A model generated the notes under the pieces. It did not search any database. It saw only the letters and a list, made by a program, of their open reading frames with translations, and was not told the origin of the DNA. 64,000 nt of DNA from Paraburkholderia phytofirmans OLGA172 (GTDB lineage Bacteria; Pseudomonadota; Gammaproteobacteria; Burkholderiales; Burkholderiaceae): positions 2,108,001 to 2,172,000 of the forward strand of contig NZ_CP014578.1 in NCBI RefSeq assembly GCF_001634365.1, in the 5' to 3' direction. Positions 1 to 64,000 of this stretch are shown piece by piece. The position numbers and the translations under genes are program-made. Every line of letters begins with the position of its first letter. Position 1 is the first letter of the stretch.

Positions 1-1
1 A

Positions 2-535
2 TGGCCGGACGTGAGCCTCGAACTGGATCTGTCGAATCGCGTGATCGACCTGGTGGAAGAGGGCTTCGATGCGTCGGTGCGAATCGGCCACTTGCCGGAC
101 TCCAGTTTCGTCGCGCGGCCGTTGAAGCCTTACCGGATGCGCGCCTGCGCGTCGCCGGCCTATCTGGCGCGGGCCGGCACACCGCGCACGCCGGCCGATC
201 TCATGCAGCACGAATGCCTGGGTTTTCTGCATTGGGGCCGCGAGGGTTTGTGGCGGCTAGGCGGCGAGACCGCGGACGAAAACCAGTTGCGCGCCGGACG
301 GTTCCGGGCGAACAACGGCCAGGCGCTCAAGGTTGCCGCATTGCGCGGCTTCGGGCTGGTGTTGCAGCCGGAGGCGCTGCTTGCGGGAGAGATTGCCAGC
401 GGCGAACTGGTGTCGGTGCTGGAAGACTATTTGCCCGAAGGTGCGCCCGTCCACCTGGTTTACCCACGCGACCGCCGTGCAACGCCGAAGCTCACCAGCT
501 TCATCGATTTCGTGATCGAGCGGTTCGGGGTGTGA
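2..535 (+). CDS. LysR-family regulator, C-terminal part (5' end outside window)
   Basis: The reading frame is open from the first bases and ends in TGA at 533-535. The product matches the effector-binding half of LysR regulators, with the family's typical 'VRIGHLPDSSFVAR', 'CASPAYLARAGTPRTPADL' and C-terminal 'FIDFVIERF' stretches. The N-terminal helix-turn-helix lies upstream of the window, so neither the DNA-binding part nor the target can be read. Such proteins are cytoplasmic, ligand-responsive regulators. No downstream operon partner is seen: the next gene starts about 185 bases on and encodes a different regulator. Confidence 0.85.
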   Translation, partial: WPDVSLELDLSNRVIDLVEEGFDASVRIGHLPDSSFVARPLKPYRMRACASPAYLARAGTPRTPADLMQHECLGFLHWGREGLWRLGGETADENQLRAGRFRANNGQALKVAALRGFGLVLQPEALLAGEIASGELVSVLEDYLPEGAPVHLVYPRDRRATPKLTSFIDFVIERFGV

Positions 536-720
536 TCGTGCCGCTTCGCCACGCGTCGCTTATCTTGTTCCGCTGCGTTTCCAGCTTCCTGCGTGCCGCT
601 TCCCGATCACTGTTAGCCGCTCATCATTGCGCCGTCCATGGTTCGGGTTCCTTTGCCTGCCGCCCGGTGTGCAAGACGCGCGATAATCCGCTCCACTGCT
701 GACCAACTTCTTGCCCCCCG

Positions 721-1179
721 ATGAGACCTCCGCGCCTCGACCAACTCGACGACCTCGACCGCAACCTTGTTGCGCTGCTGCAAGCCAACGCCCGTGAGAG
801 CGTCGCCAATCTCGCTCGCCAACTGGACGTGGCGCGCACTACCGTGATCGCACGGATCGCCCGGCTCGAGCGTAGCAATGTGATCGGCGGCTATAGCGTG
901 CGACTCGGTCAGGACGTGCTCGACTCGAGCATCCAGGCATACGTCGGCATCATCATCGCGCCGAAATACGGGCCTGCCGTGCAGAAACGTCTCGGCAAGA
1001 TGCCCGAGGTGCAACTGCTATGCGCGGTGAGCGGCGAGTTCGACTATGTTGCCTGGCTGCGCGCCGATTCACCCGATCGCCTCAACGATCTGCTCGACGA
1101 GATTGGCGGCCTGGAAGGTGTGGAGCGAACCACCACGTCGATCATTCTTGCGCGCAAGATCGACCGCGGCATGGTGTGA
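721..1179 (+). CDS. Lrp/AsnC-family transcriptional regulator
   Basis: The 152-residue product has the usual Lrp length and layout. An N-terminal helix-turn-helix lies at about residues 10-55 ('LDRNLVALLQANARESVANL' then 'VARTTVIARIARLE'). A RAM ligand-binding domain follows at about 70-145 ('GEFDYVAWLRADSPDRLNDL'). These proteins usually sense an amino acid and control a neighbouring catabolic gene. The next gene on the same strand encodes a saccharopine-dehydrogenase-like enzyme, so control of lysine or other amino-acid turnover is a reasonable inference, though the target is not shown. The ATG has no strong ribosome binding site, only a C-rich leader. Confidence 0.9.
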   Translation: MRPPRLDQLDDLDRNLVALLQANARESVANLARQLDVARTTVIARIARLERSNVIGGYSVRLGQDVLDSSIQAYVGIIIAPKYGPAVQKRLGKMPEVQLLCAVSGEFDYVAWLRADSPDRLNDLLDEIGGLEGVERTTTSIILARKIDRGMV

Positions 1180-1399
1180 TCCTGCTGCCCAATTTTTACG
1201 CCGTTTTGATACGTTTTCGACATATCGACTGACTGCATCGTCATAACGTCGAAGGTCATGGTCATAGCGCAGCATTTTGCGCGTATGAACTGTTTTTGCT
1301 TCTCCCTAAACTGTGTCTCGAGGGTTCAGCCCGCCGGGCGCAGCGCCTAAGCGCTGCGCACTTCCCAAGCTGGAGACAGCAGATAACAGCAACCATCGT

Positions 1400-1493
1400 G
1401 CATGGGACCGGAGTAAGTGCTTTGCATGGGGCCTGAGTAAGTGCTGCAGCGCTAACTCTGGCCGACAGCTAAAAGCGCTAACTCCGGTCGACA
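1400..1493 (+). repeat. nested hairpin element, copy A
   Basis: A 94-bp unit starts with GCATGG and ends with CGACA. The outer arms are 1406-1423 and 1472-1489; the inner arms are 1430-1445 and 1448-1463. Each arm pair has the core GAGTAAGYGCT on the left and AGCGCTAACTC on the right. The inner stem of this copy has an extra mismatch (CCTGAGT against ACTCTGG). It is nearly identical to copy B, which starts six bases downstream. It may be an RNA structure in the leader of the next gene or a REP-like mobile palindrome; the sequence alone does not decide. Confidence 0.85.
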
Positions 1494-1498
1494 GCGAT

Positions 1499-1592
1499 GC
1501 ATGGGACCGGAGTAAGTGCTTTGCATGGGGCCTGAGTAAGCGCTAAAGCGCTAACTCAGGCCGACAGCTAAAAGCGCTAACTCCGGTCGACA
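1499..1592 (+). repeat. nested hairpin element, copy B, abutting the ribosome binding site
   Basis: Second copy of the 94-bp unit. Outer arms are 1505-1522 and 1571-1588; inner arms are 1529-1544 and 1547-1562 with a two-base AA loop. The inner stem is repaired relative to copy A: CCTGAGT pairs with ACTCAGG. The CGACA end is followed directly by AAGGAG (1593-1598), the ribosome binding site of the gene starting at 1605. Folding in the transcript would therefore place a long stem right before the translation start. Confidence 0.85.
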
Positions 1593-1604
1593 AAGGAGAA
1601 GCGT

Positions 1605-2702
1605 ATGAAAGTAGCCATCGTTGGCGCAGGTTTGATCGGTCACACCATCGCCCACATGTTGCGCGAAACCGGCGACTACGACGTCGTCGCGTTCGACCGC
1701 GACCAGAACGCGCTCGATAAGCTTGCCGCTCAGGGCATCCCGACCCGCCGCGTCGATTCCGCCGATGCCGCCGCGCTGCGCGCCGCCATTCAAGGCTTCG
1801 ACGCGCTCGTCAACGCGCTGCCGTATTACCTGGCGGTGAGCGTGGCCTCGGCCGCCAAGGGCGCGGGCGTCCATTACTTCGATCTGACCGAGGACGTGCG
1901 CGCCACCCACGCGATCCGCGCGATCGCCGACGACGCCGACCACGCCTTCATGCCGCAGTGCGGTCTGGCGCCGGGCTTCATCGGTATCGCCGCGCATGAG
2001 CTGGCGAACCGTTTCACCGAAATTCGCGACGTCAAGATGCGCGTCGGCGCGCTGCCGGAGTTCCCGACCAACGCGCTGAAGTACAACCTGACGTGGAGCG
2101 TCGACGGCCTGATCAACGAATACTGCCAGCCGTGCGAAGCGATCCGCGACAGCCGCACGCAGTGGGTGCAGCCGCTCGAAGGCCTCGAACACTTCTCGCT
2201 CGATGGTACCGAATACGAAGCTTTCAATACGTCCGGCGGTCTAGGTACACTGTGCGAAACCCTGTCGGGCCGGGTCGAGTCGCTCGACTACAAGTCGGTG
2301 CGCTATCCGGGCCACCGCAAGCTGATGCAGTTCCTGCTGGAAGATCTGCGTCTTGCGAGCGATCGCGATACGCTCAAGACCATCATGCGCCGTTCGGTGC
2401 CTTCGACCGCGCAAGACGTCGTGCTGGTGTTCATCACCGTGAGCGGCATGCGCGACGGTCAACTGGTGCAGGAAGTGTTCACCCGCAAGATTTTCGCGAA
2501 GACGGTGTGCGGCGTGCCGATGAGCGCGATCCAGATCACCACGGCCGGCGCGATGTGCGCGGTGCTCGATCTGTTCCGCGAGCAGAAGCTGCCGCAAAGC
2601 GGCTTCGTGCGTCAGGAGCAGGTGTCGCTGCACGACTTCCTCGCGAACCGCTTTGGCAAACTGTACGAAGGGCAGTCGCTGGATGCGATGGCGACGGTGT
2701 AA
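1605..2702 (+). CDS. saccharopine dehydrogenase family protein (lysine dehydrogenase-like)
   Basis: The 365-residue product opens with a Rossmann nucleotide-binding site, GAGLIG at residues 7-12. It then shows saccharopine-dehydrogenase-family features: 'LVNALPYYLAVSVASAAK', 'YFDLTEDV' and 'QCGLAPGFIGIAAHEL'. Family members oxidise or reduce amino-acid derivatives of the lysine pathway with NAD(P); bacterial enzymes of this size are often lysine 6-dehydrogenase-like. The exact substrate cannot be fixed from sequence. The start is secured by AAGGAG seven bases upstream. It lies downstream of the Lrp gene on the same strand, separated by two hairpin elements. Confidence 0.85.
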   Translation: MKVAIVGAGLIGHTIAHMLRETGDYDVVAFDRDQNALDKLAAQGIPTRRVDSADAAALRAAIQGFDALVNALPYYLAVSVASAAKGAGVHYFDLTEDVRATHAIRAIADDADHAFMPQCGLAPGFIGIAAHELANRFTEIRDVKMRVGALPEFPTNALKYNLTWSVDGLINEYCQPCEAIRDSRTQWVQPLEGLEHFSLDGTEYEAFNTSGGLGTLCETLSGRVESLDYKSVRYPGHRKLMQFLLEDLRLASDRDTLKTIMRRSVPSTAQDVVLVFITVSGMRDGQLVQEVFTRKIFAKTVCGVPMSAIQITTAGAMCAVLDLFREQKLPQSGFVRQEQVSLHDFLANRFGKLYEGQSLDAMATV

Positions 2703-2814
2703 GCGGAGACTGTCGCGTTGAGGCTCAAAACCGAGGGCCGTGCGACCACGCGGCAGTGACTGCCGCGAGCAACCAGGAAGGCCTCGCAGAAGGCCGCCTT
2801 AGAAAAGCCCAGGA

Positions 2815-2840
2815 CGCCCCGCACTGCGGGGCGTTTTGCG
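2815..2840 (+). terminator. rho-independent terminator after the saccharopine dehydrogenase gene
   Basis: An 8-bp GC stem (CGCCCCGC at 2815-2822, GCGGGGCG at 2826-2833) with a three-base loop is followed by TTTT. It lies 113 bases after the stop codon and before the tandem repeat. Confidence 0.85.
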
Positions 2841-2870
2841 TTTCGCGCGCCGGTGCGAAACCGGCTGGCA

Positions 2871-2959
2871 CTACACAGGTAAGCTACACAGGTAAGCTAC
2901 ACAGGTAAGCTACACAGGTAAGCTACACAGGTAAGCTACACAGGTAAGCTACACAGGTA
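2871..2959. repeat. 13-bp tandem repeat (CTACACAGGTAAG, nearly seven copies)
   Basis: Six perfect copies occupy 2871-2948, and a seventh partial copy begins at 2949. Read on the minus strand, the seventh copy supplies the last two codons and the TAG stop of the kinase gene ending at 2949. The array sits between two convergent genes. The unit length is not a multiple of three, so it does not look like a coding repeat. Confidence 0.95.
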
Positions 2960-3560
2960 GCGGCGGCAGCATCGCATGCGGCTCACCTACTATGCGTGCA
3001 AGCAACGCTTCGTAGTCCGCCTGGGTTGGCGCGGTGTTGTCGAACATCAACAGATCTTCGCAAATCTCGCCGCTCGGCACGAAGCGGCGCTGCCGATACT
3101 CGTCCCAATGCGCGAGTTTGTAGGCATCGTTCGGATTGCCGCGATCGACAATGCGCTGATGCGCGATCTCTTCCGATGTGGTGGTCCACACCACTCGCAG
3201 CGCCACGTCCGCACCGATACCCAGCCAGGCGCGATCAAAAAGGCGCCGCTCGCGCACTTCGCGCGAGAGTGGCCCGACCACGAGCGCACTGATGCCGAGT
3301 TCGAGGTTGTCGCGGGCGGTATCGAGGAGGCCGCGATACTCGGGATCGCGCAGGTGTTGCAGGAAAAGCGGGCTGTCGCGGTCGTTCGGGTCGCCGGTCA
3401 GCATGGCCATGGCGGCGGCGCTGTAGCCGCCGAATAGCGTATCTTTATCGAGCAGGCAGAAAGGCGACGCGCTCGCCTGCATGAGCGGGCCGATCAGCTT
3501 CTTCGCCAGAGTTGTCTTGCCGGTGCCTGCGTGACCGCAGAAGAAAACCAGATGGGTCAC
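2949..3560 (-). CDS. P-loop (AAA-type) kinase or NTPase of unknown substrate
   Basis: The 203-residue product starts at a GTG that overlaps the cydX stop as GTGA. Walker A is 'GHAGTGKTT' near residue 9, followed by 'FCLLDKDTLF', where the aspartates may act at a phosphoryl-acceptor site, and a lid-like region with 'HQRIVDRGNP' and 'DEYRQRRF'. The size resembles small-molecule kinases and zeta-toxin-like ATPases; no specific substrate is recognisable. Translational coupling to cydX suggests co-expression. The last codons lie in the 13-bp tandem repeat, so the C-terminus may vary between strains. Confidence 0.75.
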   Translation of the reverse strand: MTHLVFFCGHAGTGKTTLAKKLIGPLMQASASPFCLLDKDTLFGGYSAAAMAMLTGDPNDRDSPLFLQHLRDPEYRGLLDTARDNLELGISALVVGPLSREVRERRLFDRAWLGIGADVALRVVWTTTSEEIAHQRIVDRGNPNDAYKLAHWDEYRQRRFVPSGEICEDLLMFDNTAPTQADYEALLARIVGEPHAMLPPLPV

Positions 3561-3706
3561 GAAGACGTGTCCTCGGGCGCGGCGGCCGGGGCGCCGGCGT
3601 GCTGCGGGTCGCGCGCGAATTTGCCGCCGGCCTCCAGCCACATCACATTGATGATGCCGAAGCCCAACGCGACACCGATGCCGAGAATCCAGGTGAAATA
3701 CCACAT
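3557..3706 (-). CDS. cydX: CydX/YbgT-family small subunit of cytochrome bd oxidase (orphan)
   Basis: This 49-residue protein begins 'MWYFTWILGIGVALGFGIIN', which matches the CydX/YbgT signature: a start of M-W-Y-F-x-W-I-L-G and a single membrane helix followed by 'LE'. CydX stabilises the haem site of cytochrome bd oxidase in the inner membrane. The start is set by an AAGGAG ribosome binding site just upstream on the minus strand. The tail after residue 26 is Ala/Pro rich and longer than in E. coli. No cydA or cydB is present nearby, which is unusual, and the stop overlaps the kinase start. Confidence 0.8.
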   Translation of the reverse strand: MWYFTWILGIGVALGFGIINVMWLEAGGKFARDPQHAGAPAAAPEDTSS

Positions 3707-3987
3707 TGCAGTCTCCTTGATCGTATGTCCGGCGAGGCAGGCGATGAAGCGTTGCGCCTGGCCGGTACCGAGAAGCAAACCTGCTGGCAGACAAAACTAC
3801 CACGCTGCGGATCTGAGGGTAAATCCGCAGTGCGCGGCGCCCACAGCGCAGCGCCTTGCAACGATCATGAAGAAGAACGCGGCAGCGCGCAAGAGGGTGA
3901 GCAGACGGTTGGCCGTTCGCCCTGGATGGCGCAATGCGCCTATAACAAGAACAAGAGCAACGCCACCAACAACACGGGAGACCCAGC

Positions 3988-4428
3988 ATGCCGATGCGCC
4001 AGCACTTCCACTGCAAAGCCGCGCTGCTTGCGCTGGTGATCGCGTCGCTCGCGGGTTGCGCCTCGACCCCTGCCGAACCCGTCCCGTTCAAGGAGGTGCC
4101 GCAAGCGCGCATCGTCCAGCCTGGTTACACGCAGCCCGGCAACGGACTGGTTGGGGTGGACGTACGGCGCGAACGTTCCCGTGACCTTATCGTCCGGTTC
4201 CGCGATGCCTTGGTGTATATCGACGGAGAGCAGGTCACCGACCTGATGAACGGCGAGCATGTGGTTTTCTATCTGAGCCCCGGTGTGCATCGCATCGGTG
4301 TCTCGACGCAATTCGATCCGGTCGTGGAGATGCGCTTTATGGTCACGGCCGACACGCGCTATACGAACCGCGCGTCGGTCACCTTCGGCGAAGATCACAG
4401 CATCGCCTTGCGCAGGGTTGCCCAATAG
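3988..4428 (+). CDS. small predicted lipoprotein of unknown function
   Basis: The 146-residue product has a charged N-terminus, a hydrophobic stretch and a lipobox LAGC at about residues 21-24, so it is probably lipid-anchored in the envelope. The mature part is short and predicted soluble; a central 'LIVRFRDALVYIDGEQVTDL' and 'YLSPGVHRIGVSTQF' suggest a beta-rich fold like small PEGA-type or lipoprotein domains. GGGAGAC upstream of the ATG acts as ribosome binding site. No functional partner is evident: the kinase pair is divergent and CorA follows after 260 bases. Function unknown. Confidence 0.75.
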   Translation: MPMRQHFHCKAALLALVIASLAGCASTPAEPVPFKEVPQARIVQPGYTQPGNGLVGVDVRRERSRDLIVRFRDALVYIDGEQVTDLMNGEHVVFYLSPGVHRIGVSTQFDPVVEMRFMVTADTRYTNRASVTFGEDHSIALRRVAQ

Positions 4429-4689
4429 CGCAGGGGCGCGCCTGACAGCGCCGCGCTGTACGATACGTGTCCAACAATGCCCGCGAATACGGGATGCACG
4501 CCGGGCAAGGCCAGTGCGCGCCGCACTGCGCCCGCCGCCGCGGCACGCAAGCTTTAACAATTGCATACATGACGTTCGCGCAGAGCCCTTAACATGGCGG
4601 CTGTCGTGTATGCGTTCGTGCAGATCCGCCACTGGGCTTACGCACAGTGCGAAGCCGGCGGGTCTGTACCGTTTTCAAGGTAATCCAAC

Positions 4690-5667
4690 ATGCTGATCAA
4701 TTGCGCCGCCTATCAGGACGGCCGGAAGCTGGCTGACATCGATATCGACAGCATCAGCGACTACGTGGCGCGGCCCGAGTGCTTCGTCTGGGTCGCGCTG
4801 AAAGACCCGGGGCCGGGCGAACTGGCCGTGATGAAACACGAGTTCGGCCTGCACGAACTCGCGATCGAAGATGCGCAAAACGGCCATCAACGTCCGAAAA
4901 TCGAGGAGTACGGCGAGTCGCTATTCGCCGTCATGCATACCGTGGAAATGGACGAAGAAGGCGAACTGCTGACCGGCGAGGTCGACGTGTTCGTGGGGCA
5001 CAACTATGTGCTGTCGGTGCGCCGCGGCACGCGCGTCGGGTTTCAGAACGTTCGCGCCCGTTGCGAGCGCGAGCCGCAATTGCTCAAGCAGGGCTCGGCG
5101 TTCGTGCTGTACGCGCTGGCGGACGACATCGTCGATCGGTATTTTCCGATCATCGAGGCAATGAACACTGAAATCGAAGCACTCGAAGACCGCATCTTCG
5201 AGCGCAATAATTCGGCGGCATCGCGCACGATCATTGAAGATCTGTACTCGCTGAAACGCCGTCTGGTGATTCTGCAGCATCACATTGCGCCGCTTCAGGA
5301 AGCGATCGGCAAATTGACCGGCGGCCGGATTCCGAGCATCTGCGAAGGCATGCAGGCGTACTTTCGCGACGTCTACGACCACCTCGAACGGATCGTCAAG
5401 ATCATCGACGGCCGGCGCGAAATGGTTGTGACCGCGGTGCAGGTCAATCTGGGGATGATCTCGCTTGCCGAAAGCGAGGTGACCAAGCGGCTCGGCTCGT
5501 TTGCCGCGTTGTTCGCGGTGCCGACCATGATCGCCGGCATCTACGGGATGAACTTCCAGAGCATCCCCGAGCTGCATTACAAGTTCGGCTATCCAGTTTG
5601 TCTGGCCGTGATGCTGACCGTGGATCTGGTCTTGTACTGGCGCTTCCGCAAGGCCGGCTGGCTTTGA
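4690..5667 (+). CDS. corA: CorA-family magnesium/cobalt transporter
   Basis: The 325-residue product has the CorA layout: a large cytoplasmic N-terminal domain, a long helix rich in charged residues, and two C-terminal membrane helices with the pore signature YGMNF (GMN at about residues 286-288). The C-terminus is basic ('RFRKAGWL'), as is usual. CorA pentamers conduct Mg2+ and sometimes Co2+ or Ni2+ across the inner membrane. An AAGG motif upstream supports the ATG. It appears to be a single-gene unit. Confidence 0.92.
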   Translation: MLINCAAYQDGRKLADIDIDSISDYVARPECFVWVALKDPGPGELAVMKHEFGLHELAIEDAQNGHQRPKIEEYGESLFAVMHTVEMDEEGELLTGEVDVFVGHNYVLSVRRGTRVGFQNVRARCEREPQLLKQGSAFVLYALADDIVDRYFPIIEAMNTEIEALEDRIFERNNSAASRTIIEDLYSLKRRLVILQHHIAPLQEAIGKLTGGRIPSICEGMQAYFRDVYDHLERIVKIIDGRREMVVTAVQVNLGMISLAESEVTKRLGSFAALFAVPTMIAGIYGMNFQSIPELHYKFGYPVCLAVMLTVDLVLYWRFRKAGWL

Positions 5668-5715
5668 CACGCCGTTAGCCGCCGAACAGGCGGTGCACCG
5701 CAACACCGCGAATCG

Positions 5716-5766
5716 TTGACACCCATTAGCGGGCACACTGAGAATAGGCCTCGCAAACGTTTGCGA
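5716..5766 (+). promoter_or_regulatory. promoter with LacI/PurR-type operator
   Basis: TTGACA (5716-5721) and GAGAAT (5740-5745) are spaced by 18 bases. They are followed at 5751-5766 by a perfect 16-bp palindrome, TCGCAAACGTTTGCGA, with the central CG and AAACGTTT core of LacI/GalR-family operators. It would overlap the transcription start, a classic repressor position. The LacI-family gene at 7184 is the natural candidate binder. Confidence 0.75.
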
Positions 5767-5817
5767 ATAACTAGAAATACGGCTCGACCGCGAGCCCGAC
5801 AAACCTTGGAGAGAGGC

Positions 5818-6780
5818 ATGAGCCATCGCATTCGCCGCCGCATGCTGGCGGCCGCAGTTCTCGTCACCGCTACCGCCGCTTTACCGTTTTCTTCCGCTTA
5901 CGCGCAAACCGTGCCCGCCCATAAGCTGAAGGTCGCGCTGGTGATGAAGTCGCTCGCGAACGAGTTCTTCCTGACCATGGAAAACGGTGCGAAAAACTAC
6001 CAGAAACACAATGCCTCCCAGTTTGACCTGATCACCAACGGCATCAAGGACGAGACCGATACCGCGAACCAGATCCGGATCGTCGAACAGATGATCGTCT
6101 CGAAGGTCGATGCGATCGTGCTAGCCCCCGCTGACTCGAAGGCGCTGGTGCCCGTCGTCAAGAAGGCCGTCGACGCGGGCATCATCGTCGTGAACATCGA
6201 CAACCGGCTCGACCCGGATGTGCTCAAGTCGAAAGACCTGAACGTGCCGTTCGTTGGCCCGGACAACCGCAAGGGCGCGCAGAAGGTCGGCGACTATCTG
6301 GCCAAAAAGCTGAAGGCGGGCGATGAAGTCGGCATTATCGAAGGCGTGTCGACCACGACCAACGCGCAGCAACGCACCGCGGGCTTCAAGGACGCCATGC
6401 AGACCGTCGGCGCGAAGGTCGTGTCGGTGCAATCGGGCGAGTGGGAAATCGACAAGGGCAACGCCGTGGCGTCGGCCATGCTCAATGAGTATCCGAACCT
6501 GAAGGCGCTCCTCGCCGGCAACGACAATATGGCGATCGGCGCGGTCTCGGCCATCCGTGCGGCAGGCAAGCAGGGCAAGGTGCTGGTGGTCGGTTACGAC
6601 AATATCAACGCGATCAGGCCGATGCTCAAGGATGGCCGTGTCCTGGCCACCGCCGACCAGTACGCCGCCAAGCAGGCCGTGTTCGGTATCGACACCGCGC
6701 TGAAGGCGATCAACGAGCACAGGAAACAGTCGCAGTTGTCCGGTGTGGTGGAAACGCCGTGCGACCTGGTGACCAGGTAA
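5818..6780 (+). CDS. sugar ABC transporter periplasmic binding protein (ribose type)
   Basis: The 320-residue product has a Sec signal peptide with cleavage likely after AYA (residue 29). The mature protein is a type-1 periplasmic binding fold: 'VALVMKSLANEFFLTMENGA' at the start, 'DAIVLAPADSKALVPVVKKA', 'VNIDNRLD' and 'KALLAGNDNMAIGAVSAIR'. These resemble RbsB-like sugar binders that deliver pentoses or similar sugars to an ABC importer. GGAGAG upstream supports this ATG over upstream in-frame starts. No ATPase or permease gene follows, so the transporter is incomplete here. Confidence 0.88.
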   Translation: MSHRIRRRMLAAAVLVTATAALPFSSAYAQTVPAHKLKVALVMKSLANEFFLTMENGAKNYQKHNASQFDLITNGIKDETDTANQIRIVEQMIVSKVDAIVLAPADSKALVPVVKKAVDAGIIVVNIDNRLDPDVLKSKDLNVPFVGPDNRKGAQKVGDYLAKKLKAGDEVGIIEGVSTTTNAQQRTAGFKDAMQTVGAKVVSVQSGEWEIDKGNAVASAMLNEYPNLKALLAGNDNMAIGAVSAIRAAGKQGKVLVVGYDNINAIRPMLKDGRVLATADQYAAKQAVFGIDTALKAINEHRKQSQLSGVVETPCDLVTR

Positions 6781-7183
6781 GGGTCGGGCAGCCGGTGCCG
6801 GAACCGTGCCAATTCAATAAACGCTCAAGAAACCTGCTGCGCCGCCGTTAAATTCAGAGGTGAGCGTCATGACGCTGGCTGCGCCGCGGGAGGGTGCGTG
6901 GCCGACAGCGCCTGAGCATTCCGCGCATTGGGCTGGCGTGACACGTCGCTGTCGTTGGCGGCCTCATGCGAGTGCATCGCGCGAGGCCGCGCCGGGAGCC
7001 TCGGAACCAGGATTGCGACGGATTCGTCAGCACCCTGGCGTCTCAAGCGCAGTCGACGCTGGAAGTGTGGGAAAGGCGGTAAAGCATAAGTATTCATGAG
7101 TTTGATCTGTCTTCGATGAGGATGTCCGGTGGGTCGTCAGGTGGCGTGGCCGGCGGGAACAACAGGCAGGAGAGCAACAGGTT
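6781..7183. other. 403-bp gap where transporter ATPase/permease genes would be expected
   Basis: The stretch between the binding-protein gene and the LacI gene holds no convincing gene. One short open frame begins at about 6869 after GAGGTG with 'MTLAAPREGAW' and runs to 7099, but it resembles no family I recognise. It could be the remnant of a deleted transporter gene or plain intergenic sequence. Confidence 0.4.
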
Positions 7184-8227
7184 ATGGCGACGATCAAAGA
7201 TGTAGCGGCCGTGGCAGGCGTGTCGTTCACGACGGTATCGCACGTGGTGAACAACTCACGGCCGGTGTCGGCCGACGTGCGCGCAAAGGTCGAACACGCG
7301 ATCCGTCAGCTTCACTATGTGCCATCGGCGGTGGCCCGCTCGCTCAAGGCGCGGGCCACGGCGACGATCGGTCTGGTGGTGCCGAACAGCACGAACCCGT
7401 ATTTCGCGGAGATGGCGCGCGGGATCGAGGATGGTTGCTCGCGCAACGGCTACTGCCTGTTCTTCTGCAATTCCGACGACGATCCGGCCAAGCAGCGTCA
7501 CTATCTACGCGTGCTGCAGGAAAAGCGGATCGACGGACTGATCGTCGCCTCGGCGGGCGATGACGCGGTGCTGGCACAGACGCTCGCCGACGCCCGGGAG
7601 CCGCTGGTCGTCGTGGACCGCAATATCGAAGGCGTGAATGCGGATCTGGTGCAGATCGACCACGAGAAGGGCGGCTACATTGCGACGCGTCATCTGCTCG
7701 AGCTGGGGCACGTGCGGATCGGCTGCATCACCGGGCCCGTGAAGACGGCGGTGAGCGCCATGCGGGTACACGGCTTCATTCGCGCCATGACGGAGCGCGG
7801 CATCGAGATTCCGGCCGGCGCCATTGTCGAAAGCGATTTTTCGGGGACCGGCGGCCATCGCGCGGCTGGACAGCTGTTCGATACCGTGAAGCCGTCGGCG
7901 ATTTTTGCCGGCAACGACATGATGGGCATCGGTGCGCTACGCGCCGCGGCAGAGCGCAATATCAGCGTGCCGCACGATTGCTCGATCATCGGTTTCGACG
8001 ATATCGAACTGGGGCGATTCACCTATCCGGCGCTCTCGACCGTGGGGCAGTCGGTCCGCGCGCTCGGCGATATGGCGGCGCAGACGCTGATCGAACGTAT
8101 CGCCGGGACGTCGTCGGGCAGTCCTCCGCGCGCACTGGGTCGCCGGCGTGTCGTGTCGCCGCGCCTGATCGTGCGCGAATCGACCGCGACGTGGGCCGGC
8201 GCGGCGAGGCGCGATCTGGCGGCCTGA
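7184..8227 (+). CDS. LacI-family transcriptional regulator (RbsR/PurR-like)
   Basis: The 347-residue product begins with the LacI helix-turn-helix, 'TIKDVAAVAGVSFTTVSHVV', and hinge helix ('YVPSAVARSLKARAT'). A periplasmic-binding-protein-like sensor domain follows, with 'GLVVPNSTNPYFAEMARGIE', 'LVVVDRNIEG' and 'IIGFDDIELGRFTYPALSTV'. It is cytoplasmic, dimeric and sugar-responsive by family. A strong CAGGAGAG ribosome binding site precedes the ATG. The palindromic operator upstream of the binding-protein gene at 5751-5766 fits this family, so repression of that gene is likely. Confidence 0.92.
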   Translation: MATIKDVAAVAGVSFTTVSHVVNNSRPVSADVRAKVEHAIRQLHYVPSAVARSLKARATATIGLVVPNSTNPYFAEMARGIEDGCSRNGYCLFFCNSDDDPAKQRHYLRVLQEKRIDGLIVASAGDDAVLAQTLADAREPLVVVDRNIEGVNADLVQIDHEKGGYIATRHLLELGHVRIGCITGPVKTAVSAMRVHGFIRAMTERGIEIPAGAIVESDFSGTGGHRAAGQLFDTVKPSAIFAGNDMMGIGALRAAAERNISVPHDCSIIGFDDIELGRFTYPALSTVGQSVRALGDMAAQTLIERIAGTSSGSPPRALGRRRVVSPRLIVRESTATWAGAARRDLAA

Positions 8228-8489
8228 TATCGGGCGTTGCGTTGCCGGGCGCGCGCCGAAAGGCTTCGTGTCCGCTCTCCGCACGGACGCGGTCCGTCGG
8301 TGCTTTGTAATTATTTCCAATTGCTTACAGCATCTTTCTTCCTACCATATAAGACCTTCAAGTACGCAAACGGAATGCCGTAAACCTGGGTATTAGAGCG
8401 CGTAGTCAAATCAGCGCCATGCAGGCAGCCGCCACACGCTACCCCGCGCTGCGCACGCAGTCTCTTATTTGCTAAGTACAGGAACGAGC

Positions 8490-10271
8490 ATGTTGAACAA
8501 AGGCATCACGATCAAGGCGCGGATTGGCCTCACGATGGCTTTTCTCGCCGCGTTGCTAGTCGCGATTGGCGTTTTTGGTCTGTTCGGCATGAGCCGATCG
8601 AACGCCGCTCACCGGGACACTTTCACGAATGTAATGCCGAGCACTGTCGATATCGGCAACGCCGAACTGTATGCCGCGCGCGAGCGGCTGGCGCTCGACC
8701 GGGCGGCGTTCATGATCGGCACGCCGGAAGCGGCGCCGACGATCGAGCGTGCGCATTCGATGCGCGCCACCTCCGACATGTGGTGGAAAAAGTATATGGA
8801 TCTGCCGCGCGACGCAGAGCAAGACCGTCTCGCGCAGGACGTCATCGCCAAACGTGACGCGCTGCATCAGGAATTGGATGGCTTTGCGGCGGTCATCACG
8901 GCGAACGACCAGAGCAAGATCATCGACGGCGCCAAGCGCATGCAGGTGGCGTACAACGATCTCGCCACGTCCGACGATACGCTGAGCAAGTTTCAGTTCA
9001 CGTCGGCCGAGCAAGGCTACGACTCCGCGCAAAGCAGCTTCGAGATGTTCCGCGTGGTGAGCGCCGGTGCGCTTCTGGTCGGCGTGCTCGCCGCCGTGCT
9101 GTCCTACCTGACGCTCAGCCGCGCGATTGGCCGCCCGCTCGACGCCGCCCTCGGTCATTTCGACGCGATCTCCGCTGGCGATCTGCGCCGCCCGGTCGTG
9201 GTCACCTCGCGTAACGAAATGGGGCAACTGCTTGGAGGCATCGCCAAAATGCAGCGCAGTCTCACCGAAACGGTGCGCACGGTGCGCAGCGGCAGTGAAT
9301 CGATTGCGACCGCCACGCGCCAGATCGCAGCCGGCAATATCGACCTGTCCACGCGCACGGAAGAGCAGGCGTCGGCGCTGCAGGAAACCGCGTCGAGCAT
9401 GGAAGAGCTGACCGGCACCGTCAAGCAGAACGCCGACAACGCTCGCCAGGCGAGTTCGCTGGCGGCCAACGCGTCCGAGATTGCCAACAAGGGCAGCGCC
9501 GTGGTCAGCCAGGTGGTCGGCACGATGGGCGACATCAACCAGAGCTCGGCGAAGATTGCCGACATCATCTCGATCATCGAAGGGATTGCGTTCCAGACCA
9601 ACATCCTGGCCCTGAATGCGGCCGTGGAAGCGGCGCGGGCCGGCGAAGAAGGGCGCGGGTTCGCGGTGGTGGCAGGCGAAGTGCGCAGCCTCGCGCAGCG
9701 TTCGTCGGCGGCGGCCAAGGAGATCAAGGAGCTGATCGACACCTCGGTGGAGCGCGTGCAGTCCGGCTCGGCCCTGGTCGACGAAGCGGGCCGCACCATG
9801 ACCGAGATCATCGGTGCTGTGCAACGCGTGACCGACATCATGGGGGAGATTGCAGCGGCCTCGGAGGAGCAAAGCAGCGGCATCGGCCAGGTGGCGCGCG
9901 CGGTCACCCAGATGGACGAGGTGACGCAGCAAAATGCCGCGCTGGTCGAAGAAGCTGCAGCGGCAGCGTCTTCGCTTGAAGATCAGGCCGGCAAGCTGCG
10001 TACCGCGGTCGCGGTGTTCCAGCTCGAAGAAAGCGGCTACAAGGCGCCGGTGAGCGCGGCGCCGAAGCGCGCGGCCGCGCCGGTTCGCGCGGCAGAGGCA
10101 CGCAAAGTGTCACACCCGGTGTCATCCCCCATGTCACACGCTGGCGCGCAGCCCGGCACCGCCAGGACCTCTGCCGCACCCGCGGCAACGCTGGCTGCCG
10201 CCGCGCCGACGAGGGCGCCTGCCAAGGCAGCGGCGAGCGCCGGCAGCGATCAGGATTGGGAAACCTTCTGA
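8490..10271 (+). CDS. methyl-accepting chemotaxis protein, Tar type
   Basis: The 593-residue product has a first membrane helix at about residues 10-33 and a periplasmic four-helix sensor region. A second helix at about 190-212 leads to a HAMP domain and the cytoplasmic signalling hairpin, whose tip reads '[20 protein letters not shown]'. The C-terminus ends DWETF, the pentapeptide type that tethers CheR/CheB for adaptation. A linker rich in Ala/Pro separates it from the hairpin. The ATG at 8490 was preferred over an in-frame TTG at 8469 because AGGAACG precedes it. The ligand cannot be read from sequence. Confidence 0.93.
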
Positions 10272-10349
10272 CCGGTCACCGCCTCGCAACATTCGTTCCC
10301 GATGAAACATTAGACGGAACCATGCTTGCGCGGATTGGCCGCATGACGA

Positions 10350-10388
10350 TAAAGACCGCGATTGCGCATGCAACTGCGGTCTTTTTTC
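10350..10388 (+). terminator. rho-independent terminator after the chemoreceptor gene
   Basis: AAAGACCGC and GCGGTCTTT form the stem, enclosing a loop that is itself a short palindrome (TTGCGCATGCAA), followed by T residues. The rest of 10272-10596 shows no gene. Confidence 0.85.
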
Positions 10389-10596
10389 ATACTCTGCGGA
10401 CTAAGTAGCGTTCACAAGCGTTGTCGGCGCCCTGGCGAGCGCCGTGATCCGGTACATTGACGGGCGCGACTACGGCTTGCATCGGCGACATCGCCGCTTC
10501 AGGCAGTCAGCGCGCGGACCGTGAGCCCGCTATCCTAACCGCCGCAACTCAGCGCGGCAGTCCACCCCGCTCAACGCGCCAGCCATAAAGGACGAC

Positions 10597-11358
10597 ATGA
10601 CGCCATACGACCTCGCGCACCGCCTCGTCGAAGCCCGCCGGCAGCATCGCCCGATCGATGCGCCGCCACCCGACAGTCTGCCGCCTGACGCGGCAACCGC
10701 TTATGCGATCCAGCAGGCTGTCATCGCAGGCCTCGGCGATTCGACGGGGGCATGGAAGATCGGCGCCAGAGCGCCGGGCGGGGCCGCCGCGGGCGCGCCG
10801 ATTCCAGCTTCGCTGGTGCTGCCGTCGCCCACGCGGGTGGCCCATACCGGCTTCTTCCGGGTGCTGGTGGAGCTGGAGATCGCCTTTCGTTTCGCCGAGG
10901 CAATCGAGCCGCGCGGCCGGGCTTATGCGCGCGACGAGGTGCTCTCGAAGGTCGGTGTCGTGCTGCCAACCATCGAGATCGTCGATAGCCGTTTTACCGA
11001 GTGGCCTAATGTCGCGCCGCTCGCGCAACTGGCCGACGCACAGAACAATGGCGCATTGATCACCGGCCATCCGGTTGCCTATGCAGGCCTCGCACGCGGC
11101 TTCGATTTCGTATCGCCCGAACTGGAGCTAAGTTTCAACGGCAACTCACTGGTGCCGGAAGCCACCGGCAATCCGGCTGGCGATCCGCGCGAACTGCTAG
11201 TGTGGTTCGTCAACCATTGCGCCGCGATGGGTATCACCATCGAGCCGGAATGGACGCTCACCACCGGTTCGTACGTCGGTGCGCACAATGTGGACAAGCC
11301 GGGCATTGTGCGCGGCCATATCGACGGTCTAGGAGAAGTGGAGATTGAACTGACTTGA
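10597..11358 (+). CDS. 2-keto-4-pentenoate hydratase / fumarylacetoacetase-fold family protein
   Basis: The 253-residue product matches the MhpD-type hydratase/decarboxylase family, whose members hydrate 2-hydroxypentadienoates late in aromatic meta-cleavage pathways using a divalent metal. Recognisable parts are 'AYAIQQAVIA', 'WKIGA', 'ELEIAFRFAEAI' (acidic metal-site residues), 'LPTIEIVDSRF' and 'NGALITGHPV', and the C-terminal 'GSYVGAHNVDKPG'. The gene stands alone rather than in a meta-cleavage operon, so the true substrate may differ. AAAGGAC lies just before the ATG. Confidence 0.82.
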   Translation: MTPYDLAHRLVEARRQHRPIDAPPPDSLPPDAATAYAIQQAVIAGLGDSTGAWKIGARAPGGAAAGAPIPASLVLPSPTRVAHTGFFRVLVELEIAFRFAEAIEPRGRAYARDEVLSKVGVVLPTIEIVDSRFTEWPNVAPLAQLADAQNNGALITGHPVAYAGLARGFDFVSPELELSFNGNSLVPEATGNPAGDPRELLVWFVNHCAAMGITIEPEWTLTTGSYVGAHNVDKPGIVRGHIDGLGEVEIELT

Positions 11359-11905
11359 GCGTGCCGCGGCCTGCTTGTAACGGTCAGCTTGTAACCGCAC
11401 ATTACGAAGCACCAAGCACGTGCTTCTGGTCAGCATGGCGAACGAACATGTAACACAGCGCCTGTCGCTGTAGACCAAATGGCGATGCCGCGCGTTGATG
11501 AAAAGAGTCGCAGGGTACAGGAAAGCGCATAACGTCCGCGTTCGATGCAACAAAGTGTGTGCATGCAGACAGGTTGTTCGGTAGAGCAGTGAAAGCGTTC
11601 GATGAACGAGACGATTCGCGTAACGGAGCATAGCGAACGTGCTGGGCAGCACGGCGAGCAGGGGGCGTTGGAGAGGCCGCAGCGTGGGCCGGCAGTGGCT
11701 GCGCATTCGCTGTGTGCGAGCGCAAGATTGTAGGTGAGCGTATCTGTGTTTCCAAGTGAGGAATGTCGGGAGGCGGGTACGGCGCGATTTTCGCAACGTA
11801 GTTCGTGAAAAAAAATTTAAAAGGGTTTAGGATGAATTCGAGCGATGTCGTTTCCGAATAGCGCGCCGCGCACGACATCGGTCTAGACTTCGGCGAGGAG
11901 GTAGC
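11359..11905. other. 547-bp intergenic region before prkA
   Basis: No credible gene was found; open frames on both strands give low-complexity Arg/Leu/Thr-rich products. An A/T-rich patch around 11808-11832 (AAAAAAAATTTAAAAGGG) lies about 75 bases before prkA and may belong to its promoter, but no sigma-factor site could be assigned with confidence. GAGGAGG at about 11896 is the prkA ribosome binding site. Confidence 0.6.
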
Positions 11906-13828
11906 ATGGATATCTACAGCAGTTTCGCGACCCGCTTCGAGAAAACGCGAGAGGATGAACTCTCGCTCGAGGAGTATCTCGCGCTCTGCAAAGACAATCC
12001 CGCCGCGTACGCTACGGCTGGCGAACGCATGTTGACGGCAATCGGTGAACCAGAACAGATCGACACTCGCAACGATCCGCGCATGTCGCGTATCTTCGCG
12101 AACAAGGTCATCAAGGTATACCCCGCATTCCGTGAGTTCTACGGAATGGAAGAGGTGATCGAGCAGGTGGTCGCCTACTTCCGGCATTCGGCCCAGGGGC
12201 TCGAAGAAAAGAAACAGATCCTGTATCTGTTGGGACCGGTCGGCGGCGGTAAATCGTCGATTGCGGAGCGTCTTAAGCAACTCATGGAACGCGTGCCGTT
12301 CTATGCGATCAAGGGCTCGCCGGTCAACGAGTCGCCACTTGGTCTGTTCGATTACGACGAGGACGGTCCGATCCTCGAAGAGCAATATGGTATTCCACGC
12401 CGCTACCTGAAAAATATTCTGAGCCCATGGGCGGTGAAGCGCCTGCACGAATACAACGGCGACATCCGCAAGTTTCGCGTGGTGCGCCGCTACCCGTCGA
12501 TCCTTCGTCAGATCGGTATCGCCAAGACCGAACCGGGTGACGAAAACAATCAGGACATTTCGTCACTGGTCGGCAAGGTCGACATCCGTAAGCTCGAACA
12601 GTACGCACAAGACGATGCGGACGCGTACAGCTACTCCGGTGGCCTGTGCCTCGCGAATCAGGGCTTGCTCGAGTTCGTCGAAATGTTCAAGGCGCCGATC
12701 AAGGTTCTGCACCCGCTGCTTACCGCCACTCAGGAAGGCAACTTCAAGGGCACGGAAGGCTTCGGCGCGATCCCGTTCGACGGCGTGATTCTCGCCCACT
12801 CGAACGAGTCGGAATGGAAGGCGTTCCGCAACAACCGCAACAACGAAGCACTGCTCGACCGGATCTTCGTCGTGAAGGTGCCGTACTGCCTGCGCTACGG
12901 CGAAGAGGTCAAGATCTACGAGAAGCTGCTGCGCAATTCGTCGCTGGCCAGTGCGATATGCGCGCCGGGTACGCTGAAGATGATGGCGCAGATGTCGGTG
13001 CTCACGCGTTTGCAGGAGCCGGAGAACTCCAGTCTGTTCTCGAAGATGCAGGTGTACGACGGCGAGAATCTCAAGGACACCGATCCGAAGGCCAAGTCGT
13101 ATCAGGAGTATCGCGATTTCGCGGGCGTGGATGAAGGGATGACCGGCGTGTCGACCCGCTTCGCGTTCAAGATCCTGTCGCGCGTGTTCAACTTCGATTC
13201 GACGGAAGTGGCTGCGAATCCGGTGCACCTGATGTATGTGCTTGAACAGCAGATCGAGCGCGAGCAGTTCCCGCCGGAAACCGAGCAGAAGTATCTGTCG
13301 TTCATCAAGGACGTGCTCGCTTCGCGTTATGCCGAGTTCATCGGCAAGGAGATTCAGACCGCGTACCTGGAGTCGTATTCCGAGTATGGTCAGAATATTT
13401 TCGATCGCTATGTGACGTACGCGGACTTCTGGATTCAGGATCAGGAGTTCCGCGATCACGACACCGGCGAGAGTTTCGACCGCGCGGCGCTGAACGCCGA
13501 ACTGGAGAAGATCGAGAAGCCCGCGGGCATCAGCAACCCGAAGGACTTCCGCAATGAGATTGTCAACTTCGTGCTGCGTGCGCGTGCTGCGAATGCGGGG
13601 AAGAATCCCGCGTGGATCAGTTATGAGAAGCTGCGCGTCGTGATCGAAAAGAAGATGTTCTCGAACACGGAAGAGCTGTTGCCGGTGATCTCGTTCAACG
13701 CCAAGGGCTCGGCGGAAGAGCAACGCAAGCACGAAGACTTCGTCAACCGGATGGTGACGAAGGGCTATACGCCGAAGCAGGTGCGCTTGCTGTGTGATTG
13801 GTATCTGCGCGTGCGCAAGTCGTCATGA
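11906..13828 (+). CDS. prkA: PrkA/YeaG serine protein kinase
   Basis: The 640-residue product has the full PrkA length. An AAA-like P-loop lies at residues 110-117 (GPVGGGKS), and the C-terminal part is the PrkA kinase-like domain. Other matches include 'YAIKGSPVNESPLGLFD' and 'GEDG'-free but typical 'LLTATQEGNFKGTEGFGAIP'. In enterobacteria YeaG acts with YeaH in starvation and stationary-phase adaptation. The same-strand order here, prkA-yeaH-spoVR, is the conserved stress operon. A strong GAGGAGG ribosome binding site precedes the ATG. Activity as protease as well as kinase has been proposed in the family and cannot be judged here. Confidence 0.95.
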   Translation: MDIYSSFATRFEKTREDELSLEEYLALCKDNPAAYATAGERMLTAIGEPEQIDTRNDPRMSRIFANKVIKVYPAFREFYGMEEVIEQVVAYFRHSAQGLEEKKQILYLLGPVGGGKSSIAERLKQLMERVPFYAIKGSPVNESPLGLFDYDEDGPILEEQYGIPRRYLKNILSPWAVKRLHEYNGDIRKFRVVRRYPSILRQIGIAKTEPGDENNQDISSLVGKVDIRKLEQYAQDDADAYSYSGGLCLANQGLLEFVEMFKAPIKVLHPLLTATQEGNFKGTEGFGAIPFDGVILAHSNESEWKAFRNNRNNEALLDRIFVVKVPYCLRYGEEVKIYEKLLRNSSLASAICAPGTLKMMAQMSVLTRLQEPENSSLFSKMQVYDGENLKDTDPKAKSYQEYRDFAGVDEGMTGVSTRFAFKILSRVFNFDSTEVAANPVHLMYVLEQQIEREQFPPETEQKYLSFIKDVLASRYAEFIGKEIQTAYLESYSEYGQNIFDRYVTYADFWIQDQEFRDHDTGESFDRAALNAELEKIEKPAGISNPKDFRNEIVNFVLRARAANAGKNPAWISYEKLRVVIEKKMFSNTEELLPVISFNAKGSAEEQRKHEDFVNRMVTKGYTPKQVRLLCDWYLRVRKSS

Positions 13829-13961
13829 TGCGCACTGCGTGCCGCCCGCGCGGTCCGACCGCGTGGGCACCTTGCGAGGCGCAAGTTGTATGGACATAGC
13901 GTTGTGTTTGCAGACATGCCTATTGCAACGTGCGTCTCGCGCAGCGGAAATTAGTGCAGTT

Positions 13962-14055
13962 GCATGGGGGGCTGAGTAAGTGCTTTGCATGGAACCAGAG
14001 TAAGTGCTAAAGCGCTAACTCTGGTCGACAGCTAAAGCGCCAACTCAGACCGACA
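13962..14055 (+). repeat. nested hairpin element, copy C
   Basis: A 94-bp unit with the same GCATGG start and CGACA end as copies A and B. Outer arms are 13969-13986 and 14034-14051; inner arms are 13993-14008 and 14011-14026 with an AA loop. The inner variable part is CCAGAGT pairing with ACTCTGG, changed on both sides relative to copies A and B. The outer stem is GCTGAGT against ACTCAGA and is less perfect. It lies in the prkA-yeaH intercistronic gap. Confidence 0.85.
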
Positions 14056-14061
14056 TGCGGT

Positions 14062-14105
14062 GCATGGGGTTGGAGTAAGCGCTAAAGCGCTAACTCCAAC
14101 CGACA
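14062..14105 (+). repeat. single hairpin element, copy D, abutting the yeaH ribosome binding site
   Basis: A one-stem version: GCATGG, left arm 14068-14083, AA loop, right arm 14086-14101, then CGACA. The arm tips are GGTTGGAGT and ACTCCAACC, again complementary but different from the other copies. GGGAG (14107-14111), the yeaH ribosome binding site, follows two bases after the element. Confidence 0.88.
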
Positions 14106-14118
14106 CGGGAGACCGGGC

Positions 14119-15390
14119 GTGCTTCATCAAATCATCGACCGCAGGTTAGCTGGTAAGAACAAGAGCATTGCAAATCGCGAGCGCTTTTTGCGCCGCGTTA
14201 AGAACTATATTCGTCGCGCCGTTTCGGAAGCGGTGCGCGACCGCAGCATCAAAGACATCCAGAACACCCAGAGCATCACGATTCCGCGCAAGGACATCGC
14301 GGAACCGTCGTTCCGGCATGGTCCCGGCGGCAAGCGGGAAATGGTGCATCCGGGCAATTCCGACTACATCCGCGGCGACAAGATCCAGCGCCCGCAAGGG
14401 GGCGGTGGCGGAGGCGGGGGCAACCAGGCGAGCAACGAGGGCGATGGGCAGGACGACTTCGTGTTCGAGCTGAGCCGCGAAGAATTCATGCAGTATTTCT
14501 TCGACGACCTCGAACTCCCGCGTCTCGTCAAAACTCATCTGATGGCCGTGCCTACGTGGAAAAGCATCCGCGCCGGCTGGGCGGCCGAAGGCACGCCAAA
14601 CAATATCGACGTGGTCCGCTCGCTGCGCAGCGCGCTCGGCCGCCGCATCGCGCTCGGTGCGCCGCTCGTCAATCAGTTGCACGAGATGGAACGGCAACTC
14701 GAAGTGATGAAGGCCGATCCGGACGACCGTCGCGACGAAATCAAACTGCTCGAAGAGGAAATTCACCATTTGCGCGGGCGCATCTGGCGCATTCCGTTTA
14801 TCGATCCGTTCGATCTGCGCTACGTGAACCGGGTGAAGCAACCCACGCCGTCCAGCCAGGCGGTGATGTTCTGTCTGATGGATGTGTCCGGTTCCATGGA
14901 CGAACAGCGCAAGGATCTCGCCAAGCGCTTTTTCATCCTGCTGTATCTGTTCCTCAAGCGTAACTACGAAAAGATCGAAGTGGTGTTCATTCGCCACCAC
15001 ACCCGCGCCGAAGAAGTCGACGAAGACACGTTCTTTCATTCGACGGAAAGCGGCGGCACGGTGGTGTCGAGCGCGCTGGAACTGATGCAGAAGGTGATGG
15101 ACGAGCGTTATTCGCCGACTGAATGGAATATTTACGGCGCTCAGGCTTCCGACGGCGACAATTGGACCGACGACTCACCCAAGTGCCGCAAGATACTTTC
15201 AGATGACATCCTGGAGAAGGTGCGCTATTTTGCGTATATCCAGGTCACGCCGGAAGAGCAGAACCTGTGGCTCGAATATGCACAGTTGGCGCTGAGCCAG
15301 CCGCACATGGCGATGAAGAAGGTCGAAACCGCGGCTGACATTTATCCGGTGTTTCGGGAGTTGTTTGAGAAGCAGGTAGCGTCTTCATGA
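14119..15390 (+). CDS. yeaH: YeaH/DUF444 family protein with VWA-like domain
   Basis: The 423-residue product starts at GTG behind GGGAG. It carries a basic N-terminus, a Gly-rich linker around residues 94-102, and a von Willebrand A-like domain with the metal-binding MIDAS motif DVSGS at about residues 255-259 ('FCLMDVSGSMDEQRKDLAKR'). This is the YeaH/DUF444 family, partner of PrkA/YeaG in nutrient-stress responses. The stop overlaps the spoVR start as ATGA, so the two are translationally coupled. Confidence 0.93.
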   Translation: MLHQIIDRRLAGKNKSIANRERFLRRVKNYIRRAVSEAVRDRSIKDIQNTQSITIPRKDIAEPSFRHGPGGKREMVHPGNSDYIRGDKIQRPQGGGGGGGGNQASNEGDGQDDFVFELSREEFMQYFFDDLELPRLVKTHLMAVPTWKSIRAGWAAEGTPNNIDVVRSLRSALGRRIALGAPLVNQLHEMERQLEVMKADPDDRRDEIKLLEEEIHHLRGRIWRIPFIDPFDLRYVNRVKQPTPSSQAVMFCLMDVSGSMDEQRKDLAKRFFILLYLFLKRNYEKIEVVFIRHHTRAEEVDEDTFFHSTESGGTVVSSALELMQKVMDERYSPTEWNIYGAQASDGDNWTDDSPKCRKILSDDILEKVRYFAYIQVTPEEQNLWLEYAQLALSQPHMAMKKVETAADIYPVFRELFEKQVASS

Positions 15391-17102
15391 CAAAACACCT
15401 GCACAACGAAGCGCGCGGCTATCACCCGGAGCGCGGAAAAGGCGTGCCGCAGCAGCAACAGTCGGGGCATGCCGAGGCGAAGGCGGACAATACGGGAGCC
15501 GCCGCTGCCGGAGCAGTCGACACCGCTGCTGCACGGGGACACACCGGAACGCCCACTGAGGGGCAAAGGGAAGTCCGTATGAACGTAGGCGATAGACGGC
15601 CTTTGCCGTGCCCGTCCGACTGGACCTTCGAATTGATCGAAGAGTACGACTCGCATATTGCCCTTGTTGCAGAGCAATATGAACTCGACGTGTATCCGAT
15701 CCAGCTCGAACTCATTAGCGCCGAACAGATGATGGATGCTTACGCATCCGTCGGCATGCCGGTGAACTACCGTCACTGGTCGTTCGGTAAACACTTTCTT
15801 TCCACTGAAAAAAGCTATCGTCGCGGGCAGATGGGGCTGGCGTACGAAATTGTCATCAATTCGAACCCTTGCATCGCGTACCTGATGGAAGAGAACACGA
15901 TGACGATGCAGGCGCTCGTCATCGCGCATGCGGCCTATGGTCACAACTCGTTCTTCAAGGGCAACTATCTGTTCAAGCTGTGGACGGATGCGCACGCGAT
16001 CATCGATTACCTCGTCTACGCGAAGAATTACATCGCGGAGTGCGAGGAGCGCTTCGGGCTCGACCGGGTGGAAGAACTGCTCGACTCGTGCCACGCGTTG
16101 ATGAATTACGGCGTGGACCGTTACAAACGTCCGCAAAAACTGTCGCTGGAAAAGGAGTTTGCGGCCCGCCGCGAACGTGAGGCTTATCTGCAATCGCAGG
16201 TCAACGAACTGTGGCGCACCTTGCCGACCCGGCATACGCCGTTGCCGGAGGAAATCGAGGAGCGTTATCCACCCGAGCCGCAGGAAAACCTGCTGTATTT
16301 CGCGGAGAAGAACGCACCGCTGCTCGAGCCGTGGGAGCGGGAAGTGATCCGCATCGTGCGCAAGGTCGGCCAGTATTTCTATCCGCAACGGCAAACCCAG
16401 GTCATGAACGAAGGCTGGGCCACGTTCTGGCACTACACCTTGCTCAACACGATGTACGCCCAGGGCAAGCTGGAAGACGGCTTCATGATGGAGTTTCTCC
16501 ATTCGCACAGCAATGTGGTCTACCAGCCGCCGGTCACGAAGCCTTACTACAGCGGCATCAACCCGTACGCGCTTGGCTTTTCGATGATGAGCGATATCCG
16601 GCGGATCTGCGAATCGCCGACTGAGGAGGACCGCAAGTGGTTCCCCGAACTGGCGGGCAGCCCGTGGCTGCAGGCAATGCACTATGCAATGCGCAACTTC
16701 AAGGACGAGAGCTTCGTCGCACAGTATCTGTCGCCGCATCTGATCCGCGAGATGCGTCTATTCTCGGTGCTCGACGACGACATGCGCGATGCGCTCGAAG
16801 TGTCCGCGATTCATGACGACAGCGGATATCAGTACGTGCGCCAGGCGTTGTCGCGGCAGTACGACATGCATCATAGGGAGCCGAATATCCAGGTGTGGGC
16901 GGTGAACACGCGCGGCGACCGGAGTCTGACGCTGCGGCATTTCATGAGCGACAACCGGCATTTGTCCGGCGATAGCGATGAAGTGCTGAAACATATGGCG
17001 CGCTTGTGGCAGTTCGACGTCTACCTGGAAAGCGTCGATGAGAATGGGACGGTGAGGAAGCGGTACGAGTGTAAGTATGTGCCGCCAGCGATAAGGGTTT
17101 GA
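15387..17102 (+). CDS. spoVR: SpoVR family protein
   Basis: The 571-residue product matches SpoVR/YcgB proteins: an early 'WTFELIEEYDSHIALVAEQY', a central 'NEGWATFWHYTLLNTMYAQG' at about residues 341-360, and 'NPYALGFSMMSDIRRICE'. In Bacillus SpoVR affects spore cortex; in proteobacteria it travels with PrkA and YeaH in a general stress operon. The N-terminal roughly 70 residues are Ala/Gly/Gln-rich and may be an extension, since an in-frame ATG also exists at 15580. The ATG at 15387 is chosen for its 4-base overlap with the yeaH stop. Confidence 0.92.
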   Translation: MTKHLHNEARGYHPERGKGVPQQQQSGHAEAKADNTGAAAAGAVDTAAARGHTGTPTEGQREVRMNVGDRRPLPCPSDWTFELIEEYDSHIALVAEQYELDVYPIQLELISAEQMMDAYASVGMPVNYRHWSFGKHFLSTEKSYRRGQMGLAYEIVINSNPCIAYLMEENTMTMQALVIAHAAYGHNSFFKGNYLFKLWTDAHAIIDYLVYAKNYIAECEERFGLDRVEELLDSCHALMNYGVDRYKRPQKLSLEKEFAARREREAYLQSQVNELWRTLPTRHTPLPEEIEERYPPEPQENLLYFAEKNAPLLEPWEREVIRIVRKVGQYFYPQRQTQVMNEGWATFWHYTLLNTMYAQGKLEDGFMMEFLHSHSNVVYQPPVTKPYYSGINPYALGFSMMSDIRRICESPTEEDRKWFPELAGSPWLQAMHYAMRNFKDESFVAQYLSPHLIREMRLFSVLDDDMRDALEVSAIHDDSGYQYVRQALSRQYDMHHREPNIQVWAVNTRGDRSLTLRHFMSDNRHLSGDSDEVLKHMARLWQFDVYLESVDENGTVRKRYECKYVPPAIRV

Positions 17103-17122
17103 ACGCTTGCGAAGCAACGCAG

Positions 17123-17153
17123 GAAAAAGCCAGCTCGAAAAGCTGGCTTTTTC
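17123..17153 (+). terminator. rho-independent terminator of the prkA-yeaH-spoVR operon
   Basis: AAAAAGCCAGCT and AGCTGGCTTTTT form a stem of about 12 bp with a tight loop and T-rich tail, 20 bases after the spoVR stop. It looks able to work on both strands. Confidence 0.88.
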
Positions 17154-17188
17154 TTAAGCGTGTCGCTGTCGACGCAGTGTCACGAAAG

Positions 17189-17272
17189 TACCGAAAAGCG
17201 GTAAAAAAATACTGCTTTCCGGTATTTCAAGTAAAATACCGATTTCCGGTAAAAAAGTACCGAAAAAGGGTA
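17189..17272 (+). promoter_or_regulatory. four 15-bp inverted-repeat operators before the nucleotidyltransferase gene
   Basis: Four copies of TACCG-N5-CGGTA lie at 17189-17203, 17210-17224, 17237-17251 and 17258-17272. Copies 1 and 3 have both arms intact; copy 2 has TACTG on the left and copy 4 has GGGTA on the right. Centres are 21, 27 and 21 bases apart, a symmetric arrangement. The last copy contains the AAAGGG ribosome binding site and ends four bases before the ATG, so a bound repressor would also block translation initiation on nascent mRNA or transcription. Confidence 0.85.
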
Positions 17273-17276
17273 TTCG

Positions 17277-17843
17277 ATGCTTGCGGACTTTCTTCTCACG
17301 CCTAAACAGCAGCGCATCCTGGGGGCGCTTCTACTGAATCCGGAACGTGCCTTTTCGCTCTCTGAACTATTCGATCTGAGCGGCGGCGGCCGAAGCTCTA
17401 CCCAGGACTTTGTCGCGAAGTTGCTCGACGGCGTCGTGATCCTTCAGCAGCCTGGCGGACGTGCGCTTTACCAGGCGAACACTCAGCATCCGCTTTACCC
17501 GGAGTTGCGACAAATTGCTGTCAAGAGCTTTGCTCTGAAGGAGCCGATCGAACGCGCATTGGCTGTCATCGGCGACAAAATAAAACATGCATTCATCTTC
17601 GGCTCGATGGCCGCCGGAACGGCGGGACCTGCTAGCGACGTCGACGTGATGGTGATCGGCGACGCGCGCATCGGCCGCGTGCAGCGGGAACTCGACGTGG
17701 CAGGAGAGGCGCTCGGCAGGGAAATCCACGTGAATGTATACCCGGAGGATGAGTGGGAGCAAAAGCGCCGCTCGGATCCCGTGCTAAAGTCGATTGATCA
17801 AGGTCCGAAGATCATGCTCAATGTTTCCACTGCCACACACTGA
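17277..17843 (+). CDS. HTH-nucleotidyltransferase (MNT/toxin-antitoxin-type) protein
   Basis: The 188-residue product joins an N-terminal winged helix-turn-helix (about residues 8-70; 'LTPKQQRILGALLLNPERAF') to a minimal nucleotidyltransferase fold. The fold has the signature GS at residues 109-110 and DVD at 121-123. Proteins of this layout usually pair with a downstream HEPN-like protein and act as toxin-antitoxin or regulatory modules that transfer nucleotides to partners. Here the expected partner is reduced to a short frame starting at 17821. The HTH domain probably binds the four inverted repeats directly upstream, giving autoregulation; this is inference. Confidence 0.85.
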   Translation: MLADFLLTPKQQRILGALLLNPERAFSLSELFDLSGGGRSSTQDFVAKLLDGVVILQQPGGRALYQANTQHPLYPELRQIAVKSFALKEPIERALAVIGDKIKHAFIFGSMAAGTAGPASDVDVMVIGDARIGRVQRELDVAGEALGREIHVNVYPEDEWEQKRRSDPVLKSIDQGPKIMLNVSTATH

Positions 17844-17934
17844 AAAGCTAACGGGCATGCTGAACGCCGGCTACGTTCGCAAGACGCCGTTCACCGCGGC
17901 GCAGCATCATACTGGCCAGCGCTTGCCTGGCTAA
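17821..17934 (+). pseudogene. short frame overlapping the nucleotidyltransferase stop; possible remnant of a HEPN-like partner
   Basis: An ATG at 17821, inside the 3' end of the upstream gene, opens a 37-codon frame ('EKLTGMLNAGYVRKTPFTAA') ending at TAA 17932. The position overlaps the upstream stop by 23 bases, as expected for a coupled partner. The opening resembles the start of small HEPN-type partners of such nucleotidyltransferases, which are normally much longer. I infer a truncated partner; the similarity is from memory and weak. Confidence 0.4.
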
Positions 17935-18073
17935 CAAACCCCCATCTTTTCCTTGCAATTCTGTAAAATTCGCGCACGCGCGCTATGGGTGTCATTGCGG
18001 CACCTCGTTGCGCGTGTTGTGAAGGCGGCGCCACGACCGCTACCTCCGTTTAAAGACAAGGAAAGACAACAGC

Positions 18074-19396
18074 ATGACCGACCTATCCGACCAAACCGTG
18101 GCCACGGCTCACGACGTTCACGACGCACACGACACCCGGCGCCGCATCTTCGCGATCGTTGGCGCCTCATCGGGCAATCTAGTCGAGTGGTTCGACTTCT
18201 ACGTGTACTCGTTCTGCGCGCTGTATTTCGCGCCGGCCTTCTTCCCGAGCGGCAACACCACCACGCAGTTGCTCAACACCGCCGGCGTCTTCGCCGCGGG
18301 CTTCCTGATGCGCCCGATCGGCGGCTGGTTCTTCGGCCGGCTCGCCGACAAGCACGGCCGCAAGACCGCGATGATGGTGTCGGTGTTCATGATGTGCGGT
18401 GGTTCGCTCGTGATCGCGGTGCTCCCCACGTATGCGCAGATCGGCGCCCTGGCGCCGGCGCTGCTGCTGGTCGCGCGCCTGTTCCAGGGCTTGTCGGTGG
18501 GCGGTGAGTACGGCACCAGCGCCACCTATATGAGTGAAGTCGCGCTCAAGGGCCGCCGCGGTTTCTTCGCGTCGTTCCAGTACGTCACGCTGATCGGCGG
18601 CCAGTTGTGCGCGCTGCTGGTGCTGGTGGTCCTGCAACAGACCCTCTCCACCGAAGAACTGAAAGCATGGGGGTGGCGCGTGCCGTTCGTGATCGGTGCG
18701 TTGGCGGCGCTGGTCGCGCTGTATCTGCGTAAATCGCTCGAGGAAACCACCACGGCGGCAACGCGTCAACGCAAGGAAGCCGGCACGCTGCGCGGCCTGT
18801 GGCTGCACAAAGGCGCATTCCTGACGGTGCTCGGCTTCACGGCCGGCGGCTCGCTGATTTTCTACACGTTCACCACGTACATGCAGAAGTACCTGGTCAA
18901 CACGGCCGGTATGCACGCCAAGACGGCCAGCAACGTGATGACCGCGGCGCTGTTCGTCTACATGGTGATGCAGCCGGCGTTCGGCGCTTTGTCGGACCGT
19001 ATCGGCCGGCGTCGTTCGATGCTGTTTTTCGGCTTCTTCGCGACCATTGGCACCGTACCGCTGCTGCACGCCTTGAAAGACGTGACGAGTCCGTACGCGG
19101 CCTTCGGCCTCGTGGTCGTGGCGCTGGCGATCGTCAGCTTCTATACGTCGATCAGCGGACTGATCAAGGCCGAAATGTTCCCGCCGGAAGTGCGCGCGCT
19201 CGGCGTGGGCCTGTCGTATGCGGTGGCCAATGCGATCTTCGGCGGCTCGGCGGAATATGTCGCGCTGTGGCTGAAGTCGGTGGGCAACGAGTCGATGTTC
19301 TACTGGTATGTCACTGTGCTGTGCGCGATCGCCGGCATCGTGTCGCTGCGCATGCGCGATCCTTCGAAAGAAGGGTATCTGCGTCACGAGCCTTGA
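18074..19396 (+). CDS. MFS metabolite:H+ symporter, KgtP-like
   Basis: The 440-residue product is a 12-helix major facilitator of the metabolite:H+ symporter branch. Signatures are '[14 protein letters not shown]' in helix 1, '[18 protein letters not shown]' (MFS motif A between helices 2 and 3) and '[20 protein letters not shown]'. The nearest characterised member by appearance is the alpha-ketoglutarate permease KgtP, though citrate, proline/betaine and shikimate carriers share this pattern. An AAGGA ribosome binding site precedes the ATG. It appears monocistronic and ends in a strong terminator. Confidence 0.88.
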
Positions 19397-19440
19397 GCGT
19401 GAGCGGTACGCTCGCGCAGCGCGCATGAGCGCTGCGCGAG

Positions 19441-19477
19441 AACGGCGGTCAGGGGCAACCCGGCCGCCGTTTTTTTT
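19441..19477 (+). terminator. rho-independent terminator after the KgtP-like gene
   Basis: ACGGCGG (19442-19448) and CCGCCGT (19464-19470) form the stem, followed by eight T residues. Confidence 0.88.
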
Positions 19478-19502
19478 CCCTGTCGGCGAGCACGGCGCAT
19501 GG

Positions 19503-19724
19503 TCAAGCCACCACGATCTCCGTTCCCAGCACATGAAGCAGATCGCGCAGCGCCTCGGCTTGCGCCATCTTCGCGTCGCTGCGCAAATGGATCTGCACGG
19601 CGCGCCCCGCGATCCCATCGACGGGATGCGCGAGCCACAACTCCACTGCAAGCCCCAATCCTTCCGGCTGATTGACGACGACCGGCTCGATCACTCGCGG
19701 CTTGAAACAGGCACTGTCGGACAT
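19503..19724 (-). CDS. small conserved-looking protein of unknown function
   Basis: The 73-residue product begins 'MSDSACFKPRVIEP' behind a GAGGAG ribosome binding site, which decides this start over upstream in-frame codons. It has no signal peptide or membrane segment. It contains 'AVELWLAHPVDGIAGRAVQI' and ends 'LHVLGTEIVVA'. I do not recognise the family. The good ribosome binding site and coherent composition argue that it is real. Confidence 0.6.
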   Translation of the reverse strand: MSDSACFKPRVIEPVVVNQPEGLGLAVELWLAHPVDGIAGRAVQIHLRSDAKMAQAEALRDLLHVLGTEIVVA

Positions 19725-19896
19725 GACGAATCTCCTCGGGCTGATGACGGTTCGAGACTCATCGTAATCAGCCGCACGCGCAAGACCAAGCGACAAATAC
19801 GCATTTGCTAATGAGCGGATGCCTGGCAGAAGACGCGCGCGCTCATGGAGCCCGTTGCGGCGAAGGAATCGCAGGCCGCTTCCCGCTACGGCAGCG

Positions 19897-20985
19897 TCAG
19901 ACCCGTTCGGATTGATCGGTCACGAGGTCCGTGACGAGTTCTGTCGCAGCAGCGGCGGGCGGGTCAGCGACGACAGCCGGTGCCGCTGCGGCCACAGCTG
20001 TCACCGTTGCACGCTGCCGCACGCTCAGAGCCGCGCATGAGAGCATGAGCAGATGATGATAGAGCCGCATGCTGAAGCCATAGTTGTAGGCGAAGAGATG
20101 CGTGAGCGCGATCCTCAACCCAGGCATTGCCTGCCGGTTCTTCGCATGAACCGAAACGACGATGGGCGCGAGCCGGCGTAACGCCAGCTTGCGTGACGGT
20201 TCCAGTTGCGGCGGCAGTTGCAGCGCCTTGACGAACGCATACGCACTGACGGTCGCGGCTACCGCCGTGCCGCGCGTGCTATGCGAGATCGAGGTCGCCG
20301 TCTTCCGATACACCGACACGTATGCGTGCAGATAGAACACATTGCGCGCTGCGAGACAAAGTTCGGTGCCGAACACGAAATCGCAGCACATGCCGTACCG
20401 ATCCTGGTAGCCGATCCGCTTGACGAGGTCTGCGTTGGCCATCCAGCCGTTGTTCGGGAACATCTGGATCAGCCCGGTCCTGCCTGGCAAAGGCTGCAGG
20501 CCTTCAGCGTCCTTCGTGCGGCGAAACGCGGTGTTCAGGCGCGTGCTCGCGTCGAAGTCGACTGTGCCGCTGTGATCGGCCTCGTACTGATCGGCGAACG
20601 CCACCTCGAGTTGTGGATGACGAGCCCATAGCGACACGAGCTTTTCGATGCCGTCGGTGGTGAGCAGGTCGTCGTCGTGAATCAGCAGGATCTTGTCGCC
20701 GCGTGCACGCTCGAACAGGCTCGCGACATTGCGCCCCTGACCAAGCGGCGGCTGGTTCATCGCATAGCGGATGCGCGGCTCGTTCGCGTAGCGCCGCGCG
20801 ATCAACTGCCGGGTGCGCGTGTCCTTTGAATCGTCGCCGATCACAATCTCCAGATTGCCGTACGTCTGCGCGAGGCATGAGTCGATGCACTCCACGATCA
20901 ACTCAGGCCGATTGCAGGTCGGCAGGCAAATGGAAACCTTAGGGAAGGGATGGGGCACTGGGGAGGTGGTGGAGAGGGTGAGCAC
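19897..20985 (-). CDS. family 2 glycosyltransferase
   Basis: The 362-residue product has a GT-A domain: 'VSICLPTCNRPELIVECIDS' at about residues 17-36, 'NLEIVIGDDS', and a metal-binding DDD triplet at 104-106 in 'ILLIHDDDLLTTDGIEKLVS'. Family 2 enzymes transfer sugars from nucleotide donors, often to surface polysaccharide. The C-terminal tail after about residue 310 is Ala/Val/Thr-rich and probably disordered. It has no sugar-gene neighbours, so the acceptor is unknown. Confidence 0.85.
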   Translation of the reverse strand: MLTLSTTSPVPHPFPKVSICLPTCNRPELIVECIDSCLAQTYGNLEIVIGDDSKDTRTRQLIARRYANEPRIRYAMNQPPLGQGRNVASLFERARGDKILLIHDDDLLTTDGIEKLVSLWARHPQLEVAFADQYEADHSGTVDFDASTRLNTAFRRTKDAEGLQPLPGRTGLIQMFPNNGWMANADLVKRIGYQDRYGMCCDFVFGTELCLAARNVFYLHAYVSVYRKTATSISHSTRGTAVAATVSAYAFVKALQLPPQLEPSRKLALRRLAPIVVSVHAKNRQAMPGLRIALTHLFAYNYGFSMRLYHHLLMLSCAALSVRQRATVTAVAAAAPAVVADPPAAAATELVTDLVTDQSERV

Positions 20986-21040
20986 GGGCGTCTCGTTTCT
21001 TATCTGTTAAGGGCGGCAGCCGGTTCGCTTCGCGCACACA

Positions 21041-21090
21041 TTGCTGCATGCAGCAAATTAGTTCATTACAGGAAAAAAATAATCTGTAAT
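21041..21090. promoter_or_regulatory. two palindromes in an A/T-rich promoter region
   Basis: TTGCTGCATGCAGCAA (21041-21056) is a perfect 16-bp palindrome. ATTACAG (21065-21071) and CTGTAAT (21084-21090) form a second inverted repeat with a 12-base A-rich spacer. They lie between the divergent glycosyltransferase gene and the DUF1488 gene and are probably regulator sites; the binder is unknown. Confidence 0.5.
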
Positions 21091-21222
21091 AAATCAGAAA
21101 GAATATCTGCAGTCTGAAAGGGGTTCGAAGGGGAAAATTTGTACCCACATTTACAAACAACACCTTGACCGCGCCCCACATTCAGCGCACCGTAAAGAAA
21201 GAAAACACCACGGGAGCGTGAA

Positions 21223-21474
21223 ATGTCCCTCAACTTCCCGAACCCAAGCCGCAGCTACGACGCCTTCCATCATTGTGTCAATTTCTGGGGCTATGACAAC
21301 GCGCGCGAAATCGCCTTCACTGTCGACAATTCGGTCATTTCGAATCTGAGCCCGAGCGTAGGCTCTGACGAACCGGCAGTGCTCGCGGCCTTCGATCGTC
21401 ATCGCGAGCAAATCCTCACGCTCGCTCGCGGTCTGTACGTCGGCGGTCCGCAAAACCGCTATACGATTTCTTGA
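21223..21474 (+). CDS. DUF1488 family protein
   Basis: The 83-residue product resembles DUF1488 proteins: 'LNFPNPSRSYDAFHHCVNFW' at the start, then 'AFTVDNSVI' and a C-terminal helix ending 'ALYV'-like 'ARGLYVGG'. These are small soluble proteins of unknown function. GGGAGCG upstream fits a ribosome binding site. It is divergent from the glycosyltransferase gene across an A/T-rich region with palindromes. Confidence 0.7.
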   Translation: MSLNFPNPSRSYDAFHHCVNFWGYDNAREIAFTVDNSVISNLSPSVGSDEPAVLAAFDRHREQILTLARGLYVGGPQNRYTIS

Positions 21475-21587
21475 TGCAGCGCGGCGCGGCACGTCCAACC
21501 GGACCTGCCGTGCGCCGCCTTGTTCCACAGCCGAAGCAGCGCGGCGCCCACCGGCGCCTCGCCTTGCTTTGTCGCGGGAGTTCCAGC

Positions 21588-21830
21588 ATGGATGATGACC
21601 AGGTCAACCTAGAAGAAATCGCCGACAGCAAACGGCGGCGCGAAGCCGCACGCATTGCCGAAAGCGAAAAAACGGCCGCACCCACGGCAAATGAGCCGGG
21701 GCACGCCGAGAGCAATGCAGCCGCACCGAAGCAATGGGTCAAGCACGTCACGAAGTGGCTGGGCGCGAAGAGGTCGTTGATGCAAACGCGCCGACCCTTG
21801 ATGCTCAAAAAGAAACCCGTCGCTCTTTAG
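21588..21830 (+). CDS. small charged hypothetical protein
   Basis: An 80-residue frame starts at an ATG behind GCGGGAG. The product is hydrophilic, with an acidic/basic mixed first half ('MDDDQVNLEEIADSKRRREA') and a basic C-terminus ('LGAKRSLMQTRRPLMLKKKP'). No family is recognised. A terminator follows at 21848, which supports a real transcription unit, but the gene itself is uncertain. Confidence 0.45.
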   Translation: MDDDQVNLEEIADSKRRREAARIAESEKTAAPTANEPGHAESNAAAPKQWVKHVTKWLGAKRSLMQTRRPLMLKKKPVAL

Positions 21831-21847
21831 GCATTCGGAACGAAAAT

Positions 21848-21869
21848 AACCGGCGCCAAGCCGGTTTTT
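21848..21869 (+). terminator. rho-independent terminator
   Basis: AACCGGC and GCCGGTT enclose a five-base loop, followed by TTTC. It ends the unit carrying the DUF1488 and small charged-protein genes. Confidence 0.8.
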
Positions 21870-21968
21870 CTATTTGTGCCGCGCCGCGCCGCGCCGCGCG
21901 GCTGGCGCGTCCAGAGCCCGAGCCGCGCGATGGTTTTCGGCAGGGCATTAGCGGTGTTTAGGCGCGAC

Positions 21969-22898
21969 TCAAACCGCCGGTTCGCGTATCGAGCCCGCCG
22001 TCAGCGAAACGATGAAATCGAAGAATGCCCGCACCTTGGCTGGCGGATGATGCCGCGAAGGATAGAGCGCATACAGCGGATAAACCGTGTCGCCCCAGTC
22101 GGCAAACAGTTCAACCAGTTTGCCATTGGCGAGCAACGACTCGGCGCCGAGTGCGGGAATCTGCGCGACGCCCTGGCCCGCGGCGCACACACTATGCAAG
22201 GCGCCGACGTCGTTCACGGTCAAGCGGCCTTGCGGCGCAATCTCGATCTTCTTGCGTCCGCGGTGAAACGCCCAGCTGAACGGGTAACCCGTTAGCGGAT
22301 CACGGAACTTGATGCACACATGCTTGCCGCTTTCGAGTTCGGCGGGGCTCGCCGGATGGCCATGTCTCTTCAGATACGAGGGCGCGGCGACGGTCAGAAT
22401 CCGCGTGTCGAGCAGCTTGCGTGCAATCAGCGTCGAAGCCGGCGGGTCGCCGAAACGGATCGCGAGGTCGAAACCGTCGGCAACCACGTCGCCTAGCTGG
22501 TCGCGCGTGATCAACTCGAGTTGCAGATCGGGATGCTTGTCGATGAAGCCGCCGAGCCTCGGCCCCAGCACGAGGCGCGAAAGGAACGGGTCCATGTTCA
22601 CGCGCAAACGCCCGCGAACGACAGTCGCGCCCTGAGCCGCGGAAGCCGCCGCTTCCTCGAGTCCGCCGAGCAGCGGCACGATCTGTTCGTAAAAACGCCG
22701 GCCTTCGTCAGTCAGTGTGACCGAGCGGGTGGTGCGGTCGAATAGCCGGATGCCGAGGCGTGCTTCAAGCCGTGCAACCGAACGGCTGACCCCGGATTGC
22801 GACATGTCGAGTGCAACGCCTGCCGCCGCAAAACTGCCGCTGTCGACGATTGCCGTCAGCACGCCCATGCCGTTCAGCATGCGCTCGTCAAATGGCAT
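21969..22898 (-). CDS. LysR-family transcriptional regulator
   Basis: The 309-residue product starts with a LysR helix-turn-helix ('MSQSGVSRSVARLEARLGIR' then 'LFDRTTRSVTLTDEG') and continues with the effector domain ('FRDPLTGYPFSWAFHRGRKK', 'YALYPSRHHPPAKVRAFFDF'). It is close in style to the CrgA/DmlR-like group in betaproteobacteria. It lies on the same strand as the exporter gene ending at 23078. A 22-bp perfect palindrome 14 bases upstream of its ATG is the likely autoregulatory site. Confidence 0.9.
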   Translation of the reverse strand: MPFDERMLNGMGVLTAIVDSGSFAAAGVALDMSQSGVSRSVARLEARLGIRLFDRTTRSVTLTDEGRRFYEQIVPLLGGLEEAAASAAQGATVVRGRLRVNMDPFLSRLVLGPRLGGFIDKHPDLQLELITRDQLGDVVADGFDLAIRFGDPPASTLIARKLLDTRILTVAAPSYLKRHGHPASPAELESGKHVCIKFRDPLTGYPFSWAFHRGRKKIEIAPQGRLTVNDVGALHSVCAAGQGVAQIPALGAESLLANGKLVELFADWGDTVYPLYALYPSRHHPPAKVRAFFDFIVSLTAGSIREPAV

Positions 22899-22911
22899 GT
22901 GGATATTCCTT

Positions 22912-22933
22912 TGTCATGCATTAATGCATGACA
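22912..22933. promoter_or_regulatory. 22-bp perfect palindrome upstream of the LysR gene
   Basis: The arms TGTCATGCATT and AATGCATGACA are exact reverse complements. The site begins 14 bases before the start codon of the minus-strand LysR gene, a fitting place for autoregulation. Confidence 0.7.
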
Positions 22934-23077
22934 TGCTAACGCGAAATACCGTTTGAATTCATACGCCAGTACCGGGAAACGCAACCTGTCCGAGCGCATC
23001 GGCGACGCTGCGTCATGAGTGGAATAACCGTCACGCGCGCGTGTCGGGCAACCGTTTGCCGGCGTGAGAGACGTTAT

Positions 23078-24484
23078 TCAGCGCCCCGCGCCCTGGGTCG
23101 CCTGGCCACGCACGTCGCGCGTGACGGGGGCTTCGTCGAGATGACGAAATACCCAGGCCGACACTAGCGTGATGACGCCCACGCACACGAAGCTCAGGCG
23201 GAACCCGAGCGCCGCCGATCCCCATTGCGCCGAGAACAGATTCACCAGCCCGCCGCCGATCGAAACGCCCAGCCCGATCGCCAGCATCTGCACCATCGAA
23301 AAGAGGCTGTTGCCGCTGCCGGCATCTTCATGCGAGAGGCCTTTGAGCGTGACACTGTTCATCGCCGCGAATTGCATGGAGTTGGCCGCGCCGAACACGG
23401 CCAGAATCACGATCCCGACGATGAGTGGCGTACCACGCGTAATCAATGCGAACGCAACGATCGCCGATCCCACGATCACCGTGTTGACGAGCAGGAACGT
23501 GTCATAGCCATAGCGGCGTATGAGTGGCGCGATCCAGCGTTTGGCGACGGTGCCGGCAAGTGCGGCAGGCAGCATCATCAGGCCGGAATGCAGCGGTGAG
23601 TAGCCGAGCTGCAATTGCAGCAGCAACGGCACGAGGAACGGTACGGCGCTCGAGCCGACGCGGCATACTAGGTTGCCGATCAGACCGACGCTGAAATTCG
23701 GTTCGCCAAAGAGCGAGAGTTTGAAGAGTGGATTGTTGCGGCGCCTTGCGTGCGGGATGTAGGCGAGCGCGCTGAGCACGGCGAGCGCGAAGAGACCCGC
23801 CGACCATGCCGCGCGGTGCGTCGCGACCGGCGCGTCGACGGCCAGCGAAAACGCGATCATGCACAGCGACAGCAGCCCACAACCGGCGAAGTCGAACGGC
23901 GGCGCCTGGGTTTCGCCATGCGCCGGCAAAAAACGCTGCACCGCGTAAAGACCCAATGCGCCGATCGGCACATTGATCAGAAAGATCCAGTGCCACGTGA
24001 TGGCCTCAACGAACCAGCCGCCGAGCGTAGGCCCGGCGATCGGGCCCAACTGGCCGGCAATCGAAATGAACGCGAGCGCCGACACGTATTGCTCGCTCGA
24101 GACGCTGCGCAGGACGGCGAGCCGGCCGATCGGCAACAGCATCGAACCGCCCAACCCTTGCAGGACCCGCGCCATCACCAGTTGGCCGAGCGTATGCGCG
24201 CTCGCGCAGCAGATCGACCCGAGCACGAATACGAGAATCGCCACGAAATAGACGCGCCGCGTGCCGAAGCGGTCGGCGAGCCAGCCTGACGCGGGGGTGA
24301 GCATCGCCATCGTCAGCGTGTAAGCGACCACGATCGGCTGCATCGCGAGGGGCGCGACGTGCAGGCTGTGCGCAATCGACGGCAATGCGGTGTTGACGAT
24401 CGTCGTGTCGAGCGACTGCATGAAAAAGCCTGAGGCGACGATCCAGAGCAGCGCCGTCTGGGCAGAGTCCTGATTCATGTTCAA
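23078..24484 (-). CDS. DHA2-family MFS drug exporter (MdtD-like)
   Basis: The 468-residue product is a 14-helix-type major facilitator. It starts with 'SGFFMQSLDTTIVNTALPSI' (the DHA2 motif D1 region) and has 'GWLADRFGTRRVYFVAILVF' (motif A) and 'GPTLGGWFVEAITWHWIFLI' (motif C-like). It most resembles MdtD/EmrB-type proton antiporters that export drugs or metabolites. It is divergent from a LysR gene with two inverted repeats between them, the usual layout of a regulator and its exporter. Confidence 0.9.
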   Translation of the reverse strand: MNMNQDSAQTALLWIVASGFFMQSLDTTIVNTALPSIAHSLHVAPLAMQPIVVAYTLTMAMLTPASGWLADRFGTRRVYFVAILVFVLGSICCASAHTLGQLVMARVLQGLGGSMLLPIGRLAVLRSVSSEQYVSALAFISIAGQLGPIAGPTLGGWFVEAITWHWIFLINVPIGALGLYAVQRFLPAHGETQAPPFDFAGCGLLSLCMIAFSLAVDAPVATHRAAWSAGLFALAVLSALAYIPHARRRNNPLFKLSLFGEPNFSVGLIGNLVCRVGSSAVPFLVPLLLQLQLGYSPLHSGLMMLPAALAGTVAKRWIAPLIRRYGYDTFLLVNTVIVGSAIVAFALITRGTPLIVGIVILAVFGAANSMQFAAMNSVTLKGLSHEDAGSGNSLFSMVQMLAIGLGVSIGGGLVNLFSAQWGSAALGFRLSFVCVGVITLVSAWVFRHLDEAPVTRDVRGQATQGAGR

Positions 24485-24562
24485 TTGAGCTACGGCGGCG
24501 GCGGGGCGGACAGACCGGCGGGCCGTGCTCGAAGCAATCGTTGGGGGGATTCCGTCATCATA

Positions 24563-24626
24563 TTGACATCGTGGTCAATCGGGAACCCCGCTAGAGGCAT
24601 TGACTGTTATCGACTTTGCCGATAAC
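24563..24626. promoter_or_regulatory. two LysR-type inverted repeats between divergent exporter and regulator genes
   Basis: TTGAC-N6-GTCAA lies at 24563-24578 and GTTATCG-N7-CGATAAC at 24606-24626. The second contains a T-N11-A motif typical of LysR binding boxes and lies 18 bases before the LysR start, as expected for an autoregulatory recognition site. Confidence 0.65.
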
Positions 24627-24643
24627 CGGGATCACAATAACCC

Positions 24644-25504
24644 ATGCTCAATCCCATCTGGCTCAAGACCTTCGCAACCGTCGCAGCCTGCCATAGCTTC
24701 ACCGAGGCGGGGCGGCGACTCGATCTGACGCAGTCGAGCGTTAGCGAACATATCCGCCGGCTCGAACAGAGCGTCGGACGGCGCCTGTTCGTGCGCGACA
24801 CTCATTCGCTCGCGATGACTCCGGACGGCGAGGCCATGCTCGCGCACGCCAGCGTGATCCTGCAGGCGCTCGCGCGGGCCGAGTCGCAGTTTCGCGCGCC
24901 GCGTCTGAAAGGACGCGTGCGGCTCGGCTCATCGGACGACGTTGCGCTCGGGCCGCTGCCCACGGTGCTGGCGGCGTTTCGCAACGCGCATCCCGATGTC
25001 GAGCTGGAAATCACAATCGGTATGACCGGCAAGCTGTATGAGTTGCTGGACGCCGGCTCGATCGATCTGCTGGTCGGTAAGCGGCGTCTGGGGGATCGCC
25101 GCGGCGTGCCGCTGTTCACGGGGCGGCTGGAGTGGCTGGCACGCACCGGCACACTGGTCGACCTCGGCCAGCCGTTGCCGCTGATTCTGGTCGCCGAGCC
25201 GAGCGTGACGCGGGCCGTGGTGCTCGATGCGCTCGCCGAAGCCGGTTTCAGCTGGCAGGTAGTCTGCACGAGCAGCAGTCACGCGGGTTGCATTGCCGCC
25301 GCGCGCGGGGGGCTCGGCATCACCGTTCGTCCGCAGTATTTGGCCGCGCGGGGCCTCGCGCCGCCGCTCAACGCGGCCAGTCTGCCGACGCTGCCCTCAG
25401 TGGAATTCATCGCGCTGGCCGCTAAACGGCTGAGCCGTCCGGCGGGCACGTTGCTGCAATTGCTGCACGACAGCGATTTGCGCGGTTCGTGGATCGGTGA
25501 ATGA
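24644..25504 (+). CDS. LysR-family transcriptional regulator
   Basis: The 286-residue product begins with the helix-turn-helix: 'HSFTEAGRRLDLTQSSVSEH', then 'IRRLEQSVGRRLFVRDTHSL'. The effector domain follows ('GRVRLGSSDDVALGPLPTVL', 'GGLGITVRPQYLAARGL'). It is divergent from the DHA2 exporter gene, so it probably controls that gene and itself through the two inverted repeats in the 159-base gap. The inducer is unknown. Confidence 0.9.
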   Translation: MLNPIWLKTFATVAACHSFTEAGRRLDLTQSSVSEHIRRLEQSVGRRLFVRDTHSLAMTPDGEAMLAHASVILQALARAESQFRAPRLKGRVRLGSSDDVALGPLPTVLAAFRNAHPDVELEITIGMTGKLYELLDAGSIDLLVGKRRLGDRRGVPLFTGRLEWLARTGTLVDLGQPLPLILVAEPSVTRAVVLDALAEAGFSWQVVCTSSSHAGCIAAARGGLGITVRPQYLAARGLAPPLNAASLPTLPSVEFIALAAKRLSRPAGTLLQLLHDSDLRGSWIGE

Positions 25505-25734
25505 CGCCGCGCGATGCGGCGGTTTCTGAGCCGGCGTTCCGGTTTGGGACGGCGCTGAATGGTGCTATTCAGCACTTAGGATCGCCAGGCACATGCTCTT
25601 GCAAAACGCAGGCAAGCGCTTCGATAAAGGAGGACGGCCGCAACCCAAGCGTCCTTACCGCTTGTAATGGCATCGTTGCCGGGCTTCGGGCGATTCTGTA
25701 TGGTGGGTCATCGACCTATCACACGAGATCCCGA

Positions 25735-26784
25735 ATGACGCCCGCTGCAATCCAGCTTCCGCAACCGATTCGCTCCGATGTCCTGATCGTCGGCGCCGGC
25801 CCGGTGGGCCTCTTTGCCGCTTTCGAAGCGGGCGTGATCGGCCTGTCATGCCAGATTGTCGATGGGCTCGACAAGGTGGGCGGGCAGTGCATCGAGCTCT
25901 ATCCCGACAAGCCGATCTACGATATTCCCGCGATTCCGTCGTGTACCGCGCGCGAGCTGGTCGAGCGTTTGATGGTGCAATGCAAGCCGTTCGACGTGCC
26001 GATCCATCTCGAGCAACGGGTCGAGTCGGTCGAGCAACGCGACGATGGGCGCTGGACCGTGCGCACCGACCGTGGCCTCCTATTCGACGTGGCGGCGATT
26101 TTGCTTGCCGCCGGCAATGGAGCGTTCGTGCCGCAAAAATTGGCGCTTGCCGAAGCCGTGCCGCTGGAGTCGCGCCACGTGCACTACAGCGTGCCACGCC
26201 TCGCCGATTTCGCCGACAAGACCGTGGTCGTGGCGGGCGGCGGCGATTCCGCGCTCGATTGGGCGCTGGCACTGCGCAAGGTCGCGCGGCGCGTGACGCT
26301 GGTGCATCGTCGCAACGGCTTCAGCGCGGCGGATTCGAGCGTCGAGTCGATGCGGCGGGCGGTCGAGGCCGGGGAGATGGACTTCATGGTCGGCGCAATT
26401 TCGGGGCTCAACGTCGAGGGCGATACGTTGAATTCGATCGCGCTGCGGCATATCGAAGGCGAAACGCAGCTCGACACCGAGCAACTCGTCGTGCTGTACG
26501 GATTGGTCGCTGATCTTGGGCCGATCGCGAAGTGGAATCTGTCGATCCACGGTGGCCGCGTCGATGTGGATACGTCCAACTATGAAAGCTCGCGGCCCGG
26601 CATTTTCGCGGTCGGCGACATCGCCAACTATCCGAACAAGCAGAAGCTGATTCTGTCCGGTTTTCACGAAGCGTCGTTAGCGCTGCGCAAGGCGTATGCC
26701 TACGCCTATCCGGAGAGGAAGCGGGTGCACGTCCATTCCAGTTACGACGCGAAGCTGGCGGAAAAGGTCGGGGCGGTGGGGTGA
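25735..26784 (+). CDS. ferredoxin-NADP reductase, thioredoxin-reductase-like type
   Basis: The 349-residue flavoprotein has an FAD site GAGPVG at residues 20-25, then 'GGQCIELYPDKPIYDIPAIP', which matches the YumC-type reductases. An NADP site follows ('VVVAGGGDSALDWALALRKV'), and the C-terminal FAD motif is 'GIFAVGDIANYPNKQKLILS'. The redox CxxC of thioredoxin reductase is missing, which supports a ferredoxin or flavodoxin partner. Upstream in-frame codons exist back to 25501, but the family start fits this ATG; an unused-looking AAAGGAGG lies at about 25626. Confidence 0.9.
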   Translation: MTPAAIQLPQPIRSDVLIVGAGPVGLFAAFEAGVIGLSCQIVDGLDKVGGQCIELYPDKPIYDIPAIPSCTARELVERLMVQCKPFDVPIHLEQRVESVEQRDDGRWTVRTDRGLLFDVAAILLAAGNGAFVPQKLALAEAVPLESRHVHYSVPRLADFADKTVVVAGGGDSALDWALALRKVARRVTLVHRRNGFSAADSSVESMRRAVEAGEMDFMVGAISGLNVEGDTLNSIALRHIEGETQLDTEQLVVLYGLVADLGPIAKWNLSIHGGRVDVDTSNYESSRPGIFAVGDIANYPNKQKLILSGFHEASLALRKAYAYAYPERKRVHVHSSYDAKLAEKVGAVG

Positions 26785-26897
26785 CGCTCCGGGACGACGT
26801 GCCGAAGCGTGCCTGAAAGCGAGAAGCCTGGACATTAAGCGAAACATGACAGCGGGCCGGTGTATGCTTTTGCCCAGGCCCATGGACGCTTCTTACT

Positions 26898-28856
26898 ATG
26901 AACGAGCTTGACGCCCAACCTGCAGGTGATAAGCATGAAGCCGCCAACGTATCGCCTGCGCGCCGTGTGAAGCCCCCCGTCGAGGTCGATTACGGCTCGC
27001 TGGTTCAGTCGATCCAGGACTACGCGATCTTCCTGCTGGACCCGACCGGGCATATCGTCAGCTGGAATGTCGGCGCGCAGAAGCTGAAGGGCTACGCGGC
27101 GCACGAGATTATCGGCCAGCACTTCTCGCGTTTCTATACTGCCGAAGCCGTGGCGCGCGGCTGGCCGACTTACGAGTTGGAGCAGGCGGCGCTCACCGGC
27201 CGCTTCGAGGACGAAGGCTGGCGGGTTCGCAAAGACGGCACGACCTTCTGGTCGAACGTGGTCATCACGGCGGTGCGCAACGAGGCCGGTGTGCTAACGG
27301 GTTTCGCCAAGATTACCCGCGATCTGACTGCGCAGCGCGAGTATCTGGAAGCGTTGCGGCAAAGTGAGGAGCGCTTCCGTCTGCTGGTCGACAACGTGAA
27401 AGACTACGCGATTTTCATGCTCGATCCGGACGGTTTCGTGGTGAGCTGGAATGCAGGCGCCGCGCGCATCAAGGGCTATACGCGCGAAGAAATCGTCGGC
27501 CGGCATTTCTCGACGTTCTACACGCGCGAAGAAGCGGCGGCCGGCAAGCCCGCGCGCGAACTGGCGATCGCAAGGCAGCTCGGCCGTGTTGAAGACGAAG
27601 GCTGGCGCGTGCGCAAGGACGGCACGACCTTCTGGGCCAACGTCAACATCACCGCCGTGTATGACGAATCGAACCGGCTGCGCGGCTTCGCCAAGGTCAC
27701 GCGCGATCTGACCGAGCGCCGTGAACGCGAAGAGCTGGAGCGTTCCGGCGATCGCCTACGCAAGTTTCTCGCCACGCTCGCCCACGAATTGCGCAATCCG
27801 CTTGCGCCGGTGCGCAACGCGATCGGTGTGATGCAGCTCGAGGCGGGGGTGAGCCCTACGATGGCGCGCTCACGCGATCTGATCGACCGCCAGGTCGCCC
27901 ACCTCACGCGTCTGGTCGACGATCTTCTCGACGTCGGGCGCATCATGTCGGACAAGGTCGAGTTGCGCCTTGCGCGCGTCGATCTGGCCGAAGTGGTGGC
28001 GCGCGCGATTGAAGCCGTGCGGCCGTTTACCGATGCGCGGGCGCAGCGTGTGGCGACGCACATGCCGGCCGAGCCGCTTATCGTCAGCGGCGACACAACG
28101 CGGCTCGTGCAGGTGCTGCAAAACCTGTTGCATAACGCGTCGAAGTTTTCGCCGTCCAGCAGCCGCATCGAGATCGTCGGGCGTATCGAACATCACATGG
28201 CCGTGCTGGAAGTGCGCGACCATGGCCGCGGCATTCCCGTACGTTCGCTCGATGCGATCTTCGAGTTGTTCGTGCAGGAAAAGAATGGGCAAAGCCTTGG
28301 CGAAGGCGGCCTCGGCATCGGCCTCACGTTGTGCAAATCGCTGATCGAAATGCACGGCGGCAGCATTATCGCGAGCAGCGAGGGAGAGGGCTGCGGCAGT
28401 TCGTTCACGTTCAGTTTGCCGCTTGCCGCTGCGCCCTCCGAAGCGCAGCCCGGTCAGGGTGGTGTTGCAGGCGGGGCGGTGTCGCCGTTGCGAATTCTGC
28501 TGGTGGACGACAATCGCGACTCCGCCGACAGCCTCGCCATGCTGCTCGAACTCAAAGGCCACGAAGTCCGCATTGCCTATGATGGCGCGCAGGCGCTCGA
28601 GGTCGCGCCGCGCCTCGCGCCCCACCTTGCATTGATCGACCTTGCGATGCCAAAAATGGACGGTTACGCCGCGCTGGCGGCGTTGCGCGAGATGCCCGCG
28701 CTGGCCGGCACGCTGTTCGCCGCCATGACCGGCTTCGGTCACGCAAGTGATCGCGAACGTACGCGGGCGGCCGGTTTTGACGCCCATCTCGTCAAGCCCG
28801 TGGAACTCGCGCTATTCGAAGCGTTGCTGGAACAGGCGGAAGCGCGGCGCCGATAG
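26898..28856 (+). CDS. hybrid sensor histidine kinase, PAS-PAS-HisKA-HATPase-REC
   Basis: The 652-residue product has two tandem PAS domains (about residues 30-150 and 158-280) that share the stretch EDEGWRVRKDGTTFW. A HisKA domain follows with H296 in 'LAHELRNPLAPVRNAIGVM', then an ATPase domain ('LLHNASKFSP', 'GRGIPV', 'GLGIGLTLC'). A C-terminal receiver carries D581 in 'LIDLAMPKMDG'. No membrane helix is seen, so it is a cytoplasmic sensor, perhaps of redox or light through PAS cofactors. No response regulator or phosphotransfer gene is adjacent. Confidence 0.93.
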   Translation: MNELDAQPAGDKHEAANVSPARRVKPPVEVDYGSLVQSIQDYAIFLLDPTGHIVSWNVGAQKLKGYAAHEIIGQHFSRFYTAEAVARGWPTYELEQAALTGRFEDEGWRVRKDGTTFWSNVVITAVRNEAGVLTGFAKITRDLTAQREYLEALRQSEERFRLLVDNVKDYAIFMLDPDGFVVSWNAGAARIKGYTREEIVGRHFSTFYTREEAAAGKPARELAIARQLGRVEDEGWRVRKDGTTFWANVNITAVYDESNRLRGFAKVTRDLTERREREELERSGDRLRKFLATLAHELRNPLAPVRNAIGVMQLEAGVSPTMARSRDLIDRQVAHLTRLVDDLLDVGRIMSDKVELRLARVDLAEVVARAIEAVRPFTDARAQRVATHMPAEPLIVSGDTTRLVQVLQNLLHNASKFSPSSSRIEIVGRIEHHMAVLEVRDHGRGIPVRSLDAIFELFVQEKNGQSLGEGGLGIGLTLCKSLIEMHGGSIIASSEGEGCGSSFTFSLPLAAAPSEAQPGQGGVAGGAVSPLRILLVDDNRDSADSLAMLLELKGHEVRIAYDGAQALEVAPRLAPHLALIDLAMPKMDGYAALAALREMPALAGTLFAAMTGFGHASDRERTRAAGFDAHLVKPVELALFEALLEQAEARRR

Positions 28857-29036
28857 CGCGGTCCAAACTAAAGTCAAACGGCGCGTTTTCTTCATACAGG
28901 CGCGCCATACCCCCTGAAATAGTGAAGCGTGTCCTGGGTGTCGGATGCCTGAGGCACGCCGCTTGCTGTGGATCTGCACGCGCCGCGGCTAATCGAAGGC
29001 CGCGCGCATGGATCGAACCGCTTCAGGGAGGTACTG

Positions 29037-30206
29037 ATGCTCGATAGGCGCGATCGTGCGGCCAGCGTGAGTGCGCGGCCACCGGAAAGGATCAGCAGAA
29101 CCCGCACTCGCGATCCTCAGGCGGCACTCGCCGCGCAGCACGCTGTGCGTTATGCCGGGGCGCTTGAAGATTTTCTGCACCGCACGCGTTTCGATACGGG
29201 CGACCCCGCCGCGCTGGGCGATGTTTTGCGCGCGCTGGTCGAACAGGGCTACGACCGTTTGCCCTTCGTGCCGTTGCCCGGGCACGGGCAGACCCTGGCG
29301 CGCTGGCGGACCCTGGCCGTGGTGGCGGCGTGCGATCTCGGTCTCGTCAAACTGTTCGAAGGGCATACCGATGCGCTGGCGATTCTCGCCGAGCTGCGCG
29401 GCCCCACGCCGCCCATTGGAAGTCGTTGGGGGGTATGGGCCGCGGAGCCGCCTGATGCGCGCGTGCAGGCGAGCAAACGCGCGACGCGTACTGATACTGC
29501 CGCGCAACTGTATCTGAACGGCACGAAAGCCTGGTGTTCGGGCGCGGGCGTAGTCAGTCACGCGCTCGTCACTGCATGGATAGATGACGAACCCGTGCTC
29601 GCAGCCGTCGCGATGGATCACCCATCGATTTCGATCGACACATCGAAGTGGCAAGCAGTCGGCATGCAGGCAACCGCTAGCGCCGACGTCACTTTCGATC
29701 GGACACCGGCCGCGCTCGTGGGCACAGCGCACGCCTATGTGCGCCGGCCGGGCTTCTGGCATGGCGGCGCTGGCATTGCCGCATGCTGGTACGGCGCCGC
29801 CGCGCAGATCGGCCGGACCTTGCGCGAGGCGTCCATGCAACGTGCCGACGGACATCGGCTCGCCCACCTCGGCGCGGTCGATGTCGCTTTTGCAGGCGCC
29901 GCCGCGGTGTTGCGCGAGACTGCCGCTCATATCGACGCGAACCCACAAGCGGACTCGCAGCGTGACGCCATGCGCGCACGCCTCATCGTCGAAGAAGCGG
30001 CAACGGCCGTGATGAATCACGCGACGCGCACGCTCGGCGCCGGTCCGTTGTGCCGCGATGCGCGCTTTGCCCGCGCGCTGGCGGACCTGCCGGTGTTCTT
30101 GCGGCAAAGCCATGCCGAAGGCGACCTTGCGGCGCTCGGCGAGTTGACCGTCAAAGCAACGTTCGACGCCAACGCCGCTGCCGGAGGTGCGCCGTGGACG
30201 CTCTGA
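29037..30206 (+). CDS. acyl-CoA dehydrogenase-like flavoprotein
   Basis: The 389-residue product matches the acyl-CoA/acyl-ACP dehydrogenase fold in its middle and C-terminal parts: 'LYLNGTKAWCSGAGVVSHAL', 'QAVGMQATASADVTFDRTP' and 'MNHATRTLGAGPLCRDARFA'. The FAD-dependent family oxidises acyl thioesters. AGGGAGG at about 29025 fixes the ATG at 29037. It heads a tight operon with a NodS-like methyltransferase (24 bases on) and a glycosyltransferase (ATGA overlap), a setting unlike beta-oxidation. The catalytic base could not be identified. Confidence 0.8.
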   Translation: MLDRRDRAASVSARPPERISRTRTRDPQAALAAQHAVRYAGALEDFLHRTRFDTGDPAALGDVLRALVEQGYDRLPFVPLPGHGQTLARWRTLAVVAACDLGLVKLFEGHTDALAILAELRGPTPPIGSRWGVWAAEPPDARVQASKRATRTDTAAQLYLNGTKAWCSGAGVVSHALVTAWIDDEPVLAAVAMDHPSISIDTSKWQAVGMQATASADVTFDRTPAALVGTAHAYVRRPGFWHGGAGIAACWYGAAAQIGRTLREASMQRADGHRLAHLGAVDVAFAGAAAVLRETAAHIDANPQADSQRDAMRARLIVEEAATAVMNHATRTLGAGPLCRDARFARALADLPVFLRQSHAEGDLAALGELTVKATFDANAAAGGAPWTL

Positions 30207-30230
30207 CGCGATATAGGGAGGGCCGCTGAC

Positions 30231-30836
30231 ATGTCCTCTACGACGGTGTACTTCGATGAACTCTACAAAAGCGGCGACGACCCGTGGCACCTGCGCGAAG
30301 GCTGGTACGAGCGCCGCAAGCGTTCGCTCACGCTGGCACTGCTGCCGCGTCCGCGCTATCGCAACGCGTTCGAGCCAGGCTGCGCGAATGGGGAACTGAC
30401 GGCCGAGCTGGCGACCCGCTGTGACGCGCTGCTCGCCGCCGATCTGCACGAAACAGCCGTGCGTCTTGCACGCGAACGTGTTGCCGGTATGCCGCAGGTG
30501 CGCGTCGACCAGCGCACGGTGCCGCACGAATGGCCGACCGACGCAGGACCGTTCGACCTGATCGTCATCAGCGAATTTGCCTATTACCTCGATGCTGCCG
30601 ACCTCGAAACGCTGGCCGCACGAATCGCAGCATCGCTCACGCCGGACGGCACGCTGCTCGCTTGCCACTGGCGCCGCCCGTTTGCCGAGGCGCTCGAATC
30701 CGCCGATGCCGCGCACGCGTTGTTCGATGCTCGCTGCAGCCTGTCGCGTCTCGCGCATCACGACGAAGCCGATCTGCTGATCGACGTATGGTCCCGCGAT
30801 GCGCGTTCGGTGGCGCAGCGCGAGGGGCTCCTATGA
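30231..30836 (+). CDS. NodS-like SAM-dependent methyltransferase
   Basis: The 201-residue product has SAM motif I at residues 48-54 (EPGCANG), then 'LLAADLHETAVRLARERV' and 'FDLIVISEFAYYLDAADLE'. An opening 'DPWHLREGWYERRKRSLTLA' is typical of the NodS group, whose founding member N-methylates the amino sugar of rhizobial Nod factor precursors. The actual acceptor here is unknown. It is coupled to the next gene by an ATGA overlap and follows the acyl-CoA dehydrogenase-like gene by 24 bases. Confidence 0.85.
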   Translation: MSSTTVYFDELYKSGDDPWHLREGWYERRKRSLTLALLPRPRYRNAFEPGCANGELTAELATRCDALLAADLHETAVRLARERVAGMPQVRVDQRTVPHEWPTDAGPFDLIVISEFAYYLDAADLETLAARIAASLTPDGTLLACHWRRPFAEALESADAAHALFDARCSLSRLAHHDEADLLIDVWSRDARSVAQREGLL

Positions 30837-31483
30837 TCGGCGTGATCGTTCCGGCGCATAACGAAGAGGCATTGCTGGCGCCTTGTCTTGCCGCGTTGAT
30901 CGAAGCATCGCGGCACGCCGGTCTGACCAGCGAGTCGGTGCGGATCGTCGTCGTGCTCGATGCCTGCAGCGACTTTTCCAGGGCGATCGCGCGCGCTTAC
31001 GGTGTCGAGACGTTGACGCTGAAGGCGCGCAATGTCGGCATTGCGCGCGCGACAGGCGCCGACTTTTTGCTGGCCGACGGCGCCCGCTGGCTCGCATTCA
31101 CCGATGCCGACAGCCGCGTGTCGCCGGGCTGGCTGGTCGCGCAGTTGTCGCTGGACGCGGACGCGGTGTGCGGCTCGATTGCCGTCGACGACTGGACCGC
31201 TCATCCGCATAGCGTGCGCGAATATTTTCGCAAGACCTACGTGGACGCTGACGGTCACCGCCACGTGCACGGCGCGAATCTCGGCGTTTCGGCCGAGGCC
31301 TATCGACGAGCCGGCGGCTTTCCACCGCTCACATGCAGCGAAGATGTCGCGCTCGTCGACCGGTTGATCGCGACCGGCGCCCGGATCGCGTGGAGCGCCG
31401 CGCCGCGCGTGATCACCAGCGCGCGTACGGCAAGCCGGGCACGCGGCGGCTTCGGCGCTACGCTCCTCGCCTGGGCGACATGA
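30833..31483 (+). CDS. family 2 glycosyltransferase, short form
   Basis: The 216-residue product is a compact GT-A domain: 'MIGVIVPAHNEEALLAPCLA', a DxD site in 'LAFTDADSRVSPGWLVAQL', and an acidic 'GGFPPLTCSEDVALVDRL' that supplies the catalytic ED. No membrane anchor is visible. The ATG overlaps the methyltransferase stop. Together with the two upstream genes it suggests modification of a glycolipid or a sugar-acyl compound. Confidence 0.88.
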   Translation: MIGVIVPAHNEEALLAPCLAALIEASRHAGLTSESVRIVVVLDACSDFSRAIARAYGVETLTLKARNVGIARATGADFLLADGARWLAFTDADSRVSPGWLVAQLSLDADAVCGSIAVDDWTAHPHSVREYFRKTYVDADGHRHVHGANLGVSAEAYRRAGGFPPLTCSEDVALVDRLIATGARIAWSAAPRVITSARTASRARGGFGATLLAWAT

Positions 31484-31566
31484 TGGACACGTTTTTTATG
31501 CTATTCAGCGAAGGCGGGAACCTCGATTCGCTGCAAATGGGCACGCGCTCGAAGGAGCGCAAGACC

Positions 31567-33012
31567 TTACCCGCGACTGCCACGCGAAATCTCTTCACCG
31601 GCGCGATGCGGCATGCGCAGCGTCACGGGAATCGATGCGAACGAGCACAAGCCCACCACCAGAAACGCCGGCCAGAAATCCGACCACGTGATGCCCGGAT
31701 GTCCGTGCAGCACGCGCGAAATCTGCAGCACGATACCGCCCACCGTTACGCCCAGGCCGAGCGACATCTGCTGCACGACGCTGCCGAGACTCGTCGCGCG
31801 CCCCACATCGCGGCTGGCGATTTCCGCGTAAGTCAGCGAGTTGAGACTCGTGAATTGCAGCGCGGGGAAGAAGCCGCCGAGCAACACCACGAACCAGATG
31901 ATCCAGGTCGGCGTGCCGGGGAAAAACAATCCGCATGCCGCGATCGAGATCCCTGACAGCGCCGCGTTCACTACCAGCACCGAACGGAAGCCGAAGCGAT
32001 GCAGCACGCGCGAGGCGACCGTGCGCATGAACATGCCGCCGAACGCGGACGCGCAGGTGATCAGGCCGGACTCGAACGCGCTCATGCCGTGTCCTTCCTG
32101 CAGCATCAGCGGCAGCAGAAAGGGCAGTGCACCGAGGCCGATGCGAAACAGCGAGCCGCCGAGCACGCTCGCCTGGAAGGTCGGCACCTTGAAGAAGCGC
32201 AGATCCAGCAAAGGCAATTTCACGCGCTGGGCGTACGCGACGTAGACCACCAGCAGAGCCGCGCCGCTCGCGCACATGCCGAACGCGTCCCGATTCGACA
32301 TGAGTTCGCCGCCGACCAGCGACAACCCGAGCAGAAGCAGCACCGCGCCAGCCGCCGACAGAAAAAAGCCGATCCAGTCGAGCGGCCCGGGGTCCGGTTC
32401 GCGCGTGTTGGCGATATGCCGGTTGGTCAGATAGATACCGAGAATGCCGATCGGCACATTGATGAAGAAGATCAGACGCCAGTGCAGATAGGTCGTGATG
32501 AAGCCGCCGAGCAGCGGTCCGGCCGCCGGTCCGAGCAGTGCGGGGACGCTCAGATAGTTCATCGCGCGGATGAAGTCGGACTTGTGCACCACACGGAAGA
32601 TGATGATCCGCCCGACCGGGACCATCATCGCGCCGCCGACGCCTTGCACGAAACGGGCGAGGGTGAAGGTGGCGAGCGAGTTCGACGCGGCGCACAAGAG
32701 CGAGCCGGCCACGAAGATGCCGATCGCGGTGCGGAAAATCGTGCGCGCGCCGAAGCGGTCCGCGAGCCAGCCGCATACCGGAATAAAAACGCCGAGACCC
32801 AGCACGTAGCTCGTGACCGCGATTTTCAGCGTGACCGGATCGCGCCCGAAGTCGCGCGCCATAGCGGGCAGGGCGGTGACGATCACATTCGCATCGACGC
32901 TTTCCATGAACATCGCGCATGCGACGATGAGAGGCGCAATCAGGGCTTTCTGGACGACGGTCATGAGGGGGGCGGCCGGTCTGCGGCGGATGGTCGCAGG
33001 TAAAGGGGGCAT
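31567..33012 (-). CDS. DHA2-family MFS exporter
   Basis: The 481-residue product is a 14-helix-type transporter: 'CAMFMESVDANVIVTALPAM', motif A 'GWLADRFGARTIFRTAIGIF', and 'GPAAGPLLGGFITTYLHWRL'. It resembles MdtD/EmrB exporters and the gene at 23078. The ATG at 33012 is preferred because AGGTG precedes it; an ATG at 32964 is closer to the first helix but lacks a ribosome binding site. An in-frame upstream extension to 33222 looks non-coding. The substrate is unknown. Confidence 0.88.
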   Translation of the reverse strand: MPPLPATIRRRPAAPLMTVVQKALIAPLIVACAMFMESVDANVIVTALPAMARDFGRDPVTLKIAVTSYVLGLGVFIPVCGWLADRFGARTIFRTAIGIFVAGSLLCAASNSLATFTLARFVQGVGGAMMVPVGRIIIFRVVHKSDFIRAMNYLSVPALLGPAAGPLLGGFITTYLHWRLIFFINVPIGILGIYLTNRHIANTREPDPGPLDWIGFFLSAAGAVLLLLGLSLVGGELMSNRDAFGMCASGAALLVVYVAYAQRVKLPLLDLRFFKVPTFQASVLGGSLFRIGLGALPFLLPLMLQEGHGMSAFESGLITCASAFGGMFMRTVASRVLHRFGFRSVLVVNAALSGISIAACGLFFPGTPTWIIWFVVLLGGFFPALQFTSLNSLTYAEIASRDVGRATSLGSVVQQMSLGLGVTVGGIVLQISRVLHGHPGITWSDFWPAFLVVGLCSFASIPVTLRMPHRAGEEISRGSRG

Positions 33013-33363
33013 TATTGCACCTGTACGGTGCGGATGGTTAATAGCGCACCACCTGATGCCGCCCCTTTTCGAGATTGCGCGGATAATGTCGAATCTTCGT
33101 CTCGCGATCTTCAATAAGCGTTTAAAATTCTGCCCCTTGTCGAGCGCAGCGGTCCTCATCAGCACGGCAAGCCAATCGGCAATATCGACCGTTTCATCGG
33201 CGCGTATTGCTCCGTCATGCACTCTGTCATGCCGCGAAGCGTGTTCAGCTCAGCTTACCGGCCCAGATTAAAACCCGACGAATCGACTTGCATTGGCTGA
33301 CACTGTCAACCTTTTCAACACTTTTCCGTTATCCGTTTGTAATCGCCGAAGTAAGGCGACGCC
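33013..33363. other. 351-bp intergenic region between divergent exporter and mprF genes
   Basis: No credible gene. The region must contain the promoters of both divergent genes. No operator or terminator stands out. Confidence 0.5.
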
Positions 33364-36009
33364 GTGGCAGACGACCCGTCGCCGCGACAGCTCTACGCAA
33401 GGCCCGCATTGACCATATTTCACCGATATAACAACAGATTGGACCGGCCAGGCGCGATGTTCGACCGTGCATCGAAGGCGCCTGGCAAGCCGAGCATCCT
33501 CTCGCCCGTGCTCGCACTCGTGATTTGCGGGCTGCTGCTGGTCGTCTTGCAACACCTCTCGCAGGCGGTCGACTATCGGTCGGTCATGCGCCAACTGCGT
33601 CACCTGACGGCGGGCGAGTGGGCCGCGGCGCTCGGCGCGACCGCGCTCAGCTATATCGCGCTGGTCGGCCGCGACGCGGTCGGCTTGCGCTACCTCGGCG
33701 CCGCGGTGCCGCGCGCGGCGCTGTGGATCGGCGCGACGACGGGCTCCGCACTCGGCAATGCGACCGGCTTCGGCGCTTTGACGGGCGGTGCCGTGCGTGC
33801 GCGCGTCTATGGGGTGTCGGACGTCACGCCCGCGCAGATTGGCCGCATGACCGTGTTCACGAGCGTTTCACTGGCGCTCGCACTGGTGCTGATGACGGCA
33901 CTCGGCATGGTGTGCCTCGCCGACCCGCTCGCGAGGATGCTGCATCTCCCGCCGCTCACGCTGCGCTGGAGCGGCGCTGCGCTGCTCGCCGTGCTCGGAC
34001 TCGCGGCTGCCGCCTGCCGCCGCGAAACGCGCCCAATCCGCACGCGCTGGCAGTGGCTGTCGTTCGATATCCCGGCGCGCCGCGACCTGCTCGCGCAAGT
34101 GGCCCTCGCCGTACTCGACGTGGTGGCCGCGGGCCTCGCGTTGTGGGCCCTGCTGCCGCATGCGGACGTCAGCTTCGTGACCTTCATCACTGTCTATGCC
34201 GCCGCGATGCTGCTCGGCTTGATCGGTCATACGCCTGGCGGTGTCGGCGTATTCGAAGCCGCGATGGTGTTCACGCTGAACGGCAGCGTGCATACGCATC
34301 AGATGGTCGCGGCGCTGCTCGCCTATCGCGCGATTTACTTCGGCGTCCCGCTGATCGTCTCGGCGGCGCTGCTCGCGGGCTTCGAAGGCCGCGCGCTGAA
34401 AAGCCGTTTGCCGCTGCATCATGCGGCGGGCGCGTCGAAACTCGCGCCGCTGTTTCTGAGCCTCGTGACGTTCGTGGTCGGCGGCATGCTGGTGATTTCC
34501 AGCGCGACGCCCGCGTTCTGGCATCGCATCCTGATCCTGCGCGACGTGCTGCCGCTGTGGGTGCTCGAAAGCTCGCAGATGCTGTGTAGCGTGCTCGGCG
34601 TGCTGCTGTTGTTTGTCGCGCGCGGATTGCTGCGGCGTCTGGATGCCGCGTGGTGGATGACCTTGCTGCTGGCGGTGCTGAGCCTTGCGCTGTCGCTGAC
34701 CAAAGGTCTTGCCTTCGTGGAAGCGGGCGTGCTCGGCATGCTGATCGCGCTGCTGTTGTCCACGCGCCGGCGCTTCAACCGTCATTCGTCGCTGTTTGCC
34801 GAGCGCTTTACAGCGGGCTGGCTGGTGTCGGTGGCGATGGTACTCGCGCTTGCCGTGTGGGTGATGCTGTTTGCATTCCGCGACGTGCCGTACACGCGCG
34901 ACCTGTGGTGGCAATTCGCTTTCGACGAACGCGCACCGCGTGCGCTGCGCGCGACGCTGGCCGCCAGCCTGTTCGCCGCCACGTTCTCTTTCTGGCAGTT
35001 GCTGCGCCCCGCGGCGGGCCGGTTCGTCATGCCCGCTGCGCAAGATCTGCAAGACGCGGCGCGCATCGTGCGGGCGCAGGAGCGCAGCGACGCTGGTCTC
35101 GCGCTGATGGGTGACAAGAGCTTCCTCTTTTCCGAATCGCGCGAAGCCTTCCTGATGTATGCGAAAAATGGCCGTACGTGGGCCGCGTTGCACGATCCTG
35201 TCGGTCCGCGCGAGGAGTGGGCCGGCTTGATCAGCAAGTTCGTTGCGCTCGCTCATGCGCATGGCGGCCGCGCGGCGTTCTATCAGGTGCGCGCCAACGC
35301 GTTGCCGCTCTATCTCGACGCCGGCCTCACACTGATGAAGCTCGGCGAAGAGGCCCACGTGGTGCTCGACGATTTCGACCTGAAGGGTTCGCATCGCGCG
35401 CATCTTCGCTATGCGCTCAAGCGCGGCGAGCGTGACGGCTTTACAGTCGAAGTAATCGATCAGGCCGACGTGCCGGCGTCGCTCGAAACGTTGCGTGAGA
35501 TTTCCGACGGCTGGCTCGATAGCCGCGACGCGCGCGAAAAGAGCTTCTCGGTGGCCGCGTTTACCGACGAGTACCTCGCCGCGCAATCCGTGATGCTGGT
35601 GCGCCAGAACGGCGAGCCGGCCGCTTTTGTGACCTTCATGACGACCGATATGAACACCGAAGCGACGGTCGGCGTGATGCGGCATGTGGAAAGCGCGTCG
35701 CCGTATGCGATGGAGTATCTGTTCACCCAACTGGCGCTGCATCTGAAGCAGGCGGGCTTCCGCTCGCTCAGTCTCGGCATCGCGCCGCTCTCCGGCATGC
35801 AGCCGACGCCACTCGCGTCGCGCTGGCATCGGCTGGCGGGCATCGTGTGGCGCTTCGGCGGCCGCTTCTATAACTTCCGCGGACTGCGTGCTTTCAAGAG
35901 CAAGTTCCAGCCGCATTGGGAGCCGCGCTATCTCGCGGCGTCGGGTTCGGTGGGCGTGTTCTTCACGCTCGCGGACCTGTCATTGCTGGCAGGAGGCCGG
36001 CGTTCATGA
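33364..36009 (+). CDS. mprF: bifunctional lysylphosphatidylglycerol flippase/synthetase (MprF/LpiA)
   Basis: The 881-residue product has the MprF plan. An N-terminal polytopic flippase region of many helices comes first ('GNATGFGALTGGAVRARVYG', 'GHTPGGVGVFEAAMVFTLNG'). A C-terminal cytoplasmic DUF2156 acyltransferase-like domain follows ('DKSFLFSESREAFLMYAKNG', 'NTEATVGVMRHVE', 'FKSKFQPHWEPRYL'). It transfers lysine from Lys-tRNA to phosphatidylglycerol and flips the product, lowering surface charge and improving acid and cationic-peptide tolerance. GTG 33364 is used; ATG 33457 is a plausible alternative. It overlaps acvB by ATGA. Confidence 0.92.
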   Translation: MADDPSPRQLYARPALTIFHRYNNRLDRPGAMFDRASKAPGKPSILSPVLALVICGLLLVVLQHLSQAVDYRSVMRQLRHLTAGEWAAALGATALSYIALVGRDAVGLRYLGAAVPRAALWIGATTGSALGNATGFGALTGGAVRARVYGVSDVTPAQIGRMTVFTSVSLALALVLMTALGMVCLADPLARMLHLPPLTLRWSGAALLAVLGLAAAACRRETRPIRTRWQWLSFDIPARRDLLAQVALAVLDVVAAGLALWALLPHADVSFVTFITVYAAAMLLGLIGHTPGGVGVFEAAMVFTLNGSVHTHQMVAALLAYRAIYFGVPLIVSAALLAGFEGRALKSRLPLHHAAGASKLAPLFLSLVTFVVGGMLVISSATPAFWHRILILRDVLPLWVLESSQMLCSVLGVLLLFVARGLLRRLDAAWWMTLLLAVLSLALSLTKGLAFVEAGVLGMLIALLLSTRRRFNRHSSLFAERFTAGWLVSVAMVLALAVWVMLFAFRDVPYTRDLWWQFAFDERAPRALRATLAASLFAATFSFWQLLRPAAGRFVMPAAQDLQDAARIVRAQERSDAGLALMGDKSFLFSESREAFLMYAKNGRTWAALHDPVGPREEWAGLISKFVALAHAHGGRAAFYQVRANALPLYLDAGLTLMKLGEEAHVVLDDFDLKGSHRAHLRYALKRGERDGFTVEVIDQADVPASLETLREISDGWLDSRDAREKSFSVAAFTDEYLAAQSVMLVRQNGEPAAFVTFMTTDMNTEATVGVMRHVESASPYAMEYLFTQLALHLKQAGFRSLSLGIAPLSGMQPTPLASRWHRLAGIVWRFGGRFYNFRGLRAFKSKFQPHWEPRYLAASGSVGVFFTLADLSLLAGGRRS

Positions 36010-37271
36010 CCTTGCATCCGTTTTTCAGACTCGCCGTTGCGGCGAGCCTCGTGGTTGGCAGCGCGGCCGCCTTTGCCGCACCCGCCACCGTGTCCGGCGG
36101 CCGCTTTGGCGACGTGACGGTGACACAACCGGCCGGCCCCTTGCGCGGCTTCGTGGTGTTGTATTCGCCGGTCACGGGCTGGAGTGCGGCGGACCAGCAA
36201 ACCGCCGATGCGCTCGCCAAGGCTGGCGCGTTGACCGTCGGCGTGGATACGGCGCGCTATGCGGCCAATCTGAGTGCGAAAAATGAAGCCTGCCATCAAC
36301 TCGTGGGCGATGCGGAAGCCTTGAGTCATCAGCTGGAACGGCAATCGCAATCGAGCCGCTATTTCGCACCGATCGTCGCCGGCACGGGGCAGGGCGCGAC
36401 GCTGGCGATGCATGTGCTCGAACAGGCCCCGTCGAATACGGTTGCCGGCGCGGTCTCGGTGGATGCCGAGCGCAATCTGGATCCGCGCTTTCAGCCGTGC
36501 CCGCCGGACCCGACGATCATCCGAGACAAGGTGCCGGGTTTCGTCGAAAAGACGGCGCCGGGCAACGGCGATCGCGCGCGACTCGTTGCGATGCTGACGC
36601 CGCATTTGCAGACGGCATCGACGAGCGATGACGACGTCTCCGATCTGCCACTGATCGAATTGCCGGCGGCGCATCCGAACGGCCTGATGGCGATTGTGAT
36701 TTCCGGCGACGGCGGCTGGCGCGATCTCGACAAGACCATCTCGCTCGCCTTGCAGAAAGATGGCGTTTCGGTGGTCGGCATCGACAGCCTCCGCTATTTC
36801 TGGAGCGAAAAGACGCCGGCGCAGACGAGCCGCGATCTGGCGCGCGTGATGCAGACCTATGGGGCGCGCTGGCACGCGGAGCATATTGCGCTCGTCGGCT
36901 ATTCGTTCGGCGCCGACGTGATGCCGTTCGCCTATAACCGCCTGCCTGAAGCGCTGCGCGCGAAGGTGTCGCTGATTGCGCTGCTAGGCTTTGCGTCCGA
37001 CGCCGATTTCCAGATCCGTGTCGGCGGCTGGCTCGGCATGCCTGCGAGCGATAAGGCATTGAAGGTGCAGCCCGAATTGACGCGTGTGCCGCCCGCGATC
37101 GTGCAGTGCTTCTATGGTGAGAACGAGAAGGACACGTTGTGCCCGGCGCTGACCAACACCGGCATCACGGTGATTCGCACGTCGGGCGATCATCACTTCG
37201 GCCGCGACTACAACGCGCTGGAGCGGCGCATTCTGGATGCCTTCAGGAAACAAAGCGGCGTGCGTGATTAG
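36006..37271 (+). CDS. acvB: AcvB/VirJ-type alpha/beta hydrolase (lysyl-phosphatidylglycerol hydrolase)
   Basis: The 421-residue product has a signal peptide ending near 'AAAFAAPA' and is expected in the periplasm. Two halves are visible; the C-terminal half is the VirJ-like alpha/beta hydrolase: 'LMAIVISGDGGWRDLDKTIS', nucleophile S300 in GYSFGAD, and a late 'SGDHHFGRDY' histidine. In Agrobacterium AcvB hydrolyses lysyl-phosphatidylglycerol made by LpiA. The ATGA overlap with mprF gives the same lpiA-acvB operon. The stop codon lies within a 13-bp tandem duplication. Confidence 0.92.
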   Translation: MTLHPFFRLAVAASLVVGSAAAFAAPATVSGGRFGDVTVTQPAGPLRGFVVLYSPVTGWSAADQQTADALAKAGALTVGVDTARYAANLSAKNEACHQLVGDAEALSHQLERQSQSSRYFAPIVAGTGQGATLAMHVLEQAPSNTVAGAVSVDAERNLDPRFQPCPPDPTIIRDKVPGFVEKTAPGNGDRARLVAMLTPHLQTASTSDDDVSDLPLIELPAAHPNGLMAIVISGDGGWRDLDKTISLALQKDGVSVVGIDSLRYFWSEKTPAQTSRDLARVMQTYGARWHAEHIALVGYSFGADVMPFAYNRLPEALRAKVSLIALLGFASDADFQIRVGGWLGMPASDKALKVQPELTRVPPAIVQCFYGENEKDTLCPALTNTGITVIRTSGDHHFGRDYNALERRILDAFRKQSGVRD

Positions 37272-37593
37272 TCCGCGTGATTAGTCCATCTGTATGACGC
37301 GCGTCGCCAGCGGCGGCGTGCGGCCTTCAGGCGGCACTGCCCGATGTAGCGAGCAGGGATGTAGCGAGCAGGGATTGACAAGGGCAGCCAAGTCAACGAA
37401 GATCAACCGCATGAACTGCCTCGACATCCGTATTGCGCTGATTATTAGCACCATTCATCGAATGGTGGGTTAGCGCGCGTCTGATAGCAGTGACATCAAC
37501 CCGCCCCACGAGGCGGGTTTTTTTATGTCCGCTTTCTGCCTGCCTCCTGGTGATCATCATTGATGACTTGTCCTTGCCGCACAGGAGCTTGCC
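37262..37593 (+). other. intergenic region with short tandem duplications before ilvA
   Basis: GCGTGATTAGTCC occurs twice back to back (37262-37287) and covers the acvB stop. GATGTAGCGAGCAGG occurs twice back to back (37343-37372). No gene is seen between acvB and ilvA. CAGGAG at about 37581 is the ilvA ribosome binding site. Confidence 0.8.
37498..37524 (+). terminator. rho-independent terminator downstream of acvB
   Basis: CCCGCC (37500-37505) and GGCGGG (37512-37517) form the stem, followed by seven T residues. Confidence 0.85.
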
Positions 37594-39165
37594 TTGCCGT
37601 TACACGAACTCAATCAGGCGGCCGTTGCCGCTGACAGCGTGGCGTTGCGCCACGACTACCTGAAGAAAACCCTGACCGCGCGCGTCTACGACGTGGCCCG
37701 CGAGACCGAACTCGAACGCGCGCCGAATCTGTCGGCGCGGCTTTCCAACCCGGTTTATCTGAAGCGCGAGGACAACCAGCCGGTGTTCTCGTTCAAGGTG
37801 CGCGGCGCGTACAACAAGATGGCGCACATTCCGGCGGATGCGCTGCAGCGGGGCGTCATTACTGCGTCGGCGGGCAATCACGCGCAGGGCGTGGCGCTGT
37901 CGGCGGCCCGCATGGGCGTGAAGGCGATCATCGTGGTGCCGGTGACGACGCCGCAGGTGAAGGTCGATGCGGTGCGCGCGCATGGCGGGGCGACGGTCGA
38001 AGTCGTGCAGTTCGGCGAGTCCTATAGCGATGCGTACGGACATGCCGTGAAGCTGCAGGAAGAACGCGGCCTGACGTTTGTTCACCCGTTCGACGATCCG
38101 TACGTGATCGCCGGCCAGGGCACGGTTGCGATGGAAATTCTCAGCCAGCATCAGGGTCCGATCCACGCGATCTTCGTGCCGATCGGCGGCGGTGGGCTGG
38201 CCGCGGGCGTCGCAGCGTACGTGAAATCGGTGCGCCCGGAGATCAAGGTGATCGGCGTGCAGACCGATGACTCGTGCGCGATGGCCGCGTCGCTGAAAGC
38301 GGGGGAACGGGTCACGCTAAACGAAGTCGGGCTGTTCTCGGACGGCACCGCAGTGAAGCTGGTGGGCGAGGAAACCTTCCGCCTGTGCCGCGAATACCTT
38401 GACGATGTGCTGCTCGTGAACACCGATGCGCTGTGCGCCGCGATCAAGGACGTGTTCCAGGACACCCGCAGCGTGCTGGAGCCGGCCGGCGCGCTGGCCG
38501 TGGCCGGCGCCAAACAGTATGCCGAGCGCGAAGGCCTCGAGAACCAGACGCTGATCGCGATCACGTCCGGCGCGAACATGAATTTCGACCGCATGCGTTT
38601 CGTGGCGGAGCGTGCTGAAGTGGGTGAAGCGCGTGAAGCGGTGTTCGCCGTGACGATTCCAGAAGAGCGCGGCAGCTTCCGCCGGTTCTGCGAACTGGTG
38701 GGGACGCGCAGCGTCACCGAATTCAACTACCGCATTGCGGACGCGAAATCCGCCCATATCTTTGTCGGCGTGCAGATCAGGAATCGCAGCGAATCGGCGC
38801 AGATCGCCGGCGCATTTGAAGCGCACGGTTTCGCCACCGTCGATCTGACCTTCGATGAACTGTCGAAGCAGCACATCCGCTACATGGTCGGCGGCCGCTC
38901 GCCTTTGGCGCATGACGAACGCCTGTTCCGTTTCGAGTTTCCGGAGCGGCCGGGCGCGCTGATGAAGTTCCTGTCGTCGATGGCGCCGAACTGGAATATC
39001 AGCCTGTTCCATTACCGCAACCAGGGTGCGGACTACAGTTCGATTCTGGTCGGCATTCAGGTGCCGGAGAGCGAGAACGGCGAGTTCGAGCGCTTTCTCG
39101 CGACGCTTGGCTATCCGTACTGGGAAGAGACGCAGAACCCCGTGTACCGTTTGTTCCTCGGGTAG
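37594..39165 (+). CDS. ilvA: threonine ammonia-lyase, biosynthetic type
   Basis: The 523-residue product has the PLP lysine K68 in 'SFKVRGAYNK', the phosphate loop 'IGGGGLAAG', and 'ITASAGNHAQGVALSAARMG'. A C-terminal pair of ACT-like regulatory domains spans about residues 335-520 ('GTRSVTEFNYRIADAKSAHI', 'EFPERPGALMKFLSSMAP'). The two regulatory domains mark the isoleucine-feedback-inhibited enzyme that makes 2-oxobutanoate for isoleucine. The start is TTG behind CAGGAG; the length fits the family well. Confidence 0.94.
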   Translation: MPLHELNQAAVAADSVALRHDYLKKTLTARVYDVARETELERAPNLSARLSNPVYLKREDNQPVFSFKVRGAYNKMAHIPADALQRGVITASAGNHAQGVALSAARMGVKAIIVVPVTTPQVKVDAVRAHGGATVEVVQFGESYSDAYGHAVKLQEERGLTFVHPFDDPYVIAGQGTVAMEILSQHQGPIHAIFVPIGGGGLAAGVAAYVKSVRPEIKVIGVQTDDSCAMAASLKAGERVTLNEVGLFSDGTAVKLVGEETFRLCREYLDDVLLVNTDALCAAIKDVFQDTRSVLEPAGALAVAGAKQYAEREGLENQTLIAITSGANMNFDRMRFVAERAEVGEAREAVFAVTIPEERGSFRRFCELVGTRSVTEFNYRIADAKSAHIFVGVQIRNRSESAQIAGAFEAHGFATVDLTFDELSKQHIRYMVGGRSPLAHDERLFRFEFPERPGALMKFLSSMAPNWNISLFHYRNQGADYSSILVGIQVPESENGEFERFLATLGYPYWEETQNPVYRLFLG

Positions 39166-40675
<1,510 letters not shown>

Positions 40676-41024
40676 GGGCGCGTGAGCGGGCCGTGGGTTG
40701 CTGGGCGCGGAACGGGAGAGGCTTGGTCAAGCGGCAAATCCCGCTGCGCGGCGATACCCCGCCCACGGTTTTCTTCGGTGCGTCTGTATAGCCAGCGTTT
40801 ATAGAATGTGCGTCCGGGATTTTTTGATCAGGCGAATCCCGCCGGGCCCGGCGCACGCCGGCAAACGCTTGATGGGCGGGACTCTGCCATTGTCGTGTCA
40901 AAAGCAACAGTGAATTCAGGAATGGAGGATTTACCCCCGCCTGATCCGCTCCTAGACTGCTCTCATCTGCTGCACCACGTGTCACATCTGCAGCACGTAC
41001 AAGTCAATCTCTAGAGGTGGTTTC
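40676..41024. other. 349-bp intergenic region after pobA
   Basis: No credible gene. An open frame on the plus strand from 40808 gives a low-complexity product with no homology I recognise. AGAGGTGG at about 41012 is the ribosome binding site of the next gene. Confidence 0.55.
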
Positions 41025-41276
41025 ATGAAATCGCTTATCAAAGCTGTTGCTATTGCCGTTGTTCTTGGCGCTCCGATCGCTTCGTTCGCACAATCGAATC
41101 AGCCGGCCCCGCAAAACACGCAGGGCGCGCAGACGCAAGTTTCCGAACAGCAGCAAGGCGCTCGTCAGGCAGATACCAGCGGTTATGGTTCGGGCAGCCA
41201 CGGCACGTGGCAAGCGGGTTATGGCAGCGATACGACGGTCAGCTCCTATTCGCCGCCGATCCATAACGCGCGTTAA
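41025..41276 (+). CDS. small secreted protein, DUF4148-like
   Basis: The 83-residue product begins with a clear signal peptide ('MKSLIKAVAIAVVLGAPIAS', cleavage after SFA), followed by a Gln/Gly/Ser-rich mature chain of about 60 residues. Burkholderiales encode many such short periplasmic proteins with this signal and a conserved 'GYG' element, often annotated DUF4148; function unknown. AGAGGTGG precedes the ATG and a terminator follows the stop by about 70 bases. Confidence 0.8.
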   Translation: MKSLIKAVAIAVVLGAPIASFAQSNQPAPQNTQGAQTQVSEQQQGARQADTSGYGSGSHGTWQAGYGSDTTVSSYSPPIHNAR

Positions 41277-41346
41277 GGGTAAAACGAAATACGCGGATCA
41301 TCGCGGGGCTGTTCGACTCGTTCAATATCTGCGAGTCGCCCCTAAG

Positions 41347-41386
41347 AGGCCGGTCATCGGAGCATGTTCGATGGCCGGCCTTTTTT
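41347..41386 (+). terminator. rho-independent terminator
   Basis: A 13-bp stem (AGGCCGGTCATCG with CGATGGCCGGCCT) with one wobble pair is followed by TTTTTT. It ends the DUF4148-like transcript. Confidence 0.9.
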
Positions 41387-41402
41387 CGTGTCCATCAGGC
41401 GG

Positions 41403-41651
41403 CTATTGCGTGCGCAACAGGGTCATCTCGTTGCGCAACAAGGCCCGAAGGTCCTCGTCAGTCGGCCGCGTACCCCAGTGCCGCGCGCCGGCGACCGATG
41501 CAATCGCGATCCACGAGTGAGGTGGAAACCATTCGCGAAGCACGGCGCCGTCCTGACGCAAACACAATTGGCCGGTCTGTTCGCTGTATTCGGCGGAAAT
41601 GACGGTGCCGTCGATTTGTGCCGTTACACGCCGTGGATCGTTGCGTAGCAA
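41403..41651 (-). CDS. small hypothetical protein
   Basis: The 82-residue frame starts at TTG behind AGGAG with eight-base spacing. The product is soluble and of mixed composition ('RRVTAQIDGTVISAEYSEQ', 'LREWFPPHSWIAIASVAG', 'PTDEDLRALLRNEMTLLRTQ'), with no recognised family. The good ribosome binding site and balanced composition support it. Confidence 0.6.
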   Translation of the reverse strand: MLRNDPRRVTAQIDGTVISAEYSEQTGQLCLRQDGAVLREWFPPHSWIAIASVAGARHWGTRPTDEDLRALLRNEMTLLRTQ

Positions 41652-41723
41652 ATCGTCGCTCCTGTAAAAGGTATGGCGCGAATGCCTGCGCGAGCCGGCC
41701 GCGTCAGTGACGCGGCCCCGGCA

Positions 41724-42125
41724 TTAGTGATCGCCCCGGCCGTGATCATCGCCATGGTCGTGCCAATCGCCGTGATCGCCGTGATCGCCGCCGTGATCGT
41801 GCCAGTCGCCGTGCGGGCCGTCGCGATAGCCGCGCGCGTCATGCCATTCGTGCTCGTGATGGTGCTCTTCCCACTCGCGTCGCTCCCAGTAGCGGTGGCC
41901 GTCGTAATAGCGTTCGCCGTACCAGCCGGGGCTCACCACCACCACCGGCGGAGCGGGCGCGTAGACAGGCGCAGGCGGGGCATAGACCGGCTCGGGGGCG
42001 TAGGCCACGCCTGGAATACCGATGTTCACGCCCACGTCGACGTGGGCCAGCGCGACAGAAGATGCGCCGATCCCCAGACCTGCAACGATCGCGATGGACA
42101 GCCAGCGGCTTCGTGAATTGCTCAT
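41724..42125 (-). CDS. secreted His/Asp-rich protein with Pro-Val repeats
   Basis: The 133-residue product has a signal peptide ending in 'ASSVALA', a Pro/Tyr/Ala-rich section ('YAPPAPVYAPAPPVVVVSPG'), and a C-terminal 50 residues rich in His, Asp and Gly ('HGDWHDHGGDHGDHGDWHDH'). The His/Asp tail suggests binding of Zn, Ni or Cu in the periplasm or outer envelope. YXP-type repeats are common in short betaproteobacterial envelope proteins. It lies just downstream of a small His-rich lipoprotein gene on the same strand. Confidence 0.8.
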   Translation of the reverse strand: MSNSRSRWLSIAIVAGLGIGASSVALAHVDVGVNIGIPGVAYAPEPVYAPPAPVYAPAPPVVVVSPGWYGERYYDGHRYWERREWEEHHHEHEWHDARGYRDGPHGDWHDHGGDHGDHGDWHDHGDDHGRGDH

Positions 42126-42177
42126 GTTTATTCTCGGGTTTTACGATTGAGTGTGGAGTGCGCCGCGTGGGCAGCGC

Positions 42178-42297
42178 TTAGTAATGGTCGTGATAGTGGT
42201 CATGATCGTGATAACCGCCCTCGGGGACGAAGATGCAACCGCCCAATGCACTCCCGAGGGTGACAGCCAGCAGGACCAGCGCGAAAATTCGTTTCAT
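42178..42297 (-). CDS. 39-residue His-rich lipoprotein
   Basis: A short frame starts at ATG 42295-42297 behind AAGGAGGG. The product reads 'MKRIFALVLLAVTLGSALGG' then C21, so it has a signal sequence and lipobox LGGC. The mature 19 residues end HDHDHYHDHY. The near-ideal ribosome binding site and lipobox argue strongly for a real gene. The mature peptide is little more than a lipid anchor with a metal-binding tail. It probably forms an operon with the His/Asp-rich gene 52 bases downstream. Confidence 0.8.
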   Translation of the reverse strand: MKRIFALVLLAVTLGSALGGCIFVPEGGYHDHDHYHDHY

Positions 42298-42848
42298 GAC
42301 GTTGCCCTCCTTTTGCGTCTGATCGAACTCTACTGAGCGGCTGGATTACCGGTGTGTTCGTGTGTAACAGGACGTGTCGATCTCTTCACATGTCGGCCAC
42401 ATTCATGACCCGGTGTGAAGCCACGGTGGAGCGCTGCGACGAGCCGTTCCGCTGGCGCGAAACCGGCGGGCAACCCGTTGAGCGCGCTATGGAAAATCTC
42501 GGGCCTGCGCGCATCCGGCGTGCTCTTGCAGGGCGATGCGCGTGCGTATGAACAACTGGAATATGCGCGGCGCGACCCATCTCTGTGCGTATGCAGTACG
42601 GATACATTCAGTTGCAGACTTGGGATGCACGTCGGCGCCACGCTCCGCCGATCGCACTTTCGACTGGACCGCTGCTGCGTTATCGATGCGTTACGGCCGC
42701 ATGCGCATGGACGAGATCGTCAGCCACGGCATCAGCTTTTCTTAAGGTTGGATCCGTAGCATCCTGCGTGAATCCGCCCGGGATTTGTGTATCCTCGGCG
42801 CAATACGCTCTCTCCATTCAATGACTTCACTGCGGCTAAAACATTCTC
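42298..42848. other. 551-bp region without an assigned gene; possible gene remnant
   Basis: The plus-strand frame 42536-42745 ends 'FDWTAAALSMRYGRMRMDEI' and then HGISFS, which looks like real protein sequence (perhaps the end of a beta-barrel or enzyme), but upstream of it the frame degrades and no start or family is clear. I suspect a decayed gene. Its end overlaps the regulatory box of the cytochrome b561 gene. Confidence 0.3.
42730..42762 (+). promoter_or_regulatory. PmrA/QseB-like box and minus 10 upstream of cytochrome b561
   Basis: CATCAG-N5-CTTAAG (42730-42746), then ten bases, then TAGCAT (42757-42762). The architecture equals that before hpnJ and at 51881. The first hexamer is degenerate, so confidence is moderate. 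Confidence 0.5.
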
Positions 42849-43403
42849 ATGACCATGCGATCGGACCAGGCTAATTTCTCACGCTATGCATCAGGCTATG
42901 ACGGCGTAGCCAAGTTTCTTCACTGGCTGGTGGTCTTATTGATCGCTGCGCAGTTCGTGATCGGTTGGACTATGCCGGATATCCATAAGGGCACGCAGCC
43001 AGACGGTCTGATCGCGTGGCATCTCGGCGTGGGGGCAGCACTGATTGCAGCGGTGGTGGTGAGAGTCGTCTGGCGTCTCACGCACGCGCCAGTACCTGCG
43101 TCGCTTTCGCCTTTCCTCCGTTTCGTTTCGCACATCACGCACGGTCTCCTTTATCTCGCGCTGGTGGCTGTGCCCTTGCTGGGATGGGCCAATGCGTCTT
43201 CGCGCGGATGGTCCGTCAAGCTGCTTGGCGTGCTGCCGTACCCCAGCATCGCGCCGGTCGGCTCGTCGGTGGGGCATGCAATGGGCGACATCCATGGCGT
43301 TCTGGCCTGGGTGTTGTTCGCGCTGATCGCACTGCATATCGCGGGAGCGTTGTTTCATCGCTTCGTGCTCAAGGATCAGACCATGCAGCGGATGCTGCCG
43401 TGA
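42849..43403 (+). CDS. cytochrome b561 family protein
   Basis: The 184-residue product has four membrane helices with the CybB-type haem histidines: 'VAKFLHWLVVLLIAAQFVIG' in helix 1, 'WHLGVGAALIAAVVVRVVWR' in helix 2, and further histidines in 'SHITHGLLYLALVAVPLLGW' and 'DIHGVLAWVLFALIALHIAG'. It is a di-haem inner-membrane protein that passes electrons between quinol and periplasmic partners; E. coli CybB acts as a superoxide:ubiquinone oxidoreductase. Neighbours give no specific partner. Confidence 0.9.
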   Translation: MTMRSDQANFSRYASGYDGVAKFLHWLVVLLIAAQFVIGWTMPDIHKGTQPDGLIAWHLGVGAALIAAVVVRVVWRLTHAPVPASLSPFLRFVSHITHGLLYLALVAVPLLGWANASSRGWSVKLLGVLPYPSIAPVGSSVGHAMGDIHGVLAWVLFALIALHIAGALFHRFVLKDQTMQRMLP

Positions 43404-43621
43404 CCCGTTAGCGTGCGTTAGCCGCTTGTTACTCCGCGTGTTTTAACCGCCTGTCGCCCGCATGCCAGCTGCTTTCCGTCGACGGGCGGCTCGCGGAGCG
43501 ATTCGAGGAGCGAGTTGCAAAAAGTCCGCGAACGAGCGCTCGCGGACCAGGCACTGCGATCAATCAGGCGGCCGAGCGAGGCCTGAAACCTCGCCCTGGA
43601 AGCCTGACAGCCTTCGGCGTC

Positions 43622-45067
43622 TTAAACCGCCATCACCGAAACGGCCTTGGTGACCAGATAGGCTTCCATCGCTTCCGGTCCGCCTTCCGACCCATAGCCC
43701 GAATCCTTCACGCCGCCAAACGGCATTTCCGGCGACGGCGTAGCAGGCTGGTTGACCCACAACATGCCGACTTCCATCTGTTGCGACAGCAGATGCACGT
43801 TGCGGAACGACTTCGTGAATGCATAACCCGCGAGACCATACGGCAGACGGTTCGCCTCGGCGATCGCTTCTTCGAGCGTGTCGAAACCGCGGATCGCGGC
43901 GATCGGGCCGAACGGCTCGTTGTTGAACACGTCCGCTTCGAGCGACACGTTGGTCAGCACGGTCGGCGCGAAGAAGTTGCCTTCCGAGCCCACGCGTTCG
44001 CCGCCCGTCTCGACCCTGGCGCCGGTCTTGCGCGCGTCGTCGAGCACCTTGCTCATGGCGCTCAGACGGCGCGCATTGGCGAGCGGCCCCAGGGTGGTGC
44101 CTTCGGCCAGGCCGTCGCCGAGCTTGAGGCCTTCTGCGTGCTTGACGAGCGCCGCGGCGAATTCTTCGCGGAGGCTGTTGTGCACCAGGAAGCGCGTGGG
44201 CGAGATGCAGACCTGGCCGGCATTGCGGAACTTCGCGCCGCCCGCGGCCCTGACGGCCAGCGCCACGTCGGCGTCTTCGGCCACGATGACGGGCGCATGA
44301 CCGCCCAACTCCATCGTCGCGCGCTTCATGTGCGTGCCGGCGAGGGCCGCCAGCTGCTTGCCGACCGGCGTCGAACCGGTGAACGTGACCTTGCGGATCA
44401 CCGGATGCGGAATCAGGTAGCTGGAAATCTCCGCCGGGTCGCCGAACACGAGGCCGACCGTGCCGGGCGGCACGCCGGCTTCGACGAACGCCTGCAGCAG
44501 CGCCGCCGGCGACGCCGGGGTTTCTTCCGGCGCCTTGACGAGGAACGAGCAGCCGCACGCGAGCGCCGCGCTCAGCTTGCGCACCACCTGATTGACCGGG
44601 AAATTCCACGGCGTGAAGGCGGCCACCGGGCCGATCGGTTCCTTGAGCACCATTTGCTGCGCCGCCAGATTGCGCGACGGCACGATCCGGCCGTAGACGC
44701 GGCGGCCTTCGTCGGCGAACCACTCGATGATGTCCGCCGCGGCCAGCACTTCGACGCGGGCCTCGGCGAACGGCTTGCCCTGTTCCAGGGTCATCAGGCG
44801 GGCGATGTCGGAAGCGCGCTCGCGCACCAGCGCGGCGGCCTTGCGCATGGTGGTGGCGCGTTCGTTCGCCGGAATCTTGCGCCAGGCTTCGAAGCCGCTC
44901 TGCGCGGCGGCCAGCGCCCGGTCCAGATCCGGGATGCCGGCGTGAGCCACCTTGCCGATCGCCTTGCCGGTGGCGGGATTGATGACGTCGAGGGTTTTGC
45001 CGCTGGCGGCGTCGCACCACTCGCCGTTAATCAGAAGTCGGGTATCGCTATAGCTCGAGGTGGCCAT
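43622..45067 (-). CDS. gabD: NAD(P)-dependent succinate-semialdehyde dehydrogenase family protein
   Basis: The 481-residue product has the aldehyde dehydrogenase core: '[20 protein letters not shown]', the nucleotide-site '[11 protein letters not shown]', general base E253 in '[11 protein letters not shown]', and nucleophile C287 in '[12 protein letters not shown]'. Closest by appearance are GabD-type succinate-semialdehyde dehydrogenases; 2-oxoglutarate-semialdehyde dehydrogenases share the pattern and cannot be excluded. It would convert succinate semialdehyde to succinate. Another long frame on the same strand (43560-45020) is a shadow. Confidence 0.85.
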
Positions 45068-45365
45068 GTGAGTTCCTGTAAGTGGGGCAAACGATAGGTC
45101 GCGCGCACGGGCGTACTGGGCTGAACCTGTGCGGCCAAGGATAGACTGTCGTTACCAATCATCTTATCTGATTGCGCGCGATTGCATCGGCGGCGCGCCC
45201 ACGGTTGGTGCGCGGCACGGGCCTTGCTGCTCCGGATGCCGCGGTGAAGAAACGCCTGGCTGAGCGGCGCCGCGCAAACAGGCGTAAAGTCAAGCAACAG
45301 TCGCAGGAACCGGCGAACGACGGCGAATGCAACCCAATCAACCAAGGTGCAAACGAGGAATCGAC

Positions 45366-45569
45366 ATGCCAACTGGTACAGTGAAGTGGTTCAATGACGC
45401 GAAGGGCTTTGGCTTTATCACACCGGACGACGGTGGCGAGGATCTGTTTGCCCATTTCTCGGAAATTCGCAGCGAAGGTTTCAAATCGCTGCAGGAAAAC
45501 CAGAAGGTCAGCTTCGAAATCAAGCAGGGACCGAAAGGCAAGCAGGCGGCGGATATCAAGCCGGTGTGA
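45366..45569 (+). CDS. cold-shock protein, CspA family
   Basis: The 67-residue product is a complete cold-shock domain with both RNA-binding motifs: KGFGFI (RNP1) and DLFAHFS (RNP2-like). It binds single-stranded RNA and acts as an RNA chaperone. A GGAATCGAC-type leader gives a weak ribosome binding site (GAGG at about 45354). The 300-base upstream gap could hold a long structured leader as in other csp genes, which I could not confirm. Confidence 0.95.
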
Positions 45570-45574
45570 AGGCA

Positions 45575-45620
45575 GCTGCCGGTCCGCACGTGCAGATGTG
45601 CGGGCCGGCAGCGTGTTTTC
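45575..45620 (+). terminator. rho-independent terminator after the cold-shock gene
   Basis: A 15-bp stem, GCTGCCGGTCCGCAC at 45575-45589 with GTGCGGGCCGGCAGC at 45598-45612 (one wobble pair), is followed by GTGTTTT. The rest of 45621-45911 shows no gene and contains the hpnJ promoter. Confidence 0.9.
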
Positions 45621-45776
45621 GCCATCCATTCCGGCGGGCTGGACTGGACGACACGTTGCGCGCCGACCCGCTTCGGCACGGCAATTGTCATGTGTTTCGT
45701 GTATAAGATGCGGGAGCGCAAACGGAGCGAAGCGCAGTATTAACCATTTAGAACAACACCGGCCGGAAGTATTCTT

Positions 45777-45809
45777 CTTAAGGTTTCCTTCAGCTTTGCT
45801 CCGTAGTAT
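45777..45809 (+). promoter_or_regulatory. PmrA/QseB-like box and minus 10 of the hpnJ operon
   Basis: CTTAAG-GTTTC-CTTCAG (45777-45793), a ten-base gap, then TAGTAT (45804-45809). The 19-base string from CTTAAG to CAGCT is identical to that at 51881-51899. The second hexamer would overlap the minus 35 position, as in PmrA-activated promoters. Confidence 0.75.
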
Positions 45810-45911
45810 TTGCGCGATTCGCAGTGCCCGCGCGCATCCCCGCGGGCAATAGTTCTGATAGTTTTCCGATAGAAAACTGAAAGCGCCGATCAAAGGCTTG
45901 CTGGAGCATCC

Positions 45912-47333
45912 ATGAAAACCCTGTTCTTGCAGGCGCCGTCGTACGACGGCTTCGACGGTGGCGCGGGTTCGCGCTACCAGGCTAAACGCGAAGTGCGTTC
46001 GTTCTGGTATCCGACGTGGCTCGCGCAGCCCGCCGCACTCGTCCCCGATAGCCGTGTACTCGACGCCCCCGCCGACGGCCTGTCCGTCGAAGCATCGCTC
46101 GATATTGCGCAGCAATACGATCTGGTGGTCATCCACACCAGCACGCCGTCCTTTCCCACCGACGCCCTGTTCGCCGAAGACCTGAAGAAGCGCAAGCCTT
46201 CGGTGCTGATCGGCATGGTCGGCGCGAAGGTCGCGGTCGATCCGCACAATTCGCTGACCGCGAGCGAGGCGATCGATTTTGTCTGCCGCGAAGAATTTGA
46301 CTTCACCTGTCAGGAAATCGCCGAAGGCAAGCCGTTCGCCGGGATCAAAGGCCTGAGCTATCGCGCCGCCGACGGCTCGATCGAGCACAACGAAGCGCGC
46401 CCGATCCTCGAGAACATGGACGAGTTGCCGTTCGTGGCTCCCGTCTACAAGCGCGATCTGAAGATCGACAACTATTTCATCGGCTACCTGAAGCACCCGT
46501 ACGTGTCGATTTACACGGGCCGTGGCTGCCGCTCGAAATGCACGTTCTGCCTGTGGCCGCAAACGGTGGGCGGCCATCGCTATCGCACGCGCTCGGTCGA
46601 GAACGTGCTCGAAGAAGTGAAGTGGATTCGCGACAACATGCCTGAAGTCAAGGAGATCATGTTCGACGACGACACCTTCACCGACTTCAAGCCGCGCGTC
46701 GAGGAAATCGCCCGCGGCCTCGGCAAGCTGGGCGTGACGTGGTCGTGCAACGCGAAGGCGAACGTGCCGTACGCCACGCTGAAGATCATGAAGGAAAACG
46801 GCCTGCGCCTGCTGCTGGTGGGCTACGAGTCCGGCGACGACCAGATTCTGCTGAACATCAAGAAGGGCCTGCGCACCGACATCGCGCGCCGTTTCAGTGA
46901 AGATTGCCGCAAGCTCGGCATCAAGATTCACGGCACCTTCATTCTTGGGCTGCCCGGCGAGACGCAGGACACGATCCAGAAGACCATCGAGTATGCGAAG
47001 GAGATCAATCCGCATACGATCCAGGTGTCGCTCGCCGCGCCCTATCCCGGCACGACGCTCTACAACCAGGCGGTCGAGAACGGTTGGCTGGAAGAGAACA
47101 AGGTCATCAACCTCGTCAGCAAGTCAGGGGTGCAACTCGCGGCGATCGGCTATCCGCATCTGTCGCGCGACGAGATTTACCACCAGCTCGAAAACTTCTA
47201 TAAGCGCTTCTATTTCCGCCCGTCGAAGATCTGGGAAATTCTGAGTGAGATGCTCACGAGCTGGGACATGATGAAACGGCGCCTGCGTGAAGGCGTCGAA
47301 TTCTTCCGCTTCCTGCGCGCCCACCAAGCGTGA
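45912..47333 (+). CDS. hpnJ: hopanoid biosynthesis radical SAM protein HpnJ
   Basis: The 473-residue product has an N-terminal cobalamin-binding-like domain and a radical SAM domain with the cluster motif CRSKCTFC (C206, C210, C213). Other parts are 'IMFDDDTFTDFKPRVEEIAR' and 'GTFILGLPGETQDTIQKTIE'. HpnJ converts bacteriohopanetetrol glucosamine to the cyclitol ether by ring contraction in Burkholderia-type pathways. It overlaps the next gene by GTGA. A PmrA/QseB-like box lies 118 bases before the ATG. Confidence 0.93.
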   Translation: MKTLFLQAPSYDGFDGGAGSRYQAKREVRSFWYPTWLAQPAALVPDSRVLDAPADGLSVEASLDIAQQYDLVVIHTSTPSFPTDALFAEDLKKRKPSVLIGMVGAKVAVDPHNSLTASEAIDFVCREEFDFTCQEIAEGKPFAGIKGLSYRAADGSIEHNEARPILENMDELPFVAPVYKRDLKIDNYFIGYLKHPYVSIYTGRGCRSKCTFCLWPQTVGGHRYRTRSVENVLEEVKWIRDNMPEVKEIMFDDDTFTDFKPRVEEIARGLGKLGVTWSCNAKANVPYATLKIMKENGLRLLLVGYESGDDQILLNIKKGLRTDIARRFSEDCRKLGIKIHGTFILGLPGETQDTIQKTIEYAKEINPHTIQVSLAAPYPGTTLYNQAVENGWLEENKVINLVSKSGVQLAAIGYPHLSRDEIYHQLENFYKRFYFRPSKIWEILSEMLTSWDMMKRRLREGVEFFRFLRAHQA

Positions 47334-48514
47334 GCGCCCTGCATCTGCTCGCCGTCACGCTGGCCTATGCGTGTGCGGCGGGTGCGGTTTTCGGCATCGC
47401 CTACACGGTGCTGGCGGGCGCCCTGATCGGCCGGTTCTTCGCGAGAGCGGTGTCCGAGCCGACCAGTTTTCCGCCGGTCACGATCGTCAAACCGTTACAC
47501 GGCAACGAGTGGGCGTTGCTCGCTAACCTGTCGAGCTTCTGCCAGCAGGACTATCCGGGTCCCGTGCAGTTCCTGTTCGGCGTGCACGATTCGGCCGACC
47601 CCGCCTTGCAGACCGTCGACGATCTGCGCCGGCTGCATCCGGAAGCGGATATCACCGTGGTCGCGGATGCACGCCTGTACGGTCCGAACCGCAAGATCAG
47701 CAACATCCTCAATATGCTGCCGCAGGCCCAGCACGACGTGCTGGTGTTCGCGGACAGCGACGTGAGCGTCGGGCCGGATTATCTGCGCAATGTGATCGGC
47801 GAATTGCAGAAGCCTGGTGTCGGTCTCGTCACCTGCGTCTATCGCGGTACGCCCGATCCCGGTTTCTGGCCGCGCATGTCGGCCAAGGCCACCAACTACC
47901 AATTCCTGCCCGGCGTGGTGACCGGGCTTGCGCTTGGCCTCGCGCGCCCTTGCTTTGGGCAGACCATCGCGATGCGACGCGGCACCCTCGAAAAAATCGG
48001 CGGGTTCACACCATTTGTGAAGCATCTGGCCGAGGACCATGCGATCGGCGAAGCGGTGCGCATGATCGGCGAGAAGGTGGTGATTCCGCCGTTCACGATT
48101 TCGCATGCCTGCGTCGAATCGAGCGCGACGCAACTGATCGCGCACGAACTGCGCTGGAGCCGCACGATTCGCAGCATCGATCCGCTCGGCCATCTTGGCT
48201 CGGCGCTGATTCATCCGCTCGCTTTCGCGCTGCTCGCCATTGCCTTCTCGGGGGGCGCGCTGTGGTCGTGGCCGCTCGCGCTGGTCGCCGTATGCGCCCG
48301 GCTCGCACTGAAACTGCTGTCCGATCGCGCGTTGCGGCAAGCCCATCGTGATCTGTGGCTGTTGCCATTATGGGATATCGTATCGTTTTCGATTTTCGTT
48401 GCGAGCTTCTGGTCCTCGCGCGTGATCTGGCGCGGTTTCAGTTTCAAGGTGGATGGCGACGGCCTGTTGTCGGCCGAGCAAGTCGGAATGACGGATGAAC
48501 AGCAGGTTGGGTAA
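47330..48514 (+). CDS. hpnI: hopanoid-associated glycosyltransferase HpnI (first paralogue)
   Basis: The 394-residue product resembles ceramide glucosyltransferases. It has an N-terminal membrane anchor, a GT-A domain with 'VTIVKPLHGNEWALLANLSS', DSD in 'DVLVFADSDVSVG', the 'FGQTIAMRRGTLEKIGGF' acceptor region, a terminal LRWSRTIR (Q/RxxRW-type), and C-terminal membrane helices. HpnI adds N-acetylglucosamine to bacteriohopanetetrol. The GTG start overlaps the hpnJ stop. A second homologue lies at 52553, so which one is the functional HpnI is open. Confidence 0.88.
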   Translation: MSALHLLAVTLAYACAAGAVFGIAYTVLAGALIGRFFARAVSEPTSFPPVTIVKPLHGNEWALLANLSSFCQQDYPGPVQFLFGVHDSADPALQTVDDLRRLHPEADITVVADARLYGPNRKISNILNMLPQAQHDVLVFADSDVSVGPDYLRNVIGELQKPGVGLVTCVYRGTPDPGFWPRMSAKATNYQFLPGVVTGLALGLARPCFGQTIAMRRGTLEKIGGFTPFVKHLAEDHAIGEAVRMIGEKVVIPPFTISHACVESSATQLIAHELRWSRTIRSIDPLGHLGSALIHPLAFALLAIAFSGGALWSWPLALVAVCARLALKLLSDRALRQAHRDLWLLPLWDIVSFSIFVASFWSSRVIWRGFSFKVDGDGLLSAEQVGMTDEQQVG

Positions 48515-48517
48515 GCA

Positions 48518-48595
48518 ATGATGCGCGGGTATCTGGAAGAGGGTGGCGAGGGCAATGCAGCGGGCTTGACGCGCGCGAGAGAGGTGGCCGCGTGA
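48518..48595 (+). CDS. possible 25-residue leader peptide before hpnL
   Basis: An ATG four bases after the hpnI stop opens a 25-codon frame ('MMRGYLEEGGEGNAAGLTRA') whose TGA shares a base with the hpnL ATG (TGATG). It could serve translational coupling; it may also be meaningless. There is no strong ribosome binding site. Confidence 0.25.
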   Translation: MMRGYLEEGGEGNAAGLTRAREVAA

Positions 48596-49617
48596 TGAAG
48601 CATCTCGGCCGCCTCGCCGCGCTTGCCGGCTTGCTGGTGTCGCTATGGCTGGTCTGGCAGGACAATCCCGGCGCCGTGCTCGGCGCACTGCGCGCGGCAG
48701 GCGCTGGTCTCATTCTGGCGGCCATCGCGCACGTGCTGCCGATGATCGCCAATGCCTGCGACTGGCGCTCGCTGATTCGCGGCGCGAACCGGCCCAGCAT
48801 CGCCAATATGCTGCATCTGGTCTGGGTGCGTGAATCCGTCAATTGCATGTTGCCGGTGGCGCGTATCGGCGGCGAGGTGGTGTCGTTCCGGTTGCTCAAG
48901 CGCTGGGGTGTGCGGCCGTCCACGGCGGTCGGCAGCATCATTGTCGATATGCAGCTCACGGTGATCAGCCAATTGCTGTTCACGATGGTCGGCATCGGTT
49001 TTCTGTTCGCGCATGCGCACTCCGACACGCTGCGGCTCGCCGGGCAACTGGCGTGGGGCGTGGTGGTGCTGACGCCGATGCTGGTGCTGTTCGCACTCGT
49101 GCAGCATGCCAGCCCGTTCGAGCGCATCACCCGCGCGCTCAATCGAATGACGAGCGGCAAGCTCGCCGCGCTCGTCGGACAATCGGCGCAGATCGACCAG
49201 GTCATCAAGCTGATCTGGCGCCGGCGCGGCGTGGTGCTGCGCTATCTGTTCTTCTGGCAACCGCTGCAGTGCTTCCTGACGTCGCTGGAAATCTGGCTGG
49301 CGCTGTACTTTCTCGGCGTTCACGTTACGCTGGTCGAAGCTGTGGTCATCGAATCCCTGATCCAGGCGATCAGCAGTGCGGCTTTCTTCGTGCCGGGCGG
49401 TCTGGGGGTGCAGGAGGGCGGTTTCATTCTGATCGGAGGCGCGCTGGGCCTCGATCCTTCGACTTGCCTCGCGCTCGCCGGCGCGCGGCGCATTCGCGAT
49501 CTGCTGATGTTCGTGCCCGGACTCATTGCGTGGCAGTTTGCCGAGTCGTCGAATCGCGAGCCGCAGCAGGTGGAGCGCGCGGGGCGGGCGGCCGTGGGCG
49601 AGGCAAGCCAGCGCTAG
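48595..49617 (+). CDS. hpnL: HpnL-like membrane protein (lysylphosphatidylglycerol flippase-domain family)
   Basis: The 340-residue product has six to eight membrane helices and the UPF0104/flippase family signatures 'CMLPVARIGGEVVSFRLLK' and 'FFVPGGLGVQEGGFILIGG'. HpnL-type proteins accompany hopanoid genes and are thought to move hopanoid or lipid intermediates. GAGAGAGG precedes the start; an in-frame GTG lies one codon upstream. It is the last gene of the hpnJ-hpnI-hpnL unit and is convergent with the sensor kinase gene. Confidence 0.85.
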   Translation: MKHLGRLAALAGLLVSLWLVWQDNPGAVLGALRAAGAGLILAAIAHVLPMIANACDWRSLIRGANRPSIANMLHLVWVRESVNCMLPVARIGGEVVSFRLLKRWGVRPSTAVGSIIVDMQLTVISQLLFTMVGIGFLFAHAHSDTLRLAGQLAWGVVVLTPMLVLFALVQHASPFERITRALNRMTSGKLAALVGQSAQIDQVIKLIWRRRGVVLRYLFFWQPLQCFLTSLEIWLALYFLGVHVTLVEAVVIESLIQAISSAAFFVPGGLGVQEGGFILIGGALGLDPSTCLALAGARRIRDLLMFVPGLIAWQFAESSNREPQQVERAGRAAVGEASQR

Positions 49618-49702
49618 TGCGGCTGGAACGAAATACTTCCCTTATCCACCAGACTTGACGATGGCCTTTGCGGCAGCCTCATAGACGCCCTCGGCAGTAC
49701 CC

Positions 49703-51103
49703 TCAGTCCGCCCCCGCATAGGCAGGAAACGACACTTGCACCGCGAGCCCGTGCTCGCCGATGCCCGTGCCCAGATGCAGGCTCGCACCGAAATGCTCGG
49801 CGATTCGCGCGACGATCGAGAGCCCGAGTCCGCTGCCGGTAGCCTGATTGCCGGTGGCGCGGAAAAACCGGTTCGTGAGGCGCGCGAGATCGCTGGGCGC
49901 AACGCCGGGGCCGTCGTCGCGCACGGTGAGCTGCACCCGGCCGACTTCATGCTGCACGGCGACTTCGACGCTGCCGCCGGTGCGCCCATACTTGATTGCG
50001 TTATCGAGCAGATTGTCGAGCAGGATGCCCATCAGCACGGGCTCCGCGTTGATCTCGGCGCGCATGTCGCCGGTGAGCGTGACGCGAATGCTCTTCTGCT
50101 GCGCATTGCGTTCGTTGGCAAGCAGCGCGTCTTTCGCCACCGCAGCGGGTCTGAGCGGCGCGGTGGAGAGTTTCTCGTGGACATCCAGGCGCGCGAGCAG
50201 CAACAACTGCTCCGCGAGCCGCGCGCTGCGATCGACGCCTTGCACCACGCGCTCCATCGCAATACGCTGTAACGCCGTGTTCGATTCGGCCAATGCGACT
50301 TGCGCCTGCACCTTGATGGCCGCAAGCGGCGTCTTCAGCTCATGGGCGGCGTCGGCGGTGAACGCGCGTTCGCGCTCGATGGAGTGCCGTAAGCGCGACA
50401 GCACCAGATTGATCGCGTCGACGAGCGGGCGCACCTCGGTCGGGGCCCGGCCGATGTCGACCGGTTCCAGCCGGTTGATGTCGCGCGCGCGGATAGCGCC
50501 CGAGAGCACCTTGAGCGGCGCCAGGCTCCAGCCGATGCTGAACCACACCAGTATCGCCAGCACCGGCAGCGCGAGGAGCGTGGGGCGGGCGATCCGGCTC
50601 GCGACGCCGCTCACCAGGTCGCTGCGCGTATTGGCCGGTTCGAACACGCGCACTATGTGGCCGAGCGCCGTGTCGCGCAAGGTGAACGTGTGCCATACCT
50701 GACCGCCGAGCGTCATGTTTTGGCCGCCGCTGGCAGACGGCACGGGCAGATCCCACGCTTTTAGCGCGTGCAATTGCGGGCTGCCGGCCAGCACGTCGCC
50801 GTTCGCGCTGCGCACCTGAAATAGCGCGTCGCGCGGTAAGGAATCGTCGTCGTCGCTGTTGTTCGCGCCGGGTTCACCGCCTTTTTCTTCTTCGCGCACG
50901 TCGATGCGAGCGTTGGCCAGCGTGGTCAGATTGCGCTGGTCGAGCAGCGCGAGGATTTGCGCGAGCTCGGCGAGGCGCGCCTCTTCCCATTCGCCGACTT
51001 CGCGCGTGGCCTGGCGGTAACTCGACATCAGCGCGATGCCCCAGATCAGCGCGATGCTGGCCAGCACCAGCAGCATCAGGCGGTGGCGTATCGATGCCGA
51101 CAT
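49703..51103 (-). CDS. sensor histidine kinase, QseC/PmrB type
   Basis: The 466-residue product has a membrane helix at about residues 8-27 and a periplasmic sensor region with an acidic SDDDDS run that may sense cations. A second helix at about 170-192 leads to HAMP, HisKA with 'DAAHELKTPLAAIKVQAQV', and the ATPase domain ('LLDNLLDNAIKYG', 'GSGLGLSIVARI'). It is translated from an ATG that shares one base with the response-regulator stop (TAATG). The pair resembles QseBC/PmrAB systems that respond to iron, cations or cationic peptides. Confidence 0.92.
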   Translation of the reverse strand: MSASIRHRLMLLVLASIALIWGIALMSSYRQATREVGEWEEARLAELAQILALLDQRNLTTLANARIDVREEEKGGEPGANNSDDDDSLPRDALFQVRSANGDVLAGSPQLHALKAWDLPVPSASGGQNMTLGGQVWHTFTLRDTALGHIVRVFEPANTRSDLVSGVASRIARPTLLALPVLAILVWFSIGWSLAPLKVLSGAIRARDINRLEPVDIGRAPTEVRPLVDAINLVLSRLRHSIERERAFTADAAHELKTPLAAIKVQAQVALAESNTALQRIAMERVVQGVDRSARLAEQLLLLARLDVHEKLSTAPLRPAAVAKDALLANERNAQQKSIRVTLTGDMRAEINAEPVLMGILLDNLLDNAIKYGRTGGSVEVAVQHEVGRVQLTVRDDGPGVAPSDLARLTNRFFRATGNQATGSGLGLSIVARIAEHFGASLHLGTGIGEHGLAVQVSFPAYAGAD

Positions 51104-51762
51104 TACGCTTTCTCCACCACGTAGCCGATATTGCGCACGGTTCTGATCAGCTTGGCGCCGAGCTTTTTGCGCAGGTTGGACACATGGACCTCGATCGCGT
51201 TACTTTCGATTTCTTCCTGCCATCCATACAAACTCTCTTCGAGGCGCGAGCGCGACTGGGGAATGCCCTGGTTGGTCAGCAGTTGCATCAGGATCGCCCA
51301 TTCACGCGAGGTGAGCGGTACGCGCATATTGCCGATTTCGACGGTTTGCGCGGCGGGATTGACCGTCAGATCCTGATAGCGGATCAGCTCGACGCTGCGC
51401 CCTTGTGCGCGGCGCAGCAGGGCCCGGCAACGGGCAATCAGTTCGGTCAGGTCGAAGGGCTTGCCGAGATAGTCGTCGGCGCCGGCTTCGAGGCCGCCGA
51501 CGCGGTCCGCCACCGTGCCTCGCGCGGTCAACACCAGCACCGGCACGTCTTTGCCGGCATCGCGCAGCCGTTTCAGCAGTTCCATACCCGATACCCTGGG
51601 TAAGCCGAGATCGAGCAGCACCAGCGCATAGGCGGTAGTATCGAGGGCGAGACTGGCCTTGTGGCCGTCGCGTGCCCAATCGACCGTGAAGCCGGCCTGA
51701 CGCAGTCCCGCTTCGATGCCGCAGCCGATCAGGTCGTCGTCTTCTACGAGGAGTACGCGCAT
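51103..51762 (-). CDS. OmpR-family response regulator, QseB/PmrA type
   Basis: The 219-residue product has a receiver with phospho-acceptor D51 ('LVLLDLGLP') and the switch region 'DDYLGKPFDLTELIARCRAL'. A winged-helix domain ends 'ESNAIEVHVSNLRKKLGAKL', typical of the QseB/PmrA/TctD branch. The ATG at 51762 gives the canonical 'MRVLLVEDDD' start. It is divergent from the second hopanoid operon, and a PmrA-like box lies between the two, 119 bases upstream of this ATG. Confidence 0.94.
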   Translation of the reverse strand: MRVLLVEDDDLIGCGIEAGLRQAGFTVDWARDGHKASLALDTTAYALVLLDLGLPRVSGMELLKRLRDAGKDVPVLVLTARGTVADRVGGLEAGADDYLGKPFDLTELIARCRALLRRAQGRSVELIRYQDLTVNPAAQTVEIGNMRVPLTSREWAILMQLLTNQGIPQSRSRLEESLYGWQEEIESNAIEVHVSNLRKKLGAKLIRTVRNIGYVVEKA

Positions 51763-51863
51763 GGGAAAGAGATTCCGTTCGATGTTTATTGCATGGCGGC
51801 GGCCGTTTTTAAGCAAGCGCCGAGCCGTATACCTGAAGTGTAACGATCATGGTCACGACTCGC

Positions 51864-51913
51864 TTTATACCGCTTTCTTCCTTAAGGTTTCCTTCAGCTA
51901 GAATCGCTACTAT
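51864..51913. promoter_or_regulatory. divergent promoter sharing one PmrA/QseB-like box
   Basis: The central box is CTTAAG-GTTTC-CTTCAG (51881-51897). Rightward, a ten-base gap leads to TACTAT (51908-51913). Leftward, reading the minus strand, CTGAAG-N5-CTTAAG is followed by an 11-base gap and TATAAA (51869-51864). One bound dimer could thus serve both the two-component operon and the second hopanoid operon. Confidence 0.75.
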
Positions 51914-52067
51914 CGCCCCCAGAAACGTTACTGTCGCGTGGCCGACAAGCGCGCGCGAAACTACGTCATGTTGTCAGATCATCGCAGCTTAATCGTAAGC
52001 ACATCGACGGAATGGACGGCAGTCCTTCTTGTGGCACCTTTTGCCGGCACCGTTGCTCATGCTTTTT

Positions 52068-52139
52068 GCCAGCGAATTTGCCAGCGAATTTGCCAGCGAA
52101 TTTGCCAGCGAATTTGCCAGCGAATTTGCCAGTGCTTTT
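52068..52139. repeat. 12-bp tandem repeat (GCCAGCGAATTT)
   Basis: Five perfect copies run from 52068 to 52127 and a sixth degenerate copy (GCCAGTGCTTTT) follows. As a multiple of three, it stays open in every frame. It lies in the leader of the second hopanoid operon. Confidence 0.95.
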
Positions 52140-52198
52140 GCCGGCGAGCCGCGCCGCTGCGCGTCGCCGTGCGTTCCATCGGGCCACGAGATCACGCC

Positions 52199-52540
52199 AT
52201 GAAGCCAGTCACCATCGACATGCTGCGAGCCCATCTGATGGCGGCTTCACTCACGGCCATGGGTACCGAAATGCTTGCCCTGCTGGCACCGCTGGTCTTG
52301 CCGGTTTCCCAGGCGTTCTTCAGTTCCACGCGTTTCCAGTTCCTTGCGCTCGCGCTGATTGCGAGCGGCGTCGTCATGATGCGCCAGTTCGCGCACACCG
52401 CTTTCGACCTCGCCATTCAGGGCCGCCACGCAACGCCGGCTGGCCGGCCGGTGTTGATTGAAGTGGATTGTCCGCGGCGCTGGTTCGTCGTTCTTCATTT
52501 GCGTTTTACGGGCAGACCGTTCGTGCTGGCCGGGCACTGA
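52199..52540 (+). CDS. small predicted membrane protein in the second hopanoid operon
   Basis: The 113-residue product has two likely membrane segments (about residues 22-42, 'TEMLALLAPLVLPVSQAFF', and 47-66, 'FQFLALALIASGVVMMRQFA') and a soluble tail. I do not recognise a family. The start at ATG 52199 has only a weak CGAG ribosome binding site; an in-frame upstream start at 51938 would add a repeat-encoded segment and seems unlikely. It precedes the glycosyltransferase gene by 12 bases, so it is probably co-transcribed. Confidence 0.5.
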   Translation: MKPVTIDMLRAHLMAASLTAMGTEMLALLAPLVLPVSQAFFSSTRFQFLALALIASGVVMMRQFAHTAFDLAIQGRHATPAGRPVLIEVDCPRRWFVVLHLRFTGRPFVLAGH

Positions 52541-52552
52541 CGGACGCAGACC

Positions 52553-53827
52553 ATGGCGGCGCACGCATTGACAGTATGCCAATGGGTCCTGTTGTCCGGC
52601 TGCGTGTCGGCTTCAGTCTATGCGATGTTGGCAGCGGTGGCGATGCCGTTCTTCGCGCTGCGCCGCGGGACGCGCGCGAGTGTTGCCGCCCGGCCTTCGC
52701 ATCCTCTGGCTCCTCCTCTGGCTCCTTTTGCGAAAGTCGGCGTCAGCGTGCTCAAGCCGCTGTGCGGTGCCGAGCCGCGTCTCTACGAGAACCTCAGAAC
52801 CTTCTGCGATCAGCGCCACGAGCATTTCCAACTCGTGCTCGGCGTGTCGTCGCCGGACGATCCCGCCATCGCCGTAGTGCGCCGTTTGCAGGCCGCTTAT
52901 CCGATGCACGACATCGAGCTCGCGGTCGATACGCGCGTGCACGGCAGCAATCTCAAAGTCAGCAACCTGATCAACATGGCGGAACGGGCGCGTCATGACG
53001 TGATCGTGATTGCGGATAGCGACATCGCAGTCGAAGCCGATTATCTCGACACCGTGGCGGCGCCGCTCGCCGATCCGCGCGTGGGGGTGGTGACCTGTCT
53101 GTACGTGGCGCAAGGCGTCGGCGGTTTCTGGCCGCGGGTTGGCGCGCTATTTATCAACGAGTGGTTCGCTCCGTCGGTGCGGGTCGCACATGCGGCGGGG
53201 TCGCGCCGCTTCGGTTTCGGCGCAACCCTCGCGTTGCGCCGCGCGACGCTCGAACGCATCGGCGGTTTCGACGCGCTGAAAAACTGTCTCGCGGACGACT
53301 ACTGGCTTGCCGAACACGTGCGCGCGCTCGGGCTTCGCACGGTGCTTTCGCGCGTGATGGTGGCCACCGATGTCATCGAGCCGACGTTTTCCGCCTTGTG
53401 GCAGCGTGAGACGCGCTGGCTGCGCACGATCCGTTCGGTGAACCCGCTTGGCTTTGCGTTTCTATTCATCACGTTCCCGACGCCGTGGCTCCTTGTCGGC
53501 GCATGGCTCACCGGGCGCCTCGCGAACGGCCCGTTCGACGGCATGCACCTGTGGGCGGCGCTGGCGAGCGGCGCCAGCACGGCGGCTGGTTTTGCCGCAC
53601 GCATGCTGCTGCATCTGCGTTCCGCGCGTCATGACCGCACTTTCTGGCGCGACTTGCCGCTCGTGCCGTTGCGCGATACCTTGCTGGCATTTCAATGGTT
53701 CGCGGGCGCGTTTGGCTCGCATGTGGTGTGGCGTGGCGCACGCGTGCCGGTCGAGGCTTCTGCGTCGGCCACGCACGGTGCGGCGTTGCGCGTGATGGAT
53801 GTCATGGAGACGTCGGATGGCGGCTAA
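52553..53827 (+). CDS. hpnI2: hopanoid-associated glycosyltransferase, second HpnI-like paralogue
   Basis: The 424-residue product shares the ceramide-glucosyltransferase layout of the gene at 47330: N-terminal helix, 'GVSVLKPLCGAEPRLYENLR', DSD in 'DVIVIADSDIAVEADYLDTV', 'RRFGFGATLALRRATLERIG', ETRWLRTIR and C-terminal helices. It overlaps hpnK by 11 bases, and in several genomes HpnI sits beside HpnK, so this copy may be the true HpnI. The gene symbol is provisional. Confidence 0.87.
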   Translation: MAAHALTVCQWVLLSGCVSASVYAMLAAVAMPFFALRRGTRASVAARPSHPLAPPLAPFAKVGVSVLKPLCGAEPRLYENLRTFCDQRHEHFQLVLGVSSPDDPAIAVVRRLQAAYPMHDIELAVDTRVHGSNLKVSNLINMAERARHDVIVIADSDIAVEADYLDTVAAPLADPRVGVVTCLYVAQGVGGFWPRVGALFINEWFAPSVRVAHAAGSRRFGFGATLALRRATLERIGGFDALKNCLADDYWLAEHVRALGLRTVLSRVMVATDVIEPTFSALWQRETRWLRTIRSVNPLGFAFLFITFPTPWLLVGAWLTGRLANGPFDGMHLWAALASGASTAAGFAARMLLHLRSARHDRTFWRDLPLVPLRDTLLAFQWFAGAFGSHVVWRGARVPVEASASATHGAALRVMDVMETSDGG

Positions 53828-54641
53828 GCCACGCGGGCTGATCGTCACCGCTGACGATTTTGGTCTGCATCCACGGGTGAATCTGGCTGTCGAGCAGGCA
53901 CACCGGCACGGCGTGTTGACAGCCGCGAGCCTGATGGTCGGCGCGCCTGCCGCGGACGACGCGGTGGCGCGTGCTCGCGCACTCCCGGCGTTGCGGGTTG
54001 GCCTGCATCTGGTGCTGGCCGACGGCGACGCGGTCACGCCGCGTGCGGGGATTGCCGCATTGCTCGACGAGCATGGCCGCTTTGGCGACAACATGGTGCG
54101 GGACGGGGTGAGGTTTTTCTTTTTGCCGCATGTTCGCAAACAGCTGGCGCGAGAGATTCGCGCGCAGTTCGAGGCGTTTGCGAAGACGGGGTTGACGCTC
54201 GATCACGTCAACACGCACAAGCATTTTCATTTGCATCCGACGGTGCTCGGGTTGATTCTGGAGATCGGCCGCGAGTATGGGATGCGGGCGATGCGTTTGC
54301 CGTTCGAAGTTGGCGCGCCGCTGTGGTTGAGGCCATGGATTTCACGGGTGCGGGCGAGGCTGGACCGGGCTGGGATCGTGCATAACGATTATGTGGTTGG
54401 GATTACTGATAGTGGGCGGATGGATGAGGCGGTATGGCTTGCCACGCTTGCCGATTTGCCCCATGGGGTGGGGGAGATTTATTGTCATCCTGCGTTTGCC
54501 GGCGATCGGGTTTTGAGTCATGGGATGCGGGATTATCGGCATGTTGAGGAGTTGCAGGCGCTCTTGTCGCCTAGGGTCGCTGATGCCATTCGGCGTTTGG
54601 GTGCCCGGGTGGGCGGGTTTGGGGATGTGTTGAAGGTTTGA
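53817..54641 (+). CDS. hpnK: hopanoid biosynthesis deacetylase HpnK (YdjC/ChbG family)
   Basis: The 274-residue product is a YdjC/ChbG-type carbohydrate deacetylase with the metal-site motif 'LIVTADDFGLHPRVNLAVEQ' and 'LDHVNTHKHFHLHPTVLGLI'. HpnK removes the acetyl group from the N-acetylglucosamine placed on bacteriohopanetetrol by HpnI, before HpnJ acts. The start lies 11 bases inside the preceding gene. The 3' third of the gene shows relaxed, G/T-rich codon use compared with its neighbours. Confidence 0.93.
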   Translation: MAAKPRGLIVTADDFGLHPRVNLAVEQAHRHGVLTAASLMVGAPAADDAVARARALPALRVGLHLVLADGDAVTPRAGIAALLDEHGRFGDNMVRDGVRFFFLPHVRKQLAREIRAQFEAFAKTGLTLDHVNTHKHFHLHPTVLGLILEIGREYGMRAMRLPFEVGAPLWLRPWISRVRARLDRAGIVHNDYVVGITDSGRMDEAVWLATLADLPHGVGEIYCHPAFAGDRVLSHGMRDYRHVEELQALLSPRVADAIRRLGARVGGFGDVLKV

Positions 54642-54705
54642 GGTTTTTTTTGCCTGCGCGGGGCGGACATCTGCTTCTCTTTGGCGCAGGCAAAAAACCC
54701 TCATT

Positions 54706-57700
54706 TCAAATAGCCTGCTTCTTCATCAACAACTTCAACACCACAGGCAAAAGCAACAACACCAACGGCAACTGCACAATCAACCCGGAAATAATGGCGA
54801 CCGCCAAAGGCTGCTGCATAGCCGCCCCTTGCCCGAGGGCAAACGCCAGAGGCAGCAGCGCGAGAATAGCTGCAATAGTGGTCATTGCAATCGGCCGCAA
54901 CCGATTCCGCCCAGCCGCGATCAGCGCCTCCTCAAACCCAACACCTTCATCCCGAATCAACCCCTGCAGCTCCGATACATAAAAAATCGCCACCTCAGTC
55001 ACGATACCGATAATCATCGTCATCCCCATCATCGCGGAGATATTCAACTCGATACCGGTGATCCACAACCCGATAAACACCGCGCCCGCGGCCAGCAACG
55101 GCATCGCCATCACCGCCAGCGCAACGCGGAAGCGCTCGTACAAAAACAGCAGCAACCCAAACACCAACGCAATCGCAGCACCAAACACGGTCAGCAAACC
55201 CTTGAAAGCAATCTGCTGTTGCTGGTACAAACCACCCAACTCGTAATAGACGCCAGTCGGCAACAAGCTCTTGTCGCTCAGCGTCTTCTGTACATCCGCG
55301 ATCGTCGAGCCCAGATCGCGACCATCGATTCGCGCCGTCACGGCCACCATCCGCTTGAGATTGTCGCGGCTGATTTCCGGCTGACCAGTCACCGCCACCT
55401 GATCGGCGACTCGATTCAGCGCGAACAGATGGCCGTCCGGTGCGCGAATCTGCAACTGCCCCAGTTGCGTATCGGTCAGCTTCAAGGCACCGGCCACGCG
55501 TACCCGCACGCCCACTGTCTTCGGTCCGCTCTGGAATTGCGTCGCAATGTTGCCTTCCACCATGTCGGACGCGGCCTGCGCAATCGACTGCGGGTCCATG
55601 CCCTCGGCCGCCGCGGCCTCCGGCCGGATGTGCAATTCGAGCGCGTCGCCTGCCGGGTTGATGCCGTCGTTGACGTCCACCACGCCCTGAATCTTGCCGA
55701 TCTGCGCGGCGACCTTGCGCGCGGTGGTGTCGAGTGTGTTCTGGTCGTCGGAGTAGATCTTGATCTGGACCGGCTGCGGCACCGCGGTCAGGTCGCCGAT
55801 CAGGTCTTCCATCAGTTGCGCGAGTTCGATGCTCACGCCGGGCACCTGCGTCTCGACCTTCGAACGGATCTCTTCCATCACCGTTTCGATCGGCTCACGG
55901 CCACCCGACTTCAGCCGCACGAAGAAGTCACCCTTGTTAGGCTCGTTCAGGTCGCCGCCGAGACCGGCGCCGGTGCGGCGCGAGTAAGTCGCGACGTTCG
56001 GATTCGCGCGGATGATGCCTTCGATCTGCTTCATCAACCGGTCGGTTTCGGTCACCGACGTGCCCGGATTGGTGTGATAGTCGAGCACGAAACCGCCTTC
56101 GTCCATGCTCGGCATGAAACCGCTGCCCACCCGCGTGAACGCGAACGCAGCCACCACGATCAGCGGCAGCAGGCCGAGCAGCACGAGAGCCGGGCGCGCC
56201 GTCACGTGTTCGATCAGAAAGCCGTAACGCCGGTTCATCCATGAGGCGAAGCGGGTTTCCTTGTGCTCTTCAGCGTCTTTGGGCTTCAGCCAGCGGTCGC
56301 ACAGAATCGGCACCGCGAGCCAGGTGACGAGAAATGAAATGAACAGGGCGCTTGCCATCGTCACCGAGAGCGCCTTGAAGAACGCGCCCGTCACGCCCGA
56401 CAGAAACGCGAGCGGCACAAAAATGATCAGCGTCGCCGCCGACGACCCGGCAAGCGGCCGCGTGAATTCAAGCGCCGCCGTCATCACGCGGCCATGAAAC
56501 TTGTGCGCCCCGCCTTCGCGCATGCGTCGCACGATGTGTTCGATCATTACGATGGCGTCGTCGATCACAAGGCCGACCGCGGCGGCCATCCCGCCGAGCG
56601 TCATGATGTTGAAGCCCATGCCGAACACGTCGAGCAGCAGGATCGTCGCGGCCATCACAACCGGCACCAGCGCGACCGCAATCGCCGTGATCTTCCAGTT
56701 GCGCAGAAAGGCAAATAGTGTGAACGCGGCCAGCACCACGCCGATCATGATCGCGTCGCGCACGCTGGTCGCCGAGGCGATCACCAGTTCGCTCTGGTCG
56801 TACCAGTTCGAGAGATGCACGCCGGCCGGCATCTGATGCTGGAAGTCGGCGAGCTTCGCGCGGATCGCCTTGGCCATTGCCACGCTGTTCGCACCGGGTT
56901 GCTGGTAGACGTTGAGCAGCACCGCGTCCTGGCCGTCTGCCGTGACGCGCATCCATTGCGGCACGACGCCCTGATGGACTGTCGCGATGTTGCCGAGGCG
57001 GATTTGCGTCGCGCCGTTGGCCGACACCACCACGTTGCGCAGTTCGTCGAGTTGCGTGATCGTGGAGTTGGCAATCACGAGGTACAACTTGTAGTGATCC
57101 TCGATACGGCCGGTGGCCATCAGCACGTTGCTCGCGCCGATCGCTTTCGACACGTCCGGGAGCGACACCTTGTAGGCTGCGAGGCGCGCCGGATCGATCG
57201 CGACTTCAAATTCGTCCTGCGCGCCCCCCGTCACTTCGACGCGCGCCACGCCTTCCACCGACGACAGCAACGGCCGCATCTGGAACTGCGCGAGATCGCG
57301 CAGCGCAGACAACGACTGCTGTTTCGACGTCAAGCTATACGCGAGCACCGGGAACACGGTCGGGTCCATGCGCCGCACCTGCATCGAGGTGCCCTGTGGA
57401 AGCGTCGCGAGGATCTCGCTGATCGCCGACTGCGCCTGCAACGTGGCTTGTGCCATGTCGGTGCCCCAGTCGAAATTGATCGAGATTTCCGCCGATCCGC
57501 GGCTCGTAGTCGATTCGACGTCGCGTACGTTCGGCACGCGCCGCAGCGCCTCTTCGACCGGCATCGTGACTAGCGTGGCCATCTGTTCGGCGGGGCGGTC
57601 GCCCGCGTCGAGCGAGACGACGGCGCGCGGAAACGCGACGTTCGGGAACAGCGAGATCGGCAGGCGAAACGCGGTCAGTGCGCCCGCGATCGCCAGCAGC

Positions 57701-57756
57701 GCGATCACGAACAGCAGCGAGCGCCGGTGCTTCTGCATCCATTGACCGAAATTCAT
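54706..57756 (-). CDS. RND-family efflux transporter, inner-membrane pump
   Basis: The 1016-residue product has the RND plan: 12 membrane helices and two large periplasmic loops. The proton-relay pair in helix 4 is in 'VGLVIDDAIVMIEHIVRRM', and loop 1 begins 'SLFPNVAFPRAVVSLDAGDR'. It belongs to the hydrophobe/amphiphile side of the superfamily rather than the metal pumps. The ATG overlaps the adaptor-gene stop (ATGA). It is the last gene of the OMF-adaptor-pump operon. Confidence 0.93.
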   Translation of the reverse strand: MNFGQWMQKHRRSLLFVIALLAIAGALTAFRLPISLFPNVAFPRAVVSLDAGDRPAEQMATLVTMPVEEALRRVPNVRDVESTTSRGSAEISINFDWGTDMAQATLQAQSAISEILATLPQGTSMQVRRMDPTVFPVLAYSLTSKQQSLSALRDLAQFQMRPLLSSVEGVARVEVTGGAQDEFEVAIDPARLAAYKVSLPDVSKAIGASNVLMATGRIEDHYKLYLVIANSTITQLDELRNVVVSANGATQIRLGNIATVHQGVVPQWMRVTADGQDAVLLNVYQQPGANSVAMAKAIRAKLADFQHQMPAGVHLSNWYDQSELVIASATSVRDAIMIGVVLAAFTLFAFLRNWKITAIAVALVPVVMAATILLLDVFGMGFNIMTLGGMAAAVGLVIDDAIVMIEHIVRRMREGGAHKFHGRVMTAALEFTRPLAGSSAATLIIFVPLAFLSGVTGAFFKALSVTMASALFISFLVTWLAVPILCDRWLKPKDAEEHKETRFASWMNRRYGFLIEHVTARPALVLLGLLPLIVVAAFAFTRVGSGFMPSMDEGGFVLDYHTNPGTSVTETDRLMKQIEGIIRANPNVATYSRRTGAGLGGDLNEPNKGDFFVRLKSGGREPIETVMEEIRSKVETQVPGVSIELAQLMEDLIGDLTAVPQPVQIKIYSDDQNTLDTTARKVAAQIGKIQGVVDVNDGINPAGDALELHIRPEAAAAEGMDPQSIAQAASDMVEGNIATQFQSGPKTVGVRVRVAGALKLTDTQLGQLQIRAPDGHLFALNRVADQVAVTGQPEISRDNLKRMVAVTARIDGRDLGSTIADVQKTLSDKSLLPTGVYYELGGLYQQQQIAFKGLLTVFGAAIALVFGLLLFLYERFRVALAVMAMPLLAAGAVFIGLWITGIELNISAMMGMTMIIGIVTEVAIFYVSELQGLIRDEGVGFEEALIAAGRNRLRPIAMTTIAAILALLPLAFALGQGAAMQQPLAVAIISGLIVQLPLVLLLLPVVLKLLMKKQAI

Positions 57757-58880
57757 CGCGGCGCGCCTCCAGTAGCCCGCACCGCCATGCCGTCCGTCAA
57801 CTCATAGTTGCCGCTGACGACGAGGCCTTCTGCGCCGTCGATCGGACCATCCACGCCGTAGCGGTCGCCGTTTTCGACCTGCGTGAGCACCGCCACGCGG
57901 CGCGCCTTGTTTTGCGGCGTGATCTGGAATACGTATGCGCCTTTGTCGTCTTTCAGCACGGCGGCACGCGGCACGACCCAATGCGTGCCGCTGCGAGTCG
58001 CGATATCGGCGCTGACATGCGTGCCCGGAATGAACGCGCTCTGTCCGAGCGGGACGTTCGCGCCGATATTGACGAGCTGGCTTTGCTGATCGACCGATGC
58101 CCCGACCAGCACCACGTGACCGTCCACCGCGGCCTTCGCGAGCGAGGTGGACAGGCCGTGCAGCGTGACCGTGTCGCCGGCACGGATAGCGGGGACGTCA
58201 GACGGCTCCACGCCGAGCATCACGTTCGCGCGCGCATCGCGGCCATTACCGCCGGCCAGTTGCAGGATCGCGGCGCCGGCCTGCACCTGATCGCCCTGGG
58301 CCGCCGATACCTGCAAAACGACGCCGTCGATCGGCGCCGCGATGACTTTGTTGCCGCTCGCGACCCCCGTCTGGTTCTGCGCGGCGAGCGCCTGCTGCGC
58401 GTCCTCCGCGGCCTTGCGGGCGGCGGCGAGTTGCGATTGTGTGGCAAGCCCTTGGTCGTACAGCGATTGCGTGCGCGCGAGTTCGCCTTGCACCAGCGTC
58501 ACGGCGCTTTTTGCCTGGGTGGTGGCGAGCACCGCGGCCGGGTCCGCTTGCACGACGAAAAGCGGCATGCCGCGCGTCACGCTCTGGCCGGCTTGCACGC
58601 GCATCTGCACGATACGCGCGAGGTACGGCAAATTGACCGTGGTCAGGTTCGACGCGGATGCCGCGACGATGCCATAGGCGCGTACCGGCTGCGCGATGAC
58701 GGTACGCTGCACCCGTACGGTTTGCACGGATACGACGGCTTGGTCGGCGGCATCGTCGCCGGCGGACGCACTGGCTGCGCTGGCCGCATGGACGGCGGCG
58801 CTCATGAGCGCGACGCAGGCAAGGGAAATCGCATATGAGGCGATGCGCGGCCGCCGTGCCGACAGTGGGCTATTTCGCAT
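57753..58880 (-). CDS. RND efflux periplasmic adaptor subunit
   Basis: The 375-residue product has a signal-like N-terminus, a biotinyl-lipoyl motif split around a coiled coil ('IVQMRVQAGQSVTRGMPLFV' then 'VLQVSAAQGDQVQAGAAILQ'), and the beta-barrel and membrane-proximal domains ('GAYVFQITPQNKARRVAVLT'). It bridges the pump and the outer-membrane channel. The ATG lies 11 bases inside the outer-membrane channel gene. Confidence 0.92.
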   Translation of the reverse strand: MRNSPLSARRPRIASYAISLACVALMSAAVHAASAASASAGDDAADQAVVSVQTVRVQRTVIAQPVRAYGIVAASASNLTTVNLPYLARIVQMRVQAGQSVTRGMPLFVVQADPAAVLATTQAKSAVTLVQGELARTQSLYDQGLATQSQLAAARKAAEDAQQALAAQNQTGVASGNKVIAAPIDGVVLQVSAAQGDQVQAGAAILQLAGGNGRDARANVMLGVEPSDVPAIRAGDTVTLHGLSTSLAKAAVDGHVVLVGASVDQQSQLVNIGANVPLGQSAFIPGTHVSADIATRSGTHWVVPRAAVLKDDKGAYVFQITPQNKARRVAVLTQVENGDRYGVDGPIDGAEGLVVSGNYELTDGMAVRATGGAPR

Positions 58881-60360
58881 GAGTTTCGGTGAAGTTCTGT
58901 GCAGAGGAAAAGGCGTCGGGGATCGTGCTGCCGAGCAGCGCCTGCAAGCCGACGCGTTGTTCGGCGAGCGATTCGCGCAGCGCGGCGACGTCGACACGTT
59001 TGGTGAGCGCGGCGCTTTCTGCATCGGTATAGGCGCCGAGCACGAGGTTGTGCTGAGCGTAGGCCGCGGCCGCATGTTGCGCGGCGCGATCGACATCGGG
59101 CAGCGCGGCTTCGGTCTGCTGCAACTGCCGCGTGAGAATCACGCCGTCCGCACGCAGATGGGCGACATCGGCATACGCCTGGTTCAGGCGCGACTGATAT
59201 TCATCGCGCAGGCGCTGACGTGTCGCTTTTTCGATCGCGACGTTGCCCTGGTTACGATTGAAGATCGGCAGGCTCAGATTGATCTGGAAGCCGCTGGTGT
59301 AAATGTTCGAGGTGTCGCGCGCGCGGACGAAACCTACGGAGAGGCTTGGGAACTGGCTGAGAATCGCCGCGCGGTATTTCTGCTCCTGCGCTTCATAGCC
59401 CGCTTGCAGTGCGATCAGGTCCGGGCGGCGTTGGGCGAGTTTGGCCAATGCTGCGTCGAGCGTCGCGTCGGGCAGTTCGATCGCGTCGTCGCTGCCGGCA
59501 AGTTGCAACTGCACTTCGGGTGAGAGGCCGAGCAGCGCGTTCAGATCGTGATGAGTCTGTTCCGCAGCCCGTTCGGCGTCGGTGTACTGCTTGCGTGCGT
59601 CGCTGTATGCGGTGAGCGCCGCGGTCAGCGTGTCGTCGGTCAGATTGCCGTCGCGGTGCGCTTCGGCCATGCGCTCGTAGCGCGTGCGCGCGAGGTCGCG
59701 CTGCTGTTGCAGCAGCGGCAGCGTGTCCTGCTGGAAGCGCGTCTTGATGAACAACTGCCGCGCCTGGGCGACGATCTGCCATTCCTGCCACAGCAGGCCG
59801 AGATCGGTCTTGGCCACCGTCGCGTCGGCGGATTGTTTGTTGGCGCTGCGCAGCACGATCGCCATCACGTCGATGCTCAAACCATAATTGAACGCGCGCG
59901 TGAAGCCTTCGGCGCCGGGATAGTCGCTCGCGACGCTCAGTTGCGGGTCGGGCAGCAGTCCGGCTGAATAAGCCTGCGCCCGGGCGATGCCGAGGTCGTC
60001 GCGAGCCAGCTTCAGGTCGGGATTGTTCGCCACCGCCAGCATGGCGACTTCGTCGATGTCGAATCCGTCGGACGGATCGAAACGATGCGCGGCCAGCTCG
60101 GGCAGCGGCATGGTCGACGGATCGATCTGGATGCGTTCGAGCGAACGGGCCGAGGTCGACGTATCCTGCGGCGCGAGTGGTTCGCGGTGATACCACGCGC
60201 ATCCGCCGAGCAGCATCGCGCAAATTGGCACCAGCGCGCGCAACCGTGCTGCGGGGGCGGCCGCCGATCTGGCCGCAAGCGAGGCGGCCAGACCGACCGG
60301 TCGCCTCGCTGCTGAGCAAGCCGCTGAAATGGCCGCTGCGGCGGCGTTGAAAACGGGCAA
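58870..60360 (-). CDS. TolC-family outer-membrane efflux channel (lipoprotein)
   Basis: The 496-residue product has an N-terminal Ala-rich region leading to a lipobox LLGGC near residues 50-54 and two copies of the outer-membrane efflux domain with long helical hairpins ('NNPDLKLARDDLGIARAQA' and 'QRRPDLIALQAGYEAQEQKY'). The lipobox is later than usual, so the TTG start at 60360, chosen for GGAG upstream, may be too early. It heads the efflux operon. Confidence 0.9.
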   Translation of the reverse strand: MPVFNAAAAAISAACSAARRPVGLAASLAARSAAAPAARLRALVPICAMLLGGCAWYHREPLAPQDTSTSARSLERIQIDPSTMPLPELAAHRFDPSDGFDIDEVAMLAVANNPDLKLARDDLGIARAQAYSAGLLPDPQLSVASDYPGAEGFTRAFNYGLSIDVMAIVLRSANKQSADATVAKTDLGLLWQEWQIVAQARQLFIKTRFQQDTLPLLQQQRDLARTRYERMAEAHRDGNLTDDTLTAALTAYSDARKQYTDAERAAEQTHHDLNALLGLSPEVQLQLAGSDDAIELPDATLDAALAKLAQRRPDLIALQAGYEAQEQKYRAAILSQFPSLSVGFVRARDTSNIYTSGFQINLSLPIFNRNQGNVAIEKATRQRLRDEYQSRLNQAYADVAHLRADGVILTRQLQQTEAALPDVDRAAQHAAAAYAQHNLVLGAYTDAESAALTKRVDVAALRESLAEQRVGLQALLGSTIPDAFSSAQNFTETHAK

Positions 60361-60419
60361 ATCCGGCTCCTGAAAAAAAGGTGAGGCAGCCGCGAGCGGA
60401 CGTCGCAGAACAGGTGCCG

Positions 60420-60547
60420 ATTCTGCTCATGGAGAGCTTAAGGAACGCTTAACCGGAATTTAAGCGTCCGATAAGCCTCCCTTCAGCGTCGCCTAAGCTT
60501 CTCTTAAGGAGGACATAAGGAAGCGTTAAGCTAACGGGCTGGACAAT
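60420..60547. promoter_or_regulatory. divergent promoter with nine 11-bp-phased CTTAAG-like half-sites
   Basis: Hexamers start at 60437, 60448, 60459, 60470, 60481, 60492, 60503, 60514 and 60525, an exact 11-base period: CTTAAG, CTTAAC, TTTAAG, GATAAG, CTTCAG, CCTAAG, CTTAAG, CATAAG, GTTAAG. Rightward, 11 bases lead to GACAAT (60542-60547); leftward, 11 bases lead to CAGAAT (60425-60420). This matches PmrA-type promoters with the site overlapping the minus 35 element, but with nine half-sites instead of two. Confidence 0.85.
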
Positions 60548-60574
60548 GCCGGCAAACTGGAGAGAGGAGAGACC

Positions 60575-61234
60575 ATGCGTCTGCTACTCGTCGAAGACGA
60601 CGACATGATTGCGGAGACGGTATTGGGCGCAATGCGCCGTTCGGGCTACGCGATCGACTGGGCCGAAGACGGCCGCGCGGCAGAGTTGTCGCTGGGTAAC
60701 GGCGTCTACGACCTCGTGCTGCTCGATCTTGGCTTGCCGAAGAAGGACGGCATCGACGTGCTCAATGCCTACCGTAAGAGCGGCGGTGCCGCGCCGGTGA
60801 TCATCCTGACTGCGCGCGATGCGGTCGACGATCGGATTCGCGGCCTCGATGCGGGCGCCGACGATTATCTGATCAAACCATTCGACCTCGACGAGCTGGC
60901 CGCGCGGGTGCGCGCGCTGTTGCGGCGGCGCACCGGCCAGAAGCAACCCATCTATGCGCACGGCGAACTCACACTCGATCCCGCGGCACACGAAGTCACC
61001 AAAAGCGGCGCAGTGCTGCCGCTCGTGCCGCGCGAGTTCGCCTTGCTGCAGGCGCTGATCGAAGAACCCACGCGCGTGTTCACCAAGGCCGAGCTGGAAG
61101 AGAAGTTATACGGCTGGGGCGAAGAGGTGGGCAGCAACACCATCGAAGTGCACGTGCACAGTTTGCGGCGCAAGATCGGCGCGGAGCAGGTGGTGACCGT
61201 GCGCGGCGTGGGCTACCGTCTGAAGAGGTGCTGA
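60575..61234 (+). CDS. OmpR-family response regulator, PmrA/QseB type
   Basis: The 219-residue product has a receiver with D51 ('LVLLDLGLPKKDG') and switch 'DDYLIKPFDLDELAARVRAL'. A winged helix ends 'NTIEVHVHSLRRKIGAEQVV', the PmrA/QseB/TctD branch. GGAGAGAGG precedes the ATG. It is divergent from the RND efflux operon across the half-site array, which implies that it controls both itself and efflux. The kinase gene overlaps by one base (TGATG). Confidence 0.95.
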   Translation: MRLLLVEDDDMIAETVLGAMRRSGYAIDWAEDGRAAELSLGNGVYDLVLLDLGLPKKDGIDVLNAYRKSGGAAPVIILTARDAVDDRIRGLDAGADDYLIKPFDLDELAARVRALLRRRTGQKQPIYAHGELTLDPAAHEVTKSGAVLPLVPREFALLQALIEEPTRVFTKAELEEKLYGWGEEVGSNTIEVHVHSLRRKIGAEQVVTVRGVGYRLKRC

Positions 61235-62577
61235 TGACGTCGATTCGCCGCTGGCTGCTGGGCTGGCTGATTTTCGGGCTGGCCGCGGCTTCGGGCGTGG
61301 CGGGCTTCGGCATCTTTCACACCGCGCGCGAAGAAGCGAGTGAACTGTTCGACTACGAGCTGCGCACGGTGGCGCTGTCCTTGCCATCGAACCTGGCCGG
61401 TGCGAGCGACGGCGAGCATCGCAATCCCGACCTGGGCGATCTGGCCGACGATCGGGTCGTGATCGAGATCTGGGACCGGTCTGGCGAGCTCATTTATCAC
61501 TCGATGCAGGCGCCGGTATTCTCGCGTTTGCCTGCGGGCTTCAGCACGGTCAAGCGCGGCGAGAATCATTGGCGCGCGTTCGGGTTGGAACAGCGCGACC
61601 GTTATATCCAGGTTGCGCAGCCGATCTCCGTACGCGAAGACCTTGCGCTGCAACTGGCGCTGCATACGTTGTGGCCGCTCGGTGTGCTGGTGCCGGTGAC
61701 GATCGTGCTGGTGCTGTTGGTGGTGGCAAAGGGGCTGGCGCCGATCGGCGGGCTGACGCGCGCGCTGACGACCCGGTCGCTCGATTCGCTGGAGCCGCTG
61801 CGTCTTGACGGCACCGTGCCGGTCGAAATCAAGCCGCTGGTGGGAGCGCTCAATGATCTGCTGCAACGCCTGAACGTTGCTTCGCAGGCGCAGCGCACGT
61901 TTATCGCCGATGCCGCGCATGAGCTGCGCTCGCCGCTTGCCGCGCTGAAGCTGCAACTGCAGGCGGCTTCCCGCGACGGCTCGTTAAAGGGCGAAGGGCA
62001 AACGCTGGAGCGCGTCGAGGGGCGGGTCAACCGGATCATTCACCTGGTGCAGCAGTTGTTGACGTTGGCGCGTGAGGATGCACATCCGGTGACGTCGATG
62101 GTGTCGGTGAGTTTGCGCCGCATCGGCGAGCAGGCGGTGGGGGATTTTTCGCTGCTCGCGGAGACCAAGGAGATCGATCTCGGGCTCGAGTGTGAAGACG
62201 CCCGTGCGGACTACGATGCTTATACGGTACTGGCTGAGCCGCATGGGATGAGTGTGTTGCTGGGGAATCTGATCAACAACGCGATCCGGCATACGCCGCG
62301 GGGCGGGCGTGTAGATCTGATTCTGAAGCGCTCTGGCGAGCGGGTGGGGTTTGACGTGGTGGATAGCGGGTCCGGGATACCGGAGGCTGAAATCGAGCGG
62401 GTTTTCGATCGGTTTTATCGCGGGGAGGAAGCCCAGGGCGAGGGCAGCGGGCTTGGGCTGGCGATTGTGGCGCGGATCGCCGCGCGGCATCAGCTTGGGC
62501 TTTCCTTGCGGAATAATGTTGGGCGGAGTGGTTTGTGTGTTTCGGTTTTTGGCCTGACGGCGTTGGGCTTTCCTTGA
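61234..62577 (+). CDS. sensor histidine kinase of the efflux-linked two-component system
   Basis: The 447-residue product has helices at about residues 5-27 and 150-170 flanking a periplasmic sensor of about 120 residues. HisKA ('DAAHELRSPLAALKLQLQA') and an ATPase domain ('LLGNLINNAIRHTPRGGRVD', 'GSGLGLAIVARIAARH') follow. The ATG at 61234 shares its A with the regulator stop. By family it senses an envelope signal such as cations, antimicrobial peptides or efflux substrates; which one cannot be read. Confidence 0.92.
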   Translation: MTSIRRWLLGWLIFGLAAASGVAGFGIFHTAREEASELFDYELRTVALSLPSNLAGASDGEHRNPDLGDLADDRVVIEIWDRSGELIYHSMQAPVFSRLPAGFSTVKRGENHWRAFGLEQRDRYIQVAQPISVREDLALQLALHTLWPLGVLVPVTIVLVLLVVAKGLAPIGGLTRALTTRSLDSLEPLRLDGTVPVEIKPLVGALNDLLQRLNVASQAQRTFIADAAHELRSPLAALKLQLQAASRDGSLKGEGQTLERVEGRVNRIIHLVQQLLTLAREDAHPVTSMVSVSLRRIGEQAVGDFSLLAETKEIDLGLECEDARADYDAYTVLAEPHGMSVLLGNLINNAIRHTPRGGRVDLILKRSGERVGFDVVDSGSGIPEAEIERVFDRFYRGEEAQGEGSGLGLAIVARIAARHQLGLSLRNNVGRSGLCVSVFGLTALGFP

Positions 62578-62775
62578 GCCCCAGCCCCTATTCATCGACT
62601 TGCTGGCCGCCCACATCACCTCGCCGAGCACAATGTCGCCAAATGGCGCGCCTGCGGATCGAATCCAACACGTACCTGTTTAGGGCGCACTTAGCGTTTT
62701 CCATCCCTTGCAACCTGAATTGCGGCGCACCATGATTCATTCAGACCGCACTTCTCGCGGAATGGGAGAAAAATC

Positions 62776-63240
62776 ATGGCGAGCTACCAAAAAATCCTGT
62801 TGTGCTACGACGGCTCGCGCGAAGGCCGCAAAGCGTTACGTTGCGGCGCCGACCTCGCGTTGGATCTGAAGGCGGAAACGCACTTATTGTCAGTGGTCGA
62901 CATGCGCTCGACCATTGCGCAAAGTGCGGGCCTGCTGACCGATGTGGCCTGTGGCAGCTTCGAAAAAACGGCCCGCGACATCCTGCAGGAAGGGGTGGAC
63001 TGGCTCACCGAACGCGGCGTGACCGCGCAAGGGCATTTTGCGTTTGGCCATCCGATCGATGAGATCGCCAACCTGGCGAACGAATTGCATGTCGACCTCG
63101 TGGTGGTCGGCCATCGTTGCCGCACCGGTCTGGCACGATGGTGGATGGGTGCGGGGAATACCCCGCTGCTGGATCGGGTCTCGTGCAGCATTCTGGTGGC
63201 GTGCTCGTCCGCGCAGGAGCAGCAGCAAGCGGCGGCTTGA
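62776..63240 (+). CDS. universal stress protein, UspA family
   Basis: The 154-residue product has the Usp fold: 'KILLCYDGSREGRKALRCGA' at the N-terminus with an ATP-binding-type aspartate, and 'LVVVGHRCRTGLARWWMGAG' followed by 'CSILVAC', close to the G-2x-G-9x-G(S/T) ATP motif. Such proteins aid survival under starvation and oxidative stress. GGGAGAAAA precedes the ATG. The gene stands alone after the sensor kinase. Confidence 0.9.
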   Translation: MASYQKILLCYDGSREGRKALRCGADLALDLKAETHLLSVVDMRSTIAQSAGLLTDVACGSFEKTARDILQEGVDWLTERGVTAQGHFAFGHPIDEIANLANELHVDLVVVGHRCRTGLARWWMGAGNTPLLDRVSCSILVACSSAQEQQQAAA

Positions 63241-63363
63241 CGCACAGCGGTGGTGGGGCGCGCACTGGGCTGAAAGGGCCACGTGGGCCGAGCGGTCGTT
63301 CGATCAGGGCGACCGCGTCGGTCAAACTATGATTCGCTCAAGTCGATAGCGCCTGCCAGACGA

Positions 63364-64000
63364 TCACTCGTTCAGATTGACCGCGGCCAGCTTCCATGTG
63401 AACAAGCCTTCGCGCCGCAAGATCGCCGAGTAACGCGCGTCACCGGCGCCATGCTGATAGGTAACGACGAATTCGTTCAGGCTGCGATAGCCCGCAGTGG
63501 TTTGCGGTGGTTGCGGTGGCGTCGCGTTGTTCTCGTTATTAGCTGTGCCGTTGGCCGTATTGCCGGCAACAGGGGGCGCGGGTTCCGGTGCGGGCGCCGC
63601 TGAGACCGGCGGAACAGGCGGCCGTTCGCCCGGGTTGCCGCGCGGCGGCATGCCGTTCAGCAATGCCGCAACGCCGTCGGGAGTCGCATAAGCGTCGACC
63701 AGCGGACCAATCAATGCCGCGCCGATCATTGCGCCAATCGTGGCGAACGGATTGCCGCTGCCATGCGCGTCGAGCCGACGTGTTAACAAACCGGTGACCT
63801 GCTGCTTCAGGCTCTCGCGCAATGCGGGAAAGTCGACGTATTCATTGACGGTTTGCACATCACGCGCATCCGCCGCGCGTTTAAGGTTATTCAGCGCCAT
63901 GTAGGGCGACGCGTAACCGAACCCCAACAAGGCAATCACCACAATTGCAATCAAAGCGACAATCAGCGGCCGGATGCCGCTGCGTCTCGTGCGAGTTGAA
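63364..64000 (-). CDS. DUF2939 family protein, N-terminus outside window
   Basis: The frame is open to the window edge, so the start lies beyond 64000. The visible part has a membrane segment ('LIVALIAIVVIALLGFGYAS'), then 'SPYMALNNLKRAADARDVQT' and 'VNEYVDFPALRESLKQQVTG', which match DUF2939. A Pro/Ala/Asn-rich linker comes next, and a C-terminal NTF2-like section reads 'RYSAILRREGLFTWKLAAVN'. It is probably an inner-membrane-anchored periplasmic protein of unknown function. Confidence 0.85.
   Translation of the reverse strand, partial: STRTRRSGIRPLIVALIAIVVIALLGFGYASPYMALNNLKRAADARDVQTVNEYVDFPALRESLKQQVTGLLTRRLDAHGSGNPFATIGAMIGAALIGPLVDAYATPDGVAALLNGMPPRGNPGERPPVPPVSAAPAPEPAPPVAGNTANGTANNENNATPPQPPQTTAGYRSLNEFVVTYQHGAGDARYSAILRREGLFTWKLAAVNLNE

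Follow-up and report, generated by a model that had tools for sequence, protein, structure and literature searches.

Nine PmrA-type half-sites in 11-bp register between a predicted RND efflux operon and neighbouring two-component genes of Paraburkholderia phytofirmans OLGA172

The window analysed here is a 64,000-nucleotide stretch of Paraburkholderia phytofirmans OLGA172 (NZ_CP014578.1, positions 2,108,001 to 2,172,000), in which predicted genes for an RND efflux pump run leftward and genes for a response regulator and a histidine kinase run rightward. This supports an earlier sequence-only reading, in which the region between them was taken for a divergent efflux and two-component promoter. 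The features of the locus are as follows (window coordinates):

54706..57756, minus strand: RND transporter of the AcrB/AcrD/AcrF family (similarity)
57753..59096, minus strand: periplasmic adaptor protein (profiles; longest frame, start uncertain)
58870..60360, minus strand: outer-membrane efflux protein (similarity; start codon uncertain)
60420..60425, minus strand: leftward -10-like hexamer CAGAAT, 11 bp off unit 1 (1 change at 6 sites in 7 species)
60437..60530, no strand assigned: array of nine half-site hexamers in 11-bp steps (sequence and chance tests)
60437..60453, minus strand: units 1 and 2, predicted pair serving the pump promoter (leftward), minus-strand reading GTTAAG-N5-CTTAAG (sequence, relatives, orientation matrix)
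60459..60508, plus strand: units 3 to 7, additional half-sites in the middle (NHTMAG), specific to the lineage and under selection (substitution counts, core letters)
60514..60530, plus strand: units 8 and 9, predicted pair of the rightward (regulator) promoter, CATAAG-N5-GTTAAG (sequence, relatives, orientation matrix)
60542..60547, plus strand: rightward -10-like hexamer GACAAT, 11 bp off unit 9 (0 changes at 6 sites in 7 species)
60575..61234, plus strand: PmrA/QseB-like response regulator that presumably reads the array (profiles, solved relatives)
61234..62577, plus strand: histidine kinase, QseC-like by its best profile, which is below cut-off (profiles)

The nine CTTAAG-like hexamers described in that reading were confirmed to the base, starting at 60437, 60448, 60459, 60470, 60481, 60492, 60503, 60514 and 60525 in exact 11-bp steps, and reading CTTAAG, CTTAAC, TTTAAG, GATAAG, CTTCAG, CCTAAG, CTTAAG, CATAAG and GTTAAG from unit 1 to unit 9 (two exact CTTAAG; the other seven differ by one or two letters). 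The 11-base gap and -10-like hexamer proposed for each end are likewise in place, with 60531-60541 preceding GACAAT (60542-60547) on the rightward side and 60436-60426 preceding CAGAAT (60425-60420) on the minus strand. The proposal that the sites share one helical face holds for neighbouring units and fails for the nine together: PmrA-bound DNA has a reported mean twist of 35.5 degrees (PMC4660055), so that 11 bp exceeds one turn by ~30 degrees (our own arithmetic) and the whole series winds round the helix. When scored with a matrix built from the half-sites of loci without an adjacent regulator, units 4, 6, 8 and 9 were better matched rightward and unit 2 leftward, with units 1 and 7 palindromic and units 3 and 5 neutral, the simplest reading of which would be a pair oriented leftward opposite as many as seven half-sites oriented rightward. 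The array combines features of two kinds of operator, i.e., the CTTAAG-like hexamers with 5-bp separation of PmrA-type operators, and the more than two tandem 11-nt direct repeat units of multi-unit OmpR-family operators of the PHO-box kind. PmrA-type operators have one pair per promoter; here a pair stands at each end, and a further five half-sites separate the two.

A chance origin of this arrangement is ruled out by simulated and shuffled sequences. The best 11-step chain of TTAAG-like pentamers reached a score of 13 at the array, periods from 6 to 17 other than 11 gave scores of at most 6 anywhere in the 64-kb window, the maximum over 60 simulated first-order Markov sequences of 64 kb was 4, and 1000 shuffles of the intergenic region gave no score as high as that of the array, whichever period from 6 to 17 was used. 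A known structured RNA was likewise rejected for 60300-60640 (no Rfam match up to an E-value of 1), and neither a consensus sigma-70 promoter nor a terminator was found in 60340-60600. Across the genome itself, looser patterns were not over-represented: triplets of half-sites in 11-bp register, at most three mismatches being allowed, gave 201 matches (682 for the reversed pattern), and the two-box module with one mismatch allowed gave 7 (12 reversed). Only the exact module stands out, with three matches in this genome, two of them at the pump locus, and TAAG-N7-TAAG-N12-ANAAT was matched 47 times in 14 whole genomes vs. twice for its reverse, 28 of the 47 being the two boxes of the pump locus as assigned by sequence and spacing.

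As for the presumed reader, the regulator encoded beside the array had been called PmrA/QseB-type, and these are indeed its nearest profiles, although it scores below both curated cut-offs (243.7 bits for PmrA, cut-off 330, so not an orthologue by that standard; 233.7 bits for QseB, second best, cut-off 345). Its nearest full-length solved relatives are PmrA/BasR, which on profile and structure together makes PmrA/BasR the most similar family. Base contacts reported for Klebsiella PmrA involve Thr187, Asn188, Val192, His195, Asn196 and Arg210 (PMC4660055), and by our own reading of the alignment four of the six are identical here and two are Ser. The base-reading helix, SNTIEVHVHSLRRK, is identical in all 34 rows compared.

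Known systems resemble the array in part. The QseB site is a CTTAA repeat, and QseC is the best profile for the kinase; the likeness ends with a regulator below the QseB cut-off and an RND pump as the target here. Half-sites reported for PmrA are CTTAAG or CTTAAT, followed after 5 bp by XTTAAT or CCTAAG, and it is established that activated PmrA binds both half-sites of one pair (PMC3973317). The PmrA (BasR) box, e.g., that of Klebsiella and Salmonella pbgP, has the same CTTAAG-type hexamers head to tail and 5 bp apart (PMC3973317), but is described there as one pair, whereas nine half-sites face two promoters here. Operators with several 11-nt direct repeat units, variable in number and organisation, are established for Pho regulators (PMC4415409, PMC2605767), and the PHO boxes of PhoB and PhoP (E. 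coli ugp, Streptomyces complex operators) thus share with the array both an OmpR-family regulator and 11-nt direct repeats, although the motif and the regulator are different. The principle of a several-unit operator is therefore not new, and with multi-repeat operators already known for this protein family the array is best seen as a long, evolving variant of it. DzrR, homologues of which occur in Burkholderia, and AdeR are OmpR-family regulators that switch RND pump genes as proposed here, each described with a single pair of another motif (CTCCAT twice; a 10-bp repeat twice; PMC10052836). Direct repeats one helical turn apart also lie between two phage promoters, pR and pL, as the site of Apl of phage 186 (PMC7498355), an unrelated protein and hence an analogy rather than kin. 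In the open-licence literature that we searched, we found no PmrA-type regulator described with such an array.

To place the array among its relatives, we used the best 80 of 241 candidate stretches, which contained 78 loci carrying a related outer-membrane gene, most of them from Paraburkholderia, Caballeronia and Burkholderia; those with a regulator match made up 43 rows (42 loci and the window). Both boxes (half-site, N5, half-site, N11, -10-like hexamer, the gaps being imposed by the search) were recovered in 37 of these rows, counting two Pandoraea loci whose rightward box is doubtful (L098, L108), and the remaining six (L050, L060, L071, L091, L097, L104) gave no inter-box distance. At loci without an adjacent regulator orthologue, a half-site pair still occurs upstream of the outer-membrane gene in 24 of 39 cases, with a -10-like hexamer at N11 (again imposed) in 23 of the 39. 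This recurrence suggests that the canonical PmrA-type pair is the basic operator and that the array is an addition between two such pairs. The earlier assignment to a PmrA/QseB operator stands as far as the half-sites resemble those reported for PmrA, with the recurring unit being the pair at each promoter.

Period and number, which the sequence-only reading proposed to compare across related strains, behave differently: the period is mostly kept, and the number of units between the pairs varies, down to none. The distance between outermost half-sites ranges from 11 bp (four Caballeronia loci) to 108 bp. Of the 37 rows, 22 have an exact multiple of 11 and 12 miss one by a single base, so that 34 are within 1 bp of a multiple and 3 are further off. 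Among distinct distances, 7 of 15 are multiples of 11 (binomial p 0.0002, a guide only since the rows are related), the other periods from 7 to 15 being unremarkable. On a tree of the regulator and outer-membrane genes this distance changes at least 17 times, including single-unit differences between L043 and L045 (88, 77), L065 and L066 (22, 33), and L035 with L036 and L034 with L095 (87, 76); other close pairs differ by 2 bp (L049/L052), 9 bp (L055/L094) or 12 bp (L042/L046). Loss of the 11-base register in close relatives, which would have spoken against the earlier reading, was found in part: six of 15 array species (L032, L034, L035, L036, L038, L095) carry a single 10-bp step, always at the junction of units 2 and 3, and the register is otherwise kept on either side of it. 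Unit totals are odd as well as even among relatives, which is at odds with a simple dimer tiling. In group C, the boxes lie 76-78 or 99 bp apart with no half-sites between, and since these related species keep the same genes the middle sites are not essential. When compared residue by residue, no position separates the regulators of the 15 array species from six group-C regulators, and a regulator change accompanying the arrays was therefore rejected; together with the invariant helix, this suggests a change in DNA only. In four Caballeronia loci (L063, L064, L068, L074), a single CTTAAG-N5-CTTAAG pair is set 11 bp away from the -10-like hexamer on either side; one site thus seems to serve both divergent promoters, and their simultaneous use looks impossible there.

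The genome also encodes paralogous regulators, with 62, 51 and 49% identity to the one at the pump locus. The closest is followed by its kinase gene and then by a DegP-like protease gene, and 11-bp repeats lie between that kinase gene and degP (L006; C1, about 3873340-3873470). The half-site pair before degP is identical in this genome and in 11 of 14 relatives; the remaining three have variants of it. Upstream of it this genome has seven extra 11-bp half-sites, the near-identity of which points to a perhaps recent expansion, and nine of the 14 relatives (L031, L033, L034, L035, L036, L043, L061, L095, L096) have two to four such units, at a distance of 32 bp to the pair (43 bp in one relative), with none in five. 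Each of these nine carries eight or nine units at the pump operator; in L066 the pump has four and degP none. The degP layout is not identical to that of the pump operator, as its pair is followed by a conserved TACGCT or similar at N10 and has no -10-like hexamer at N11. Within the window, the gene of the 49% paralogue (51112-51762) has CTGAAG-N5-CTTAAG-N11-TATAAA upstream of it (51864-51897, minus strand), in the same one-pair layout.

Evolutionarily, the middle units do not behave as their spacers do. For seven species with exactly the layout of the window, chosen after the arrays had been seen, the hexamers of units 3 to 7 had 10 changes at 30 sites vs. 36 at 30 in the flanking spacers (p = 0.00035, column permutation on the seven-species tree), and their rate of 0.33 changes per site was also lower than the 0.69 of four-fold synonymous sites in the regulator gene (110 sites, p = 0.017). 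Positions 3, 5 and 6 of the hexamer, a subset picked post hoc, had no change at 15 sites, and positions 1, 2 and 4 alone did not clearly differ from spacers (p 0.06). Not every spacer is free, since the one within the rightward pair had no change at 5 sites. Across the 15 array species (group A, likewise chosen after seeing the arrays; L042, a sister of L046 with no array, was placed in group B), and in a frame set from the rightward box alone, all 70 middle units (45 distinct ones) had T3, A5 and G6, and position 4 was only ever A or C. The corresponding middle frames had T3, A5 and G6 in 10 of 29 cases in one of the two other groups and in 2 of 26 in group C. By these comparisons, selection is keeping the cores of the middle half-sites while their spacers drift.

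Several other explanations have to be set against these data. Were the array a neutral minisatellite, an 11-bp slippage repeat containing the motif by accident, motif and spacer would be expected to diverge alike, which they do not. Neighbouring spacers do resemble each other, suggesting 11-bp duplication as the likely source of new units, and the genome has other 11-bp repeats, one of which behaves as neutral. This repeat lies before an M48 protease gene (L001, about 1495-1540, four TTTAAGCCGGG copies; the gene on its other side is oligoribonuclease-like) and reads TTTAAG four times here, while in 14 relatives that motif is found once (L143) and the others have TTTGAG, TTTGGG and similar. With the motif lost in relatives the M48 repeat is probably neutral; it was rejected as a third operator and used as a contrast. 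Set beside it, the clearly different hexamer and spacer rates and the invariant core letters of the pump array contradict neutral origin, which we regard as very improbable. A phased spacer, in which only the end pairs act and growth by whole units, moving the promoters apart in full turns, makes room for two polymerases to bind together, would suit both the Caballeronia loci with one pair for both -10 hexamers and the group-C boxes held apart without half-sites between, but it leaves unexplained why T3, A5 and G6 survive in middle units amid drifting spacers, and appears decidedly unlikely.

Two further alternatives accept that the middle units are bound. These units might be a decoy store that soaks up regulator and sets a threshold or noise level without acting directly on a promoter, in keeping with the regulator gene adjoining the array and with selection on half-site cores, which fits any use of binding; a store of this kind would have no need of an 11-bp register between two boxes, and we think it improbable. 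The array might instead be a shared platform, on which paralogous regulators read the extra half-sites and several two-component systems feed into the pump. The existence of the three paralogues speaks for this, as do their overlapping motifs, similar pairs being found at the gene of the 49% paralogue and at degP behind the 62% one. The middle units, however, carry the motif of the end pairs, and this option also seems unlikely.

On balance, the array is probably an extended operator of the adjacent PmrA/QseB-like regulator, whose end pairs would activate the two promoters and whose middle sites would join them cooperatively. Each end pair lies 11 bp from its -10-like hexamer, approximately where a -35 element would be, and the phosphorylated regulator would occupy these pairs and activate the pump operon and its own operon, with further protomers binding side by side on the middle sites and joining both pairs cooperatively. 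Unit number would then be a setting moved stepwise by evolution, changing the strength and the joint firing of both promoters. The anatomy of the array, its register, the selection on it and its mostly stepwise change are evident from the sequences; binding by the adjacent regulator, its cooperativity and the activation of both promoters are what we infer from them. Against this reading stand the below-cut-off profiles, the relatives that retain the genes with no middle half-sites, the mixture of odd and even unit totals, the one-base slip fixed in six species, the differences of 2, 9 and 12 bp, and the several paralogous regulators that could read the sites.

Most likely, the array grew by 11-bp duplications, is kept by selection and links two promoters, and it probably tunes a divergent switch. 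A more speculative extension, which we consider possible though rather doubtful, is that the operator is an evolvable counter, in which protomers would fill phased half-sites from two opposed boxes and merge into a nucleoprotein stretch joining the divergent promoters, with the coupling reset as species gain or lose single 11-bp units. This would have been done twice in the lineage (at the pump, and at degP of the paralogous system), and array and non-array groups are not told apart by any residue of the pump regulator. The array presents a case of regulatory evolution proceeding by countable steps: natural operators have 2, 3, 4, 6, 8 or 9 half-sites in one register, and 8, 9 or 10 with one 10-bp step. 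With the same recognition helix throughout, these unit counts offer a ready series for relating half-site number to the strength, sharpness and coupling of two promoters.

Beyond the pump locus, a similar-looking site is found in 7 of 14 relatives for the only other exact two-box module in this genome, L111 1501-1532 (C2:1546156-1546187), which lies ~200 bp before a gene for a DUF4118 protein.
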